64,000 nucleotides of DNA from Sinomicrobium oceani (GTDB lineage Bacteria; Bacteroidota; Bacteroidia; Flavobacteriales; Flavobacteriaceae). Under the pieces are notes generated by a model. It was not told the origin of the DNA and searched no databases. It saw only the letters and a list, made by a program, of their open reading frames with translations. Shown piece after piece: positions 1 through 64,000 of the stretch. The position numbers and the translations under genes were made by a program. Position 1 is the stretch's first letter. Each line of letters opens with the position of its first letter. The DNA is taken from positions 248,001-312,000 of the forward strand of contig NZ_FPJE01000003.1 in the NCBI RefSeq assembly GCF_900119185.1, read 5' to 3'.

Positions 1-943
1 CCGGATAATCTTTGGTGTAGTCCGGAAGATCGTTTAGTCCGGGTAAGGCATCGGCTCCTACCAGGTAGACTGTGTCCTTTACCAGGTTGTAAACGGCCAT
101 ATCCATGGTAGTGGTTTCTTCCCCTACCTTTGTCCGGGTATGGAGATCGGTGGTGTAGCCGGAGGTATCGATATAATCGGGTACAACGGTTTTTTGGGAA
201 TCTCCCGTAGTCCTGAGGTTAAAAACCGCAAATTGTTCGTTGGGAGATAACTCCAGGTTGATTACCTGCGCCTTCCCGGAATAGAAGGCATAAGGTTTTT
301 TTGCGGCAGTCATTTCGGTATATTCCCTCGATTTTTCTTTTTTTTCTTCCCGTTCGCTGACCACCCGTAGCAGTTCCAGGTTTTCTTCCCGGAGCCATTG
401 CGCTTTCGGCGATCTTTTTGGGTCTTCTTTGTCCGGAGTCTCTCCCGTACTGATGTGGGTAAGTTGTCTCAAATGTCCGTCGGGGAGGGAATAGGTAAAC
501 AGATTAGTTCCGGAATGGAAAGCTATTTTGTTTTCATCGGCGAGAAATTTCGGATTTCCGATATATCCGTCCATTTGTATGAGCTCTGTTTTTTTTCTTT
601 TACGAATATCGTAGAGAAACAGGCTTTTGCCTTCCGTGTAGAGTTTTTTAGTCCGGTTTTTATTGTAGCTGTCCGTTGCAGGGATCAGGGTCCTGGCTTC
701 GCGGGCAGGGACTTTTTCCAGGGTTCCGGGCGATTTTATCCGGATGCGGTAGAGGGAGTCCGAAGGATCGTTGTCCCTGTTGTATTTGAAGTACAAGGTT
801 TCCCCGTGATCATCCCAGCGTATATCCGAAGGGAAGGTTCCCATCCATTTGGGGTCCTGCATGATCTTTTCCACGCTCAGTTGTTCCTGGGCATGGAGAA
901 CGATACCGGTAAGAAAGAGTAAAAAGGTGATTTTTTTGAACAT
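1..943 (-). CDS. S9-family peptidase (DPP IV-like), N-terminal part; cut by window edge
   Basis: Read on the minus strand from ATG at 943, an open frame runs off the left edge (about 314 codons). It begins with a signal peptide (MFKKITFLLFL, ending near HAQ), followed by a segment typical of S9 peptidases (SVEKIMQDPKWMGTFPSDIRW) and a Trp/Tyr/Asp-rich beta-propeller of the DPP IV N-terminal type. The catalytic alpha/beta-hydrolase domain would lie beyond the edge, so activity cannot be judged. By family it should be an exported serine peptidase cleaving proline-containing oligopeptides in the periplasm. The plus-strand frame in the same place is only its shadow. It is transcribed away from mtaB, sharing a 150-bp intergenic region. 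Confidence 0.8.
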   Translation of the reverse strand, partial: MFKKITFLLFLTGIVLHAQEQLSVEKIMQDPKWMGTFPSDIRWDDHGETLYFKYNRDNDPSDSLYRIRIKSPGTLEKVPAREARTLIPATDSYNKNRTKKLYTEGKSLFLYDIRKRKKTELIQMDGYIGNPKFLADENKIAFHSGTNLFTYSLPDGHLRQLTHISTGETPDKEDPKRSPKAQWLREENLELLRVVSEREEKKEKSREYTEMTAAKKPYAFYSGKAQVINLELSPNEQFAVFNLRTTGDSQKTVVPDYIDTSGYTTDLHTRTKVGEETTTMDMAVYNLVKDTVYLVGADALPGLNDLPDYTKDYP

Positions 944-993
944 GAGAAAAGGATTTAAAAACACAGCTCACGAATCTACAGATTTTTTTTAAC

Positions 994-1021
994 TTGTTTC
1001 TAAATACTTTGAGTAACTTTG
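994..1021 (+). promoter_or_regulatory. Bacteroidota-type promoter for mtaB
   Basis: TTG at 994-996 and TAACTTTG at 1014-1021, separated by 17 bp, match the Bacteroidota consensus (TTG, 17-23 bp, TAnnTTTG). The 5' leader of about 70 nt contains a small hairpin (CCTC-ttc-GAGG near 1058) before the mtaB start. Confidence 0.7.
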
Positions 1022-1096
1022 CACTCCCGAAATCATGTCAAGATGTTAATAATGAGCCTCTTCGAGGGGGAGGGGAAATTGTAATCAGTAAGGAAT

Positions 1097-2434
1097 ATGG
1101 ATCAGAGAAAAAGGGTAGCTTTTTACACGTTGGGATGCAAACTGAATTTTTCGGAAACCTCGACCATAGCCCGGGATTTTAAAGATAAGGGGTTTGACCG
1201 CGTCGATTTTGAAGAAACCGCAGATATTTATGTGATCAATACCTGCTCGGTCACGGAGAATGCGGACCGTCAGTTCAGGCAGGTGGTCAAAAAGGCGTTA
1301 AAACACAATGACCGTGCATTTGTAGCGGCCGTGGGATGTTATGCCCAGTTAAAACCCGAAGAGCTGGCTGCAGTAGATGGCGTAGACCTGGTATTAGGAG
1401 CCACGGAGAAATTCAAGATTACCGATTATATCAATGACCTTTCCAAAAATGATTTCGGCGAAGTACATTCGTGTGAGATCGAGGATGCGGACTTTTACGT
1501 GGGAAGTTATTCCATAGGGGACCGCACCCGTGCTTTTCTGAAAGTGCAGGATGGTTGCGACTATAAGTGTACCTACTGTACCATTCCCCTGGCCCGGGGA
1601 ATATCCCGTAGCGATACCCTGGAAAATGTCTTGCACAATGCCCGGGAGATATCCCGGAAAAACATCCGTGAGATCGTACTTACGGGTGTGAATATAGGAG
1701 ATTACGGAAAAGGGGAGTTCGGGAACAAAAAACACGAACATACTTTTCTCGACCTGGTCAAGGCGCTGGATGAGGTAGAAGGAATAGAAAGATTGCGTAT
1801 ATCTTCGATAGAGCCCAATCTTTTGAAAAACGAGACCATAACATTTGTATCGGAAAGCAGGACGTTTGTGCCGCATTTTCATATCCCGCTACAGTCCGGA
1901 AGTAATGATATTCTTAAAAAGATGCGACGGAGGTATCTCCGGGAATTGTATGTGGACAGGGTGACAAAGATCAGGGAAGTCATGCCACATGCCTGTATCG
2001 GGGTGGATGTTATCGTCGGGTTTCCCGGCGAAACCGATGAACATTTCCTGGAGACATACCATTTTCTGAATGAACTCGATATTTCTTACCTTCATGTATT
2101 TACATATTCCGAGAGGGATAATACCGTTGCTGCCGAAATGGAAGGGGTTGTACCCGGAAAAGTAAGAGCCAAGCGAAGTAAAATGCTTCGCGGGTTATCA
2201 GTGAAAAAGCGCAGGGCCTTTTACGAGAGCCAGCTGGGGACTACCCGGACGGTATTATTCGAAGGAGAAAACAAGTCCGGTTATATTCATGGTTTTACCG
2301 AAAACTATGTGAAGGTTAAGGCTCCGTGGAATCCGGAGCTGGTCAATACCCTTCATACCATAACATTAACGGATATCGATGAAGATGGGTTGGTTCGTTT
2401 TGTATTTACCAAAGAGGAAGTATATGCGTCCTGA
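1097..2434 (+). CDS. mtaB: tRNA t6A37 methylthiotransferase MtaB
   Basis: 445 residues, normal length for MtaB. This radical-SAM enzyme adds a methylthio group to t6A37 of ANN-decoding tRNAs, giving ms2t6A. The N-terminal UPF0004 domain holds the three auxiliary-cluster cysteines (C14 in TLGCKLN, C50 in INTCSVT, C81 in VGCYAQ). The radical-SAM motif CxxxCxxC is at C154, C158 and C161 (DGCDYKCTYC). A TRAM-like C-terminal region follows. The motif TLGCKLNFSE favours MtaB over MiaB or RimO. The ATG at 1097 lies 76 bp after the promoter at 994-1021. Its end overlaps the start of the downstream metallo-beta-lactamase by 11 bp, suggesting translational coupling. Confidence 0.93.
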   Translation: MDQRKRVAFYTLGCKLNFSETSTIARDFKDKGFDRVDFEETADIYVINTCSVTENADRQFRQVVKKALKHNDRAFVAAVGCYAQLKPEELAAVDGVDLVLGATEKFKITDYINDLSKNDFGEVHSCEIEDADFYVGSYSIGDRTRAFLKVQDGCDYKCTYCTIPLARGISRSDTLENVLHNAREISRKNIREIVLTGVNIGDYGKGEFGNKKHEHTFLDLVKALDEVEGIERLRISSIEPNLLKNETITFVSESRTFVPHFHIPLQSGSNDILKKMRRRYLRELYVDRVTKIREVMPHACIGVDVIVGFPGETDEHFLETYHFLNELDISYLHVFTYSERDNTVAAEMEGVVPGKVRAKRSKMLRGLSVKKRRAFYESQLGTTRTVLFEGENKSGYIHGFTENYVKVKAPWNPELVNTLHTITLTDIDEDGLVRFVFTKEEVYAS

Positions 2435-3197
2435 CCGTAATCAAATGTATCCTGTAAAAAGATATAGCAGTGTTTTAGTAGTGTATCTGCTGCTTTTTTT
2501 CGTTGTCGCCTGTGATAACCGGAATAATACTCCTGGTGATTACAGTTCCGATACCTTAAAGGTTTATCGTGTTTCCGATCATGTCTATGTGCATCTTTCC
2601 TACCTGGAGACAGAGAGTTTCGGAAAGGTGGAGTGTAACGGTGCCATATTTTTTGATAATGGCGAGGCTGTTATACTCGATACGCCGGCGGGGCGAGAGG
2701 ACTCGGGAGAATTGATCCGCTGGGTGACGGATTCATTGGGGTGTACCATAAAAGCCGTTGTTCCTACACATTTTCACAAGGATTGCCTGGGTGGACTGCA
2801 GGAATTTCACAGGAAAGACATACCTTCTTATGCGGAGAATGCAACGATTACACTGGCTGCATCTCATGGATTTCCGGTGCCGCAACACGGTTTTGACCAA
2901 TCGCAAACCTTGTGGGCAGGAACTTTGGAAATAGAACTTTCCTGCCGTGGGGCGGGACATACCACAGATAATATTACGGCATATCTCTCCGGTGATCACG
3001 TACTTTTCGGAGGATGCCTGATCAAGGCTTCCGGTGCTTCAAAGGGAAACCTTGAAGATGCCGATGTTGCCGCATGGCCCGAAACGGTGGAGCGTATTAA
3101 ATCTGCGTATCCCGAAGTTAAAATCGTCATTCCCGGACATGGAGACACCGGGGGCAAAGAACTGCTGGATTATACCGAAATACTTTTCCGGTCCTGA
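2424..3197 (+). CDS. Subclass B1 metallo-beta-lactamase, predicted lipoprotein
   Basis: All B1 zinc ligands are present. Numbered from the internal ATG at 2445 they are H109, H111 and D113 (HFHKDCLGG), H172 (GAGHTTDN), C191 (FGGCLIK) and H232 (IPGHGD). The presence of Cys191 and the HxHxDCxGG form point to a true B1 lactamase rather than a generic MBL-fold hydrolase. The N-terminus has a hydrophobic stretch ending in a lipobox-like FVVAC, so a lipid-anchored periplasmic enzyme is expected. ATG 2424 was chosen because AGAGGAAG precedes it; 2445 is the alternative. It overlaps mtaB by 11 bp. By family it would hydrolyse beta-lactams including carbapenems; substrate range cannot be read from sequence. 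Confidence 0.85.
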   Translation: MRPDRNQMYPVKRYSSVLVVYLLLFFVVACDNRNNTPGDYSSDTLKVYRVSDHVYVHLSYLETESFGKVECNGAIFFDNGEAVILDTPAGREDSGELIRWVTDSLGCTIKAVVPTHFHKDCLGGLQEFHRKDIPSYAENATITLAASHGFPVPQHGFDQSQTLWAGTLEIELSCRGAGHTTDNITAYLSGDHVLFGGCLIKASGASKGNLEDADVAAWPETVERIKSAYPEVKIVIPGHGDTGGKELLDYTEILFRS

Positions 3198-3272
3198 GAG
3201 CGGTTTGGTTTCTCATGCAGAATGACTGCCTGAAAAAAAATAATGGTAAAACACCGGTAACGAATGGTCCGG

Positions 3273-3563
3273 TCAGATGCGTATACCTACCGGAAGGAGA
3301 TCCTTGAATTGTTTGTGCTTTCGCAAAAAACGGGCAATCTCCGGACTTGTTGGAACTACACGAAGATTTCTTTCTTCCACGATATGCAATACCGATTCTA
3401 TAAATTCATCCTTTTGGTAGTCCTCGAAATTTTCGGGAAGGACCAGTTTGGTCAGGAAAATCTTCTTATCCTGTGATGAATACTCGATTTTAGCCAGTTT
3501 TCCGTTGATACGGGTTTCGAACTGGCGCAGGAAATCATTGTCTTTGACGGTTACTTCACTCAT
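3273..3563 (-). CDS. Small GNAT-family N-acetyltransferase (YjdJ-like)
   Basis: 96 residues. The central pattern, a strand of bulky residues followed by a helix and then VVPTSPEIARFLRKHKQF near the C-terminus, matches the compact Gcn5-related (Acetyltransf_CG) family, which keeps the acetyl-CoA binding core only. The start at 3563 (MSEVTVKDND) follows a purine-poor leader. A TATCTTTG box on the minus strand at 3852-3859 could drive it through a leader of about 290 nt. The natural substrate of these proteins is generally unknown. Confidence 0.75.
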   Translation of the reverse strand: MSEVTVKDNDFLRQFETRINGKLAKIEYSSQDKKIFLTKLVLPENFEDYQKDEFIESVLHIVEERNLRVVPTSPEIARFLRKHKQFKDLLPVGIRI

Positions 3564-3900
3564 TTTATTATAGTTTTATTTACAGACAGATGTTGTATGT
3601 GTACCTCTCGGATAGCGAACAAAGAAAATCGCCGGACCTGCAGGGTACCGCTGTAGGGATGTGTACAACTCATTTTTCATTTTTAACTCTTCCTGTGCAA
3701 GAATAGTAGGAGAAATGCTTTTTTTTCTTCCGCAAATCCTAAATTTGTAAAGAAATACAACAAAGTTCAGGATTTAAGCGTGTAATGATGTTCCGTAAAA
3801 TGTCGTTTCTGAAAAACGTGCGGAAATCATGGCCTTTACGATTTGTGTATGCAAAGATACGAAAAAATACTAAAAGTCTATTATACAATCATCTAACAAA
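3564..3900. promoter_or_regulatory. Divergent intergenic region with two -7 boxes and a hairpin
   Basis: No open frame of note. A consensus -7 box TATCTTTG lies on the minus strand (3852-3859) and TAAATTTG on the plus strand (3740-3747). An inverted repeat AAATCCT / AGGATTT (3734-3740, 3769-3775) would form a hairpin in the leader of the minus-strand gene. No good -33 TTG was found for either box, so both promoters are tentative. Confidence 0.4.
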
Positions 3901-4566
3901 TTGTCGGAGGAACCTAAAATACCAGTCTATTTTATGCCGGGTATGGCGGCAAGTCCGCTGATATTCGAAAATATTCGTTTACCCGAAGACCAGTTTGAAG
4001 TTCATTATCTCGAATGGATACTTCCCGAGCGGCATGAGTCGTTGCAAAACTATGCAAAGCGTATGTCAGATCTTGTCTTACATGACAATCCCGTGCTTAT
4101 CGGAGTGTCTTTCGGTGGGATGCTGGTACAGGAGATGGCCCGGTGGATAACTGTGCGAAAAGTCATTATTATATCCAGTGTAAAAGACAAAGACGAATTA
4201 CCTGCCAAAATGCTCTTTGCCCGGTATACAGGGATATACAAATTGCTTCCTACTGGCCTGGTGAATAATGTGGAACTACTTGCGAAATACGCATTTGGTG
4301 AGGCTGTGGTAAACCGCCTGGAATTGTACAGGAAATACCTGTCTGTCCGGGATAAGACTTATATCGATTGGGCTATTCATGCTATCGTTTGCTGGAACAG
4401 GACAACGGTGCTTCCTGGAATCGTACATATACACGGAGATAAAGATCCGGTTTTTCCTATTGCGGGTATTAAAGATTGTATCCGGATAAAAAACGGTACG
4501 CATATTATGATCATCAACCGTTTTAAGTGGTTCAACGAACATCTTCCTTCGCTTATTGCGCACTAA
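3901..4566 (+). CDS. Alpha/beta-hydrolase
   Basis: 221 residues starting at TTG (3901); no ATG lies upstream in frame before a stop. The nucleophile elbow is GVSFGG with Ser70, the acid is in HGDKDPVF (about Asp179-181), and His near residue 200 (NGTHIMI) completes the triad. No signal peptide, so cytoplasmic. The short, cap-poor form resembles thioesterase- or esterase-like hydrolases; substrate unknown. It stands alone between the GNAT gene and the lytic transglycosylase. Confidence 0.75.
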   Translation: MSEEPKIPVYFMPGMAASPLIFENIRLPEDQFEVHYLEWILPERHESLQNYAKRMSDLVLHDNPVLIGVSFGGMLVQEMARWITVRKVIIISSVKDKDELPAKMLFARYTGIYKLLPTGLVNNVELLAKYAFGEAVVNRLELYRKYLSVRDKTYIDWAIHAIVCWNRTTVLPGIVHIHGDKDPVFPIAGIKDCIRIKNGTHIMIINRFKWFNEHLPSLIAH

Positions 4567-4672
4567 AATCCGGTTTTATTCGGCTTTTGTAGTATTTAAT
4601 TTTTTTACCTTTACCAAACATTGTATTTTAAAACGTATATGATTGCGGAAAAATCCGCGTTACTGTTAACAA

Positions 4673-5659
4673 ATGATAAAGGTAAAGATGAACGTTATGG
4701 AATGGTTGAAAAAAGCCCTTATGGGTATCGGTATTATTGCATTGGCAGGTTTTTTCCTCGGTTCGGTGCAGGGAGAGGGAAAAGATGGAGTGACAGGCGG
4801 ACAAACTGCTTCTGTAGATGAGGAGCGGAATGATAAAGCGGTCCGGGACTATAATGTGTATGCTATAGATTTTCTGGAAAGCATGAATTTTGCAGGAGAA
4901 CCGGTTCCGCTCGACGAACCCGATATACAGGAGCGAATGGACAGGGAGATTTTGGTGAATACCTACTGGCAATCCAATGGGTTGTTGCTCATAAAACGGG
5001 CGCACAAATACTTTCCTGTTATAGAACCTATCCTGGCTAAGCACGGTATTCCGGACGATTTTAAATACCTGGCTGTTATCGAGAGCGGGCTGCAAAATGT
5101 AGTGTCCCCTGCACGTGCCACAGGATTCTGGCAGATTATGAGCTCGACAGGAAAGGAATACGGCCTGGAAGTGAATGATAATGTCGATGAACGATACCAT
5201 CTCGAGAAATCTACGGAGGCGGCTTGTGAATACCTCAAGAAAGCCAGGGCTCAAATGGGAAGCTGGACGCTGGCGGCTGCGGCATACAATGCCGGAAGGA
5301 CCGGGATATCCAGGCAGCAGGACAGGCAGAAAGAAGCCGATTATTACGATATTCTGCTCGGGGAAGAAACCGGGAGATACCTGTTTCGCATCCTGGCTAT
5401 CAAGGAAATTTTGTCTGATCCGCAGAAATATGGCTTCAATATAGAACAAAGGCACATGTACAGCCTTGTGCCGACCAGAAAAGTTGTGGTAGATTACGAA
5501 ATTGCCGACCTGGCTGACTTTGCTAAAAAAGAAGGGATCAATTATAAAATCCTGAAAATACACAATCCGTGGCTTCGGGAAACCAAACTCAATAATAAGT
5601 CAGGTAAGAAATATATCATCGAGATTCCTGAAAAAGGATATTACCGTGTAAAAAGCTGA
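4673..5659 (+). CDS. Membrane-anchored lytic transglycosylase (MltD-like, GH23)
   Basis: 328 residues. An N-terminal hydrophobic segment (about 17-32) anchors or exports it. The SLT/GH23 domain covers about 115-235, with catalytic Glu137 in AVIESGLQN, the GFWQIM motif and AAYNAG. The family cleaves the MurNAc-GlcNAc bond of peptidoglycan with formation of 1,6-anhydroMurNAc. The last 60 residues resemble a degenerate LysM-like module, as in MltD, but this is uncertain. ATGs at 4688 and 4697 are alternative starts; 4688 has an AAAGGTAAAG stretch just upstream. A strong terminator follows. Confidence 0.85.
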   Translation: MIKVKMNVMEWLKKALMGIGIIALAGFFLGSVQGEGKDGVTGGQTASVDEERNDKAVRDYNVYAIDFLESMNFAGEPVPLDEPDIQERMDREILVNTYWQSNGLLLIKRAHKYFPVIEPILAKHGIPDDFKYLAVIESGLQNVVSPARATGFWQIMSSTGKEYGLEVNDNVDERYHLEKSTEAACEYLKKARAQMGSWTLAAAAYNAGRTGISRQQDRQKEADYYDILLGEETGRYLFRILAIKEILSDPQKYGFNIEQRHMYSLVPTRKVVVDYEIADLADFAKKEGINYKILKIHNPWLRETKLNNKSGKKYIIEIPEKGYYRVKS

Positions 5660-5663
5660 TAAA

Positions 5664-5697
5664 AAAAGCCGGGGTTTTTTGATGCCCCGGCTTTTTT
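5664..5697 (+). terminator. Rho-independent terminator
   Basis: AAAAGCCGGGG (5664-5674) pairs perfectly with CCCCGGCTTTT (5685-5695) and is followed by T residues. A-runs on the other side make it usable in both directions. It closes the lytic transglycosylase unit. Confidence 0.9.
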
Positions 5698-5758
5698 ATG
5701 TTTTTAAGGATCGTGTTTGTTGTCGGTTAAATACGCATGAAGATACGTTTTACCGCCC

Positions 5759-6274
5759 TTAAATCCTTTTCATCTGCTGTTGCATCATTTTGATCTGATC
5801 GGCCAGCATATTTTGTTTATCGAGCTTTTTAGCCTCGTTGAGCAATACGGTAGCTTCCCGTTTTCTTCGTTTCTGCATGGCAATTCCGGCAAGACTGAGT
5901 TTGGCCATAGCCACATCGTAGTTCATGGAAAGCCCGAGCTTCAATGCTTTTTTAAAGTATTTTTCGGCTTGAGTCAGGTTATTCTGCGAAGCCATGATAC
6001 CGCGGAGGTAATTGTAGTACCCCTGTTGCTTTCTGATCAGTGCCGATTCGGGATCCTTGATCTTGTTTAACCATTTGGCAGTTCCCTCGAAATCCTGTTT
6101 GCGCATGCGGAGAAAAGCCATGAGTATCATCTCGTTCCGGAAATAGAGAAAGATAAATACCAGGGAGAGTAATATGAGGAAAATTCCGTTACCTATATTA
6201 CCTTCGATAAACTGATAAACCGCAAAGCCGATAATAAGCGCTGCAATAACTAATTTTAGATTTTTATTGAACAT
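5759..6274 (-). CDS. Membrane protein with TPR-like repeats (DUF2892-like N-terminus)
   Basis: 171 residues. Two membrane segments lie near the N-terminus (about 8-27 and 31-46). The rest is a helical cytoplasmic region with TPR-like helix pairs (NLTQAEKYFKKALKLGL is a typical repeat). The function is not known; such proteins usually serve as scaffolds. A TAACTTTG box on the minus strand at 6315-6322 lies 41 bp before the ATG and may be its promoter. It is convergent with the transglycosylase and divergent from rpmH. Confidence 0.7.
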   Translation of the reverse strand: MFNKNLKLVIAALIIGFAVYQFIEGNIGNGIFLILLSLVFIFLYFRNEMILMAFLRMRKQDFEGTAKWLNKIKDPESALIRKQQGYYNYLRGIMASQNNLTQAEKYFKKALKLGLSMNYDVAMAKLSLAGIAMQKRRKREATVLLNEAKKLDKQNMLADQIKMMQQQMKRI

Positions 6275-6495
6275 TTCATGGTTTTTTATAAACGTACTGT
6301 AGCGAATAAGGTTGCAAAGTTAAAAAAAAGTCATGGAGGAAGCAGTGTCCGTAGCAATTTTCCGTACGGAATATATGGTGATAATGTATTATCTTTGTCA
6401 CGGATATCATCAAGATATAAGAGACTTACGGAATATCAGCAGATTGCCTGTAAAGTTTGAGCGGACCGGGAATGAAATATTTTTTTCAAATGGTT

Positions 6496-6525
6496 TTGGC
6501 AAAGTAAAAACTCTTTGTATATTTG
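6496..6525 (+). promoter_or_regulatory. Promoter of rpmH
   Basis: TTG (6496-6498), a 19-bp spacer and TATATTTG (6518-6525) match the Bacteroidota promoter consensus exactly, 74 bp before the rpmH ATG. Confidence 0.75.
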
Positions 6526-6599
6526 CGCCGCACTTTTGTGAAGGAATCTCGTGCATAATGAATTAGGTATTTTTAAAGAAGATTTTAAGATATTAGACA

Positions 6600-6758
6600 A
6601 TGAAAAGAACATTTCAACCCTCAAAGAGAAAAAGAAGGAACAAGCACGGTTTTAGAGAGAGAATGGCGTCTGCGGACGGTAGAAAAGTGCTTGCCCGAAG
6701 AAGGGCAAAAGGAAGAAAGAAATTAACGGTATCTTCCGAACCAAGGCATAAAAAATAA
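6600..6758 (+). CDS. rpmH: 50S ribosomal protein L34
   Basis: 52 residues: starts [20 protein letters not shown] and ends in a basic tail (SSEPRHKK). The sequence through [21 protein letters not shown] is diagnostic for bL34, which binds 23S rRNA in the large subunit. It has its own consensus promoter (6496-6525) and its own terminator (6782-6817), so it is monocistronic. The usual neighbours rnpA and dnaA are not here, as is common in Bacteroidota. Confidence 0.97.
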
Positions 6759-6781
6759 TGCTATTGAAATGCTATTCATAT

Positions 6782-6817
6782 AAAGGTGTTGCTTCTGGAA
6801 GTGACACCTTTTTTTAT
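6782..6817 (+). terminator. Rho-independent terminator of rpmH
   Basis: AAAGGTGT (6782-6789) pairs with ACACCTTT (from 6804), and seven T residues follow. It separates rpmH from carB. Confidence 0.85.
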
Positions 6818-6862
6818 ACCTGATCTACTCATAAATCATATAAATAACACAATACCAAAGAA

Positions 6863-9715
6863 ATGCCAAAAAGAAAAGATCTAAAATGTATTCTGATTAT
6901 CGGTTCGGGGCCTATTATCATAGGTCAGGCGTGCGAGTTTGACTATTCCGGTTCGCAATCTCTGCGTTCCCTTAGAGAAGATGGTATCGAAACTGTTCTG
7001 ATCAACAGTAACCCGGCTACCATTATGACAGATCCGTCCATGGCAGATCATGTTTATCTGAAGCCGCTCACCACCAAATCTATTATCGAAATACTCAAAG
7101 CACATCCCAATATCGATGCGGTGTTACCTACTATGGGAGGACAAACGGCATTAAACCTTTGTATAGAGGCCGATGAAAAGGGGATATGGGATGATTTTGG
7201 CGTTGAAATTATAGGGGTTGATATCGATGCGATCAATATTACCGAAGACCGGGAGAAGTTTAGGGAACTCATGCTGAAAATCGGTATTCCCATGGCTCCC
7301 CAGGCTACGGCAACATCGTATCTCAAAGGAAAAGAAATAGCCCAGGAATTCGGTTTTCCACTCGTGATCAGGGCCTCTTTTACCCTCGGGGGAGCGGGAG
7401 CTTCTTTTGTACATCACAAAGACGATTTTGATGAAATGCTCACCAGAGGGCTTGAGATTTCCCCGATTCACGAAGTCATGATCGATAAGGCAATGCTCGG
7501 ATGGAAAGAATACGAGCTGGAGTTGTTACGAGATAAAAACGACAATGTGGTTATTATCTGTACCATTGAGAATATGGATCCGATGGGGATACACACCGGA
7601 GACTCTATAACAGTAGCCCCTGCAATGACCCTTTCAGACAGAACCTTCCAGAGAATGCGGGATATGGCTATCCATATGATGCGGAGCATCGGGGATTTTG
7701 CAGGAGGATGTAACGTACAGTTTGCCGTAAGTCCGGATGAGAAAGAAGATATTATCGCTATCGAAATAAACCCGCGTGTATCCCGTTCATCCGCATTGGC
7801 ATCGAAAGCGACGGGATATCCTATTGCAAAAATAGCTTCGAAACTGGCTATCGGATATACGCTGGATGAACTGGATAACCAGATCACCAAATCTACATCG
7901 GCATTATTTGAACCTACCCTTGACTATGTTATCGTAAAAATACCAAGATGGAACTTCGATAAATTCGAAGGTTCGGACCGGACTCTCGGGCTGCAGATGA
8001 AATCTGTGGGTGAGGTTATGGGAATAGGACGTTCTTTCCAGGAAGCTCTTCACAAAGCTACACAGTCGCTCGAGATCAAGAGAAACGGACTTGGTGCTGA
8101 CGGAAAAGGTTATAAGGATTATGACCAGATCATAGAGAAGCTTACGTATGCAAGCTGGGACAGGGTGTTCGTGATTTACGATGCCATACAGATGGGAATA
8201 CCACTGAGCAGGATTCACGAGATCACCAAGATCGATATGTGGTTCCTGAAGCAGTATGAAGAACTGTATTTTCTGGAGAAAGAAATATCTTCATACACTA
8301 TAGAATCACTCCCTAAGGAGCTTCTGCTCGAAGCCAAACAAAAAGGATTTGCCGATCGTCAGATCGCACACATGCTCGATTGCTGGGAAAGCGAAGTGTA
8401 CACCCGCAGGGAAGAACTCGGCGTGAAACGTATCTACAAGCTGGTAGACACCTGTGCTGCGGAGTTCAGGGCTCAGACCCCTTACTATTATTCTACTTTT
8501 GAAGATGAAATAGAAACGGCAGACGGAAAACGGTTTATCGACAATGAGAGCAAGATTACCGATAAGAAAAAGATCGTTGTGCTCGGTTCCGGTCCCAACC
8601 GTATAGGGCAGGGGATAGAGTTTGATTACTGTTGTGTTCACGGCGTCCTTGCTGCAGCAGAATGCGGGTATGAGACCATCATGATCAACTGTAACCCGGA
8701 AACCGTATCAACAGATTTTGATACTGCGGACAAACTGTACTTCGAACCTGTGTTCTGGGAACATATCTACGATATCATCCGTCACGAAAACCCCGAAGGC
8801 GTTATCGTACAGCTCGGAGGGCAAACCGCATTGAAACTTGCCGAAAAACTCGATAAGTACGGTATAAAAATCATCGGTACCAGTTTCGAGTCACTCGACC
8901 TGGCAGAAGACCGGGGGAGCTTCTCTACACTGCTTAAAGACAACGATATTCCCTACCCGGAATTCGGTGTGGCAGAAACAGCGGAAGAAGCCCTTAAATT
9001 GTCCGATCACCTGAACTTTCCGATCCTGGTAAGGCCTTCTTACGTACTTGGAGGACAGGGGATGAAGATCGTCATCAATAAACAGGAACTCGAAGAACAT
9101 GTCGTAGATCTGTTGCGTAAGATACCCAACAACAAATTGTTGCTGGATCACTACCTCGACGGGGCTATCGAAGCGGAAGCCGATGCGATATGTGACGGAG
9201 AAAACGTGTACATCATTGGTATCATGGAGCATATAGAGCCTTGCGGTATTCACTCCGGAGATTCCAATGCAACACTGCCGCCGTTTAACCTCGGAGAGTT
9301 TGTTTTGCAGCAGATTAAGGATCATACGAACAAAATAGCGAAAGCGCTTAACACGGTAGGACTTATCAATATACAGTTTGCTATAAAAGACGACACGGTA
9401 TATATCATCGAAGCCAACCCGAGAGCATCGAGAACCGTACCGTTTATCGCCAAGGCATACGGAGAGCCTTATGTGAATTTCGCAACCAAGGTCATGCTGG
9501 GGGAGAAAAAAGTTACTGATTTCAATTTCAATCCGCAGCTCAACGGTTATGCGATCAAGCAACCCGTATTTTCCTTCAATAAGTTCCCGAATGTCAATAA
9601 GAACCTCGGACCGGAAATGAAGAGTACGGGAGAAGGGATTCTCTTTATCGATAGTCTTAAGGATGATCAGTTCTACGAGCTTTATACGAGGAGAAAGATG
9701 TACCTGAGCAAATAA
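6863..9715 (+). CDS. carB: Carbamoyl-phosphate synthase large chain, lacking the allosteric domain
   Basis: 950 residues with two ATP-grasp halves. The first begins ILIIGSGPIIIGQACEFDYSG and the second (near residue 570) IVVLGSGPNRIGQGIEFDY. Together with CarA it makes carbamoyl phosphate from glutamine, bicarbonate and two ATP, for arginine and pyrimidine synthesis. The protein ends (YTRRKMYLSK) where the second synthetase domain ends, so the C-terminal MGS-like domain of about 120 residues that binds UMP and ornithine in E. coli is missing. There is no frameshift; a natural stop and a terminator hairpin follow, and I recall this length as usual for flavobacterial CarB. carA is not in the window. 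Confidence 0.95.
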   Translation: MPKRKDLKCILIIGSGPIIIGQACEFDYSGSQSLRSLREDGIETVLINSNPATIMTDPSMADHVYLKPLTTKSIIEILKAHPNIDAVLPTMGGQTALNLCIEADEKGIWDDFGVEIIGVDIDAINITEDREKFRELMLKIGIPMAPQATATSYLKGKEIAQEFGFPLVIRASFTLGGAGASFVHHKDDFDEMLTRGLEISPIHEVMIDKAMLGWKEYELELLRDKNDNVVIICTIENMDPMGIHTGDSITVAPAMTLSDRTFQRMRDMAIHMMRSIGDFAGGCNVQFAVSPDEKEDIIAIEINPRVSRSSALASKATGYPIAKIASKLAIGYTLDELDNQITKSTSALFEPTLDYVIVKIPRWNFDKFEGSDRTLGLQMKSVGEVMGIGRSFQEALHKATQSLEIKRNGLGADGKGYKDYDQIIEKLTYASWDRVFVIYDAIQMGIPLSRIHEITKIDMWFLKQYEELYFLEKEISSYTIESLPKELLLEAKQKGFADRQIAHMLDCWESEVYTRREELGVKRIYKLVDTCAAEFRAQTPYYYSTFEDEIETADGKRFIDNESKITDKKKIVVLGSGPNRIGQGIEFDYCCVHGVLAAAECGYETIMINCNPETVSTDFDTADKLYFEPVFWEHIYDIIRHENPEGVIVQLGGQTALKLAEKLDKYGIKIIGTSFESLDLAEDRGSFSTLLKDNDIPYPEFGVAETAEEALKLSDHLNFPILVRPSYVLGGQGMKIVINKQELEEHVVDLLRKIPNNKLLLDHYLDGAIEAEADAICDGENVYIIGIMEHIEPCGIHSGDSNATLPPFNLGEFVLQQIKDHTNKIAKALNTVGLINIQFAIKDDTVYIIEANPRASRTVPFIAKAYGEPYVNFATKVMLGEKKVTDFNFNPQLNGYAIKQPVFSFNKFPNVNKNLGPEMKSTGEGILFIDSLKDDQFYELYTRRKMYLSK

Positions 9716-9739
9716 TATTCAGAGATACCGGATAAAAAG

Positions 9740-9774
9740 ATGTCCCGGGCTTTTCATAGAAAGGTCCGGGACAT
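9740..9774. terminator. Terminator-like hairpin after carB
   Basis: ATGTCCCGG (9740-9748) pairs with CCGGGACAT (9766-9774). The T-tract is weak on the plus strand. It lies between the convergent carB and MBL-fold genes and may serve either. Confidence 0.6.
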
Positions 9775-9806
9775 TTGTATTTACGGTCGTTTGCATGGCA
9801 TGTTTT

Positions 9807-10571
9807 CTACGGATACCAGTTGCGGAGCCGGACTTCTGTGTTTTGATGACCCGCGTCTACCAGTTTTTTGAATTTTTCCGTATCGCTCATATCCGGATTA
9901 CCGCGATAATGATACGGATACACAACAGCAGGTTTAAAATCCAGTACGGCGTCTGCAGCCTTTTCGACGGGCATGGTGTACGGCAGGTTCATGCATACAA
10001 AGGCCACATCGATATCCCGAAGGGCTCTCATCTCGGGAATGTCTCCCGTATCCCCGCTGATATAGATCTTTTTGTCATCCAGAGAAAGCAGGTAACCGTT
10101 TCCCCGTCCTTTTACATGTGGTGCATCTTTGCTTGCCGGGAGGTTATACATGGGTATAGCCCCGATAGTAATACCCGAGATTTCCTTGCTTTCACCATTT
10201 TTGAGAATCACCAGGTTCTTTTTATAGGCGTCCGGAAGTTGGTCTGCCACAGCCTGTGGGACAATAAAAGTGACTTCGGATGTCTCGAGGGCCTCAAGTG
10301 TCCTGGTATCGAGATGATCCCCGTGAATATCCGTAATCAGTACGATATCCGGGGGTTTTACTCCGGAAAATCTCTCGACACCCCCGTAGGGATCGATATA
10401 GACGGACACGTTATTCCATTCCAGGGCCAGTGTCCCGTGAAAGATGGGTTGTAAGATAATGTCACGCCCGTTTTCTGTGGCGAGGGTGTCCGGTTGTATT
10501 TGTGAAAATACGGGAGAGTAGCCCAGGGAGAGCAGTGCGCCAAGTGCCATGCCGATCGTATAACTTTTCAT
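9807..10571 (-). CDS. Exported MBL-fold metal-dependent hydrolase
   Basis: 254 residues with a signal peptide (MKSYTIGMALGALLSLGYSP, ending near VFSQ). The metal motif is ITDIHGDHLD, followed by an SGDTGD motif and a C-terminal His in VYPYHYRG. This is the UPF0173/UlaG-like group of the metallo-beta-lactamase superfamily and not a class B lactamase, because the B1-type cysteine ligand is absent. The periplasmic substrate is unknown. It sits alone between carB and the formimidoylglutamase-like gene, on the same strand as the latter. Confidence 0.8.
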   Translation of the reverse strand: MKSYTIGMALGALLSLGYSPVFSQIQPDTLATENGRDIILQPIFHGTLALEWNNVSVYIDPYGGVERFSGVKPPDIVLITDIHGDHLDTRTLEALETSEVTFIVPQAVADQLPDAYKKNLVILKNGESKEISGITIGAIPMYNLPASKDAPHVKGRGNGYLLSLDDKKIYISGDTGDIPEMRALRDIDVAFVCMNLPYTMPVEKAADAVLDFKPAVVYPYHYRGNPDMSDTEKFKKLVDAGHQNTEVRLRNWYP

Positions 10572-10697
10572 AATTTTTCCGGTTATCGTTAGATGACTAA
10601 AATTACAAAAAGATTTTGATCCTTTTTTTGAAACCTGTTATTTTTCACATGACCTGGCACGTCAGAAACCGACATGGAGGGCTGTAACCGGGCCTGT

Positions 10698-11723
10698 TTA
10701 CTTCCGGATAAAATCCGTGATAAAGTACGAAAGAAGTTTGCCTGTCATCCGGAGTTCCCGGTCGTTTTCCGGATCCGGAGCAGCTTCGCAGATATGGAGA
10801 TACTGGACGTTTTTGTTATTTTTCCAATAGTTGATAAGGCGTCGTACCTGTTCCGGGGAGAAACCGGTCGGAGTCATGGCGCTGCTGGGAACGTTGGCTA
10901 TGGCATCGCAATCTACTTCTATTCCGTACGGACTTCTTTTGACAAACTGTAAAGCCTGTTCCGTGTGGTAGTCCAGGGTGGTGTCGGCAGACAGAAGGAG
11001 TTCATCAAGGGTGCTGAACCTGATACGGTCATTGTACTCCTCCAGCTTTTTGAAAATACTTTTTGAGGTATAGTTTTCATGCAGGCCAAAAACGTAATAC
11101 CTGTCGAGCAGCCCTTCCCGGAATGCGTACGAAAAGCCGTTTCCGCTATGTCTGCCTTCGGTGGCCCTGAAATCGGTATGAGCATCGATATTGATACTGT
11201 TAACGGGTTTTCCCAGGGCAAGGGCACATCCTTTGATAATGCCGTAACCGTTGTTATGTCCGCCCCCGATGACAATTGGTTTTTTTCCTGCCGCAACTAT
11301 TTTACGGACCAGGTCTGTGACTTCCGCATCTATACGGGCAGTCAGCTGGCGGGCTTTTTCGATATATACATCACCCGAAGAAATTAACGCATCCAGTTCT
11401 TCCATCTCTTTCGAAAAATCGAGATGTCCCAGAAGCAGGATTTTTTTTCCCTTGTTGTTGGGGTGATGCTGGGTGTTGAGGAGTTGCTGAAGCGCAGTAT
11501 GCCACGCATGCCTGGCGCCTTTACGGCCATGATTGGCCACTATTCCTATATCTTCGGGAATTCCGAACAGTACGTATTTTGCTTTTGAAGCCTGTAGTTG
11601 TTCTTCCAGTTCCTGTCCTTCGTTGAGTAATCTGATCTTTTCCCCGAACCTGGTTTCTCCCTTTCTCCGGGAAATTATTTTCTCCAGGTCTCTCAGGGCG
11701 TATAAACTCAAGTGATTTCGCAT
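10698..11723 (-). CDS. Formimidoylglutamase-like ureohydrolase (arginase family)
   Basis: 341 residues. The binuclear manganese centre is visible: H156 (GGGHNNG), D180, H182 and D184 (NIDAHTDFR), and D271 and D273 (EVDCDA). The GGGHNNGYG form and overall length fit the Bacteroidota formimidoylglutamase group better than arginase or agmatinase. It would cleave N-formimino-L-glutamate to glutamate and formamide, the last step of one histidine degradation route. hutI lies 1.3 kb away on the same strand with an unrelated plus-strand gene between, which supports the histidine role but shows they are not one operon. Confidence 0.82.
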   Translation of the reverse strand: MRNHLSLYALRDLEKIISRRKGETRFGEKIRLLNEGQELEEQLQASKAKYVLFGIPEDIGIVANHGRKGARHAWHTALQQLLNTQHHPNNKGKKILLLGHLDFSKEMEELDALISSGDVYIEKARQLTARIDAEVTDLVRKIVAAGKKPIVIGGGHNNGYGIIKGCALALGKPVNSINIDAHTDFRATEGRHSGNGFSYAFREGLLDRYYVFGLHENYTSKSIFKKLEEYNDRIRFSTLDELLLSADTTLDYHTEQALQFVKRSPYGIEVDCDAIANVPSSAMTPTGFSPEQVRRLINYWKNNKNVQYLHICEAAPDPENDRELRMTGKLLSYFITDFIRK

Positions 11724-11851
11724 GTATCCGGTTTAAATCTTAAAGCAAATATGAAAATAAAAAATCTATTTGCTAAATTTAATCGTATATATATTCGCTG
11801 GCTGTATAACAAAAGTTAAAATTAGGCGTTAACAGTTAAAAAGAAATCATT

Positions 11852-12859
11852 ATGACTGAATCAAAGAGTAATAACGGTTTGAAAGTTATTGCTGCACTGC
11901 TTGGGGTAGCCCTTATAGGGACCTTGATTTATACTTCAAGTCTGTACAGCGATAAGAAAAAGACTACTGCAGATCTGACGAATCAGAAAAATCTGGTAGT
12001 AGAAGATCTGAATAATCTCAAAGCGGACTATGACCGTGCCATATCGGAAGGCGATTCCACAAACCAGGAATTGCTGAACGCCAGGGCCAGGATAGACCAG
12101 TATATAGATTCCGTGAAGAGCATGAAAGCAGACATATCTGCGCTGTATCGTTACAGAAGACAAGTGAATGTGCTCACTAAGGAACGTGAGTTCCTGCTGG
12201 CTCAGAACGACTCCCTGCGCCGGTCCAATGAACAACTGACGATGCAACGGGACAGTACCAGGATGACCCTGGAACGTCAGGCACAGTATGCCGACTCTAT
12301 CCTTACGCAGAACGTGCAGCTTGCCAAGGTTGTAGATGCAGGTTCAGCTTTGAGCCTGGCCAAATTTTCCGTAGAAGCGGTACGGGAACGTAACAGCGGA
12401 AAGCTGGTTTCGGTAAACCGTCACCGAAGAGCGGACAAACTGAAGATCTGTTATACCGTAGCGGCCAACCGTATAGCGTCTGCCGGAGATACGCAGTTTT
12501 ACGTTCAGGTTATAGGGCCGGACGGAGCTATTATGGGAGAAAATGCAGTAGCCAGCTTTACACCTCCCGTAGTGAGCGGTATGAGCCAGAAAGAAAGTGC
12601 AGGAGTTGATGAAACCGGATCGACAGATGAATATGAAATTGAAGATCGTGCTATAGATGAAATGGCGTCGACCCAAAAGCCGGATACCAAGAGTATTAAC
12701 TATAGTAAGATATCTAATTTCTACTATGAGAATACGGCACTTGACGTATGTGATTATGTAGATAAAAAGGGAGATGGATTTGAAAAGGGAAATTACGAAG
12801 TAAAGATCTTCGATAGTAAACTCAGAGAACTGGGATCCTCTTCTTTTGAACTGAAATAG
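11852..12859 (+). CDS. Membrane-anchored coiled-coil protein, function unknown
   Basis: 335 residues. One membrane segment (about 11-29) is followed by a long coiled coil (about 35-165, rich in Leu, Gln, Asp and Arg with heptad spacing). A beta-rich C-terminal domain (about 180-335) contains two conserved-looking blocks, VNRHRRADKLKICYTVAANRI and VIGPDGAIMGENAVASF. The topology suggests a periplasmic coiled coil tethered to the inner membrane. I recognise no named family, though similar proteins occur in flavobacteria. The gene has its own terminator and is flanked by opposite-strand genes. Confidence 0.7.
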   Translation: MTESKSNNGLKVIAALLGVALIGTLIYTSSLYSDKKKTTADLTNQKNLVVEDLNNLKADYDRAISEGDSTNQELLNARARIDQYIDSVKSMKADISALYRYRRQVNVLTKEREFLLAQNDSLRRSNEQLTMQRDSTRMTLERQAQYADSILTQNVQLAKVVDAGSALSLAKFSVEAVRERNSGKLVSVNRHRRADKLKICYTVAANRIASAGDTQFYVQVIGPDGAIMGENAVASFTPPVVSGMSQKESAGVDETGSTDEYEIEDRAIDEMASTQKPDTKSINYSKISNFYYENTALDVCDYVDKKGDGFEKGNYEVKIFDSKLRELGSSSFELK

Positions 12860-12879
12860 AAAACCGGACCTCCAATGTT

Positions 12880-12920
12880 AAAACCCGTTGTCTTCAGCTG
12901 AAGACAGCGGGTTTTTATTT
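12880..12920 (+). terminator. Rho-independent terminator
   Basis: AAACCCG (12881-12887) pairs with CGGGTTT (12908-12914). Between them TGTCTTCAG/CTGAAGACA is a perfect palindrome extending the stem. A T-run follows. Confidence 0.88.
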
Positions 12921-13062
12921 ATGATCTTATCCAAAGTCAGAGCTGTACAATTCTTCGGGATCTGTAGTTTGACCTTCTAAAAAAATAAGGAATCCATATT
13001 TTTACAATCCTATACCGGTAACCGGTCTGATTTTCTGCCGGTTTCCTTTTCGGGTAATGAAA

Positions 13063-14304
13063 CTACGGAGTAACAACCTTTCCGCGGATCAACACGGTGT
13101 CGATATGGTTATTTCCGAAAGCGTAAGGCAAAAAAGCATACCCCGGTATGTCACGGGTAATGATGAGATTGGCTTCTTTTCCCCTGGTGATACTTCCGTG
13201 TGTGTCGGAGAGTCCCATGGCATAGGCCCCGTTTACAGTAGCTGCATTAATAGCTTCCTCCGGGGTAATCTTCATTTTGATACATGCCGTAGCTACCACA
13301 AAATTCATATTACCGCTCGGTGTGGAGCCCGGATTATAGTCCGTAGCCAGGGCCAATGGAAGACCGGCGTCGATCATTTTTCTTGCGGGTGTGTACGGGA
13401 TGCTCAGAAAGTAGGAGCAGGAGGGGAGTGCAACGGGCATGGTCTTGCTCCCTTTCAGTGCTTCGATGTCTTCATCCCTCATCACTTCGAGGTGATCGAC
13501 AGATAAAGCGTTGTGTTTGATCCCTGTCTGTATACCACCTATGGCGTGAAACTGGTTGACATGTATTTTAGGGACCAGGCCAAAAGCTTTGCCGGCTTCA
13601 AGAATACGTTCGGTCTCCTCTGTGGTAAAATATCCCTTTTCACAAAAAACATCCACATATTCGGCAAGCCCTTTTTCTGCGATAGCTGGTATCATCTCAT
13701 TGATGAGGAGATCTATATAACCTTTCCGGTCGTTCCTGTAGTTCGCAGGAATGGCGTGTGCCCCGAGGAAAGTCGCTTTTATGGGAATATCATAGTTGGT
13801 CTGTAGTCTCCTGATGACACGGAGCATTTTCAACTCGGCATCCGTACTCAGTCCGTACCCGCTTTTGATTTCTATGGCCCCTGTGCCCATAGCTATCACT
13901 TCTTCCAGCCGTTTTGCAGATTGCCTGTAAAGGTCGTCTTCCGGGGTTTCTTCGAGTTTTTTGGCCGAATTCAGTATTCCCCCGCCGCGGTTGGCTATTT
14001 CTTCATAGGAAAGTCCGTTGATGCGATCCACAAATTCCTGCTCGCGGTTCCCGGCATATACGATATGGGTATGGCTGTCACACCATGCGGGCATGACCAC
14101 TTTTCCCGCAGCGTTGATGATCTCGTTTGCTTTCGTTTCAGGGAGGTCTTCCATTTTTCCGTAGTCGGCTATCGTATTGTTTTCTATATATAGATAAGCA
14201 TTTTCAATAACCGGTAGGTTTTTCATCTCCCTTCCGGATACTTTTTGTACCGGGGTGTCTCTGACCTGTAAAAGCTGTCTGATATTTTTAATGAGTATGT
14301 TCAT
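13063..14304 (-). CDS. hutI: Imidazolonepropionase
   Basis: 413 residues from ATG at 14304 (the frame stays open further upstream, but the family begins at MNILIKNIRQL). This amidohydrolase converts 4-imidazolone-5-propanoate to N-formimino-L-glutamate. Metal ligands are H78 and H80 (CDSHTHIVYAG), a histidine in HVNQFHAIGG, and the aspartate in LALATDYNPGS. fumC lies upstream on the same strand but a strong terminator separates them. hutH and hutU are not in the window. Confidence 0.93.
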   Translation of the reverse strand: MNILIKNIRQLLQVRDTPVQKVSGREMKNLPVIENAYLYIENNTIADYGKMEDLPETKANEIINAAGKVVMPAWCDSHTHIVYAGNREQEFVDRINGLSYEEIANRGGGILNSAKKLEETPEDDLYRQSAKRLEEVIAMGTGAIEIKSGYGLSTDAELKMLRVIRRLQTNYDIPIKATFLGAHAIPANYRNDRKGYIDLLINEMIPAIAEKGLAEYVDVFCEKGYFTTEETERILEAGKAFGLVPKIHVNQFHAIGGIQTGIKHNALSVDHLEVMRDEDIEALKGSKTMPVALPSCSYFLSIPYTPARKMIDAGLPLALATDYNPGSTPSGNMNFVVATACIKMKITPEEAINAATVNGAYAMGLSDTHGSITRGKEANLIITRDIPGYAFLPYAFGNNHIDTVLIRGKVVTP

Positions 14305-14332
14305 AAAGCTGTTTTTTGTGTGTAGTGTAAAT

Positions 14333-14376
14333 GAAAAACGTACGGCTTCTACCCGGTGAGGGTATGGCCGTACGTT
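14333..14376 (-). terminator. Rho-independent terminator of fumC
   Basis: AACGTACGGC (14337-14346) pairs perfectly with GCCGTACGTT (14367-14376). On the minus strand the stem is followed by TTTTT, so it terminates fumC transcription before hutI. A smaller hairpin sits in the loop. Confidence 0.88.
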
Positions 14377-14399
14377 CTTATGGTGCTGTTGTGCCCGGA

Positions 14400-15797
14400 T
14401 TATTTCAGAGCGCCTACCATATCCTCGGGTTTTACCCACTCGTCGAATTCTTCGGCAGTAAGGTATCCGAGGTTGACGGCTTCTTCCTTGAGCGTCGTAC
14501 CGTTTTGGTGTGCCGTATTGGCTATTTCCGCAGCTTTGTAATACCCTATTTTGGTATTCAGTGCGGTAACCAGCATGAGCGAATTGTTTACCAGTTCTTT
14601 AATACGATGGTGATTGGGCTCTATTCCGGAAGCGCAATGTTCTTCAAAACTCACGCAGGCGTCACCGATCAGTTGTGCGGATTGCAGCAGATTGGCGGCC
14701 ATTACGGGTTTGAAAACATTGAGTTCGTAGTGCCCCTGAGTACCGCCTACGGATACGGCAACATCGTTACCGATAACCTGTGCACAAACCATGGTGAGTG
14801 CCTCACATTGTGTAGGGTTTACTTTTCCGGGCATAATGGAACTTCCCGGTTCGTTTGCAGGAATCAGAATTTCTCCGATACCGGAGCGGGGCCCGGAAGC
14901 CATCATCCGGATATCGTTGGCTATTTTATTGAGTGAAACGGCAAGCTGTTTCAGAGCACCATGGGTTTCGACCAGGGCATCGTGGGCAGCCAGTGCTTCG
15001 AATTTGTTTGTAGCGGATTTAAAAGGAAGTTCGGTAAACCTGGCGATGTACGCAGCGACGTTCTCCGCATATCCCGGGGGCGTATTGATCCCGGTTCCTA
15101 CGGCAGTACCTCCCAGAGCGAGCTCCGAAAGGTGATCCAGCGTGTTGTTAAGAGCTTTTAACCCGTGATTGAGTTGAGAGACATAACCCGAAAATTCCTG
15201 ACCGAGGGTGAGCGGGGTCGCATCCATAAGGTGAGTACGCCCTATTTTGACCACATCCTTGAAATCTTCGGATTTTTTCTTCAACGTATCACGTAACCGG
15301 GTTACGCCCGGAATAGTCACTTCGATGATCTTCTTATAGATAGCAATGTGCATTCCGGTAGGGAAGGTGTCATTGGACGATTGCGATTTGTTGACATCGT
15401 CATTGGGTTGCAGGGTCTTTTCGCCTTCGCCTATTTTTTTTCCGGCCAGTTGATGTGCCCGGTTGGCAACAACTTCATTAACATTCATGTTACTTTGGGT
15501 ACCTGAACCAGTCTGCCAGATCACCAGCGGAAACTGGTCATCGTGTTTCCCTTCCAGGATTTCATCGCATGCTTTAGCTATAAGATCTCTTTTTTCTTCC
15601 GGAAGAACCCCGAGTTCACAGTTGGTATAAGCCGCTGCTTTTTTCAGGTAGGCAAACCCGTATATGATCTCCAAAGGCATTGAAGCCGAAGGCCCTATCT
15701 TAAAGTTGTTTCTGGAACGTTCGGTTTGGGCTCCCCACAACTTGTCTGCGGGAACTTTAACCTCACCCATCGTATCTTTTTCTATTCTGTATTCCAT
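14400..15797 (-). CDS. fumC: Class II fumarate hydratase
   Basis: 465 residues, standard length. The fumarase/aspartase signature [13 protein letters not shown] is present, with the catalytic serine in that mobile loop, and [13 protein letters not shown] and TFPTGMH contribute to the active site. It interconverts fumarate and malate in the citric acid cycle and needs no iron-sulfur cluster. A TAATTTTG box on the minus strand (15826-15833) is a plausible -7 element. It ends in its own terminator. Confidence 0.95.
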
Positions 15798-15965
15798 GAT
15801 GTTTATTAAAGTTTTACACTGTATACAAAATTAGCATTTTACCGTATAATACCCGGGGATTTTTAGCTTTTTATAAGCGGAGTTTCGCGATTTAGTTGGA
15901 AAAAGGCTTCGGCATTTCAATTAAAAACGGTACTTTTGTTCCGAATTCGAAAATTTCCGGAAATT

Positions 15966-16142
15966 ATGTTTGAATTTGACCAGTATTTAGGCTTTTTAGC
16001 ATTCGCAGGGATAGCTCTTCTGGGCTTCTGGTTGATGGTTTTCCTTACTGCTTTTGCAATTCCCTACTGGATAAGCGGAGCGATCATGGAGATGATCAAA
16101 GAAAAACGCGAGGCTAAAAAAGCTAAAAAGATGCAGGCGTAA
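15966..16142 (+). CDS. Small membrane protein, function unknown
   Basis: 58 residues from ATG at 15966 (a TTG at 15936 is less likely). One or two membrane segments (about 8-42) are followed by a very basic tail (KEKREAKKAKKMQ). TACTTTTG at 15931-15938 matches the -7 consensus and a clear terminator follows at 16151, so it is probably a real short transcription unit. No family recognised. Confidence 0.65.
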   Translation: MFEFDQYLGFLAFAGIALLGFWLMVFLTAFAIPYWISGAIMEMIKEKREAKKAKKMQA

Positions 16143-16150
16143 AAACGCAC

Positions 16151-16182
16151 AAGAGACTGTTCGAAAGGCAGTCTCTTTTTTT
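16151..16182 (+). terminator. Rho-independent terminator
   Basis: AAGAGACTG (16151-16159) pairs with CAGTCTCTT (16169-16177), followed by a T-run. Confidence 0.9.
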
Positions 16183-16496
16183 ATTCGTATTTGATATTTG
16201 TCGGAGCAGGAAGGACCTGGTTGTTGGGGTATTGAGTCAATAGGTTATTCCTGGATTTCACCTCTTGTTAATCCGATATCCATTAACTACGCCCCAGTAC
16301 TTCGACAGACTCAGCAGCCTATGCCGGAACGCTCAGCCGCTTCGGTAACTCTTACTGCGAACTGTAATTGGTTATAGAGTTAGTCCTGCTTTTCATTTCT
16401 TATTAACCTGGTAACTCATCAACCGATTAACTATACCCTGGTATCCTTCCCTACAGGGCTACGAACTACCCAATCTCATTCACAGTATTACAGCAG
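16183..16496. other. Gene-free region with a repeat-like segment
   Basis: No coding frame. The segment around 16310-16340 (ACTTCGACAGACTCAGC and following) resembles the CTTCGACAAGCTCAG-type intergenic repeats common in bacterial genomes, but only one copy is present here. Nothing else was identified. Confidence 0.35.
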
Positions 16497-18977
16497 TTAT
16501 TCCACCATAAACAAGGCATTTGCAAAAATCAGTTTGCCGTTTTCCCAGAACCCCCGGAACAGCGGGTTGTCTACCATATATACAATATGTCCTTTTCCAT
16601 AGTCATGTACACCGAATACAAGCGTGTTGGCAATGTTTTTCCGTGCTTCACTACCGGCAAACCCTGAAAGGGGACTTCCGTCCTTACCGATGTAGAATGC
16701 GTTTCCGCTTTCGAGCAGTTCAAAAGCGTTGCTACTTTGTTTAAGCGAATAGTAAGTGTCTTTATAACCGAAAGCGAGCGGATGGGTAGTGTCTGTCTCG
16801 GTAGCATATATAGCCCCGGTGATATTGTTCTTCACATAGTTCCGCTCCCAGGAATTGTAAGGGATGGGTTTAAACGGTGTTTTTTCATCTTCTTCCGGTT
16901 GTTTTTCTTGGAGTCCGAAATCTTTTTCTTCCTTCAGCGCATGTATAGACCCACCGATGGCAATGAGTTTCCCCCCGTTTTTTATCCATGTTTTTAAGGT
17001 GTTCATTCTGTTCTCATCCAGGTATTTTCCATAATTTCCTTCGGGGATGATGAGTACGTCATAAGAGGAAAGATCAACGTGATCCGCATAATCGGTATCC
17101 AGTACGGTTAACGGATATCCCAGCTGTTGTTCGAAAAAATGCCATACTTCTCCCGAAGAAAGGGTAGAAGCCGGTGAGCCGGTGAGTAGCGCCGCCCTGA
17201 TCTTTTTAACAGGTTTTACCGATGAAGAACCGAAATCCTTTCCACGGGTTACAAAACCGGTTACGGCAGCGGTAAGGTCACGATTGAATTTCCGTGCGAG
17301 GGTTGCGAGTGTTTCCGTAAAATTTTTGCTCCCGGCATTATCTGTTTTGGTAATGATAAGACTTCCGCTCGCAAAATTTTTGTCCGAAACGGTAAAAGCT
17401 TCTTCACTGTAGCGTACCCGGATACCTTTTTCCAGCATAGCAGCAAGAAAACGCGCATCGTTCATGCTTTTCCATGTACACACATAAGCATAGGTATCTG
17501 CAACAGGAGAAAACGGTGTGGGATCTGATGGAGCGCTATTGGAATTACCACTTACCATACTGTGTTCTGTGGCTATGGCATGAAGACCATAGGCATAGGG
17601 TAGTGCCCAGGCTGTAATATCATAGGTAAGGGAGTCGTTCAGCCTGGTCTTAGGTTCGAATAAGACTTTGACCAGGGTACTTTTGGGTTGGTCGGACGGA
17701 ATAATGAGGTCTCCCTTTTTTGTTTTCATGCTTCCTGTTTTTCCCGTAGCGTAATCGAGACCTTTGACCGTGGTTTCCCCCGGGAAGCTGTATCGGATAT
17801 GATGTTTGTCGAGCAGGTCGGTAAGCAAACGTATATGATCCTTGTCGCCACTGAGGACATAATTCCGGTATTTGTAATTCCGGTTCGCATAGAATTTCCC
17901 GAATTCTTCATTGAGTTTTACGGCATTCCCGGAAGCGATCTCTACCGTAGAGATCCCTGTGGTATAATGGTGGTCCAGCCGGTCTCTGAGGGTCAGGGTA
18001 TCTTTGCCGGATGTAATAACACCCAGGCCGGCCCTGCCGCTGCCGCCCTGTTCGTAGGTCATTCCGATACTGCCACTGTACATGGGGTAGGTATCTCCGT
18101 AGCTTGGGTACAGCAGGTCAAAGACTTCCTTGGTAAAGTACAGCCAGCCTTCCTTGTCGAAATACCGGGCATGATTTTTTCCGATCGCTACCTGGAAATC
18201 TTTTTGCCAGTCTGTTATTACTTCATGGACGGGTTCTGCCCCGGGAGCGAAGTAGTAGGGGGCATCCATGCCCTGTTCGTGAAAATCGGCATGGATATGG
18301 GGAAGCCACTGATTGAATAGTGCCACCCGCTGTATGCTTTCTTTTTGTGTAAGCCAGGCCCAGTCCCGGTTCAGGTCGAACATATAGTGGTTTGGCCGCC
18401 CGTTGAGCCAGGGTTCGTGGTGTTCCTTACTGTCGGGATTGACGTGGTTGGGATGATGGACAAACTGGTTGTACCAGTTGACATAACGGTCCCTGCCATC
18501 GGGATTGACACAGGGATCGATAATAACTACGGTATTGTCCAGCCATGCCTTGTGTTTCGATAGGAGGTCATAGGCAGTTTGCATCGATGCTTCCGTACTC
18601 ACACTTTCGTTGCCGTGGACATTGTAACTCAGCCACACGATAGCTTTGTCATTAGTGGTCTTTTCTTCGAGTGACTTCATATGGGTTTCCCTGATCTGCT
18701 CCAGGGCACCGATATTGGCCGGGGAAGAGATATAGCAGAGGATGAGCTCGCGGTGTTCGTAAGTTTCCCCATAGGTTTGCAACCGAACCCTGTCTGGCAC
18801 TGCCGCTGCAAGATGACGATAATATTCGACGACCCGGTACTGTCTTGTAAAGCGGGTCCCGAGCTCGTATCCCAGAAATTCGGAAGGTGATCGTAATTGT
18901 TGCGCCGTAACTGTCAGTGAAAACAGGACAAAAAGACATATCCATGCAGGATGAGAACGGTGGTGACAGCTATTCAT
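16497..18977 (-). CDS. Exported M14 zinc carboxypeptidase with C-terminal amidotransferase-like domain
   Basis: 826 residues with a signal peptide (ICLFVLFSLTVTAQ, cleaved near residue 26). The M14 domain (about 40-360) has the HxxE zinc motif at H121 and E124 (VHGNES), the downstream VNPDGRDR segment, and the third zinc His in HADFHE (about 229-233). The catalytic Glu is probably in TVEIASGN. After about residue 590 a second domain (AALLTGSP ... YDVLIIPEGNYG ... GGKLIAIGG) resembles a class I glutamine amidotransferase-like fold without an evident catalytic Cys. Large exported M14 peptidases of this layout are typical of Bacteroidota and likely degrade proteins for nutrition. Confidence 0.85.
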   Translation of the reverse strand: MNSCHHRSHPAWICLFVLFSLTVTAQQLRSPSEFLGYELGTRFTRQYRVVEYYRHLAAAVPDRVRLQTYGETYEHRELILCYISSPANIGALEQIRETHMKSLEEKTTNDKAIVWLSYNVHGNESVSTEASMQTAYDLLSKHKAWLDNTVVIIDPCVNPDGRDRYVNWYNQFVHHPNHVNPDSKEHHEPWLNGRPNHYMFDLNRDWAWLTQKESIQRVALFNQWLPHIHADFHEQGMDAPYYFAPGAEPVHEVITDWQKDFQVAIGKNHARYFDKEGWLYFTKEVFDLLYPSYGDTYPMYSGSIGMTYEQGGSGRAGLGVITSGKDTLTLRDRLDHHYTTGISTVEIASGNAVKLNEEFGKFYANRNYKYRNYVLSGDKDHIRLLTDLLDKHHIRYSFPGETTVKGLDYATGKTGSMKTKKGDLIIPSDQPKSTLVKVLFEPKTRLNDSLTYDITAWALPYAYGLHAIATEHSMVSGNSNSAPSDPTPFSPVADTYAYVCTWKSMNDARFLAAMLEKGIRVRYSEEAFTVSDKNFASGSLIITKTDNAGSKNFTETLATLARKFNRDLTAAVTGFVTRGKDFGSSSVKPVKKIRAALLTGSPASTLSSGEVWHFFEQQLGYPLTVLDTDYADHVDLSSYDVLIIPEGNYGKYLDENRMNTLKTWIKNGGKLIAIGGSIHALKEEKDFGLQEKQPEEDEKTPFKPIPYNSWERNYVKNNITGAIYATETDTTHPLAFGYKDTYYSLKQSSNAFELLESGNAFYIGKDGSPLSGFAGSEARKNIANTLVFGVHDYGKGHIVYMVDNPLFRGFWENGKLIFANALFMVE

Positions 18978-19431
18978 AATGGGTTTGATGTTTTTCTTGT
19001 AGTCAACGTACTTGATATACTGACGAAAATAGCCTTTTTTTCAATCAATACGACGGATCATTCCTGTAAAATATGCTTTTTTGACGGGTCCTTAAAATAG
19101 AACAGATAAACTGTTTTTATTTTAATCTTAGGGAAAACATGTATGCGCTGAAAAACATATTGTTATTTAAGGCCAGATTTCAGACTACATCCTACAAACT
19201 AATAACTCCGAACACCCCACTGCTTTTTTTCTGAATCTCGTTTGCATGTTTCAAAGCGGTATGTGGTATAAATATTATCGGCCCTTGTTCTCATTTTTTC
19301 GCAGAAAGGAGCTTTGCTTTTTTTCGGAAATGAAATTATGGTGTTAAAGGATAAGGAGACCTGTGCAACCAGGTTTTTTATACCTACTTTTGCACATTCC
19401 TGTTACAAAATCCAGATACGATTTATTTGAA
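18978..19431. promoter_or_regulatory. Divergent intergenic region before the MFS gene
   Basis: No open frame. TACTTTTG at 19385-19392 fits the -7 consensus for the exporter gene and lies 40 bp before its ATG; no convincing -33 TTG. A small inverted repeat (ACCTG-tgcaac-CAGGT) overlaps the region just upstream and could be an operator. Confidence 0.4.
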
Positions 19432-20643
19432 ATGACTAAGAAACAACAGCATGTCCTGATTGTTATATTGGGCTTTATAGCCGCTTTAGGACCCTTTTCC
19501 ATAGATATGTACCTCCCGGGATTTCCGGCGATAGCCAAAGATCTCAACACGGACGATGCGCACGTGTCCCTGACACTGACAACCTATTTTATAGGAATAT
19601 CCGTGGGACAGCTTATCTACGGGCCATTACTCGATCGTTTCGGGCGCAAAAAACCTTTGCTTGCCGGGCTCGCTATCTATGCGCTGGCTGCATTGGGGTG
19701 TGCCTGGGCTCCGAATATTTGGTGGCTTATCGGGATGCGACTCATACTGGCCCTGGGCGGATGTGTGGGGATGGTAGCTTACAGTGCTATAATCCGCGAT
19801 CGTTTTCCGGTAGATGAAGTAGCAAAAGTCTTCTCTTCTATATTACTGGTTATGGGGGTAGCCCCTATAATAGCCCCGACCCTGGGTGGATTTTTTACAG
19901 GGAACCTCGGCTGGCGTTCCATTTTTATTTTTCTCTTTATCATAGCCCTGGTACTCATGACGGTAATTCATTTCTTTTTGGAGGAAAGCAAGGGGCATGA
20001 CAAAGAGGTGTCTCTCAAGCCCGGGAGCATTGCCGTAAATTATGCTGCCGTACTTCGGAACAGTGACTTTATGCTGTATGGCCTTTCCGGAAGTATTGCC
20101 ATGGCTATTATGTTTGCCTATGTCTCTGGAATACCGTTTGTTCTCATGAAGCTTTACGGGGTATCCGAGACCACCTTCGGCTGGATGTTCGGGATTAATG
20201 CTTTCGGCTTTATTGCCGGAAGCCAGCTCAACCGTTACCTGCTCAATCGTTTTGACGTGGTCAGTCTTACCCTGAGGACATCTTTTATACAGCTCATCCT
20301 GACGGTGATTTTTATGATAGGGGTTTGGCAATACGAACTTCCGCTACCTGTTTTTGCTGTATTGCTCTTTTGTGTGCTTTTCCTGTTGGGATTTATCAAC
20401 CCGAACTCTACAGCCTTATCACTTCGTTCCTTTTCCAGCAATATCGGATCGGCATCGGCGATGAACGGCAGTTTTAAAATGGGAGCAGGAGCTGCTATTT
20501 CTGCATTGATGGGGGTGCTGTACGACGGGACGAAACTTCCCATGGTATTGTTGATATTCCTGATGTCCCTGATTTCTTTTGTATTGCTCCTCATAGCCGG
20601 CAGAAAGGCCCGGCTGATAAAAAAGCAGGCAGCATACCGGTAA
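19432..20643 (+). CDS. MFS drug-resistance transporter, Bcr/CflA family
   Basis: 403 residues from ATG at 19432 (an upstream in-frame start at 19363 is unlikely, as it lies before the -7 box). Twelve membrane segments are expected from the hydrophobic pattern. Loop 2-3 has the MFS motif YGPLLDRFGRKKP; the N-terminus FSIDMYLPGFPAIAKDL is the hallmark of the Bcr/CflA subfamily, proton-driven exporters of bicyclomycin, chloramphenicol or similar compounds. The actual substrate cannot be read from sequence. No local regulator. Confidence 0.88.
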   Translation: MTKKQQHVLIVILGFIAALGPFSIDMYLPGFPAIAKDLNTDDAHVSLTLTTYFIGISVGQLIYGPLLDRFGRKKPLLAGLAIYALAALGCAWAPNIWWLIGMRLILALGGCVGMVAYSAIIRDRFPVDEVAKVFSSILLVMGVAPIIAPTLGGFFTGNLGWRSIFIFLFIIALVLMTVIHFFLEESKGHDKEVSLKPGSIAVNYAAVLRNSDFMLYGLSGSIAMAIMFAYVSGIPFVLMKLYGVSETTFGWMFGINAFGFIAGSQLNRYLLNRFDVVSLTLRTSFIQLILTVIFMIGVWQYELPLPVFAVLLFCVLFLLGFINPNSTALSLRSFSSNIGSASAMNGSFKMGAGAAISALMGVLYDGTKLPMVLLIFLMSLISFVLLLIAGRKARLIKKQAAYR

Positions 20644-20729
20644 CGATCGTTATACATGCTGCTTTGATGTAAGCGGAGAGCATAGTCCTGTTTTGTTACG
20701 TCAGGGCAATGGACAGTATTCCAAAAATA

Positions 20730-20757
20730 AAACCCCGCATCGAAAGACGCAGGGTTT
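20730..20757. ncRNA. Stable hairpin, terminator or part of a small RNA
   Basis: AAACCCCGCATC (20730-20741) and GACGCAGGGTTT (20746-20757) form a 12-bp stem with G-U pairs. On the plus strand the loop is GAAA, a GNRA tetraloop. On the minus strand the stem is followed by TTTTATTTTT, a good terminator, yet no minus-strand gene ends here. Next to it, 20758-20800 holds repeated AACTAACC units and a 5-codon frame (MKKTN). This suggests a small RNA or leader; the direction is not settled. The rest of 20644-21046 shows only the uvrA terminator. Confidence 0.45.
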
Positions 20758-20991
20758 CATCAACTAACCAACCAAAATTATGAAAAAAACTAACTAACCG
20801 TTTTAAGGTATGCTGCAAAGTTCAAATAGCATGCCAAACATCTCAGGCTTTTATAACTACCGTAGTTAAATGCTTGTTAAATGGCGATAGTGTATAACAG
20901 GTGAAGATGAGGTTTACTGTTTCCGGGGAGCAGGAACCTGGCAAGTATTCCGGCAAGGGAGTGTCGGGGCGCGACTGTCCGGAAATAATAA

Positions 20992-21018
20992 GGGGCCGGT
21001 CTGATATGGCCGGCCCTT
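20992..21018 (-). terminator. Rho-independent terminator of uvrA
   Basis: A GC-rich stem (GGGGCCGG with CCGGCCC across a TCTGATATGG loop) lies 29 bp after the uvrA stop, and on the minus strand is followed by a T-rich stretch. Confidence 0.75.
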
Positions 21019-21046
21019 GTGCATTGTTGCAATACGGCTGCTACGA

Positions 21047-23827
21047 TCAGAGTTTTTCTTCGAGATACCGGGCTGTGAATGATTTTTTATTCTTAGCAAC
21101 TTCTTCCGGAGTTCCCTCGGCAATAACGGTACCACCTTTTTCTCCGCCTTCCGGTCCGAGGTCTATAATGTAATCGGCACATTTTATAAGCTCCAGGTTG
21201 TGTTCTACCACAACAACAGAGTGGCCTTTCTCTATGAGCGCATTAAAAGAAGCAAGCAGTTTTTTGATATCGTGGAAATGCAGTCCCGTTGTCGGCTCGT
21301 CGAAAATAAACAAGGTCTTTTCGTCGGTATTCCCTTTAGACAGGAAGGAGGCAAGTTTGATCCGTTGTGCCTCTCCTCCGGAGAGGGTAGAGGAAGACTG
21401 TCCGAGCGTGACATATCCCAGTCCTACATCCTGTAATGGTTGGAGTTTGTTAATGATTTTTTTCTGCTTGTGCTTCCCGAAGAATTCAATAGCATCGTCT
21501 ATGGTAAGAGTGAGTACATCATTGATGTTCTTGCCTTCGAAGGTTACTTCCAGGATCTCCTTTTTAAACCGTTTTCCTTTACAGGTTTCGCAAGGCAGGA
21601 CCACATCGGCCATAAACTGCATTTCTATGGTGACCTCTCCTTCCCCCTTACAGGTTTCGCAACGACCGCCATCTACGTTAAATGAAAAGTGTTTGGGTTG
21701 GTATCCGCGGATTTTAGCCAGTTTCTGGGCCGTAAACAAAGCCCGTATATCGTCGTATGCCTTGATGTAGGTCACGGGATTGGAACGCGAAGACCGCCCT
21801 ATGGGGTTCTGGTTGATAAATTCTACCGATTTGAGCGAACTGTATTCTCCGTCTACGGTGGTATATTTACCCGCCTTTTCTCCATATCCGCCGGTCTCCT
21901 TGAGGATTACAGGGTATAGTATTTTTTTAACCAGGGAACTCTTTCCGCTTCCGGATACACCGGTGACTACGGTAAGCATATTCAGGGGAAAGGTTACCTC
22001 AATATTTTTGAGATTATTTTCCCGTGCTCCTTTGATATGTACATGATTTTTGGACGTTCTTCGCTTTGGCGGTACTTCGATCTGTTTTCGTCCGCTGAGA
22101 TAATCTCCGGTGAGGGAATGCGATTTCAGAATGTCTTTGTAATTACCGTAGGCTACGACTTCTCCGCCTAAAGTTCCGGCTTCCGGTCCGATATCGATAA
22201 TGACATCTGCCGCTTTCATGATATCTTCATCGTGCTCTACCACAATGACTGTATTTCCCAGGTCCCGAAGCGACCGTAGAACGGTAATCAGTTTTTCGGT
22301 ATCTTTCGGGTGTAATCCTATACTCGGTTCGTCGAGAATGTACATGGAGCCTACCAGGCTGCTCCCGAGAGAAGTGGCGAGATTTATGCGCTGTGATTCT
22401 CCCCCGGACAGCGAGTTCGATTTCCGGTTCAGGGTCAGGTATTCCAGGCCGACATCCGAGAGAAACATCAGTCGGTTGTTGATCTCTTTGAGTAACCTGC
22501 CCGCTACTTTCTGTTCGTAGCCGGAAAGTCTGATACTTTTGAAAAAGTCTGCAAGGTGATGCAGGGGCATTTCTACGAGTTCCGATATGGTATGATGATC
22601 TACTTTAACATAATCGGCCTCTTTTCGCAGTCTTCTGCCTTTACATTCCGGACACTTGGTTTTTCCGCGGTATCGCGACAACATGACACGGTTTTGTATT
22701 TTGTAATTTTTTTCTTCGAGTTCTGCAAAAAAGTCATTCAGCCCGGTAAAATAAGAGTTACCATCCCATACGAGTTGTTTCTGGGCTTCGGTAAGTTCAA
22801 ACCAGGGTTTATGGATCGGAAAATCAAACTTATAAGCATTGTTGACCAGTTGGTCACGGTACCAGCTCATACTTTCTCCCCGCCATGGAAAAACGGCATT
22901 TTCGTAGACCGACAATCCGGAGTTCGGGATCACCAGGTCTTCGTCTATACCTATAATATCCCCGTAACCTTCGCACCTGGGACAGGCTCCGAACGGATTG
23001 TTAAAGCTGAACAGGTGTATATTCGGTTCGAGAAACTGTATACCGTCTTTTTCGAATTTATTACTGAAAGACGTTTGTTTCCCATTGCTCATATCCTCTA
23101 TAATACATTCGCCTTTTCCTTCGAAAAAAGCGGTTTCCACCGCATCGGAGAGCCGGTTGATGAAATCTTCGTCATCCGGCCGCGCGATAATACGATCGAC
23201 CACCAGGTAAAAGTCCCGGTCGATCTCCGTGTCGATGTCCTCGATACGGACCACCTGGTCTCCGTATTTGATACGGGCGTATCCCTGCTGAGCCAGGATC
23301 TTGATGCTTTCCAGTACTCCGCGATGATCCGGAATATGTACCGGGGCGAGAAGCAGTAACCTGGAACCCGGTTCATAGCCGTTGACAAAATCCACGACGT
23401 CGGTTACCGTATTTTTCTTTACTTCATCTCCGGAAACAGGAGAGAATGTTTTTCCGATACGGGCGTAAAGCAACTTCAGGTAATCATAGATTTCTGTAGT
23501 TGTGCCTACCGTCGAACGCGGATTGGTAGAGTTTACTTTTTGCTCTATGGCTATGGCCGGTGCGATCCCGCGGATATAATCGACCTTGGGTTTGTCAAGT
23601 CTGCCGAGAAACTGCCGGGCATATGAAGAAAGACTTTCCACATACCTGCGCTGACCTTCGGCATAAAGGGTGTCAAAAGCAAGACTGGATTTACCGGAAC
23701 CGGAAAGTCCCGTAATCACTACAAGTTTATTCCGGGGAATGGCAACATCCAGATTTTTGAGGTTGTGAAGCCGTGCTCCTTTGATAAGTATATTTTGTTT
23801 CGGGTCTAATAACGATATATCGGTCAT
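21047..23827 (-). CDS. uvrA: Excinuclease ABC subunit A
   Basis: 926 residues from ATG at 23827 ([12 protein letters not shown]); the frame is open up to 23890 but the added residues are not typical. Damage-recognition ATPase of nucleotide excision repair. Two ABC modules: Walker [10 protein letters not shown] near residue 40 and GVSGSGKSS near residue 625, signatures SLSGGESQR and TLSGGEAQR. Zinc fingers are formed by CPRCEGYG...CPECKGRR and CETCKGEG...CETCKGKR. Length and motifs fit the UvrA1 class. Monocistronic, with its own terminator. Confidence 0.96.
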
Positions 23828-23992
23828 ATGCTGAAAAAAGGAAAAATACAAAGATAACGCATAATAAAGCAATGGAAAAAACAGTTTCATTTTTTATGAT
23901 CTATCTGTATCCGTTTTAGGGTTTTACCCGATCGGTAGCAGATTCCGGAAGGCTTACATTTTTAATATTTTTCGGAAAATCTGATTTAATAT

Positions 23993-24024
23993 TTGCATTT
24001 ATTTAAGGAATGTTATTATATTTG
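23993..24024 (+). promoter_or_regulatory. Promoter of the ECF sigma gene
   Basis: TTG (23993-23995), a 21-bp spacer and TATATTTG (24017-24024) match the Bacteroidota consensus used by the primary sigma factor. The leader to the ATG at 24146 is about 115 nt and shows no open frame. Confidence 0.7.
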
Positions 24025-24145
24025 GCCAGCAAAACGTTAAAAAAAAGCACCGTATAGACCATAAAATTACTTTTTAGAAATAGAAAATAGGAGACTGTAT
24101 TTGCCTTTGGCACATACTTAACTTTCGATTAAAAAGTAATATATT

Positions 24146-24730
24146 ATGGAGCAACTTCTTCAGGATTCAGCTTTAGTAGAACAGTACTTGGCCGGTGATG
24201 AAATCGCGTTGGAAACGCTGATCAACCGACATTCACAAAGAGTTTATAGTTTTATTTTTTCTAAGGTATTCGACAAGGATATTGCAGAAGACATTTTTCA
24301 GGATACCTTTATCAAAGTTATCAAAACCCTGAAAAGAGGAGCGTACAATGAGGAAGGAAAATTTCTGCCATGGGTAATGCGTATCGCCCATAACCTGATC
24401 ATCGATCATTTCCGGAAAAATACGAGAATGCCGAAATTCGAAGGTAACGACGATTTCAATATCTTTTCCGTAATCAGTGATAATGCACTGAATGTTGAAA
24501 AACAGATTATCAAGGATCAGGTGGAAGATGATGTAAGGAGACTTATCCTGGAGCTTCCTGCAGACCAGCAGGAAGTGCTTATGATGCGGATGTACAAAGA
24601 TATGAGCTTTAAGGAGATCTCGGAGATCACCGGAGTAAGTATCAATACGGCCCTGGGCAGGATGCGTTATGCCATTATTAACCTCCGTAAGATCGTGGAG
24701 AAAAATAACATTGTTTTAACAAATCAATAA
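24146..24730 (+). CDS. ECF-type RNA polymerase sigma factor
   Basis: 194 residues. Region 2 (about 25-95) includes the DIAEDIFQDTFIKVIKTL core and WVMRIAHNLIIDHFRK; region 4 (about 130-185) includes ELPADQQEVLMMRMYKDMSFKEISEITGVSINTALGRM, a helix-turn-helix that reads the -35 element. There is no anti-sigma factor gene next to it; instead a 47-residue protein follows after 62 bp behind a structured leader. Target genes are unknown. Confidence 0.92.
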   Translation: MEQLLQDSALVEQYLAGDEIALETLINRHSQRVYSFIFSKVFDKDIAEDIFQDTFIKVIKTLKRGAYNEEGKFLPWVMRIAHNLIIDHFRKNTRMPKFEGNDDFNIFSVISDNALNVEKQIIKDQVEDDVRRLILELPADQQEVLMMRMYKDMSFKEISEITGVSINTALGRMRYAIINLRKIVEKNNIVLTNQ

Positions 24731-24740
24731 TGCAATATAA

Positions 24741-24805
24741 AAAGATTTGCCGCGTTCTTAGTAGTAAGAACACCTAAAAGTTATAAACCAGCATGGCAAA
24801 TCTTT
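24741..24805 (+). promoter_or_regulatory. RNA structure covering the start of the 47-residue ORF
   Basis: AAAGATTTGCC (24741-24751) is perfectly complementary to GGCAAATCTTT (24795-24805), which contains the last base of the ATG (24793-24795) and codons 2-4 of the small gene. Inside lies a second hairpin, GTTCTTA-gtag-TAAGAAC (24754-24771). The start codon would be at the foot of an 11-bp helix, so the fold could control translation. Seen directly in sequence; the regulatory role is inference. Confidence 0.6.
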
Positions 24806-24936
24806 ACACTAAAAAATCATCAAATTACAAGAAACTCGGTCCAAAGCAGGAAACTATTGATTTTTTGCTCAATTATTCCAAAGCCCTTCGTGTGGTAGAC
24901 TATCAGGAAATAAAATTCGAGACCGTATTAAACTGA
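24793..24936 (+). CDS. 47-residue conserved-looking protein downstream of the sigma factor
   Basis: MANLYTKKSSNYKKLGPKQE... ends in KFETVLN. It is basic at the N-terminus and helical in the middle (TIDFLLNYSKAL). I recall nearly identical short proteins in other flavobacteria, which fits a real gene, but I know no function. It follows the ECF sigma factor on the same strand, so it may be a regulator or target of that system. The start is fixed by a single ATG, overlapped by the RNA stem at 24795-24805. Confidence 0.7.
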   Translation: MANLYTKKSSNYKKLGPKQETIDFLLNYSKALRVVDYQEIKFETVLN

Positions 24937-25033
24937 ATTAAATCACATTCAGGAAACCGTTTTTCAAAAGAACAGGTTTATTTCCAAGATACTGCCCTTT
25001 ACCCCCAAAGTGCGATGTTTCCCCGGAATAAAC

Positions 25034-25705
25034 TTATGATTTGGAAGACGGTTTCTTCTTTTTATAATACTCGTCCAGTACCGATTTCCTTCCGGCCTTT
25101 TTGGTAATCACATCTTTTTCCAGGTCCCATCCACGCGCAGGCGAATATTGCCGGGCATACCAAATGATCTGTAGGTGAAGCTTGTTCCATTTTTCTTTTG
25201 GAAATAGCCTTTTCGCATCTTTTTCGGTCTGGACAACGTTTTTACCGTTACTGAGACCCCAGCGATACATCATTCTGTGAATATGAGTGTCAACCGGAAA
25301 AGCGGGGATACCGAAAGCCTGAGACACTACAACACTTGCCGTTTTATGGCCCACAGCAGGAAGCGTCTCCAGCGCAGCCATATCAGCAGGGACCTCACCG
25401 CCATAGCTGTCGATAAGGATCTGCGATAATTCATAAATCCCCCTGGATTTCATCGGCGAAAGTCCGACCGGACGAATAATATCCTGTATTTCCTCCCGGG
25501 TAAGCCGGACCATGGCATACGGATTATCTGCTTTTGCAAACAAGAGGGGCGTAATCTGGTTTACCCGTACGTCGGTGCTTTGTGCGGAAAGAAGTACGGC
25601 AATAAGCAGGGTGTAAGGGTCTTTATGGTCAAGCGGGATCGGGATTTCGGGGTATATCTCTTCGAGCGTTTCCATAATGAACGCCACTTTTTGGGTTTTG
25701 GTCAT
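25034..25705 (-). CDS. nth: Endonuclease III-like DNA glycosylase without Fe-S cluster
   Basis: 223 residues. The helix-hairpin-helix and catalytic residues are present: Lys121 in LPAVGHKTAS and Asp139 in PVDTHIHR. These act in excision of oxidised pyrimidines with AP-lyase activity. The C-terminal four-cysteine motif that binds the 4Fe-4S cluster in E. coli Nth is absent (the region reads YSPARGWDLEKDVITKKAG); there is in fact no cysteine in the whole protein. The C-terminus is lysine-rich. Gene is isolated, between the small protein and bcp. Confidence 0.88.
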   Translation of the reverse strand: MTKTQKVAFIMETLEEIYPEIPIPLDHKDPYTLLIAVLLSAQSTDVRVNQITPLLFAKADNPYAMVRLTREEIQDIIRPVGLSPMKSRGIYELSQILIDSYGGEVPADMAALETLPAVGHKTASVVVSQAFGIPAFPVDTHIHRMMYRWGLSNGKNVVQTEKDAKRLFPKEKWNKLHLQIIWYARQYSPARGWDLEKDVITKKAGRKSVLDEYYKKKKPSSKS

Positions 25706-26056
25706 TTTTACATACTTTTGGCCGACTAAAATACATTATTTATCACGATATTTAAAGGACAGTATTACCATAGGGTTTCGGGAGATTTTATGCCCCGGAG
25801 AAAACGGTACCGGGAATGTGCAGTACGTGTAAAAGAAGGGAATCATATTTTTATTTCCGGTGATTTTATCTTATATTTTGTACAAGGATATAAAGAGTCA
25901 GCATACCGTATTTTGTAAAAAGAGCGGGCGGAGTATATGGTCTTGTCGGTGCACAGACATGGCCGTAATGACATCAGAAAAGAAAACGAAGCCCGAAGTT
26001 TCCGGCAGACCGGTGGAGAAGGCTTAAAAATATCTCAAATCTAAAATTCTATACAC
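25706..26056. other. Gene-free region between nth and bcp
   Basis: About 350 bp without a coding frame. It must hold the divergent promoters of nth and bcp, but I could not find a box that fits TAnnTTTG exactly in either direction. Nothing else seen. Confidence 0.4.
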
Positions 26057-26512
26057 ATGAAAACACTAAAACCGGGAGATAAGATCCCCGAATTCACGGT
26101 TAACGATCAGGACGGAAGCCCTGTTTCTTCTTCGGATTACCTCGGAAAGAAATGGATTATTTTTTTCTATCCCAAGGCAAGTACGCCGGGATGTACGGCC
26201 GAAGCCTGTAACCTGAGAGATCATTACAAAGAACTGAAGGATAAAGGGTATGAGCTTCTCGGCGTAAGTGCCGATACCGAAAAGAAACAATCGAACTTCA
26301 GGGAGAAAAACGAATTTCCCTTTCCTTTGCTGGCCGATGTGGACAAAAAAGTCATAGAAGGTTTTGGGGTATGGGGCCCCAAGAAATTTATGGGGAAGAC
26401 CTATGATGGTATTCACCGTACGACTTTTATTATCGATGAAAAAGGAAAGGTAGAGCGGGTTATAGATAAGGTCAAGACCAAGGACCACGCTGCCCAGATA
26501 CTCGAAGGATAG
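26057..26512 (+). CDS. bcp: Thioredoxin-dependent thiol peroxidase (Bcp/PrxQ)
   Basis: 151 residues. The peroxidatic Cys46 and resolving Cys51 are in KASTPGCTAEACNLRDHY, the typical PrxQ arrangement with five residues between. The end IDKVKTKDHAAQILE is also typical. It reduces hydrogen peroxide and organic peroxides with thioredoxin in the cytoplasm. It stands alone with 84 bp to the ABC-F gene, so read-through is possible. Confidence 0.93.
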   Translation: MKTLKPGDKIPEFTVNDQDGSPVSSSDYLGKKWIIFFYPKASTPGCTAEACNLRDHYKELKDKGYELLGVSADTEKKQSNFREKNEFPFPLLADVDKKVIEGFGVWGPKKFMGKTYDGIHRTTFIIDEKGKVERVIDKVKTKDHAAQILEG

Positions 26513-26596
26513 CAGCAAGGACGTCGGCACCGTTGTTCTACGGATGTATTGCGGCCGCCCTGTTGTATTCCCTTAAATTAAGATAGCATAAAGAAC

Positions 26597-28471
26597 ATGA
26601 ATTACCTGTCGGTAGAAAATATATCCAAATCTTTCGGGGAACGCGTTTTGTTTACCGATATATCTTTCGGTATCAACAAAGACCAGAAGATCGCATTTAT
26701 TGCAAAAAACGGCACCGGGAAGACCTCCCTGCTACAGATTATAACCGGCAAAGATATTCCCGATACGGGACAGATAGTATCCAGGAACGGTATATTTATC
26801 GGTTTTCTGCCACAGGAACCCGACCTGAACCCGAAGCTTACCGTCGAAGAGACGATATTTGCTTCGGACAATAAGGTGCTGAAGATCATCAGGGCGTATG
26901 AGGATGCCCTGGAAAACCCGGAAGATGAAACGGTTTATCAACGTGCATTCGAACAGATGGAACTGCACCAGGCCTGGGATTTTGAGACGAGATACAAGCA
27001 GATTCTTTCCAAGCTGAAACTCGACGATCTCTCCCAGAAAGTATCGTCATTGTCCGGGGGGCAGCAAAAAAGGCTCGCCCTGGCCACCGTACTGCTTAAT
27101 AATCCGGACCTTCTGATCCTCGATGAGCCTACCAACCACCTCGATCTGGAAATGATAGAATGGCTGGAATCTTATTTCGCCAGGGAGAACATGACGCTTT
27201 TCATGGTGACGCACGACCGTTATTTTCTGGAACGGGTTTGTAATGAGATCGTAGAACTGGAAGACGGGAAACTCCATACCTATAAAGGAAACTATTCGTA
27301 TTACCTGGAAAAAAAGGAAGCCCGTGTAGATGCCGAGAAAGCTTCGGTAGATAAGGCGAAAAACCTCTATGTGAAAGAGCTGGACTGGATGCGGCGTCAA
27401 CCCAAAGCCAGGACTTCCAAGTCCAAATCGAGGATCGATGATTTCCATGTGATCAAGGAAAAAGCACACCAGCGGCGAAAGGACCACCGGGTGCAGCTTG
27501 AGATCAATATGGAGCGACTGGGAAGTAAGATTGTAGAATTTCACAATGTCTCCAAGACGTATGGTGAAAAACAGATACTGCAAAGATTTCAATATGTATT
27601 CCGAAAGGGAGAGCGGGTAGGGATTATCGGTAAAAACGGAACCGGAAAATCTACCTTTCTCAATATGCTCACGGGAATCACTACGCCCGATTCCGGTAAA
27701 ATTGTGATCGGGGAGACGGTAAAGTTCGGGTATTATACCCAGGCAGGGATTGAAGTGAAACCGGAGCAAAAGGTCATTGATGTTATCCGCGAATTCGGAG
27801 ATTTTATTCCTCTCGCCAAAGGAAAGCAGATCTCTGCCGCACAGCTTCTCGAACGTTTTCTTTTTGACCGTAAAAAGCAGTACGATTTTGTGGAGAAACT
27901 GAGTGGAGGAGAACTGAAGCGTCTTTACCTGTGTACGGTACTCATACAGAACCCTAACTTTCTTATTCTCGATGAGCCTACCAATGACCTGGATATCGTT
28001 ACGCTCAATGTCCTCGAAGAATTCCTGCTCGATTTTCCGGGATGTCTTATCGTGGTTTCTCACGACCGGTATTTTATGGATAAGATCGTAGACCATCTGT
28101 TTGTGTTTAAAGGAGAAGCGGAGATAGAAGATTTTCCGGGGAATTATACTGATTTCAGAACCTATGAAGACAGCGCTCCTCCTGCGGAGAACGAGGTGAA
28201 GAGCACCGCACCTGCCGGTTCGGGTAAGGAAAAAAATACCTGGCGCCGGGATGCGAATAAGGGACTTTCGTACAATGAGCAAAAAGAGTACAACCGGCTG
28301 GAACGGGATATCCGAAAACTCGAAGAAGAAAAAAGCAGGATAGAAGGCCTTTTTGCCGATGAAACCCTCGAAGGCGAGCGTATCGATGAGCTTTCGGTAA
28401 AGCTCAGGAAAGTACTTTCCGAAATAGAAGATAAAACCGACCGATGGCTCGAACTATCGTATAAAGACTGA
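26597..28471 (+). CDS. ABC-F family ATP-binding protein (Uup-like)
   Basis: 624 residues, two ABC cassettes and no membrane domain. Walker A: GTGKTS near residue 40 and GTGKST near residue 350. Signatures: SLSGGQQKRLALA and KLSGGELKRLYL. Walker B: LILDEPTNHLD and LILDEPTNDLD. The linker after the first cassette is basic (RRQPKARTSKSKSRID). A C-terminal coiled coil (about 560-620, KEEYNRLER-like) marks it as Uup type. These proteins act on the ribosome or on DNA intermediates. The next gene begins 8 bp later, so they form an operon. Confidence 0.92.
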   Translation: MNYLSVENISKSFGERVLFTDISFGINKDQKIAFIAKNGTGKTSLLQIITGKDIPDTGQIVSRNGIFIGFLPQEPDLNPKLTVEETIFASDNKVLKIIRAYEDALENPEDETVYQRAFEQMELHQAWDFETRYKQILSKLKLDDLSQKVSSLSGGQQKRLALATVLLNNPDLLILDEPTNHLDLEMIEWLESYFARENMTLFMVTHDRYFLERVCNEIVELEDGKLHTYKGNYSYYLEKKEARVDAEKASVDKAKNLYVKELDWMRRQPKARTSKSKSRIDDFHVIKEKAHQRRKDHRVQLEINMERLGSKIVEFHNVSKTYGEKQILQRFQYVFRKGERVGIIGKNGTGKSTFLNMLTGITTPDSGKIVIGETVKFGYYTQAGIEVKPEQKVIDVIREFGDFIPLAKGKQISAAQLLERFLFDRKKQYDFVEKLSGGELKRLYLCTVLIQNPNFLILDEPTNDLDIVTLNVLEEFLLDFPGCLIVVSHDRYFMDKIVDHLFVFKGEAEIEDFPGNYTDFRTYEDSAPPAENEVKSTAPAGSGKEKNTWRRDANKGLSYNEQKEYNRLERDIRKLEEEKSRIEGLFADETLEGERIDELSVKLRKVLSEIEDKTDRWLELSYKD

Positions 28472-28479
28472 GTACGTCC

Positions 28480-28974
28480 ATGCTGAGCTATCTTAAATTT
28501 TTGTGGCGATCCACCAATCAGCACGGGGTACATTCGCCTTTTGTCTATGCATACGTTACCCGGGGATTGTATAAAGCGTACCGTTTTAGAGGGCCCCGTG
28601 CCTGCAAAATCTTGTTCCGTACCCTGGCGTACTTTAAAGTTCCGGATATCACGATAACAGAAGAACATCCGGCACTGACCGGTTTGTTGAAGGGATATTT
28701 TCCGGGAATACCCATAGTTCCTTCCGGCGGAAAGCTGTATTATTTCAATGCGGAACTTCAGCCGGATGATGTGCCCGGGTTGCTGAACATAGCGAAAAGC
28801 GATCCGGACCGTATCCTGGTCATCGAAGGAATTCATCGAAGAAAGACTTCTGCGCGTGCCTGGAAAATGATCCGGACAAACCCGAGTATCACGGTTACGG
28901 TAGACCTGTTTTATGCAGGTGTGGTTTTCTTCCGGGAAGGACAGGCGAGGGAAAATTTTATAATTCGGCCGTAA
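28480..28974 (+). CDS. Shortened SAM-methyltransferase-like protein, probably without SAM site
   Basis: 164 residues. The N-terminus (LKFLWRSTNQHGVHSPFVY) and the C-terminus (ITVTVDLFYAGVVFFREGQA) match the ends of a flavobacterial class I methyltransferase family that I recall as about 250 residues. Between them about 90 residues are missing, including the glycine-rich motif I that binds S-adenosylmethionine; only PDRILVIEG resembles the later strands. The frame is intact and tightly coupled to the ABC-F gene, so it is probably expressed. Function is open; methyl transfer is doubtful. Confidence 0.6.
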   Translation: MLSYLKFLWRSTNQHGVHSPFVYAYVTRGLYKAYRFRGPRACKILFRTLAYFKVPDITITEEHPALTGLLKGYFPGIPIVPSGGKLYYFNAELQPDDVPGLLNIAKSDPDRILVIEGIHRRKTSARAWKMIRTNPSITVTVDLFYAGVVFFREGQARENFIIRP

Positions 28975-28997
28975 TAGTTTAATTTTATACGAAATAA

Positions 28998-29153
28998 ATG
29001 GAAATGAAAGGTTTTGGATGGGCCATCATAGTAGTGCTCATATTCGTCCTGGTCATGTGGAATAACAGGAGGAATACTAAAAAATGGAAGAAACGAAAGA
29101 GTTTCAGGGATCATTATTATTCCAGGAAAAAAGAGAAAACAGGAGAAAAATAG
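28998..29153 (+). CDS. Small single-span membrane protein, 51 residues
   Basis: Begins MEMKGFGWAIIVVLIFVLVM (one membrane helix) and continues with a strongly basic tail (NNRRNTKKWKKRKS and more). It lies 23 bp after the methyltransferase-like gene and 43 bp before the PrcB-like lipoprotein, all in one direction. Short but well placed; no family recognised. Confidence 0.55.
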   Translation: MEMKGFGWAIIVVLIFVLVMWNNRRNTKKWKKRKSFRDHYYSRKKEKTGEK

Positions 29154-29196
29154 GAGGAGTATCTTTCTTCGCTACACCGTATAAAAGCCCTTAATC

Positions 29197-29661
29197 ATGA
29201 AAAAAAGTATACTACTTATCGGTATGGTTGTTCTGTTTGCAGCCTGTGGAGCAAAACAGGATAGCAAAACCAAAAATTCCGGCATGGCAAGCAAATCGAT
29301 CGCTTACGAGGTCCTGGTACAGGACAGCTATGGTGGCGCAGATAGCCCCGAACACAGGGTGATCACCAATGCACAGGAACTCCGTAAAGTCTATGGTATA
29401 ATCAATCGTACACGTAAACCGGGCATCGAAGTACCTGAAATAGACTTTTCTGCAAATACCGTGGTTGCTATATTTATGGGAGAACGTTCGTCCGGCGGTA
29501 ACCATATCGAAATCGAGAAGGTGGAAGAACACGAAGACGGAATTGAGGTGAAAACAAGGAATATTAAACCCGGTACAGGAGAAATGACCACGATGGCCAT
29601 TACCCATCCGTTTATTTTTGTAAAACTCCCGGTATCCGGCAAGGAGGTCACGGTGAAGTAA
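29197..29661 (+). CDS. Lipoprotein with PrcB-like C-terminal domain
   Basis: 154 residues. Signal peptide with lipobox LFAACG (Cys17 by count). The C-terminal half (FSANTVVAIFMGERSSGGNHIEI ... MTTMAITHPFIFVKLP) matches the PrcB/protealysin-inhibitor-like domain found in Treponema and Bacteroidota lipoproteins. PrcB was described as part of a protease complex; the role here is unknown. Probably the last gene of the ABC-F unit. Confidence 0.75.
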   Translation: MKKSILLIGMVVLFAACGAKQDSKTKNSGMASKSIAYEVLVQDSYGGADSPEHRVITNAQELRKVYGIINRTRKPGIEVPEIDFSANTVVAIFMGERSSGGNHIEIEKVEEHEDGIEVKTRNIKPGTGEMTTMAITHPFIFVKLPVSGKEVTVK

Positions 29662-29886
29662 GGTTTCCCTGCAGTTTAAAACGGTATTTTCCACATGGTA
29701 CGTGCCCGGAAGGGGAATAACACATTCAACCCGCTCGATGCGGATCTGCATTTTTTGCTTATGTATAGCCTCTCATTTTTACATCGGATATACTGAAAGT
29801 ACTAAATTTATGCGGTGATATTTTTTGTTTTTTCTGAAATGCGTATAATTTTTTCTAAATTAGTGGGATAACCTTAAAATCTTGTT

Positions 29887-31005
29887 ATGAACCCACGTCG
29901 CGATTTTATTCAGAAACTTGCCCTTTCCGCTGCTGCTTTACCTTTTGCACCATTATACGGTGCTCCCCATGAACTGGATGTGTTCGGCTTCTCCGGAGAT
30001 CAGTCCGTATTAAGAGTAGCTATTATGGGATTGGGTAGCTACGGAACACGGGTAGCCGATGCCATGCAATCCTGTAAACGGGCAAAATTGGCAGGAGTGA
30101 TCAGTGGCACACCTTCGAAAATAAAAAACTGGCAGAAGAAGTATAATATTCCGGAAAAGAACTGCTATAACTACGAAAATTACGACCGGATTAAAGATAA
30201 CCCGGATATAGATGCGGTGTATGTCATTACCCCCAATGCATTGCATCACGAAGCTGTATTGCGGGTTGCGGCAGCAGGAAAGCACGTGATCTGTGAGAAA
30301 CCTATGGCCCTTAATGCAAAAGAAGGCGAGGAGATGGTGGCTGCCTGCAAAAAGGCCGATGTGAAATTGCTGGTCGGATACAGGATGCACTTTGAGCCGA
30401 ATACGCTGGAGCTTATTCGGATGCGAAACGAAGGGGATTTCGGAAAGATCATGTTTTTTCAGGGACTAAGCGGGTTCCGTATCGGGGATCCCAACCAGTG
30501 GCGCCTGGATAAGGCACTTGCGGGTGGTGGTTCGCTGATGGATATAGGTATTTATGCCATTAATGGCGCACGCTATATGGTGGGCGAAGAGCCTGTATGG
30601 GTTACTGCACAGGAGACCAAAACCAATCCCGTAAAATTTAAAGAAGGGGTAGATGAGACCATTCAGTTTCAACTCGGCTTTCCCGGCGGTGCCGTGGCAT
30701 CATGCCTGTCTACGTATAACATGAACTATCTCGACCGGTTTTTTCTGAATGGTGAGAAGGGCTTCGGCGAACTGCAACCCGCTACGGGTTACGGTCCGAT
30801 AAAGGGCCGAACACACCAGGGACCGCTTACAGAGCCTCATGTGGTACATCAGACCGTTCAGATGGACGAGATGGCAGGAATTATTCTCGATGGGAAAAAA
30901 GCTGTAGTGCCTGTAGACGGGCAAGAAGCCGTGAAAGACCTGAAGATTATAGATGCCATTTACAACGTGTGCAGGACCGGGGAAAAGCAAAAGCTCGAAC
31001 TGTAA
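29887..31005 (+). CDS. Tat-exported Gfo/Idh/MocA family oxidoreductase
   Basis: 372 residues. The N-terminus MNPRRDFIQKLALSAAALPF is a twin-arginine signal, so the protein is folded with its cofactor and exported. The Rossmann nucleotide-binding motif is VAIMGLGSYGTRVADAM, and CEKPMALN carries the family's conserved Lys-Pro. Members oxidise sugars or sugar derivatives with bound NADP; periplasmic forms resemble glucose-fructose oxidoreductase. Its nearness to the polysaccharide locus (1.5-2.5 kb) is suggestive, but it lies outside it and has a separate direction from the CBM lipoprotein. Confidence 0.87.
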   Translation: MNPRRDFIQKLALSAAALPFAPLYGAPHELDVFGFSGDQSVLRVAIMGLGSYGTRVADAMQSCKRAKLAGVISGTPSKIKNWQKKYNIPEKNCYNYENYDRIKDNPDIDAVYVITPNALHHEAVLRVAAAGKHVICEKPMALNAKEGEEMVAACKKADVKLLVGYRMHFEPNTLELIRMRNEGDFGKIMFFQGLSGFRIGDPNQWRLDKALAGGGSLMDIGIYAINGARYMVGEEPVWVTAQETKTNPVKFKEGVDETIQFQLGFPGGAVASCLSTYNMNYLDRFFLNGEKGFGELQPATGYGPIKGRTHQGPLTEPHVVHQTVQMDEMAGIILDGKKAVVPVDGQEAVKDLKIIDAIYNVCRTGEKQKLEL

Positions 31006-31116
31006 GACGGCAGGCCTTTATTTTACCGTGCATTACGGTATCCCGATATACATTTCATCAGATCATAACAGCGGTATTGGAGAAAGCAGAATATTAAAAA
31101 TGATTTAAATTCATAT

Positions 31117-31163
31117 TTAACATATAGGATATATATGTTAAATGAAAATAATGTTTATATTTG
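31117..31163 (+). promoter_or_regulatory. Operator-like palindrome plus -7 box with no gene downstream
   Basis: TTAACATATA (31117-31126) and TATATGTTAA (31132-31141) form a perfect 10-bp inverted repeat with a 5-bp centre. TATATTTG at 31156-31163 matches the -7 consensus; no TTG lies at the right distance, only TTA, which may mean activator dependence. Transcription would enter the structured, gene-free region to about 31533. Confidence 0.55.
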
Positions 31164-31164
31164 T

Positions 31165-31533
31165 AGCTGTTAAGATCAGATTTTTTAGTGTCAATTTTTT
31201 TCAGCATTATGGTCGATGTTGTTGCATCATCCGGGCACCGGGAAGCGTATAAGGCTATTCAGAACATCCCGGGATCTCTTGGGGGTCAGCCCGGATGAGC
31301 AACAATTATGATGACGTTCCGCGGGTCTATCCGTAAAAAGTCAGTCCGGGAAAGTAAACTGGTCATGCAATGCTCCTGCTCAGATACTGTCATCTCCGTA
31401 ACACTATAGTGCTATTTCATGTATCCGTACCCGGAGGCAGTCGGTTTTGCCTTTCCGGTCCGGCGAGCTTACATCCGGATAACCATAAAAGTATAATCGC
31501 ATCATTCTGTATGCAGAACGATGCGATTGTATA
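31165..31533 (+). ncRNA. Candidate structured RNA
   Basis: No frame longer than about 33 codons. TTGTTGCATCATCCGGGC (31219-31236) pairs with GCCCGGATGAGCAACAA (31289-31305) over 17 bp with one bulged A. The loop of about 52 nt contains further short complementary stretches. The region ends with a hairpin (AATCGCATC ... GATGCGATT, about 31495-31533, extended by TTCTG/CAGAA inside), which may also terminate the CBM lipoprotein gene from the other side. The helix is seen directly; that it is transcribed is inferred from the -7 box at 31156-31163. No known RNA family recognised. Confidence 0.45.
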
Positions 31534-31560
31534 GAAGTTTTTACTATCCGGAATGTTTTC

Positions 31561-32967
31561 TTATTCCTTTGTCAGGTAGATATCGTCTACATACCAGTCA
31601 AAATCCCTTGCGGTATCGTCCGGCGAAGTATTCCCGAAATCGGCATCATCGCTTCGGAGCACCAGTATTTCGGATATAGACGACAGGTCCGGCGCATTGA
31701 AATCTGCCAATGGTATTTTTACTTCATGCCATTTACCATCTCTTGCCATTCCGTAAGTTTCATCGGTAGTACCATGATGGAGCGTTACCCAGTAATTGGT
31801 ACCCCCGGCTTTGATCCGTATCCGGATATTGGATGTCGATGATGTTTTCAGGCTGATGTGATAATGGGTGTAAGAAGAAGCATTGACATTAGCCCTGGGG
31901 AATAAAGTGGCCATGGCCCCCCATGTTTGCGGGCTGGAAGAATTGGCCGGATCGAATTTATAATATAAAGCACGATTGCCATGAGCGGCGTCTTCCACTT
32001 CGCTAATTACAAAATTGGCATTATTAATCGGTGGGATTATGGCTGCATTGGTTTCTGAGATCTCCCGTTCGGTATAAATACCCAATCCGTCTATAGGTGG
32101 TGTTGCTCCCCGGAGCGTAACGTTTACCTTATCGAGGTTGGTTCCTCCTCCGGTAAAATAGAATCTTAAGGTATGTAGGCCCTGGGAGAGGGTTATTCCC
32201 GGTACGGAGATTCCGGTGTATACAGACCATCCGCCGGTATTTTCAAAATCACCGGTTTCGCCCAGATCGGAGATAGCCCCGGTATTGGGATCTACCCGCT
32301 GAAGTTTTACGGAGTGTCCACCCTCGTCATGTCCGGACGCCAGCATAAACTCAAAATCATAATCTCCGGTTTCCAGTACATTAACGGTATAGTTTACCCA
32401 TTCTCCTTCGTTCGTATAGCCAATATTGGTTACGTTTTCTCCGACTTCAACATCAACTCCCCGGTCATCCCGGTATACGGAACTTCCGTTGGTCACCGCG
32501 AGATTCTCTTCTTCGGTATCGTGATATGCGATCCCCTCTCCACCGAGGTCAAAATTTTCTGCTTCTATAATCCCTTCTAAATCTAAAGGAGTACCTCCAT
32601 AAGGCAGAGGTTCCGGTATACCTTTGACGGTTATGGAAAACGTCCGGGTATCTATAGTATTGTCAACGTATTTTACGATCAGTTGCGCTTCGAAGGTCCC
32701 AGGTGCAGTATAGGTGACCGTAACGTCGGAGTTTATGGATGTGGAAGGAGAACCTCCCTGAAAGGTCCAGTCCGTGGTCAGGGCTTTGGTCGAGGTACTT
32801 GTAAAGCGAACAGTATTCCCGAAATCGATCTCCGAAGCCGATGCTTCCGCAACAGTTTCCCCTTTGTCGAACAGGGCGACTTCCTGGATGTCATCCTCGC
32901 AGGAAAGCGATAATACAAGACAGAGCAAAAACAAATACGAGCCTTTAAGAGGTATATATTTTTTCAT
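31561..32967 (-). CDS. Surface lipoprotein with PKD and CBM6 modules, probable glycan-binding protein
   Basis: 468 residues. A lipoprotein signal ends in LSLSC (Cys23). A PKD-like domain (about 35-115; TTDWTFQGGSPS) is followed by a CBM6-type beta-sandwich (about 130-290; starts IIEAENFDLGG, contains GYTNEGEWVNYTVNV). A second jelly-roll domain follows (about 300-468; YYKFDPANSSS to FDWYVDDIYL). There is no catalytic domain. The layout fits a surface glycan-binding protein that holds polysaccharide near a SusCD pair. It is divergent from the hybrid sensor gene and shares its 560-bp intergenic region. The glycan is unknown. Confidence 0.85.
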   Translation of the reverse strand: MKKYIPLKGSYLFLLCLVLSLSCEDDIQEVALFDKGETVAEASASEIDFGNTVRFTSTSTKALTTDWTFQGGSPSTSINSDVTVTYTAPGTFEAQLIVKYVDNTIDTRTFSITVKGIPEPLPYGGTPLDLEGIIEAENFDLGGEGIAYHDTEEENLAVTNGSSVYRDDRGVDVEVGENVTNIGYTNEGEWVNYTVNVLETGDYDFEFMLASGHDEGGHSVKLQRVDPNTGAISDLGETGDFENTGGWSVYTGISVPGITLSQGLHTLRFYFTGGGTNLDKVNVTLRGATPPIDGLGIYTEREISETNAAIIPPINNANFVISEVEDAAHGNRALYYKFDPANSSSPQTWGAMATLFPRANVNASSYTHYHISLKTSSTSNIRIRIKAGGTNYWVTLHHGTTDETYGMARDGKWHEVKIPLADFNAPDLSSISEILVLRSDDADFGNTSPDDTARDFDWYVDDIYLTKE

Positions 32968-33530
32968 TATTAAAATTAGTTATGGTTAGTTTTTTACATA
33001 TCAATACTCCGGAGTTTATCGTTCCGGAGATCTGGTAAGGCAAATGTTGGGAATTTATACCAGAGTAAGGAGCCTTGTCGTTTTTCTTTAGGGGTAGAAA
33101 TGTGCTTTTTCCTGTTCCGGGCTATAAATCCGGGAAAATAGGATATCTGCAATCATATATTCCCGGGGCATTTCGTCGTTTTCTGTCGCTCCTCTTCGGG
33201 ATATGGGAAGCTGTAATGTTTTTCCCCGGGTTTTTTAGCATTACCGATATCAATACCATTTCGGGTATGGCTTTTTAATTTCGCCATGGAGAAGTACATT
33301 TTTACCCCTTAAAAAAGAAATCTGTACCAGATAACCGTGTTCCGGAAGCTTATTTTTGTAGGGTGTCAGAGTATAAAACGGCTTCATTGTTAAGCCTGTC
33401 AGGGCGGAGTGTTTCCGGGCGTCATGTCCGTATGGCTTTCATGTGATTAAAAAAGTGTATTTTTAGCAACACCCCTTCCTGCCCTGCCCCATGATGTGCT
33501 GTCGAAATCCATTTAATACCCGGGAAGAAT
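32968..33530. promoter_or_regulatory. Divergent control region with two TTT(T/C)TACCCCT motifs
   Basis: No coding frame of note. TTTTTACCCCT is at 33299-33309 (plus strand) and TTTCTACCCCT at 33090-33100 (minus strand, facing the CBM lipoprotein). The first is identical to a site in the susC promoter (37795-37805). No exact TAnnTTTG box was found before the sensor gene; TATTTTTA near 33460 is the nearest. Confidence 0.5.
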
Positions 33531-36500
33531 ATGCTTCGTTGGATCAGAAATATCATTTGCCTGTTTTGTATGGCCGGAGGTTGGGGTTCGCTCCAGGCAC
33601 AATCTCCCGGATTGTATTTTGAACATATCAGCTATGACGAGGATTTCTCTCCGAGTATGATCTCCTGTCTTGCCCAGAGTAGTAAAGGATTTGTCTGGAT
33701 CGGTACCGAGAACGGATTGTTCCGGTACGACGGATACCGGTTTTACAGGTATGTAAGAGATAAAACACAGGGAAGTTTGAGTAATAACCACGTCAATACG
33801 ATCTTCGAAGACAGTGAAGGGACATTGTGGGTGGGGACTAATCACGGGGTAAACCACTTCGATAAAAATGCGGATCATTTTTCTCCGGTGGATGTATCCA
33901 TGACTAAAGGCGGACGCAATTATATCAGCTCTTTTACCGAGGATGATGCTCATAATGTGTGGGTCGGAACTTTTGGCGGTATAAAAAAGCTGAACAAAAA
34001 GGAGAAACTCCTGGAGAATATTACCAGCGATTCCAATTTTGAACTCAATAAGAGCAGGGTGCTATCTCTGTTTTATGACAAAGACTACGGAGTTTTTGCG
34101 GGGACGGCAAAGGGACTGAAGTGTTTTGACCCGGCCACCTCCGAACTCCGGGAACTTCCTGAAGTTTTGCGTAAGAACAAAAGTTTTTTAAAAGCTAAGA
34201 TCTGGAAAATGGTCAGGGAACCCGATGGCAAGCTGTGGTTCGGAACAGAAACCATGGGCGCATTTTTGTATTCCCCGGAGAAGAATACACTGGCCCGGTT
34301 TGCGCATCAATACGATGATCCGGCCACCATTTCTTCCAATTGGGTGAATGATATCATCACTGTCGACGCCAGTACCACCTGGTTTGCTACCAAGGACGGA
34401 CTCAGTGTATATGATAAGAATAGTGAGACTTTTAGACGATACAGGCACCATCCCCTGAATAATTCGAGTCTGACAGATAATGATATTCAGTGTTTCCTGA
34501 AAGACCGGTACGGGTGTATCTGGGCGGGTACGATGGCCGGTGGTATCAATTTTTACAATAAGGCCAACTCCAACTTTATCCATATAGGGGAAACCACAGG
34601 ACAGGGATTCGGACTGAATAACTCCATTGTCCGTGCCCTGACCCGGGAAAACGATCATGCGCTTTGGGCAGGTACTTATGGCGGAGGGTTAACCTATCTC
34701 GATCTTGAAGCGCAAAGTTCGGTATCGTACATGATTGAGGATAAGATTGATAAAAAAACCAAAAATGCGATTACTGCCCTGGCCAGAAAAGATAAAGATC
34801 ACTTGGTGTGCGGGACCCTGAACGGGTTATATGAATTCGACCAGCGTCTTAAAAAATTTACGCCGGTCCCGCTTTCGGCGAATGGAGGTGTGGAAGACGA
34901 ACGTCCGATTACCTCGCTGTTGGCAGACGGGGAAGAAATCTGGGTGGGAACTGATGGTAACGGTCTTAAACGGGTGCTGAAAAACGGTAGTGTAGAGCAT
35001 TATCTTCACGACCGGTCGTCGCATTCCCTTTCCGATAATTTTATCATGGATCTCGAAAACAGTGAAGAAGGGATCTGGATATCTACCCAGAACGGGTTAA
35101 ATTATTTTGATAAATCCCTTAAAAAAGTAACCCGTATATACAGAACCGGAGGCGGGCCGTCCTCTATTGGGAACAATAGCCTTACCGTTTTGTTTACCGA
35201 TTCGAAAGGACGTTTGTGGATCGGGGGCGATTATGACGGACTGTTTTGTTATGACCACACTTCCGATACGTTTTCAAGGCTCAATAAAGAGAAGGGCTTT
35301 ACCAATGCTGCGATAAAAAGTATTACCGAAGACGCCCGGGGACATATCTGGGTAAGCTCAGAAGATTTCCTTTTTCAGATCAGCATCAAGGGAACGTCTG
35401 CTACACTCGGACCCGACGACTATGCGATTACAAGATACGCTGCCAAAGACGGGGTTTCCGTAAAGCAGTTTTCCTTTAAAACGGGGAATGTACTCAATGA
35501 AAGACAACTGGTTTTCGGTTCTACAAGGGGACTCATTGTTTTCGAACCCGACGAATTGTTTAAAACCCCCAATGATAGTGAAATAGTACTGACAAAACTC
35601 ATCATCAATAATGAGACCGTTGTTCCCGGTCCGGGTAATGGGATACTGAAAAAGACCATATCGGAGACTTCAGAAATCATAATTAACCATGATCAGGGCT
35701 ATATAGGACTGGAATTCAGTAGCCTTGATTTTATCAATCCAGGAAAAAGCAGGTATGCCTACAAGCTTGATGATGGCCTGAGAGCGGACGAATGGCATGA
35801 TACCGGCACCCAGAACCGGATAAACCTGTCGAATCTGAACCCCGGAGATTACATACTTTCCATAAAGTCTACCAACGAAGATAATGGCTGGAATCCCCGG
35901 GTTAAAACATTGCAGATCCGGGTGCTTCCGCCCTGGTGGAAAACCTGGTGGGCTTATCTTATATACGGATTGGTACTGATACTGTTTGGTCTGGGCATTT
36001 TCGTTTTTATAAATAACCGGGTGAAATTAAAAAGAAGAATGTTTCTGGAGCATGTAGAAAGCGAACGCAAACAGGAAATGCTCGATATGCAGCTCAATTT
36101 CTTTACGAATATATCTCACGAGATAAGGACTCCGTTGACGTTGATCAAAGGGCCTGTCGAAGAACTGCTGTCTGCTTCCGGTAAGGACCCCAAAACAAAA
36201 AAGAAGTTAAAAACTATTCAGCAGAACTCCGACCGGCTGCTAAAACTGGTCAATGAACTGCTCGATTTCAGAAAGTCGGAAAAAGGGCTGATGCGTATCT
36301 ATTGCAAAAGACAGGATATCGTTTCTTTTTGTTTTGAGATATATGAATCTTTCAGAGAGCTGGCCGCCAAAAAAAATATTGAATATAAATTTGTGCTGAA
36401 TTCCAATTCTATACAGGTATATTTCGATAGGGATCAACTGGAAAAAGTGATATTCAACCTGCTTTCCAATGCTTTTAAATTTACAGGTAAAAACGGAAAA

Positions 36501-37679
36501 ATAGTATTTGCCGTAGAACAACAAGGCCCCGATAAAGTACTTATTAAGATTAAAGATAATGGTATAGGTATTCCCGAACATAGTAAGGATACCATTTTCA
36601 ATCGTTTTTTTCAGGTCGATAACAGGGGGATCCACAATATGGGAAGCGGGGTCGGGCTTGCACTTTCCAAAACTATCGTAGAACTTCATCAGGGGGAGAT
36701 TACGGTTCCGGATGAAAAGGAAAGCTGGGCCAATACGGTCTTTCAGATCACGTTGTTACTCGGAAAAGATCACCTGAACCCGGAACAGATCAGCGAAGGC
36801 AGATCGGGAGCGTACGACATGGTCATCGATTCGGAAAGCGTTCCTTCGAAGTCGCAGGAGGTTGTCAAAGATGACCAGGATGAAGATGTGGTGTTTAAAG
36901 CATTCGATCCGGGAAGAAAGACAATTTTCATCATAGAGGATAACGACCAGGTTAGAATATTTGTAAACAGTATACTGAGTGATACCTACAACGTCATGGA
37001 TTTTTCAAATGCGGGAGATGCCATGTCTTATATGGAAAAGGAAATCCCGGATCTGATCATCAGTGACATTATGATGCCGGAGATGGACGGACTCGAATTC
37101 TGTACCTATTTGAAAACCAACGAAAGCACCAATCATATCCCGGTGATATTGCTCACTGCCAAGGCTTCGGTAGATCATAAGGTTGAGGGACTCTCTACCG
37201 GTGCAGATGCTTACATTTCAAAGCCTTTCAGTACCAGAGTACTGATGTTGAGTATCCAGAACCTGCTCAATTCCAAAGAGGTATTTCGCCGGAAGTACAG
37301 TGGCAATTTTATCGTCAATTCCGACCTGGATACGCTGACCACTCCGGAAGAGCTGTTTCTTAAAAAGCTTATGAAGATTATCGGGGAAAATATCGAGAAT
37401 CCCGATTTTGATGTGAGCATGCTCATAGATAAAATAGGAATGAGCCGGACTGTGCTCTATAAAAAGGTGAATACACTTACCAATCATTCCGTAGCCAGCC
37501 TTATCAAACAGGTCCGTTTAAAAAAGGCAGCGGAGATTATCTCGAGAACGACCTATCCCATTTCGGAGGTGGCTTTTATGGTGGGGTTTAACGACCGAAA
37601 ACATTTTAGCCGCGAATTCAAAAAAGTGTATAAGGTTTCCCCTACGGATTATAAAAATTCCGATTACAAGGCCGGATAA
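33531..37679 (+). CDS. Hybrid two-component system regulator (HTCS) of the polysaccharide locus
   Basis: 1382 residues in one protein. Signal peptide (1-24); periplasmic two-propeller region of Reg_prop repeats (about 30-690, repeated WVGT/WIGT ... GLFRYD and similar); Y_Y_Y domain (about 745-805); one membrane helix (about 812-835); histidine kinase with phospho-acceptor His863 in SHEIRTPL; HATPase (NAFKFTGKNG, GIGIPE, GSGVGLALS); receiver with Asp1179 in SDIMMPEMDG; and AraC-type DNA-binding domain at the end (ISEVAFMVGFNDRKHFSREFKK). It senses a sugar fragment in the periplasm and activates susC and its neighbours. It lies directly upstream of susC on the same strand. Confidence 0.96.
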   Translation: MLRWIRNIICLFCMAGGWGSLQAQSPGLYFEHISYDEDFSPSMISCLAQSSKGFVWIGTENGLFRYDGYRFYRYVRDKTQGSLSNNHVNTIFEDSEGTLWVGTNHGVNHFDKNADHFSPVDVSMTKGGRNYISSFTEDDAHNVWVGTFGGIKKLNKKEKLLENITSDSNFELNKSRVLSLFYDKDYGVFAGTAKGLKCFDPATSELRELPEVLRKNKSFLKAKIWKMVREPDGKLWFGTETMGAFLYSPEKNTLARFAHQYDDPATISSNWVNDIITVDASTTWFATKDGLSVYDKNSETFRRYRHHPLNNSSLTDNDIQCFLKDRYGCIWAGTMAGGINFYNKANSNFIHIGETTGQGFGLNNSIVRALTRENDHALWAGTYGGGLTYLDLEAQSSVSYMIEDKIDKKTKNAITALARKDKDHLVCGTLNGLYEFDQRLKKFTPVPLSANGGVEDERPITSLLADGEEIWVGTDGNGLKRVLKNGSVEHYLHDRSSHSLSDNFIMDLENSEEGIWISTQNGLNYFDKSLKKVTRIYRTGGGPSSIGNNSLTVLFTDSKGRLWIGGDYDGLFCYDHTSDTFSRLNKEKGFTNAAIKSITEDARGHIWVSSEDFLFQISIKGTSATLGPDDYAITRYAAKDGVSVKQFSFKTGNVLNERQLVFGSTRGLIVFEPDELFKTPNDSEIVLTKLIINNETVVPGPGNGILKKTISETSEIIINHDQGYIGLEFSSLDFINPGKSRYAYKLDDGLRADEWHDTGTQNRINLSNLNPGDYILSIKSTNEDNGWNPRVKTLQIRVLPPWWKTWWAYLIYGLVLILFGLGIFVFINNRVKLKRRMFLEHVESERKQEMLDMQLNFFTNISHEIRTPLTLIKGPVEELLSASGKDPKTKKKLKTIQQNSDRLLKLVNELLDFRKSEKGLMRIYCKRQDIVSFCFEIYESFRELAAKKNIEYKFVLNSNSIQVYFDRDQLEKVIFNLLSNAFKFTGKNGKIVFAVEQQGPDKVLIKIKDNGIGIPEHSKDTIFNRFFQVDNRGIHNMGSGVGLALSKTIVELHQGEITVPDEKESWANTVFQITLLLGKDHLNPEQISEGRSGAYDMVIDSESVPSKSQEVVKDDQDEDVVFKAFDPGRKTIFIIEDNDQVRIFVNSILSDTYNVMDFSNAGDAMSYMEKEIPDLIISDIMMPEMDGLEFCTYLKTNESTNHIPVILLTAKASVDHKVEGLSTGADAYISKPFSTRVLMLSIQNLLNSKEVFRRKYSGNFIVNSDLDTLTTPEELFLKKLMKIIGENIENPDFDVSMLIDKIGMSRTVLYKKVNTLTNHSVASLIKQVRLKKAAEIISRTTYPISEVAFMVGFNDRKHFSREFKKVYKVSPTDYKNSDYKAG

Positions 37680-37794
37680 GACCACCAGCCGTTTCCCGGT
37701 ACAGAACATCCCAGAGATGATTTTTTGATGATCTTCAGGGTGTTTTTTTTGTTTTTATGTATTTGTTATTCAGTTTTTTATCTTCTTTAATACG

Positions 37795-37854
37795 TTTTTA
37801 CCCCTACAAACGAATATATTAATCCCCCCGTACAAAGCGAATAGACCATATTTG
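37795..37854 (+). promoter_or_regulatory. susC promoter with tandem direct repeat, likely HTCS operator
   Basis: CCCCTACAAACGAATA (37801-37816) is repeated as CCCCGTACAAAGCGAATA (37826-37843), 25 bp apart. The first copy is part of TTTTTACCCCT (37795-37805), also found before the sensor gene. CATATTTG (37847-37854) directly follows and is one base off the -7 consensus, as expected for an activator-dependent promoter. AraC-type regulators usually bind such direct repeats. Confidence 0.65.
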
Positions 37855-37883
37855 TTTTATCAATTAATCAACAATGCTAAATA

Positions 37884-40800
37884 ATGAAAAACCAAAACCA
37901 GAAAAATGTTCTTTTACATTGTGTAGACTACCTCAGATGGGGATTACTCTTCGGTATCTGCTTTGTATTTTCGAATGTTCATGCACAAAATCAGGTGATC
38001 ACCGGTACGGTGGTCGATGATACCGGTTTACCGCTTGGTGGTGTGAATATCCTGATCGAGGGGACTACCATCGGAACACAAACCGATTTTGACGGAAATT
38101 ACACGATCAATGCCATACCCGGACAAAAACTCAGGTTTTCCTTTGTCGGAATGAAATCCGTTACCGTGGCCGTAGCTAACCAGGATACAATAGATCTGGC
38201 AATGGAAAGTGACAACCAGCTGGACAATGTTGTCGTTATCGGGTACGGGACCAAGAAGAAGAGCGATGTTATCAGTTCGGTGACCAGGGTAGAAACCGAA
38301 GACCTCGTCAAAGTAGCCACTTCCGATATCGGTGAGATGTTAAGGGGAAAAGCTGCAGGGGTACAGGTTACCCTGGCCAGCGGTGCCCCGGGAGGTTCGT
38401 CTACAATCCGGATACGTGGACAGCGTTCCATTACGGGAGGAAATGATCCCATTATTATTGCGGATGGGGTGCGTATAGGCAGTATTAACGATATCAATGC
38501 CAATGACATCGAGTCGCTGGAAGTGCTTAAAGATGCTGCGGCTCAGGCCATCTACGGGGCAAGGGCTTCGAACGGTGTTATCCTGATTACCACCAAAAGG
38601 GGAAAAGAGGGAAGGATGAGTGTATCCTATAACGGCTTTTCGGGACTCCAGACTATTAACAGAAATTTTGACATTTACAGTGGCGAGGAATTTGCCCGGT
38701 TAAAACGGGAGGCATTCCGCACCAATAACGGTGGGGTGTACCGCCCTGATGCCGAAATATTTTCTACTCTGGAATTGGAAAGTGTGGAAAATGGTAATTA
38801 CATCAACTGGGAAGACTTGATTTTGCGGACCGGACAAACCCAGAACCACGCTTTGAGTATAGCTTCCGGGACGGAGAAATTCAGTATATTCAGTAGTGTC
38901 AATTATATCAATACCCGGGGCGTTATTCCCAATTCCGATTACAGCAAGGTAGGCTTACGGCTGAATGCAGATCAGAAAATCCGTGATTGGCTGAAAATAG
39001 GGCTCAATACATCCTTTCAGTTCTCCGGGACCAATAATCCCAATAATGGAGGTGTATTGCTCAACAGTATTACCACAGCCCCTCTGGGAAGGGTATATAA
39101 TGATGATGGTTCTTTACGATGGTTGCCCGGCGGCTTCGAAGAAAACAAGAATCCGTTGATCGATCTCAAAGAAACGACAAACGAAATCCGGAACAGGAAC
39201 GATATTCTCAACGTATTTGTGGATGTCATGCCTTTTGAAGGATTCAAATACAGGCTGAATGCGAGCCGGCGGTCGTGGAATTACAAGCGGTACTCGTACA
39301 ATACATCGAGATCCCTTGCAGGGATAGCGCGTAACGGGCAGGGAAGCGGTTCGGTACAGTTTCAGGATAATGTGGAATGGCAGATAGAAAATATCCTGAC
39401 GTATGACTTCAGTATAAAGGAGCGTAATCATTTTGCCGTAACGGCAGTACAGAGTGTATCCGAAACGGAATACAATAATTTTGTAAATGAGGCAGACCGT
39501 ATTCCCAATGATATTCTGGGGATCAGGGGACTGGAAGGTGCTTTTTTGAATACGCCATCTATTTCCGGAAACAAGAGAGGTATTGTCTCTGCCGTAGGAA
39601 GAGTCGAATATGATTATGACAATACCTATTATGTGACCGTTTCCGGAAGAGCAGACGGCTCTACTGTATTCGGCAGAAATAATAAATGGGCCTTTTTCCC
39701 GGCGGCGAGTGTGGGCTGGAATGTACACCGGGAAAACTTTATGGAGGATCTCCGGGCGGTGAACACTATGAAATTACGGTTCAGTTACGGTAGTGTGGGG
39801 AATGAAGGGATCAGTCCCGGACAAAGCCAGAGTACGGCAAACCAGCGGGATTACGTCATTGACGGAAACCGGGTTTCGGGCTATGTCCCCGGAAGTACAC
39901 TGCCCAATCCCGACCTGAAGTGGGAAACTTCGACCACATTCAACGCTGCCATAGATCTCGGGTTTTTCAACAACCGGGTCACGTCTACCGTGGAGTATTA
40001 CAATACCCGGACCAAAGACCTGCTGGTGGCCGAAGCCCTGGACCCTTCGTCCGGTTATACGTCAAAACTGACCAACATCGGGGAAATAGAGAATGCGGGA
40101 ATAGAAGTAACCCTGAATGCGGATATTATCAGGAAAGAAGACTTTAAAGTAAATCTCGGAGCTTCCTTTACCAAAAACAGGAATAAGATTATCAGTCTTT
40201 ACGGAGAAGATGCCGATGGCGACGGCAGGGAGGATGACGATGTTCTCAACCGCAGGTTTATAGGATATCCTATAGGTGTTTTTTACCAGTACAAACCCGT
40301 GGGGATATTCCAGGAGGGCGAAAATATCGCAGGGTCCGCCCAGCCCCTTGCACTTCCGGGAGATGTCAGGTTACAGGATACCAACGGTGATGGTGTGATC
40401 AATGACCAGGACCGTGTAATTACTTCTCAGGCCCCGGACTGGTTCGGAACACTATCTGTCAGTGCCGAATATAAAGGTTTTGATATGTCGGCCGATATCT
40501 ATACCGTACAGGGTATAATACGGAATAACCCGTTCCTCTACGGATATCAGGAGGGAGGATCACTGAGAGGTATTAAAAACGGGATAAAACAGAATTACTG
40601 GACCCCGGAAAATCCCGGGGGAGATTTCCCGAGACCAAGAGAAGGCAACGACCCGGCCAATATTTATTTTCTCGGGTTACAGGATGCCTCTTATGTAAGA
40701 TTACAGAATATTACCCTCGGATATACGCTGCCGGAAGAGGTGCTGACCCGTTTCGGACTGAGCAATCTCCGGATTTACACCACCGGAAGTAATCTCATAA

Positions 40801-40895
40801 CTCTTACCGACTTCCAATCGTTCAGTCCGGAAAGGAACCCGAACGAATATCCGGAACCGGTGACTGTGGTCGTCGGACTTCAATTCGGGTTTTGA
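37884..40895 (+). CDS. SusC/RagA family TonB-linked outer-membrane transporter
   Basis: 1003 residues. Signal peptide ending near VHAQ (about 34), a carboxypeptidase-like regulatory domain (about 36-115; ITGTVVDDTGLPLGGVNILIE), the plug (about 125-235; GYGTKKKSDVISSVT, RIRGQRSITGGNDPI), and a long beta-barrel ending in VVVGLQFGF with the C-terminal aromatic residue. With the SusD partner it imports oligosaccharides across the outer membrane using TonB energy. First gene of the operon susC-susD-GH2-GH5; spacing to susD is 23 bp. Confidence 0.96.
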   Translation: MKNQNQKNVLLHCVDYLRWGLLFGICFVFSNVHAQNQVITGTVVDDTGLPLGGVNILIEGTTIGTQTDFDGNYTINAIPGQKLRFSFVGMKSVTVAVANQDTIDLAMESDNQLDNVVVIGYGTKKKSDVISSVTRVETEDLVKVATSDIGEMLRGKAAGVQVTLASGAPGGSSTIRIRGQRSITGGNDPIIIADGVRIGSINDINANDIESLEVLKDAAAQAIYGARASNGVILITTKRGKEGRMSVSYNGFSGLQTINRNFDIYSGEEFARLKREAFRTNNGGVYRPDAEIFSTLELESVENGNYINWEDLILRTGQTQNHALSIASGTEKFSIFSSVNYINTRGVIPNSDYSKVGLRLNADQKIRDWLKIGLNTSFQFSGTNNPNNGGVLLNSITTAPLGRVYNDDGSLRWLPGGFEENKNPLIDLKETTNEIRNRNDILNVFVDVMPFEGFKYRLNASRRSWNYKRYSYNTSRSLAGIARNGQGSGSVQFQDNVEWQIENILTYDFSIKERNHFAVTAVQSVSETEYNNFVNEADRIPNDILGIRGLEGAFLNTPSISGNKRGIVSAVGRVEYDYDNTYYVTVSGRADGSTVFGRNNKWAFFPAASVGWNVHRENFMEDLRAVNTMKLRFSYGSVGNEGISPGQSQSTANQRDYVIDGNRVSGYVPGSTLPNPDLKWETSTTFNAAIDLGFFNNRVTSTVEYYNTRTKDLLVAEALDPSSGYTSKLTNIGEIENAGIEVTLNADIIRKEDFKVNLGASFTKNRNKIISLYGEDADGDGREDDDVLNRRFIGYPIGVFYQYKPVGIFQEGENIAGSAQPLALPGDVRLQDTNGDGVINDQDRVITSQAPDWFGTLSVSAEYKGFDMSADIYTVQGIIRNNPFLYGYQEGGSLRGIKNGIKQNYWTPENPGGDFPRPREGNDPANIYFLGLQDASYVRLQNITLGYTLPEEVLTRFGLSNLRIYTTGSNLITLTDFQSFSPERNPNEYPEPVTVVVGLQFGF

Positions 40896-40918
40896 TATTA
40901 ACCATAAAAAGCAGACAG

Positions 40919-42532
40919 ATGAAAAAAAATAAATATATATACCTTTCTATTGTATTAGCATCGTTCTCCGTATTTTCCTGTAAATCTTTTCTGGAAGAAG
41001 AAATTATCGATGAAGTTTCCGTAGACTTTATCTATAATTCTCCCGAAGGTCTGGAAGTAGGAGTAAACGCATTGTATAACCGGATGCGGGTGTACAATGC
41101 CCCGTCCGGTGACAATAATAACCTGAAGTCTAATGTGTTTTTCCTTGCTGCCACCGATCTCGGGCTGCACAGAACCTGGTTTACACCATACGGTCCCACG
41201 ACACATACGCCCATGGTATTTCCGGCCGATAAGTGGAACAACGCGTATCGTATCATAGACAGAGCATCGGCTATTATTACCAGTGCCAGAAATATAGCCA
41301 TGGAGGAAACGGCCAAAAACAAACTGGTGGCGCAGGCCAGGGTTATCCGGGGCGAGTTGTACCTGGACCTGATCAGGATGTACGGGAATATTCTGCTGGA
41401 TACCATTCCTACGACGCCTCAGAATATTAATGACCCCGTAGTTTACGAAGCCGCCACGGAAGAATCTGTTTTCGGAGTTATTAACCGGGACCTCGACTTT
41501 GCCGTTCGTCATCTCGACTGGCAGGTGCCGGATGGGCGTTACGGGCAGGGCGTTGCCAGGCATTTGCGCGGAAAAGCGGCGATGTGGACGGGAGACTGGG
41601 CAGAAGCCGCAGGACAGTTCGACACCCTGATCAATAACGGTACACACCGGCTCGTAGGGATCAACCAGGTCTTCGGAGCAGATGTCAATCATAGTGAAGC
41701 CCTGTTTGTTTACCAGAAAAACCAGATGCTGGGCGATGAAGATGACCTGGCCGGAGGCGGAGGTTCCTGGCTCGGAAGTGTATTTAACCAACGGCTGTAT
41801 GAAAAACAATCCGGAGAGGTAAACGGACAACCGGAAGTTATTATAGATGCAGATTATGGCGGGCAATCGTTGGGATGGTTTTTTCCGAATTCTTACCTGA
41901 ACGGTTTGTACGATAAAGAAAACGACCTCCGGTTTTCTACGTATTACTGGCCCGAAGACTATAGCGCGTATACCGTTAACAATCCCGAGCACCCGAATTT
42001 CGGTCAGCCAATTACGGAGCCGGAAGATAATTACAGGAGGTTTCACTGGAGCCTGAAAAAGTATGCCGACTTTGAAACCAAATTACCCAATACCAACGAA
42101 AGCTATAAAAACTATATCTATTACAGGTTCGCCGAAACCCTGTTGCTGGCTTCTGAGGCCCATCATTATCTCGGCGAAGATGGTATGGCCCTCGAATATA
42201 TGAATAAGGTGAGGCGCAGGGGGTACGGGCTCGATCCGGATGCTGTGGCTCCGGAAGTGGATTTTACATCCTGGGACCTCGAAGATTATCTGGAAGAATC
42301 GGCCAGAGAGCTCGCCTTCGAAAATAACCGATGGTTCCTGCTCAAACGGCTTGGGCTCCTCGGAGAACGAATTTCGTTGTATTACAGGAACGGGGATAAC
42401 TCCACGGCCGAAGCCAATGATGCCAATAACAGCGAAACACCCTGGCAACCCCATTTTGTAAATTGTCCCATACCACAAAGCCAGATCGATATTATGGGGA
42501 ACAGCGCCACCCAGTTCAATATCGGATATTAA
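40919..42532 (+). CDS. SusD/RagB family surface glycan-binding lipoprotein
   Basis: 537 residues from ATG at 40919. Lipoprotein signal ends VFSC (Cys21), followed by KSFLEEE, the usual acidic segment for surface export. TPR-like helices follow (LVAQARVIRGELYLDLIRMYG is typical of SusD), and the C-terminal SusD_RagB part contains LEESARELAFENNRWFLLKR. It forms the lid on the SusC barrel and captures oligosaccharide. An in-frame ATG at 40892 overlaps susC and is unlikely as start. The GH2 gene follows after 34 bp. Confidence 0.95.
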   Translation: MKKNKYIYLSIVLASFSVFSCKSFLEEEIIDEVSVDFIYNSPEGLEVGVNALYNRMRVYNAPSGDNNNLKSNVFFLAATDLGLHRTWFTPYGPTTHTPMVFPADKWNNAYRIIDRASAIITSARNIAMEETAKNKLVAQARVIRGELYLDLIRMYGNILLDTIPTTPQNINDPVVYEAATEESVFGVINRDLDFAVRHLDWQVPDGRYGQGVARHLRGKAAMWTGDWAEAAGQFDTLINNGTHRLVGINQVFGADVNHSEALFVYQKNQMLGDEDDLAGGGGSWLGSVFNQRLYEKQSGEVNGQPEVIIDADYGGQSLGWFFPNSYLNGLYDKENDLRFSTYYWPEDYSAYTVNNPEHPNFGQPITEPEDNYRRFHWSLKKYADFETKLPNTNESYKNYIYYRFAETLLLASEAHHYLGEDGMALEYMNKVRRRGYGLDPDAVAPEVDFTSWDLEDYLEESARELAFENNRWFLLKRLGLLGERISLYYRNGDNSTAEANDANNSETPWQPHFVNCPIPQSQIDIMGNSATQFNIGY

Positions 42533-42566
42533 ACCCGGATCATTTTTATAACCTAAAGAAAAACTG

Positions 42567-44390
42567 ATGTTTAGAAAAATTATTTTAACCCTTGTTGTCT
42601 TTGCCGGATTTTGTTTGCGCGGATCCGCACAGGAGACCATACAGCATGTATACGGTAGAACTGTGCTGAGTCTTAACGGTCCCTGGAACTATATCATGGA
42701 TCCCTACCAGATGGGATATCTCGATTACAGGCAGAAGCCTTTCGATCAGAGTAAATCCGGAAAAGGCGGTTTTTATGACAACCTTACCGGGGTAGACAAA
42801 AGTACAAAGACCGAATACGATTTTACGTATGCCCCAACTCTTGAAGTTCCGGGAGACTGGAATTCGCAGGAAGAAAAACTTTTGTTTTACGAGGGTACAC
42901 TGTGGTACAAAAAAGATTTTGTCATGAATCCGGATGCCGGGAAACGATACTTCCTTTATTTCGGTGCTGTGAATTACGAATGCCATGTGTATCTCAACGG
43001 AAAGAAACTCGGGGTGCATAAAGGCGGATTTACTCCTTTTCAGTTCGATGTTTCCGGAAAACTGAATCCGGGGAAGAACTTTGTGGTACTTATGACAGAT
43101 AACACCCGTAAGAGGGATGAGATCCCTACTATCAACACCGACTGGTGGAATTACGGGGGTATCACCAGAGATGTCATGATCGTGGAAATGCCGCAGACCT
43201 ATATCGAAGATTACAAAGTACAACTTGCAAAAGGGAGTAAAGACATTATAGAAGGATTCGTCCGTTTGCAGGGCACGGAGAAGTCCGGAAAAGTGACCCT
43301 GGAAATACCGGAACTCAAAATAAAATCTTCGTATACCACAGATGAAGACGGTAAGGTCAGCTTCAGTATTAAAACACGGAAGATGGATTACTGGTCGCCC
43401 GAACATCCGAAACTGTACGATGTTATCGTCACTTCGACAGACGATAAAGTAGAAGATAAAATAGGTTTCCGAACCATAGCCACCAGACACCAGGATATTC
43501 TGCTGAATGATAAACCGATTTTTCTCAAAGGTATTTCCGTACACGACGAGAACCCTATCCTGGGCGGCAGGTTACGCTCCGAAGGAGACATGCGGATGAT
43601 GCTCGAATGGGCCAAAGAGCTGGGATGTAATTATATCCGGCTTGCACATTACACGCACAACGAGACCATGTTGCGTCTGGCCGATGAGGTCGGACTGCTC
43701 GTATGGGCGGAGATCCCGGTATACTGGACCATTTCCTGGACCAATCCGGAAACCTATGCCAATGCCGAAAATCAATTAACTGTCGGGATAGACCGGGATA
43801 AAAACAGGGCGAGCATCATCGTATGGTCCGTAGGTAATGAAACACCGGTCACGGAGGAGCGTAATGTATTTATGGGTCATCTTGTAGACAAAGCGAGAAG
43901 CCTTGACAATACCAGGCTCATCGCAGCGGCGCTCGAAGTGGAACGCGAAGGCTATACTATAAAAGTAGAAGATCCGCTCGGGGATAAGCTGGATCTTGCC
44001 AGTTTCAACGAATACGGCGGATGGTACTGGTCGGAGCCCAAGGAACTGCCTAAGTATACTTTTGACATCAGGTTTGACAAACCTGTCGTTATTTCCGAGT
44101 TCGGAGCCGGCGCCCTGGGCGGATTTCACGGAGACGAAGACACGGTCTGGAGTGAAGAACACCAAGAGCTGGTATATATCAATCAACTCGAAATGCTTGA
44201 TAAGATGGAAGCACTTCGGGGAATGACCCCGTGGATACTTACCGATTTCAGGTCGCCGAGACGTCAACATCCCGTTTACCAGGATTTCTGGAATCGAAAA
44301 GGGCTGATATCCAATACCGGGAAGAAGAAAAAAGCCTTCTATATCCTGCAGCAATACTATAAAAACAAAACGGCAGGAAAGCAACGATAA
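42567..44390 (+). CDS. Glycoside hydrolase family 2 enzyme
   Basis: 607 residues. Signal peptide (to about 22, GSAQ). Sugar-binding jelly roll (about 30-215; NYECHVYLNGKKLGVHKGGFTPF), immunoglobulin-like domain (about 215-320), and TIM barrel (about 322-600). Acid/base Glu425 is in SVGNETPV and the nucleophile Glu511 in VISEFGAGAL. Architecture is closest to beta-glucuronidases and beta-galactosidases; specificity cannot be fixed. It is short for a GH2, having only the three core domains. Probably trims side chains or ends of oligosaccharides in the periplasm. Third gene of the sus operon. Confidence 0.9.
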   Translation: MFRKIILTLVVFAGFCLRGSAQETIQHVYGRTVLSLNGPWNYIMDPYQMGYLDYRQKPFDQSKSGKGGFYDNLTGVDKSTKTEYDFTYAPTLEVPGDWNSQEEKLLFYEGTLWYKKDFVMNPDAGKRYFLYFGAVNYECHVYLNGKKLGVHKGGFTPFQFDVSGKLNPGKNFVVLMTDNTRKRDEIPTINTDWWNYGGITRDVMIVEMPQTYIEDYKVQLAKGSKDIIEGFVRLQGTEKSGKVTLEIPELKIKSSYTTDEDGKVSFSIKTRKMDYWSPEHPKLYDVIVTSTDDKVEDKIGFRTIATRHQDILLNDKPIFLKGISVHDENPILGGRLRSEGDMRMMLEWAKELGCNYIRLAHYTHNETMLRLADEVGLLVWAEIPVYWTISWTNPETYANAENQLTVGIDRDKNRASIIVWSVGNETPVTEERNVFMGHLVDKARSLDNTRLIAAALEVEREGYTIKVEDPLGDKLDLASFNEYGGWYWSEPKELPKYTFDIRFDKPVVISEFGAGALGGFHGDEDTVWSEEHQELVYINQLEMLDKMEALRGMTPWILTDFRSPRRQHPVYQDFWNRKGLISNTGKKKKAFYILQQYYKNKTAGKQR

Positions 44391-44420
44391 TCCTGTTTAT
44401 ACCTTAAAAATATAACATCA

Positions 44421-45560
44421 ATGATACTTAAACTCAGATTTTTCGCCTTATTGATCCTCCTGACTTCCTGTTCCTGTTCCGACGATGAAAAGATCGTTTT
44501 TGTCGACGGAGAAGAGAACCGGGAACAAGTTACAGATTCTATGTATCCTACTGCCGGGGAGATCATCCTTGATATGAAAGCCGGTTTTAACCTTGGCAAC
44601 ACCTTCGATAACGGTATTAATACCACCACATTTTCGGGGATACAACCTATTGTGGACCTGTATAAGAACGCCGGGATGAAACACATCCGGATTCCGGTAA
44701 CCTGGATGGACCGTTTCGAAAGTCACCTGGCAGATAGTGAAGGTCATATCGATGTAAATCATCCAAGATTTCTCGATCTTGTCCAGGTTGTCGATTATGC
44801 TGTAGAACAGGATATGTATGTGATCCTGAATACGCATCACGAACACTGGCTTAAAGACCATTACGACGGGTCTGCCGGTTTCAATGACAAATTCCATACC
44901 CTGTGGACGGAGATCGCTACCTATTTCAGGGACTACCCGGTGAACCTTGTTTTTGAAGTGCTCAACGAACCGGAAGGAACCCTGGGTGAAAATGATGGTT
45001 CGGGGCCTTTTCCGGACCCTACCGATCCTACAGCTCTGGAATATACCAGGAAGGTAAATAAAGTAGGTTATGATGCTATTCGGGCCACCGGAGGGAACAA
45101 TGCCACCCGCCTGGTAATGGTGGGAACCAACGGACAGGGAAATGCCTTGTATATCGATGAGGTTTATCCGAATAAGGCAAGCCTTCCGGGGGAAGGAACA
45201 GATCCGTATCTCGCCATACAGGTACACAGCTACTCTCCCTGGTCGTTTTGCGGAGAAACAGGGAGTAACTCGGCATTTCCCGGGAACTCCTTCTTCGAGA
45301 GCGGGGTTCAGGATGTCAGCGTGCATTCAAAATTGCTGAATGTACCTGTGCATTACGGAGAATTCGGTGTCGGGAGAAGCAGCAATACTGCCGAGCGGAA
45401 CACAGACCTGGTACGAGGATATTACAAAACCATGGCCGATGCGACACTGGGCCAATCCATGTCTTATTGTGTATGGGACGACCGTGGCTGGTTCGGATTG
45501 GTCAATAATTCCGGCACTCAATTCACTTACGGAATAGTGCCTTTTATGTTAGGCAATTAA
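44421..45560 (+). CDS. Glycoside hydrolase family 5 endo-enzyme, predicted surface lipoprotein
   Basis: 379 residues. The lipobox LLTSC (Cys17) anchors it, probably on the cell surface, where it would make the first cuts in the polymer. The GH5 fold shows AGFNLGNTFDN near the start, HIRIPVTW, NTHHEHW, catalytic acid/base Glu183 in EVLNEPEG and nucleophile Glu314 in HYGEFGVG. GH5 members cut beta-1,4-glucans, mannans or xyloglucan; the subfamily was not determined. It is the last gene of the operon; the next plus-strand gene is 2.7 kb away. Confidence 0.92.
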   Translation: MILKLRFFALLILLTSCSCSDDEKIVFVDGEENREQVTDSMYPTAGEIILDMKAGFNLGNTFDNGINTTTFSGIQPIVDLYKNAGMKHIRIPVTWMDRFESHLADSEGHIDVNHPRFLDLVQVVDYAVEQDMYVILNTHHEHWLKDHYDGSAGFNDKFHTLWTEIATYFRDYPVNLVFEVLNEPEGTLGENDGSGPFPDPTDPTALEYTRKVNKVGYDAIRATGGNNATRLVMVGTNGQGNALYIDEVYPNKASLPGEGTDPYLAIQVHSYSPWSFCGETGSNSAFPGNSFFESGVQDVSVHSKLLNVPVHYGEFGVGRSSNTAERNTDLVRGYYKTMADATLGQSMSYCVWDDRGWFGLVNNSGTQFTYGIVPFMLGN

Positions 45561-46484
45561 AAGATGTCTGAAAAGCGGAAATATAAGAAAAGAAGAAACG
45601 GCTTTCCGCGAACCGGTATTGCCACAGAGTGTGAATCGAACTCCAAAATTTTGGAGCACATGGTGAATTTTAGCTGTGAGATGTAGGGGATAATAGCGTA
45701 TATTATTTTGTACAATCTACAACATTTAAGGGATCCTCCGGTATAACCAGGAAATATCGATATATAGAAAAAGGTAACACATTATAAGCAATGGTTACCT
45801 TTTTTGTTAGTGAACGCTATGGGAACTTCCGGTACATGTGTGTTGTTATCTATAAAGCTATCCCATAAATAACGTGAATAATGGATAAGGCAAAAGACAC
45901 CCGCTTCTCCGAAACGAAGTATACCCTTGACTTTTGTATTTTTCCTGGGTTTTGGACTGTTAATTCACTACACTTGAACAGTATTCACGTTTTAAAGTAA
46001 CCACATACACCAGAACAATGCACTTCTACAGGAGCCGATACGGCCATCTCGTAAGATCGGTCCCTACCCGCAACGACATGTACATACCTGCCACCGGGCC
46101 ACTGCGTTTCATTGTTAATGCCCCTTTAATTTGGGCTGGGTATTTTCCCTTGGAAAGTTGTAAAAAGGGCATTTAAGTCATTCCCTTAAATGGCACTATT
46201 CAGGCCTCCCCGGGCATATATAATCCTGTGGTTTCCTTCGTCGTTACGAGGAATACCGGTAGTGTTTCCGGGATACCCGAACGTTATCTGTAAGGCAGGG
46301 AATCATTCCAATACACGATCACCCCCTTACATTCATGCGGAAGGTTTCATTCTCCTGGTTTGTCAGTCCCGTTCCCTTTCGGTTTCCGATAGGAATGAAT
46401 ACGGTATTCTGATGTGGTAAACGGAATTATTGGGGGGGCTCTATAAAATTTTATAGCTCGATTCTCTTGTTTTCTTTGTGTGTT
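45561..46484. other. Long gene-free region after the polysaccharide locus
   Basis: About 920 bp without a convincing gene; the one frame of 76 codons (46190-46420) has no protein-like composition. It holds a perfect palindrome CTCCAAAATTTTGGAG (around 45640), a terminator at 45768-45805, and nested inverted repeats at 46110-46195 (AATGCCC..TTT / AAA..GGGCATT and CATTTAAG / CTTAAATG). A stretch near 46238 (CTTCGTCGTTACGAGGA) resembles a dispersed Bacteroidota intergenic repeat. It marks the change to the AT-richer region on the right. Confidence 0.45.
45768..45805 (+). terminator. Rho-independent terminator, usable in both directions
   Basis: AAAAAGGTAAC (45768-45778) pairs with GTTACCTTTTT (45794-45804). 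It lies 208 bp after the GH5 stop and probably ends the sus operon. Confidence 0.75.
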
Positions 46485-46841
46485 TTATAATTCGTTTAGC
46501 CTGGCCTGTGCCTCGATCAGTTGTTTTATTTCCGTAGCGGGTACCTTTTGGTCAAACTTAATTTGAATAGTTTTTTTACCTGTTTTATATCCCTTTTCCT
46601 CAAGCGTTTTACGTATTTCTGTGGTTAAGGAATCAATACCAAAGCTAACGTGCTTTTTAGCCAGTGAAAACCCGGCAAGGATTCCGTTGTATTTATAGAT
46701 AGGCACATTCCAACTTATGCCACCTTCAGCTTTAGGTTCTGTTGTTTCAATCAGATTTTTTAGCTTTACCATAATTTCTTGTGCTTCTTTCGGTGCAGCG
46801 TTGATAAAGTCGTCCACATTTTTGGGTTTGAAATCTTCCAT
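46485..46841 (-). CDS. DUF1801 (YdhG-like) protein
   Basis: 118 residues from ATG at 46841 (MEDFKPKNVDDFI); the frame stays open upstream inside the DoxX gene, which is coincidental. The pattern GGISWNVPIYKYNGILAGFSLAKKHVSFG is typical of DUF1801, a small cytoplasmic fold with an unknown role. It is the last gene of a four-gene minus-strand unit (ArsR, SRPBCC, DoxX, DUF1801), 5 bp after the DoxX gene. Confidence 0.85.
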   Translation of the reverse strand: MEDFKPKNVDDFINAAPKEAQEIMVKLKNLIETTEPKAEGGISWNVPIYKYNGILAGFSLAKKHVSFGIDSLTTEIRKTLEEKGYKTGKKTIQIKFDQKVPATEIKQLIEAQARLNEL

Positions 46842-46846
46842 ATTTA

Positions 46847-47227
46847 TTACATTGCTAATTTTCGATCTGTCGGTCTGAAATACCAGGATACCAGGGTAAG
46901 AACCAAAAGTAGAACCGGACCGAAAAGTGTTAGGAAAGGGTCTCCAATGGCCAGATGCGAGATGATTGCTCCTGTCATTGCAAAGAAAAACCCTGCGTAC
47001 GCCCATTCCTTTAACAATGGAGCATTCGGGATAAGAATTGCCGTAACACCTAACATTTTCCATACCCCGAGAATGGTCAATACATAATGAGGATACCCTA
47101 AGCTGTTCATACGCTCTACTTCTTCTCTCATCTTTAGGAGTTGTACAATACCTGTGGAAAGCATTCCTAAGGAAAGCCAGGCAGTAGCAATCCAGTAGAT
47201 TATTTTGTTTCTTTTTTTCATCATCAT
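46847..47227 (-). CDS. DoxX-like membrane protein
   Basis: 126 residues with four membrane segments (about 8-27, 48-67, 74-92, 98-117). Motifs such as ILGVWKMLGVTAILIP and WAYAGFFFAMTGAIISHL are typical of the DoxX-like (DUF4870-unrelated) family found with SRPBCC and ArsR genes. Members have been tied to redox and thiol stress, but the function here is not known. It begins one base after the SRPBCC stop. Confidence 0.85.
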   Translation of the reverse strand: MMMKKRNKIIYWIATAWLSLGMLSTGIVQLLKMREEVERMNSLGYPHYVLTILGVWKMLGVTAILIPNAPLLKEWAYAGFFFAMTGAIISHLAIGDPFLTLFGPVLLLVLTLVSWYFRPTDRKLAM

Positions 47228-47692
47228 TTATTTTAAGTTCGACAGCAGATCCTCCAGTTTGTTGTGAGCCATAGTTAAGCCGTATGCAAACGGTAATTTT
47301 AATTGCTCTGCACGGTGTTTTTCAGATCTGTAGATAATCTGCATGGTCAGCTTACTTTTGTCTTTGGTTATTTCTTCAAATTCCAAAAATTCGAGTTGTA
47401 CACCAATCGGCATATCTTGCATTTCAAAAGTTCGTACTATTTCCCGATTATCAATGAGCTTATGGATGGTCCCGTTAGCCTTAAATACCACTTTACCCTC
47501 GTGGGAGGTTTCAAATTCATAACTTCCGAGGTTTTTATTTTCGAGTTTTATCACTTTTGTGCCCATCCACTGCGCAATAAACTCTGCTTCCGTATAGGCC
47601 TTGTAGAGTAGTTCCACCGGAAGGTCAAACACCCTGGTGATGGTTAGTTCCTGTTTGCCTTCGGGTACATTGATTTTTGTTTTCTGTTCCAT
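47228..47692 (-). CDS. SRPBCC (AHSA1-like) protein
   Basis: 154 residues. The fold is marked by ITRVFDLPVELLYKAYTEAEFIAQWMG at the start and by GLTMAHNKLEDLLSNL at the end, both typical of the Aha1/SRPBCC ligand-binding family (activator of Hsp90 homologues). The C-terminal half forms the hydrophobic cavity. Ligand unknown. It is translationally close to ArsR (3 bp) and to DoxX (0 bp). Confidence 0.88.
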   Translation of the reverse strand: MEQKTKINVPEGKQELTITRVFDLPVELLYKAYTEAEFIAQWMGTKVIKLENKNLGSYEFETSHEGKVVFKANGTIHKLIDNREIVRTFEMQDMPIGVQLEFLEFEEITKDKSKLTMQIIYRSEKHRAEQLKLPFAYGLTMAHNKLEDLLSNLK

Positions 47693-47695
47693 TGT

Positions 47696-48022
47696 TTATG
47701 GTATATTTGATTGATGTTTTTTCATTACTGCTTCAAGCGTATTAAAGCGGTCATCCCACATTTTTATGAAGGGTTCAATAAATTCGGCAATTTGTTTGAT
47801 TCCCTTAGGATTGAGTTGATAGTATATTTCCCGTCCCTTTTGTTCTTGCTCCAATAACTCACATTCGGTAAGGATTTGAATATGTTTGGATATGGTTTGT
47901 CTGGAATAATCAAAGTTCTCTGCTATGGCACCCGGGGTCATTGCACTTGCCGCCACTAAGGTTACAATACTTCTTCTTGTGGGGTCGGCGATAGCCTGGA
48001 ATACATCTCTTCTTAATTTCAT
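47696..48022 (-). CDS. ArsR-family transcriptional regulator
   Basis: 108 residues from ATG at 48022 ([20 protein letters not shown]); an upstream ATG at 48043 lies inside the operator. The winged helix is clear: recognition helix [16 protein letters not shown] and wing [11 protein letters not shown]. No metal-binding cysteine pair is present, so this is the SRPBCC-associated autorepressor subgroup rather than a metal sensor. It is the first gene of its unit, which it likely represses through the sites at 48036-48068. Confidence 0.9.
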
Positions 48023-48035
48023 TACGCAGTCATTT

Positions 48036-48071
48036 AACTGCAAATATATATGCAGTTATTCAACTGCACAA
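48036..48071 (-). promoter_or_regulatory. Promoter of the ArsR unit with overlapping operator
   Basis: On the minus strand TTG (48069-48071), a 20-bp spacer and TATATTTG (48041-48048) form a consensus promoter. Three AACTGCA half-sites overlap it: 48036-48042 and 48062-48068, and inverted at 48051-48057. A dimer bound there would block RNA polymerase. Confidence 0.75.
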
Positions 48072-48244
48072 TTATTTTTTCATAAAATTAATTTTAGCAT
48101 TCGGAATATAGCGGTAACCATGCCGTATAAAATAATTTTCATTTGCAGTTTTTAAGGGCATTTATTTGAGAGCTAACTTGTTACATGACTAAGAAATATA
48201 TCAATTTCGATTGTTCTGTTTAATACTTTGAAATGATGTGGAGG

Positions 48245-48297
48245 AAGTATCCGTTTTTTATTTATCTTTGTTACTAAGATACTTTTCCACAAAGATA
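48245..48297 (+). promoter_or_regulatory. Candidate MarR operator and -7 box
   Basis: TATCTTTG (48263-48270) fits the -7 consensus and is repeated inverted as CAAAGATA (48290-48297). A second inverted pair AAGTATC / GATACTT (48245-48251, 48278-48284) interleaves with it. The layout suits autoregulation by the MarR protein encoded 21 bp further on. Confidence 0.5.
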
Positions 48298-48317
48298 TTT
48301 ATCTGTCAAAATAAATA

Positions 48318-48764
48318 ATGAAAACAAATCAGAATTTCAGCGAAATTAGTCGTGCATATTCCGACACTTCAATGCTAATGCACGAAGCCATAGCCCGAAA
48401 AGCCGGGCTTTCCGGAACGGATCACAAGTATCTGGGCTTAATAATGAAAAACGGTGAAATGACTGCCGGTAAAATAGCCGAGGTAACGGGATTGACAACA
48501 GGCTCGGTAACGGGGTTAATAGACAGGCTTGAAAAAAAGCAACTTGTACGACGTAAAGCGGATAAAAACGACCGTAGAAAAGTTTTAATTGTTCCTGATG
48601 AAAAAAAAGCGATGGAACTCCTTCAACCCGTTTTTACCGAATTACAAAAAAGAACTCAAGAGCTCATTCACACATTTTCTCAAAAAGAACTCGATGCGAT
48701 AATGAGCTATTTGCTATCGGCAACAGAAATAATGAAAACCCTGACCAACGATTTAAAAAAGTAA
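48318..48764 (+). CDS. MarR-family transcriptional regulator
   Basis: 148 residues. Winged helix with recognition helix TAGKIAEVTGLTTGSVTGLIDRLEKKQLV and wing RRKADKNDRRKVLIVPDEK. Helices on both sides form the dimer. The family responds to small phenolic or oxidant ligands. It is 4 bp before a gene for a four-helix membrane protein, its likely target. Confidence 0.9.
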   Translation: MKTNQNFSEISRAYSDTSMLMHEAIARKAGLSGTDHKYLGLIMKNGEMTAGKIAEVTGLTTGSVTGLIDRLEKKQLVRRKADKNDRRKVLIVPDEKKAMELLQPVFTELQKRTQELIHTFSQKELDAIMSYLLSATEIMKTLTNDLKK

Positions 48765-48768
48765 AACA

Positions 48769-49272
48769 ATGAACATTACCGAAAGTTATTTATGGCGAGC
48801 GGAATTGTGGATGCTAATTACTTTATTATCCTATTTTTTAATGAATGGAGCACAGATTTTTGAAACGGCTGTCTTGGTACCGAAATGGACAGCAAATCCA
48901 CCCGAAACATTCTCCCTGTTAGTCAACAAAAAAGGTGTGGGGTTAAAGCTTTTTTGGATCATCCTCCATTCGTTGCACGAACTTACGTTTATCCTGGCGA
49001 TCGCTTTTTGCTGGAAAATAATTCCGATAAGGAACGGATTGTTAATCATCTTTGCCATACATTTTGCGATGAGGGTTTGGACACTTTCCTACTTTGCAAC
49101 AAACATTATTGAATTTCAAAAAGTAGCTGAAGGTCTGAGCTCAACAACAGATGTGGTAAAACGGGTTAATTTGTGGCAAATCCTGAACTATATCCGTGTG
49201 GCTGTTTTTGTCGCCTTATCAATTGGATTGATCCCCTTGCTCCTGAAGTTATCAAACATAAAGAACCACTGA
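48769..49272 (+). CDS. Integral membrane protein co-transcribed with MarR
   Basis: 167 residues with four membrane segments (about 12-30, 62-84, 88-112, 136-158). I recognise no named family; the layout recalls DUF1772-like proteins. The 4-bp gap to the MarR gene shows it is expressed together with it and presumably deals with the compound sensed. Confidence 0.7.
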   Translation: MNITESYLWRAELWMLITLLSYFLMNGAQIFETAVLVPKWTANPPETFSLLVNKKGVGLKLFWIILHSLHELTFILAIAFCWKIIPIRNGLLIIFAIHFAMRVWTLSYFATNIIEFQKVAEGLSSTTDVVKRVNLWQILNYIRVAVFVALSIGLIPLLLKLSNIKNH

Positions 49273-49395
49273 AAAAGCTGAAGATACGGGTTGACCTTTT
49301 CAATTTTATAGGGAAAACAGGTGATCCGCATGATACTAAAGAATAAAATGGTAAGAATTCATTAATGAAATATTCAATCCAACTGAAAAAGAAAC

Positions 49396-49420
49396 AACGG
49401 GTCCTGCCCGTTTAATTTTG
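49396..49420 (+). terminator. Possible terminator of the MarR unit
   Basis: AACGGG (49396-49401) pairs with CCCGTT (49407-49412), followed by TTAATTTT. Short stem, so moderate support. Confidence 0.5.
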
Positions 49421-49504
49421 ATAGGCCCCGGATGAAACGAAAACCGGAAATAGACCCGGACCTGCTTTATTTTCATCCTATGGTATAATCGGTTATGGTG
49501 TAAA

Positions 49505-49966
49505 ATGAATAAAAAACGAATTATGGAACAGTTTTTAAAAGAATTATTTGAATATAGTCATCATTTCAATCAAAAATTATCTGATATTTTTATAGACAGG
49601 CCAGACAAGACATCTGAAAAGGCGGTAAAGTTGTTCAATCATATTTTGAATGCTCACCAGATCTGGAACAATAGAATCCATCCTGAACAATCAACTTTTG
49701 GCGTTTGGGAATTACACGACATAAAAGATTTAAAGAGCATTGATAAGACAAACTACGAACACTCCTTACAAATACTTGACAAATTTGCCTTGTACGACCA
49801 TGTCGAATACACAAACACGAAAGGACAACCATTCAATAAGAATGTTCTAAACATTTGTTTTCACATTATCAACCATTCGACATATCACAGAGGACAAATT
49901 GCAACAGAATTCAGGCTGAACGGACTTGAACCTTTGGTTACGGACTATATCCACTATAAAAGCTAA
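49505..49966 (+). CDS. DinB-family protein
   Basis: 153 residues. The four-helix DinB/YfiT fold is shown by HILNAHQIWNNRI near residue 45 and by NHSTYHRGQIATEFR near residue 125; the histidines in these helices bind the metal in the family. Members act as metal-dependent thiol transferases or damage-induced proteins; the role here is unknown. Start at 49505 or 49523 (MEQFLKEL); both are possible. Confidence 0.85.
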   Translation: MNKKRIMEQFLKELFEYSHHFNQKLSDIFIDRPDKTSEKAVKLFNHILNAHQIWNNRIHPEQSTFGVWELHDIKDLKSIDKTNYEHSLQILDKFALYDHVEYTNTKGQPFNKNVLNICFHIINHSTYHRGQIATEFRLNGLEPLVTDYIHYKS

Positions 49967-50226
49967 TATAGTTTTCTGTTGATTTGTAACAGGAGCAAGA
50001 CCGGTGGGTATAGCACAGATAGCATACAAACTATAGGAAATTCTTTCGGTTGATGATCATTTTCAAAACTTTTCAGAAAAGAAAGGGAAAGGCAGTTACC
50101 GGATTTGAGAAGAGCCGATCAAATCAGTACAGGTATAATTTAGCTCGGCTGCAATTAACTTTCCGTTGCGGAAGAAAACAGAAATAGTGTTAAACAGACC
50201 GCAGATTGAGATCAATCGCTTTATGA

Positions 50227-50571
50227 TTATTTCTCTTTTATTTTTTCTCTATGTTTTGAACCAAAAGAAAGCAAAGCATTTATCACCGGATTAATTTCTT
50301 CAGCGTATTTTGTAGGAGCGTAAGAGACCGTGACAGGTTTTGTGTTGTTTACAGTTCTGGTAATTAACAAATTGTCCTCAAGCTCCTGCAATTGTTTTGA
50401 TAGAACTTTTGGAGTAATTCCAACAGACATTTCCTGTAAATCTTTGAATCGCATGGTTTGATACGTATTCAGATGGTATAAAATGCAAAACTTCCACTTT
50501 CCGCCCAAAAGTTCGATAGCATCTTTTATAGCCAATATGTCTTCCTTGCTTATATCTTTATTAATATCCAT
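50227..50571 (-). CDS. HxlR-family transcriptional regulator
   Basis: 114 residues. The family hallmark LLGGKWKFCILYHL is followed by the winged helix (RFKDLQEMSVGITPKVLSKQLQELEDNLLI) and VSYAPTKYAEEINPVI. The usual HxlR cysteine before the helix is not present in the N-terminal part, so redox sensing of the HypR type is unlikely. It is divergent from a RibD-like reductase gene that it probably controls. Confidence 0.9.
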   Translation of the reverse strand: MDINKDISKEDILAIKDAIELLGGKWKFCILYHLNTYQTMRFKDLQEMSVGITPKVLSKQLQELEDNLLITRTVNNTKPVTVSYAPTKYAEEINPVINALLSFGSKHREKIKEK

Positions 50572-50624
50572 AGATAGTCACTTTCCTAAAGGGAACCGAT
50601 AGTAAATATAAATCTAATATATAA

Positions 50625-50632
50625 TAATTTTG
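50625..50632 (+). promoter_or_regulatory. -7 box for the RibD-like reductase gene
   Basis: TAATTTTG fits TAnnTTTG, 25 bp before the ATG at 50658, in the divergent region shared with the HxlR gene. No clear TTG at the right distance. Confidence 0.5.
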
Positions 50633-50657
50633 GGATGAAAATAAAAATCCTTAAACA

Positions 50658-51164
50658 ATGAAAATAACGGTTATAGCCAACATTTCCGCTAATGGAAGAA
50701 TTTTATTATCTGATAATCCTCATTATCCATTGCCACCGGTCGCAATGGATTTTTATGTAAACCATGCGAAGCAAATAGGCAATCTTGTCATAGGTTTAAA
50801 AACATTTGAGGAGTTTAAAAATTTCCCTCAGAAAGTAAAAGAGCTTTTTAAAGGAATAGAAATTATAGTATTAACAGGTGAAGAAAGGATCTCTGAAAAA
50901 TTCAAGTTTGTTGGAAGCCCTGAAGAAGCTGTTGCCTATGGCTTATCTAAGGGGTTCAGGGAAATCGCAATCGGCGGTGGCGGAGGTACCTATAATTCTT
51001 TTATTGACCAAGAATTAGTAACGGATATTCATTTTAATATCCACCCCTTAATTACAGGAGAAGGTGCTGTTTTAGGAAGAAATAATAGGTTAAACTCGAA
51101 GTTTGAATATGGAGAGTATATGGTAGAAAGTGGTTGTGTACAATTGCACTTAACTAAGAAATAG
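50658..51164 (+). CDS. Dihydrofolate reductase-like (RibD C-terminal) protein
   Basis: 168 residues. The RibD_C fold is shown by ITVIANISANGRI at the start, GNLVIGLKTFEEF, EIAIGGGGGTYNSFID (NADPH-binding loop) and the C-terminal ESGCVQLHL. Proteins of this type reduce small heterocycles with NADPH; the substrate is unknown. Pairing with an HxlR regulator is a common arrangement. Confidence 0.87.
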   Translation: MKITVIANISANGRILLSDNPHYPLPPVAMDFYVNHAKQIGNLVIGLKTFEEFKNFPQKVKELFKGIEIIVLTGEERISEKFKFVGSPEEAVAYGLSKGFREIAIGGGGGTYNSFIDQELVTDIHFNIHPLITGEGAVLGRNNRLNSKFEYGEYMVESGCVQLHLTKK

Positions 51165-51779
51165 TGAAATAAGCAGAGAAATACTTTAGGCTTTAACAGG
51201 ACAATAATGTGGCAGGTATGAATACGAAGACTATTTACAGATTGGGTTAGATATTTTAAACTAATCCGCAGGAAATTTGATTTGAATTTAAAATCCCGGA
51301 AAAAATGAAAATTGTATTAGCATGTTCTCTGGTAAATATAGGAAAACCATTGTGAAGGTCCCAGGGCTGTACTGCCTTCATGTGTTTTTGGTGAAGTCTG
51401 CAATGTTTATGATTGATACTGAGGTGGCTATCGGAAGAGTCCGGAAGAAAGTAATTGTGTCAAAAACGATTATAATGATGCACATTTCCAGGATTGGAGG
51501 GCAGTGGAAAGCCTGCCTGCGTACAGAAGCGTAGGGGAATGGCAGCAGAATTGGTTACTTCTGAATTGTTTAGAATTTTTTAATAGTTTTTATTAATTTG
51601 GGAACTGTTTTTCAGAGCCATATTCTTGTTAATGATAAAACCAGTCTTACCGTGTACCATGGCAAAAGTCTCTTCTTCGCCCGGTTGGGATAAGAAATTA
51701 AAATTAATGTAAAATTCTGATTATTTGGTGTTTATGCAGTGTTGCCAATAGTCTTTTTCGAAATGGAAAAATTAAGTAA
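51165..51779. pseudogene. Gene-free region with a possible decayed coding fragment
   Basis: From about 51423 to 51587, one plus-strand frame without a start codon reads GYRKSPEESNCVKNDYNDAH and on through QDWRAVESLPAYRSVGEWQQ to a stop. This is protein-like in composition but matches no family I know, and it is preceded by two stops in the same frame. A short frame MKIVLACSLVNIGKPL (from 51305) may belong to the same relic. The rest of the 615 bp shows nothing. Confidence 0.25.
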
Positions 51780-53471
51780 ATGAAACACATTTTTACAACC
51801 CTCTATCTTCTGCTGATATTCGCGGTTTCTTCCTTTGCTCAGGAAACTAAATCTTCTGACAATATCTATCAGATTCAAGATAGTTTACTGATACCAACAA
51901 AAAGCGGAATTGACATTTCGGCAACCATAGTCCGAAAACAAACCAATACGCAACCATTACCGGTTGTTCTTTTTTACACAACGTACTATCAGGGAGAAGG
52001 AGATAGCTTTTTCGCAAAATTATCGGCTGATAGAGATTACGTTGGAATTGTCGCTTATGCTCGGGGAATTAGGACAGATATAAACCATTATGTCCCTTAT
52101 GAAAATGAACAAACGGATATTTACGATATTATAGATTGGATAAGCAAACAAGAGTGGTGCAATGGAAATGTTGGTATGTATGGTGGTAGTTACACAGGAT
52201 TTTCGCAATGGGTAACGGTAAAAAATATTCATCCAGCACTTAAAACCATTGTTCCACAAGTGGCTGTTATGCCAGGTTATGACACTCCTATGGAAAATAA
52301 TGTCCAAATGAATTTGGGGTTATATTGGGCAAATGACAATATTTATAAAAAAGAACCCATTAGAAGAAGTTTGCCTTTTGAATGGTTTAATAATGGTATA
52401 GCCTGGAAACATCTCGACAGTTTGGCCGGATATAAAAGCGAGATATTTCAAAATTGGCTACGACATCCCGGTTATGACAATTATTGGCAATCATTGGTTC
52501 CGACTCCGGAAGAGTATACAAAAATCAATATTCCTGTCCTTACGACAACAGGATATTATGATGGTTCACAAATCGGTGCTGTTCAATATTTCAAACTTCA
52601 CCATAAATACAATAAAAAAGCAAACCACTATTTTGTAATTGGACCTTATGATCATTGGGGAGGACAAGCCAAAGCAGCAAAAAACCTAATGGGGTATGAT
52701 ATTGACAGTGTTGCGAACGTGAATATGCGGGAATTGGCTTATGACTGGCTTGATCACATATTAAAAGGCAAACCAAAGCCTGAATTGCTGAAGGACAAGG
52801 TAAACTATCAGGTGATGGGGACAAATGAATGGAAACACGCTCCTTCTTTGCAAGCCATGAATAACGACACGATAAGATTGTATTTAGACCATAAAAAACT
52901 TACAATTCATAAGCCGAAAAAGAAAAGATTTGAAGAACAATCAGTAGATCTTAAAGACAGGGAAAATCAAAATAATTATTACACTCCTGAAATTATTTTT
53001 GACACATTAGATGTAAGCAATGGATTAGTCTTCACATCGAAACCTTTTGAAAAAGACTTTTCGGTAAACGGGGCATTTACGGGAAACCTGTGTGCAACCA
53101 TCAACAAAAAAGATATGGATGTTTCCATTGCTTTGTATGAGCTGATGCCAAACGGAAAATATTTCTTCCTTACCCGATATGTGGGTAGGGCAAGCTATGC
53201 TAAAGACAATTCAAAACGACAGTTATTACAACCTGGTAAAAAAGAGCGTATTCCATTTGACAACACCAGGTTTGTAAGCAAAAAAATAGCTAAAGGTAGC
53301 CGACTTTTGATTTTGCTCAACATCAATAAGCATCCGTTTGAAGTAATCAACTATGGTTCGGGAAGACCTGTTTCAGACGAAACTATAAAAGATGCAGGTG
53401 AACCATTACAAATTAAATGGCACAATGAAAGTTATATCGAAATCCCGATATGGAAGAATAAGAAGAACTGA
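51780..53471 (+). CDS. CocE/NonD-family hydrolase, exported
   Basis: 563 residues with a signal peptide (MKHIFTTLYLLLIFAVSSFA). Alpha/beta-hydrolase domain with nucleophile Ser137 (GMYGGSYTGF), the acid in TTGYYDGSQ and the His in GPYDHWGGQ. The C-terminal jelly roll (about 380-560) is the X-Pro dipeptidyl-peptidase C-like domain. The family includes cocaine esterase, alpha-amino-acid ester hydrolases and X-Pro peptidases. Codon use is strongly A/T-ending, unlike genes to the left of 45 kb, suggesting transfer. Next to it lies an IS481-type relic. Confidence 0.9.
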   Translation: MKHIFTTLYLLLIFAVSSFAQETKSSDNIYQIQDSLLIPTKSGIDISATIVRKQTNTQPLPVVLFYTTYYQGEGDSFFAKLSADRDYVGIVAYARGIRTDINHYVPYENEQTDIYDIIDWISKQEWCNGNVGMYGGSYTGFSQWVTVKNIHPALKTIVPQVAVMPGYDTPMENNVQMNLGLYWANDNIYKKEPIRRSLPFEWFNNGIAWKHLDSLAGYKSEIFQNWLRHPGYDNYWQSLVPTPEEYTKINIPVLTTTGYYDGSQIGAVQYFKLHHKYNKKANHYFVIGPYDHWGGQAKAAKNLMGYDIDSVANVNMRELAYDWLDHILKGKPKPELLKDKVNYQVMGTNEWKHAPSLQAMNNDTIRLYLDHKKLTIHKPKKKRFEEQSVDLKDRENQNNYYTPEIIFDTLDVSNGLVFTSKPFEKDFSVNGAFTGNLCATINKKDMDVSIALYELMPNGKYFFLTRYVGRASYAKDNSKRQLLQPGKKERIPFDNTRFVSKKIAKGSRLLILLNINKHPFEVINYGSGRPVSDETIKDAGEPLQIKWHNESYIEIPIWKNKKN

Positions 53472-53559
53472 CAAAAACATCCGCCATCGACAATGGCTGT
53501 TTGTGAGATTTACAGACATCGTTTCACTTGTTGAGTTGTAGATCAAGTCGATAATCTTG

Positions 53560-53888
53560 AACTCGGAGCCGTTCTTGTGATCCATTGTATGTTTCACTAA
53601 CATCTTTTCAAAGTGGAGTTTTATCGGATAATGCGTTGATACTATCCATGGGGTTTTACCATTTAGGGAGCTGTGGGACCTGAGGCAATGATAATGGAAT
53701 TTACATTGCGATAGCAAGCTGGAGGAGTTCCGGGGCCTTTAGGTTTACCGTGGGATAGAATTCGTCAAGGTCAGTCAGTGTGGCTGAGGCCGCTCAACCT
53801 TTCCATCCGAGTGGGGAGAACGTGGCTTAATAGGCCGGAATTTGATACCATACTCATCAATCAGTTTTCCATCCAGGTCGTTTCTTAA
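53560..53888 (-). pseudogene. Relic of an IS481-family transposase (frameshifted)
   Basis: On the minus strand, three pieces in different frames together match the C-terminal half of an IS481-type DDE transposase. They are LIDEYGIKFRPIKPRSPHSD followed by GKVERPQ (53885 down), then LTDLDEFYPTVNLKAPELLQ, then HYHCLRSHSSLNGKTPWIV. At least two frameshifts and one stop separate them. The first half of the gene and the terminal repeats were not found. The 590-bp gap 53472-54060 shows no other gene. Confidence 0.82.
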
Positions 53889-54060
53889 TATGATATGATA
53901 ACATAAAGCTATGGAAACGATCTTTATGAATCACACAGCTACAGCAGCAACTGACATTTCAAAAATATTTAGCCGAAACAGAAAAGAATTTCAAGTCTCC
54001 TGACATACCGCTGTCATAATGTCTAATTAATTTAGCGGTGTAACTTAAAAAAATGATGAA

Positions 54061-54474
54061 ATGAAATTAGCATCAATTAGAATAATTACTTCTAAAATTG
54101 AGGAACTGATAAAATTTTACGAGAAAGTAACAGGAATACCGTTAGTGCGATACACACCGGATTTTGCTGAACTTCAAACCCAATCTGTAACATTAGCAAT
54201 AGGCAGCACCAGAACCTTAGAATTATTCGGAGGAGACCATGTTGCGCAAGCAGGTCATAATCGCAGTGCCATAATAGAATTTCGAGTAGAGAATGTAGAT
54301 AACGACTATGATAGATTAGCTGATTATCTCGAAAATTGTATAGTTCAAAAACCCACTACATTACCATGGGGAAATAAATCATTTTTGTTCAGGGACCCTG
54401 ATAACAACCTTGTGAATCTGTTCACACCTGTTACGCCCGAAGCTATACAGAAGTTTGATCGGACACCTGTCTAA
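54061..54474 (+). CDS. VOC-family (glyoxalase-like) protein
   Basis: 137 residues with the two beta-alpha-beta-beta-beta modules of the vicinal oxygen chelate fold: SIRIITSKIEELIKFYEKVTG at the start and WGNKSFLFRDPDNNLVNLFTP near the end, the latter a typical metal-site strand with Asp-Pro-Asp. Members include glyoxalases, dioxygenases and antibiotic-binding proteins; the substrate is unknown. Own terminator follows. Confidence 0.88.
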   Translation: MKLASIRIITSKIEELIKFYEKVTGIPLVRYTPDFAELQTQSVTLAIGSTRTLELFGGDHVAQAGHNRSAIIEFRVENVDNDYDRLADYLENCIVQKPTTLPWGNKSFLFRDPDNNLVNLFTPVTPEAIQKFDRTPV

Positions 54475-54502
54475 AAAGGAAAACACTACCGTAACAAATA
54501 GT

Positions 54503-54540
54503 AAAACCCTGTAAATTCTACAATTTACAGGGTTTTTTTT
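54503..54540 (+). terminator. Rho-independent terminator of the VOC gene
   Basis: AAACCCTGTAAATT pairs with AATTTACAGGGTTT around a TCTAC loop, followed by eight T residues. The remaining 240 bp up to the ATPase stop show no feature. Confidence 0.92.
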
Positions 54541-54784
54541 GATACTCTTGGAAGAGTTTTAAAGTGAGCCTGGCAGAACGATTTTCGAACCGGTTTTTGG
54601 AGGATTTGAAGAAGTTGGCGGTTGGGAAAACTGGATAGTTAATACCTGTGACAGGATAAATTTTGTTTAAAAGGATCATAGACTGTTTCCTATACCTTTC
54701 TTATGCCACATAATTTGAGTAATGTTGACAAAGGCGCAGATATATGTATTTGTTGTATAAATATATAATTCTATCATGTGAAAG

Positions 54785-56734
54785 TTACATCCGCTGTATT
54801 CTCACTGCGTTCAATATCGCAAGCAATGCCACACCCACATCGGCAAAAACGGCCTCCCACATGGTGGCCATCCCACCGGCCCCCAAGGCCAGTACGATGA
54901 TTTTCACTCCAAAGGCAAGTCCTATATTCTGCCAAACGATGTGCTTGGTTTGTTTACCTACCTGAATGGCCGTAGCAATCTTCGATGGCTGGTCGGTTTG
55001 AATGACCACATCGGCTGTTTCGATAGCAGCATCACTCCCCAGCCCGCCCATGGCCATGCCCACATCAGCCAAGGCAAGTACGGGAGCATCATTGATACCG
55101 TCCCCTACAAAGGCAATAACACGCTTAGGGTCCTTTTTCAGGGCCTCCACTTTCTCCACTTTTTGTTCGGGTAATAGGTCGCCAAAGGCTTTGTCAATAC
55201 CCAATGAACGGGCTACCTGTTGGGTAACAGCATCTTTATCTCCGGACAACATGATCAATTCCCGAATTCCGGCTTTATGCATGAGCTGCACTGCTGTTGC
55301 TGCATCTTCTTTTAGTTCGTCGGCTATTACCATATATCCTGCGTATTTTCCATCAATAGCTACATGGATCACAGTATTAACCTCATTAGCTGCATCGGCA
55401 CAGGTGATAATGTTTTCCTTGTCCATCAGCCTTTGGTTGCCAATGGTTACCTGTCGGCCGTTGACTGTTCCTTTCAGGCCATGCCCGGCAATTTCCTCCT
55501 GTTGTTCGGGTTCTGTAATGTTCTTACCTTGCTTTTGGGCATACGTTACAATAGCCTTGGCTATGGGGTGTGTGGACTTGCTTTCCATAGCTGCTGCCAT
55601 ACTGAGCCAATCGGTAGTGACGGTATCCATCGTAACCGCTTTTTGTACCTCAAACACTCCTTTGGTGAGCGTTCCGGTTTTGTCCATCACCACAGTGTTG
55701 ATCCTTGTCATCAGGTCGAGGTAGTTAGAACCTTTAAACAAAATCCCTTTGTGGGAAGCTGCACCTATCCCGCCAAAATAGCCCAATGGAATAGAAACAA
55801 CGAGCGCACAAGGACAGGAAATCACCAAGAAGATCAAGGCCCGGTAGAGCCAATCCTCAAACACATAATTTTCTACAAAAAAGTAAGGCAAAAAAGCCAG
55901 GCCAACGGCCAGAAAAGTAACGATCGGGGTATAAACCCTTGCGAATTTGCGAATAAACTGCTCAGTTTTGGCCTTTCGGGCAGTAGCATTCTGGACCAAC
56001 TCCAGGATACGTGCCAACGAACTTTCGTTGAAGGGTTTAGTGACTTTCAATTCAATCAGCCTGTCCAGGTTGACCATCCCGGCCAATACGGTCTCCCCCA
56101 GGTTATAGGTGGCGGGTTTACTTTCTCCGGTTAAGGCGGAAGTATTGAAGCTGCTTTTTTCACTCAGCATCTCCCCATCGAGGGGTACTTTCTCCCCGGG
56201 CTTTACTTGTATAATTTCTCCTATTTTCACTTCTTCGGGATGTACGGTCACCATTTGCTCATTTCGCTGTACTGAAGCCGATTCCGGACGGATATCCAGC
56301 AGAGCCTTAATGTTCCTTTTTGCCCGGTTCACGGCAGTATCCTGAAACAGTTCCCCAATGGCATAGAAAAGCATTACAGCCACTGCTTCAGGATATTCCT
56401 GAATGGCAAAAGCCCCGAGTGTGGCTATACCCATCAGAAAAAACTCGGTGAACACATCCCCCTTCAGAATAGATTTCCAACCTTTGACCAGTACAGGCCA
56501 GCCTACAGGTAAATAGGCCAGCACATACCAACCTATGCGGGGCCAGCCATGGAAAAATGCTGGCTTAATAAACTGGTCAGCCGCGATGCCTGCCAAAAGC
56601 ATTATCAGGCTCACGATACCACTCCCCCAAGTATTGAGAAAAGTGGGTTTATTTTTTATATCCTGCTTATTTTTTTGAGATTGCTGCTCAATCTCGCAAC
56701 AGGATTGATCTTTTATATGATGTGCATTTGCCAT
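54785..56734 (-). CDS. Heavy-metal P1B-type ATPase (Zn/Cd/Pb class)
   Basis: 649 residues. The membrane metal site is Cys307-Pro-Cys309 (ISCPCALVV). Phosphorylated Asp351 is in MDKTGTLT, the HP motif in STHPIAKA, and the hinge in GDGINDAPVLALADVG. A C-terminal DVGVALLAILNAVRI suits the Zn/Cd-exporting ZntA/CadA class, which has an Asp in the last helix. There is no HMA domain; the N-terminus is short and has His-His and Cys12-Cys13, which may serve to take up metal. It exports metal from cytoplasm to periplasm, where the CusBA-type system can take over. Last gene of the minus-strand metal cluster. Confidence 0.92.
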   Translation of the reverse strand: MANAHHIKDQSCCEIEQQSQKNKQDIKNKPTFLNTWGSGIVSLIMLLAGIAADQFIKPAFFHGWPRIGWYVLAYLPVGWPVLVKGWKSILKGDVFTEFFLMGIATLGAFAIQEYPEAVAVMLFYAIGELFQDTAVNRAKRNIKALLDIRPESASVQRNEQMVTVHPEEVKIGEIIQVKPGEKVPLDGEMLSEKSSFNTSALTGESKPATYNLGETVLAGMVNLDRLIELKVTKPFNESSLARILELVQNATARKAKTEQFIRKFARVYTPIVTFLAVGLAFLPYFFVENYVFEDWLYRALIFLVISCPCALVVSIPLGYFGGIGAASHKGILFKGSNYLDLMTRINTVVMDKTGTLTKGVFEVQKAVTMDTVTTDWLSMAAAMESKSTHPIAKAIVTYAQKQGKNITEPEQQEEIAGHGLKGTVNGRQVTIGNQRLMDKENIITCADAANEVNTVIHVAIDGKYAGYMVIADELKEDAATAVQLMHKAGIRELIMLSGDKDAVTQQVARSLGIDKAFGDLLPEQKVEKVEALKKDPKRVIAFVGDGINDAPVLALADVGMAMGGLGSDAAIETADVVIQTDQPSKIATAIQVGKQTKHIVWQNIGLAFGVKIIVLALGAGGMATMWEAVFADVGVALLAILNAVRIQRM

Positions 56735-56827
56735 AAGTTTTGTCTTTAATGTGTGGAATAGGAAATGCCCAAAGGCAGAGCATGATGGTACCGGTGAATA
56801 ATGTAGTCATGTTTTTTTGTTGAACAC

Positions 56828-57139
56828 CTACAATTCAATTTCATTTTCAATAAACCCTTTTGCTCCCTTTGGTCCTGATAATTCCAGCAATATCGGATAT
56901 ACCTGCTTGGAAACTGTAAGATGGAAAGAAAAAAAGTCACAACAAAGCCGTTCGGTTTTAATGAAGTCGTTTATCAGGTCAAGAGTTTGATCCGATCCGG
57001 CAAACTTGTACCTGAACCCATTGGGCATTTCTTGCCTTTCTATGACCAACTTTTTTAGTTTGGCAATTGCAGTAGCTTTTCTTCGTCTCAACTCCGGGGT
57101 AGTAAGTTTACAACTGATCTTGTTTTCATCCTTTTCCAT
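56828..57139 (-). CDS. Small conserved protein of metal-resistance clusters, with Cys-Cys pair
   Basis: 103 residues from ATG at 57139 (MEKDENKISCKL); 57169 is an alternative start. A helical N-terminal half (ELRRRKATAIAKLKKLVIER) is followed by FIKTERLCCDFFSFHLTV and GPKGAKGFIENEIEL. The Cys-Cys between acidic and aromatic residues may bind metal. I recall similar unnamed proteins beside czc or mer genes, but know no function. It lies between the Fur regulator and the ATPase on the same strand. Confidence 0.7.
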   Translation of the reverse strand: MEKDENKISCKLTTPELRRRKATAIAKLKKLVIERQEMPNGFRYKFAGSDQTLDLINDFIKTERLCCDFFSFHLTVSKQVYPILLELSGPKGAKGFIENEIEL

Positions 57140-57272
57140 AGTCGTCGTATTAAGAAGTTCTTGGGGCATACATAATGATAAGCATCCCCAGCACGGCGAT
57201 TGTTCCGTTTGATAAATGAACCTCTATGGACTTAAAGGTACAAACAAAAATCATGCACAGGAATTGCATTTA

Positions 57273-57689
57273 TCAGGCGCTGCATTTCCCACACACGCCC
57301 TTCACCACCAGGTTGGCTTCTTCTGGTATAAACTCTCCGGGCAGGTCGATGTCCGGGATTTTGTATTTGGGCAAACAGAAAGTTTCCCGACACATCCGGC
57401 AATGGAAATGCACATGGAGGTCCTGTTCTATATTGCATTCACAGCCTTCTTCGCACAGGGCATACTTGGGGGCGCCGGTACCATCATCGATACTGTGTAC
57501 CAGTCCGTTTTCCTGAAAGGTTTTCAGCGTGCGGTATAGTGTCACCCTGTCTGACTTTTCAAATACTTCTTCCAGGTCGGAAAGGCTGACAGCCGCTTCC
57601 TGACCGGACAGAGCTTCCAGTACCAACAGCCGCATGGCTGTTGGCCTAATGCCCTTTTGTTTGAGTTTAATTTCGAGTTCTTTGATCAT
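57273..57689 (-). CDS. Fur-family transcriptional regulator (Zur/Fur type)
   Basis: 138 residues from ATG at 57689 (MIKELEIKLKQKGIRPT). DNA-binding winged helix (IRPTAMRLLVLEAL ... DRVTLYRTLKTFQENGLVH). The metal sites are HVHFHCRMCRETFC and CGKC at the C-terminus, giving two CxxC pairs for structural zinc. Inside a Zn/Cd-type efflux cluster a zinc-sensing role is more likely than iron, but the sensed metal is not fixed by sequence. It is 45 bp after the PII gene. Confidence 0.88.
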   Translation of the reverse strand: MIKELEIKLKQKGIRPTAMRLLVLEALSGQEAAVSLSDLEEVFEKSDRVTLYRTLKTFQENGLVHSIDDGTGAPKYALCEEGCECNIEQDLHVHFHCRMCRETFCLPKYKIPDIDLPGEFIPEEANLVVKGVCGKCSA

Positions 57690-57734
57690 GGTATCTTTTG
57701 TTAAAATGAATTCCAAAACCGGGGGTTGATATAC

Positions 57735-58076
57735 CTATTTCATATCAAATTTTTTAATGGATTTTCCTGTTTTTATGCGAAAAGCATCCTCGATTTCCGT
57801 AACATAAATAATGCCATCACCGGGTTCAGGCGTTTGTGCCTTACCACATATCAACTGTACTGCTTTATCCATTTCTTCATTCTGACAGACCAGCTCCAAT
57901 TTTACAATCGGACTGTCGGTAAAATGAAAATCCAGGGAAGGTGAAGCATCTCTTTTCTTATAGGCTCCTGTACCTTCTCCTTTGGATAGCGTAATGCTTT
58001 CAAATCCGGCATCGCGCAAAGTTTCCACTACGGTTTGTACTCTATTAGGTTTTATAAATGCTTTTATTTCTTTCAT
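57735..58076 (-). CDS. PII-like signal protein of the metal-efflux-linked group
   Basis: 113 residues with the PII fold: MKEIKAFIKPNRVQTVVETL at the start and GDGIIYVTEIEDAFRIKTGK at the end. The T-loop lacks Tyr51, the residue uridylylated in GlnB (position 51 is His), and the B-loop lysine Lys90 that binds ATP phosphate is Ile. So it is not a normal nitrogen sensor. A PII subgroup (called PII-NG in the literature) is known beside CusA-type pumps; this fits. It lies 82 bp after the CusB gene. The ligand is unknown. Confidence 0.88.
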   Translation of the reverse strand: MKEIKAFIKPNRVQTVVETLRDAGFESITLSKGEGTGAYKKRDASPSLDFHFTDSPIVKLELVCQNEEMDKAVQLICGKAQTPEPGDGIIYVTEIEDAFRIKTGKSIKKFDMK

Positions 58077-58118
58077 CTTGATAATTTTTGGTTTTAATCT
58101 TGCCCGAAGTTGTCAATG

Positions 58119-58148
58119 GGCAGTTGGCAAGAAAACATGCCAACTGCC
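58119..58148 (-). repeat. Stable hairpin between adaptor and PII genes
   Basis: GGCAGTTGGCA (58119-58129) and TGCCAACTGCC (58138-58148) form a perfect 11-bp stem. On the minus strand no T-run follows, so it is not a standard terminator for cusB; it may mark an mRNA processing or stability point. On the plus strand it is followed by TTTTGCTCTTTT. Confidence 0.6.
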
Positions 58149-58158
58149 TTTTGCTCTT

Positions 58159-59385
58159 TTAGTGACTATGAGAAGTCTGACTTTTTTTCATCTCTGAAAT
58201 CAGGTAATACGCATTGTTCCAGGCGATTTTTGTCCCTTTTGGCAGGGGTTCCAAAAGTTTAATCTCTACCCATCCATCTTCGATAATACCTGTTCGTACT
58301 TCCACAGCTTTAAATGCCCATTCGGTTTTGCCATCTTCCTCATGCGCTTCTGCCATAAAAATGTAGGGCTTGCCTTCTTCTTCAATGACCGCTCCCTCAG
58401 GCAATGCCTTTACCTCATTATTACCGGTCCTGATCTTACCATTGATATACATACCCGGAATCAGGAAATCTTCCTTTTTGTCGATCTCTGCATGTATATG
58501 AACAGCTTTCGGATTTTGCTCAAATTGTTTACCAACGGAATAAATTTTGGCATTTAGGGTACTGCCCGGGACCGACTCTACGGTAAAGGACACCTTCTGT
58601 CCTTTTTTCACTTTATATACGTCCTTTTCAAATACCATGAGGTCGGCGTGGATATGGTCGGTATTGACCACCATGAACATTTCGGTCTGGGGATCGGCAT
58701 ACTGTCCCATCTGAACCTTTACTTTTTCAATGTATCCATTGATGGGGCTTACCACGGGTACATATTGATAGATATTCCCGCTTTGTACCTTTGCCATATT
58801 CAGGCTGAGCTGTTTCAATTGGGCTTCATAGCCTTTGACCTCTCCCTTCATTGCTTGGTAATCGGCCACCGTTTCCTGGTACTCCTTGCCGGAGCCTACT
58901 TCTTCCTCATACAGTCGTTTCTGTCGCAGCATTTCCTTTTCCAGGAACTGGAAGCGACTGTAAGCTTTCACATAATTGGTTTGAAGATTGGTCAGGTTGG
59001 GGTGAGAAAGGTAAGCCAATGCCTGACCCTTATTCACCTTGTCACCTTCTATCACTTTTATAGAAGAAACATTGGCACCAAGAATAGCTGTGACGGTTGC
59101 TTCGTGCTGGGGAGGGACTTCCAACTGGCCGTTGGCCTCGACCACCCCGGAAAGTGTACGGGAGGGCAATGTATCTACTTTGATGCCCAAACTTTCAAAT
59201 TTAAGATCAGAAAGGTGAAGTTCGCCCATACCTTCTTCGCTATGGCCTTCTTCTTCACGCCCTGCTTCTTCTCCCGCATGATCTTCATGCCCGGCCTCAG
59301 CAGTATCAGCCGATTTATTACCACACCCCGTAAATACCGATACCATAAGTGCCAGTGCCAGTATGTATATGATTTGCTTTCTCAT
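58159..59385 (-). CDS. RND efflux periplasmic adaptor (CusB/CzcB type)
   Basis: 408 residues. Lipoprotein signal with SVFTGC (about Cys21). A His/Glu-rich linker follows (AGHEDHAGEEAGREEEGHSEEG), probably binding metal. Then come the barrel-sandwich hybrid domain, split by a helical hairpin (YVKAYSRFQFLEKEMLRQKRLYEE), and the beta-barrel and membrane-proximal domains (VVSPINGYIEKVKVQMGQ, VPGSTLNAKIYSVG). It links the pump in the inner membrane to the outer-membrane channel. The pump gene lies 36 bp upstream. Confidence 0.93.
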   Translation of the reverse strand: MRKQIIYILALALMVSVFTGCGNKSADTAEAGHEDHAGEEAGREEEGHSEEGMGELHLSDLKFESLGIKVDTLPSRTLSGVVEANGQLEVPPQHEATVTAILGANVSSIKVIEGDKVNKGQALAYLSHPNLTNLQTNYVKAYSRFQFLEKEMLRQKRLYEEEVGSGKEYQETVADYQAMKGEVKGYEAQLKQLSLNMAKVQSGNIYQYVPVVSPINGYIEKVKVQMGQYADPQTEMFMVVNTDHIHADLMVFEKDVYKVKKGQKVSFTVESVPGSTLNAKIYSVGKQFEQNPKAVHIHAEIDKKEDFLIPGMYINGKIRTGNNEVKALPEGAVIEEEGKPYIFMAEAHEEDGKTEWAFKAVEVRTGIIEDGWVEIKLLEPLPKGTKIAWNNAYYLISEMKKSQTSHSH

Positions 59386-59421
59386 TGTTTTATATTTTCT
59401 AAATCTATTGATCAGTTTGTA

Positions 59422-62400
59422 TTAGTTTGATGTCTTTAAGTAGTATTCCAGTTGATAGCGACTGTCCAGGTAGCTGCCAAATGTGTCCCATGAGTCTACC
59501 TCTATACGTATGGCATCCCGGATATTTTGAAGGAAAGTCACATAGTCGACAGCTCCTTCCCGATAGGCCGTAATGGCCCCTGATCGCTGTTCCTCTGCCA
59601 GCGGAAGTGCTTTATCACGGTAATATATCCAGGAATTATACCATTTCAAATACTGCTCTCTCATATTCTGATAGGCTGTATTTAACTCCAGTTGCGTTTG
59701 GCGAAAGTTTTGATCAGCTATATCCCGTTGAATTTTGGCAGACTGTGTCCTGCCTAGTTCCGGCCCGAAGAACAAGGGAATTTGAATACCCACCTGGTAG
59801 GCATAAAAACCAGACTGCCCGGAAATTTGCTGCCGGCTATACTGACCTTGTAATTGTGGAAGAAAGCGTGAACGCCTCTCCTTTACGGTAGCTTCTGCCA
59901 CCTCTACCCGCTGTTTTGAAACATTTAGCAAAGGATGGCTCATCAGTGAATCCGCCATATAATTTAATGGTTGATCCAACCGGCTGGCCGGAAAGTCCGG
60001 TACGGTAAACAGCGTATCATTGGCAAACCAGAGATTCAACCTCTGCAAAGCGCTCAGGTAATTGTGGCGGGCCTGATCTTTTTGTATCTGTACCTCGTTG
60101 GCCTGGTTGGACATGGCCAGGTATTCCAGTTTGGAGATGGCCTCCGTTTCCAACCTGATGCGGGCCGCCCGCTCAATATCTACAAAAATAGAATCGAGCC
60201 GTTCGTAGACCTGGTAAGTCTTTTTCGCAGCATAGACCATACCCCAGGCACGACTCACCTCACGCTCCAACTCTATCACCGAAAGGTCAAGGGCTGTTTC
60301 GGCCAGGGCCACCTGCTTTTTTTGGAGCCTGAGTTTTGGCACTATGCCAAAGATGTCTATTCGCTGCTGTTGAATACCGATTTGGGTATATATCCCATCC
60401 GAGCCATTGCCCACTTCTTCTTTCCCGGTAAATACCTGTGTACTTCCGAAATCCCAGGCGGTCTTTCTCAACACTTTCTGATTTTTGATCTCCAACCGGG
60501 CCGATTGTATTTTCGGGTAGCTCTCAATCGCTCGATTTTTGGCCTGCTCTAATGTAATTATGGATAAACTGTCTGGTTTCTGTTGTGCAAAAGTCATGGA
60601 AGGCAATCCCATAAGCCCACACATAACAAACAAGATCATTAAGTTAGTTTTGGGTGCCCGCAGCTTCTTTTTATCCTTTCTGCCTTCTACAAAAGTGTAA
60701 AGTACTGGCAGCACTACCAGCGTAAGCAATGTTGCAGTAAGCATACCGCCAATTACTACCGTTGCTAATGGCCGCTGCACCTCTGCTCCGGCAGATGCAG
60801 AAAAGGCCATAGGCAGAAATCCGAATATGTCTGTTGTTGCAGTCAGCATAATAGGTCTGATTCGTTCTTTTGTTCCTGTTAGAATTCTTTCTCTAATACT
60901 TGTCACGCCTTCTTCCTTCAATGAATTGAAGCGGTTGATCAGTACCAGGCCATTCAGCACAGCTACACCAAACAGTACAATGAAGCCTACGCCAGCTGAA
61001 ATACTAAAGGGCATACCTCGCATCCATAAGGCAAAAACTCCCCCGATAGCTGCCAGGGGGATAGCTATATAGATCATAATGGATTGAGAAAATGACTTTA
61101 GAGCAAAATAAAGCAGCACGAAGATCAGAAAGAGTGCTATGGGCACTACAATCATCAATCTGCTTTTCGCTCTTTGCAGGTTTTCAAATTCCCCACCATA
61201 CGTAATGTAGTAGCCTGGCGGCAAATCCAATTCGGCATCCAGCTTTTCCTGAATGTCGGTCACTACCGACTCTACGTCACGTCCTCTGGTGTTTACTCCT
61301 ACATAAGTTCGCCTGTAAGTATTGTCCCGCGAAATCTGCATTGGGCCCGGCACATAGCTGATATCCGCTACTTCTTTGATCGGCACTTGTGTCCTGTTTG
61401 GCAAGTCAATATACAGTGTGCGCAAATCCTCAATGCTTCGGCGATGATTTTCATCAAACCGAATGACCAGATCAAACCGCTTTTCTCCCTCAAAGATCAC
61501 CCCGGCCACCCCTCCGGCAAAGGCGGAACTTACATATTCATTGAGCTTTTGAATATCCAGTCCGTACTGGGCTATTTTATCCCGGTTGTAACGGACGGTC
61601 ATTTGGGGCAAACCGGAAGTACGCTCCGGGTTAACATCACCTGCTCCTGGTACGGTTTGAATGATAGCCGCCATCTCTTGTACTTTAGTGGTCAGAACTT
61701 CCAGATCTTCGCCATACAGTTTGACAGCTATATCTTCCCTTACGCCCTCAAGTAGTTCATTGAAACGCAATTCTACCGGTTGTGTAAAGACCAGGTTAAC
61801 ACCGGTAAGTTGTTGATCCAGCTTATTCTTGATCTTATCTATCAGTTCATCTTTTGACTCAGCAGAAACCCATTTGTCTTTATCTTTTTCCAAGATCAGG
61901 TACATATCGGCAATGTCCATCGGCATAGGGTCAGTCGGGATGTCTGCCACCCCAATTCGGGCGGTAACTGTTTTGATTTCTGGGAAGTTCTCGAGCAATA
62001 ACTTTTCAATTTTAATCGAAACGTCTTTTGATTCGCTCAGGGAACTTCCGGGCCGTATCAATGCCTGCATGGCAATGTCTCCCTCATCCAGTTGTGGTAC
62101 AAATTCACCACCCATTCTGGAAAAGGTATATCCTGCAATTCCCAAAAGAATGATCGCTACGATAATTACAATAGCTTTGAACCGAAGAGCACCTTTTAAT
62201 AGCGGTAGATATGCATTGTGAATTCCTCCAATGATCTTATCGCTTACTTTTTCCAGCCAGCGTTCAAACCTGCCAAACCAGTTCTTTTTGTTTTGGATCG
62301 GCTTCATAAAAAGGGCCGACATCATGGGTACATAAGTCAAACACAGAATGATAGCTCCTATCATGGCAAAACCGAAGGTGTAGGCCATTGGTTGGAACAT

Positions 62401-63819
62401 TTTGCCTTCCACGCCGGTAAGGAACAGGATCGGGGCAAAAACGATGAGTATGATGATTTGGCCAAAAAATGCAGAACTCATCATCGTGCTACCTGCATCA
62501 TAGGCCACCTCATCCATCACCCCCTGGTTGAACTTTATTTTCCCTGATCGGATACGCTTCTGGATTTCGTACACTGTACCTTCAATAATGATCACTGCCC
62601 CGTCAATAATGATCCCGAAATCAATGGCTCCCAGGCTCATCAGGTTGGCCCATACGTTAAATTGCTTCATCAAAATGAAGGCAAAGAGTAAAGAAAGAGG
62701 AATGGTGGTAGCCGTAATAATGCCTCCCCTTACACTTCCCAGTAAAATCACCAGTGCAAAAATCACGATCAAGGCTCCTTCGATCAGGTTGGTCTTTACC
62801 GTGTCGGTAGTCCTGGAAATCAGATCACTCCGATCGATAACCGTATTGATCGTTAGCCCTTTGGGAAGAGACTTTTCCACTTCTTCTATGCGTTCTTTTA
62901 CATTCTGTATGACTGCATTCGGGTTGGAACCCTTCAACATCATAATAATGCCACCGACTGCTTCTTTACCATCCTGCGTAAATGCTCCGTAGCGCACCTG
63001 GTGTCCGAAATGCACCTTTTCTGCCACATCACCGACAGTGACCGGGATGCCGTTTTCCGTTTTTATGACAATCTTCCGGATATCATCCAGGGATCGAACC
63101 AGGCCTTCACCTCTGATGAAGTTGGACATTCGGTTCTTTTCGATGTAAGCACCACCGGTATTCACATTATTTCTGGCGAGAGCTTCATACACCTGAGAAA
63201 TGCTTACATCCAGCGCATTCAATTTCTCGGGGTTGATGGCTACTTCATATTGCTTGATATAGCCTCCGAAAGAATTGACTTCAACCACCCCGTCAAGTAA
63301 TGTGAGTTGCCTTTTTACGATCCAGTCCTGAATTGTACGCAGCTCCATTGGGGAATACAGCGAGTCATAACCCTCCTGCGGCTGAATGGTGTATTCGTAG
63401 ATCTGGCCTAAACCTGTAGAAATGGGCCCCATGGTAGGGCTGCCAAATTTCTCAGGTATGATTTCCTGTAGTTCGTTCAGCTTTTCCTGTACCAGTTGCC
63501 GGGGTAAATACGTCCCCATATTATCTTCAAAAACAATAGTAACAACCGAAAGTCCAAACCTGGAAATGGAGCGAATTTCATCTACTCCCGGCAGGTTACC
63601 CATAGCCAGCTCCACCGGATAGGTGACAAATTGTTCTATGTCTTCAGTGGCCAGGTTGGGCGATACGGTGATCACCTGCACCTGGTTATTTGTAATATCG
63701 GGGACCGAGCCCAGATTGACCGTGGCCATGGAGTATATGCCCACTCCAATAAGCGCCAGGGTAAGCAAGCCCACGATAAATTTGTTCTTTATCGAAAAAG
63801 CAATGATTTTATTGATCAT
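59422..63819 (-). CDS. CusA/CzcA heavy-metal RND pump fused to TolC-like outer-membrane factor
   Basis: 1465 residues. Residues 1 to about 1045 are a complete heavy-metal RND pump with 12 membrane segments (first helix IAFSIKNKFIVGLLTLALIG; proton-relay helix LGAIDFGIIIDGAVIIIEG). From about 1085 to the end the protein is an outer-membrane factor of the CzcC type with its two helical halves (AKNRAIESYPKIQSARLEIK; LNTAYQNMREQYLKWYN). At the junction a signal-peptide-like stretch (about 1061-1076, ending SMTFAQQ) begins with Met1061 at 60637-60639. It extrudes metal ions to the outside. Such fusions are known in Bacteroidota. Confidence 0.93.
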   Translation of the reverse strand: MINKIIAFSIKNKFIVGLLTLALIGVGIYSMATVNLGSVPDITNNQVQVITVSPNLATEDIEQFVTYPVELAMGNLPGVDEIRSISRFGLSVVTIVFEDNMGTYLPRQLVQEKLNELQEIIPEKFGSPTMGPISTGLGQIYEYTIQPQEGYDSLYSPMELRTIQDWIVKRQLTLLDGVVEVNSFGGYIKQYEVAINPEKLNALDVSISQVYEALARNNVNTGGAYIEKNRMSNFIRGEGLVRSLDDIRKIVIKTENGIPVTVGDVAEKVHFGHQVRYGAFTQDGKEAVGGIIMMLKGSNPNAVIQNVKERIEEVEKSLPKGLTINTVIDRSDLISRTTDTVKTNLIEGALIVIFALVILLGSVRGGIITATTIPLSLLFAFILMKQFNVWANLMSLGAIDFGIIIDGAVIIIEGTVYEIQKRIRSGKIKFNQGVMDEVAYDAGSTMMSSAFFGQIIILIVFAPILFLTGVEGKMFQPMAYTFGFAMIGAIILCLTYVPMMSALFMKPIQNKKNWFGRFERWLEKVSDKIIGGIHNAYLPLLKGALRFKAIVIIVAIILLGIAGYTFSRMGGEFVPQLDEGDIAMQALIRPGSSLSESKDVSIKIEKLLLENFPEIKTVTARIGVADIPTDPMPMDIADMYLILEKDKDKWVSAESKDELIDKIKNKLDQQLTGVNLVFTQPVELRFNELLEGVREDIAVKLYGEDLEVLTTKVQEMAAIIQTVPGAGDVNPERTSGLPQMTVRYNRDKIAQYGLDIQKLNEYVSSAFAGGVAGVIFEGEKRFDLVIRFDENHRRSIEDLRTLYIDLPNRTQVPIKEVADISYVPGPMQISRDNTYRRTYVGVNTRGRDVESVVTDIQEKLDAELDLPPGYYITYGGEFENLQRAKSRLMIVVPIALFLIFVLLYFALKSFSQSIMIYIAIPLAAIGGVFALWMRGMPFSISAGVGFIVLFGVAVLNGLVLINRFNSLKEEGVTSIRERILTGTKERIRPIMLTATTDIFGFLPMAFSASAGAEVQRPLATVVIGGMLTATLLTLVVLPVLYTFVEGRKDKKKLRAPKTNLMILFVMCGLMGLPSMTFAQQKPDSLSIITLEQAKNRAIESYPKIQSARLEIKNQKVLRKTAWDFGSTQVFTGKEEVGNGSDGIYTQIGIQQQRIDIFGIVPKLRLQKKQVALAETALDLSVIELEREVSRAWGMVYAAKKTYQVYERLDSIFVDIERAARIRLETEAISKLEYLAMSNQANEVQIQKDQARHNYLSALQRLNLWFANDTLFTVPDFPASRLDQPLNYMADSLMSHPLLNVSKQRVEVAEATVKERRSRFLPQLQGQYSRQQISGQSGFYAYQVGIQIPLFFGPELGRTQSAKIQRDIADQNFRQTQLELNTAYQNMREQYLKWYNSWIYYRDKALPLAEEQRSGAITAYREGAVDYVTFLQNIRDAIRIEVDSWDTFGSYLDSRYQLEYYLKTSN

Positions 63820-63830
63820 ATAACTTTGAT

Positions 63831-64000
63831 TTATTTTATATGTTCAGAGAAGAAGTGATAAACACGTGTTATGATCCCCAGCAATAGAACCAGGCCTAAT
63901 ATCACAATCAAAAACCACTTTAACACTCGTATGAATGTGATTTTCTTTCTTCTCTTTTTCCTTTTTTTCTTTGTGTTTTTCTTTGATTTTTTCAATTTCT
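63831..64000 (-). CDS. Small membrane protein, C-terminal part; cut by window edge
   Basis: 56 codons visible. A very basic segment (KKNTKKKRKKRRKK) is followed by one membrane helix (LKWFLIVILGLVLLLGII) and ends VYHFFSEHIK. The stop lies 11 bp before the start codon of the pump gene, so it is the upstream gene of the same unit. The start lies beyond the edge. No family recognised. Confidence 0.55.
   Translation of the reverse strand, partial: KLKKSKKNTKKKRKKRRKKITFIRVLKWFLIVILGLVLLLGIITRVYHFFSEHIK

Follow-up and report, generated by a model that had tools for sequence, protein, structure and literature searches.

The window is a stretch of 64,000 nucleotides from the Sinomicrobium oceani genome, and the segment under study (31006-31560) is the gap between two convergent genes within it. 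The upstream gene encodes a GFO/IDH/MocA oxidoreductase. The convergent gene encodes a lipoprotein and marks the border of a polysaccharide locus. This locus includes a hybrid two-component regulator (33531-37679, assigned with Pfam) and, beyond it, SusC-like, SusD-like and glycosidase-like proteins that we named from their own sequences rather than by a domain scan; the susC-like gene starts at 37884. An earlier reading of the letters (the sequence-only reading) had described the segment as gene-free. This holds, as the longest open reading frame (ORF) in 31006-31560 has 54 aa and no ORF of the segment matched a protein family in Pfam, NCBIfam or PHROGs. The features are the following.

29887-31005, plus strand: GFO/IDH/MocA oxidoreductase gene, with orthologues in the congeners G002 (84%) and G003 (80%).
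31057-31187, plus strand: outer inverted repeat (31057-31072/31166-31181, 16 nt, 88%) around the palindrome, with a TTTTTT run after it; the oxidoreductase mRNA may end in this structure.
31115-31143, no strand assigned: perfect palindrome ATTTAACATATA-GGATA-TATATGTTAAAT (31115-31126/31132-31143, 12 bp per arm, 5-bp spacer); candidate operator or part of a 3'-UTR hairpin.
31156-31163, plus strand: TATATTTG box, matching the Bacteroidetes sigma-A -7 box TAnnTTTG (the flavobacterial consensus given in PMC9723704), with no TTG at -33.
31205-31313, plus strand: predicted three-way junction (-50.6 kcal/mol, z -4.3 to -4.45).
31205-31211/31307-31313, plus strand: outer 7-bp stem of the predicted junction.
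31219-31236/31289-31305, plus strand: core helix of the predicted junction, 17 Watson-Crick pairs interrupted by a single bulged A (31226).
31238-31272 and 31273-31287, plus strand: branches of the predicted junction.
31492-31531, minus strand: putative terminator hairpin of the convergent lipoprotein gene, 15 pairs, tail ATACTTTTAT; imperfect on the plus strand (A-C mismatch).
31561-32967, minus strand: convergent lipoprotein gene with PKD and CBM6 domains, whose G002 orthologue (81%) sits on a different contig.

We assessed whether the fold of the segment exceeds what its composition would give. The 17-bp helix with one bulge that the sequence-only reading had placed at 31219-31236 and 31289-31305 is exact, the bulged base being A31226, and its pair probability is ~0.99 in all contexts tested. 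It is the sole helix of this kind of at least 17 bp in the 64 kb. That such a helix is not expected by chance was borne out: in 60 locally shuffled windows, the mean number of helices was 0.000 at 17 bp or more and 0.017 at 16 bp or more. None of 200 and none of 300 shuffles folded as well as the junction (31205-31313), which ranks second for over-folding in the 64 kb (~8500 overlapping 110-nt windows, two strands). The plus strand folds better (z -4.45) than the minus strand (z -2.78) because five G-U pairs would be A-C on the latter. We note that this evidence for strand direction is mild, because the fold was picked by its energy on the plus strand. Positions 31330-31486 of the plus strand fold ordinarily (z -0.2), and the description of the whole region as strongly structured is therefore limited to ~110 nt (31205-31313), where the fold is non-random. 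The folding predictions confirm a non-random fold in the gene-free segment.

Other parts of the window are also strongly folded. The top over-folded segment, 20880-21040 on the plus strand (-70.6 kcal/mol, z -4.84), has an MFS transporter gene on one side and uvrA on the other, and its 3' part resembles a uvrA terminator hairpin. We detected no DNA match for it in five congeners and no Rfam match. As this segment is equally folded and orphan, folds of this kind occur in this genome independently of the polysaccharide locus. The third and fifth ranks in the 64-kb scan are held by 58066-58175 (plus strand) and 57556-57665 (minus strand), near cation-efflux genes.

We searched for relatives of the segment at the level of both sequence and structure. 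Nothing relevant was found in Rfam at gathering or permissive thresholds, and no covariance model reached its gathering cut-off. Short chance-level matches aside, the DNA of the segment was absent from five congeners and ~295 other genomes of the family (a 299-genome family sample). Plasmids and phages gave no match at all, nor did viral contigs in a pattern search. A covariance model built from the single sequence entered twice, run with stricter filters in the large searches, recovered no sequence but itself, whether in the genus, in 397 family genomes or in 395 order genomes (the order sample also lists family members). An exact 17-mer had 20 matches in genome contigs, nearly all from unrelated phyla and each single; we treated these as chance rather than as homologues, and the ones from Bacteroidota (L047, L058 and L059) were negative with the covariance model. 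The segment has no second copy in its own genome. The second match in that genome, L002:1501-1555 (G000:C51:227253-227307), 78% identical over ~50 bp to 31145-31193, was rejected as a copy of the fold; the shared sequence is of the AT/T-run type. L002 is intergenic, follows a gene for an M48-like peptidase and carries a terminator-like hairpin, GAGCTGTTCTGCAAAAGAACAGCTTTTTT, with a TATATTAG box before the hairpin. By sequence comparison, the segment is species-specific and an orphan among the genomes searched, in collections that may omit very near relatives.

The oxidoreductase is 80-84% identical in the congeners G002 and G003 (loci L072 and L073) yet has new downstream neighbours each time, as if marking a variable junction. 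It is followed by another SusC/D-like locus in G002, by fabF 90 bp on in G003, and by the folded segment here; the fabF orthologue of Sinomicrobium oceani sits on another contig. Because these neighbours differ and the segment is absent from the relatives searched, we regard the junction as variable and the segment as species-specific. A serious possibility is that the segment is non-functional intergenic filler, left behind when DNA was inserted or rearranged (such as the end of an old mobile or palindromic element) and persisting at the junction as an inert foldable inverted repeat. The exchange of sequence behind the oxidoreductase from genome to genome, the lack of the segment in all relatives searched and the second, equally folded species-specific intergenic segment at 20880-21040 are consistent with such an origin. 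A relic is harder to reconcile with the intact, mismatch-free 17-bp helix, which is unlike the product of long decay, and the searches gave no second genomic copy, plasmid or phage match, or protein remnant.

Upstream of the fold, a promoter-like palindrome and a -7 box had been proposed. Both sequences are real, and the palindrome is perfect, although it has 12 bp per arm and not 10. It appeared in 3 of 3000 shuffles of the local 200-bp composition (~1 per 1000) and occurs once in the 5.02-Mb genome when up to 3 mismatches are allowed; its half-site has no other occurrence in the 64-kb window at up to 1 mismatch. Its centre would lie at about -41, assuming a start near 31170. Of shuffled versions of the same AT-rich 200 bp, 20% contain a TAnnTTTG box by chance. 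Flavobacterium promoters have a TTG element at -33, and TTG was not found 17-23 nt upstream of TATATTTG. With a -7 box only, at chance level, and no -33 element, a dedicated promoter before the folded segment is not supported by the sequence.

As an alternative to an operator, the palindrome possibly belongs to the 3' end of the mRNA for the oxidoreductase. This would fit a reading in which the nested repeat (31057-31181) and its T6, possibly together with the downstream junction, form a 3'-UTR that protects or ends this message, with no separate promoter. The outer repeat and palindrome, followed by TTTTTT, fold at -27.2 kcal/mol (z -2.84), and the terminator scan found no plus-strand terminator at 30950-31650, whereas the oxidoreductase orthologue of a congener has a terminator-like hairpin <60 bp past its stop. 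Against a 3'-UTR, which we consider less likely but still a serious alternative, the outer stem would enclose a 93-nt loop, atypical of an intrinsic terminator, and the three-way junction starts 200 nt downstream of the stop codon and lacks a T run after it.

The closing hairpin reported at about 31495-31533 is also real (31492-31531), but what was taken for the 3' end of an RNA is a better minus-strand terminator of the CBM6/PKD gene. On the minus strand it has 15 unbroken pairs, including one G-U, and a T-rich tail, 33 bp past the CBM6/PKD stop; on the plus strand the G-U turns into an A-C mismatch and T5 stands several nt off. The terminator scan called it on the minus strand only, and the CBM6/PKD orthologue of G002 has a minus-strand hairpin of the same type and different sequence ~60 bp past its stop (L075:10877-10911). 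Because it is perfect on the minus strand only and has a counterpart behind the congener orthologue, the hairpin is best explained, from its sequence, as belonging to the opposite gene. A plus-strand transcript might still be stopped by this hairpin. Downstream of the G002 orthologue, L075:10700-10900 is a further gene-free and possibly structured stretch, of unrelated sequence and with no Rfam match.

Least probable of all is a decayed protein gene that folds by accident: G+C climbs to a coding-like 0.50 across 31200-31400, but no frame exceeds 54 aa, the protein family searches were negative, and none of the genomes searched contains a DNA relative in which the gene is intact.

On our best reading the segment would yield a structured, probably plus-strand transcript, either a small RNA (sRNA) or a 3'-UTR. 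Our best explanation, which we put forward tentatively on the predicted fold, is a species-specific functional plus-strand structured sRNA between convergent genes. We counted in its favour the helix beyond shuffles, the second-rank over-folding, the plus-strand bias, the high pair probability (~0.99), the lack of an ORF and the unique upstream palindrome, and against it the lack of a homologue, the chance-level -7 box without a -33 element, the hairpin that better suits the opposite gene and the unexceptional stretch 31330-31486. The candidate new RNA of the sequence-only reading thereby keeps its non-random fold in gene-free DNA, with the plus strand favoured; its promoter and 3' hairpin stand on weaker ground. 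We infer that the segment would be transcribed within an RNA of the plus strand. A short intergenic sRNA is its most likely form, with a start near 31170 and an end within or close to the hairpin that putatively terminates the opposite gene. The stable fold may protect this RNA, leaving the loops or the U-rich 5' end (31170-31204) for pairing, and the palindrome (about -41) could be a repressor or activator site that substitutes for the missing -33 contact.

Any effect of such an sRNA on the neighbouring polysaccharide locus would come from base pairing or from interference with the convergent CBM6/PKD transcript. The earlier suggestion that the segment may act in the control of this locus is unsupported, as it drew on adjacency and the neighbours differ in congeners, and we give it low odds. 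In a simple duplex-energy target search, which is uninformative because it ignores accessibility, the top match was uvrA, and SusC had a z of -2. We regard as very unlikely the more elaborate scenario of a new three-way-junction RNA, with a palindrome-bound protein as its switch, that adjusts the polysaccharide locus next to it and was acquired together with that locus by this species alone. If transcribed, the segment would add a lineage-specific small RNA bordering a polysaccharide locus in bacteria other than the gut Bacteroides, in which RNAs of this sort have received little study. If it is not transcribed, it would serve as a warning that a variable junction can fold strongly without encoding an RNA, and that the terminator of a gene on the opposite strand is readily mistaken for an RNA end.

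We compared the segment to known RNAs of the Bacteroidota. It has the stable fold, the length (30-500 nt) and the lack of an ORF that are among the features expected of intergenic sRNAs of this phylum. GibS and FopS are Bacteroidota RNAs tied to polysaccharide metabolism (PMC7366714, PMC11697453), and the segment adjoins a polysaccharide locus. GibS (~145 nt) and FopS (65-70 nt) have an unstructured 5' seed and a terminator, whereas we predict a three-way junction that has no Rfam match. DonS-type antisense RNAs, as cited in PMC7366714 and PMC9723704, likewise lie beside a SusC/D-type locus, and plus-strand readthrough from the segment would run antisense to the CBM6/PKD gene. As these citations present them, however, DonS-like RNAs are cis-antisense and paired with susC homologues, whereas the segment has convergent genes on its two sides and is 6 kb away from susC; it ends before 31561 and the susC-like gene starts at 37884, so that it is antisense neither to susC nor to its leader. 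Rfp18 and other folded, independently transcribed RNAs of Flavobacterium psychrophilum (PMC9723704) are, like the candidate, strongly folded flavobacterial intergenic RNAs, although Rfp18 is genus-conserved and deletion-tested and the segment is without a homologue among the genomes searched. The strain-specific intergenic sRNAs of Bacteroides thetaiotaomicron (PMC7366714) are similarly intergenic, gene-free and without relatives outside the strain; theirs have mapped start sites and terminators, whereas the segment is known from sequence and its promoter is doubtful. Given that 27 of the 49 high-confidence intergenic sRNAs of B. thetaiotaomicron are strain-specific (PMC7366714) and that strong folds occur in 18 of 45 independent transcripts of F. 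psychrophilum (PMC9723704), an orphan folded RNA would be an ordinary kind of object. By analogy, a fold that is strong, species-specific and placed in a gene-free junction would fit a 3'-UTR or an inert relic, and it also fits a known kind, the strain-specific intergenic sRNA.
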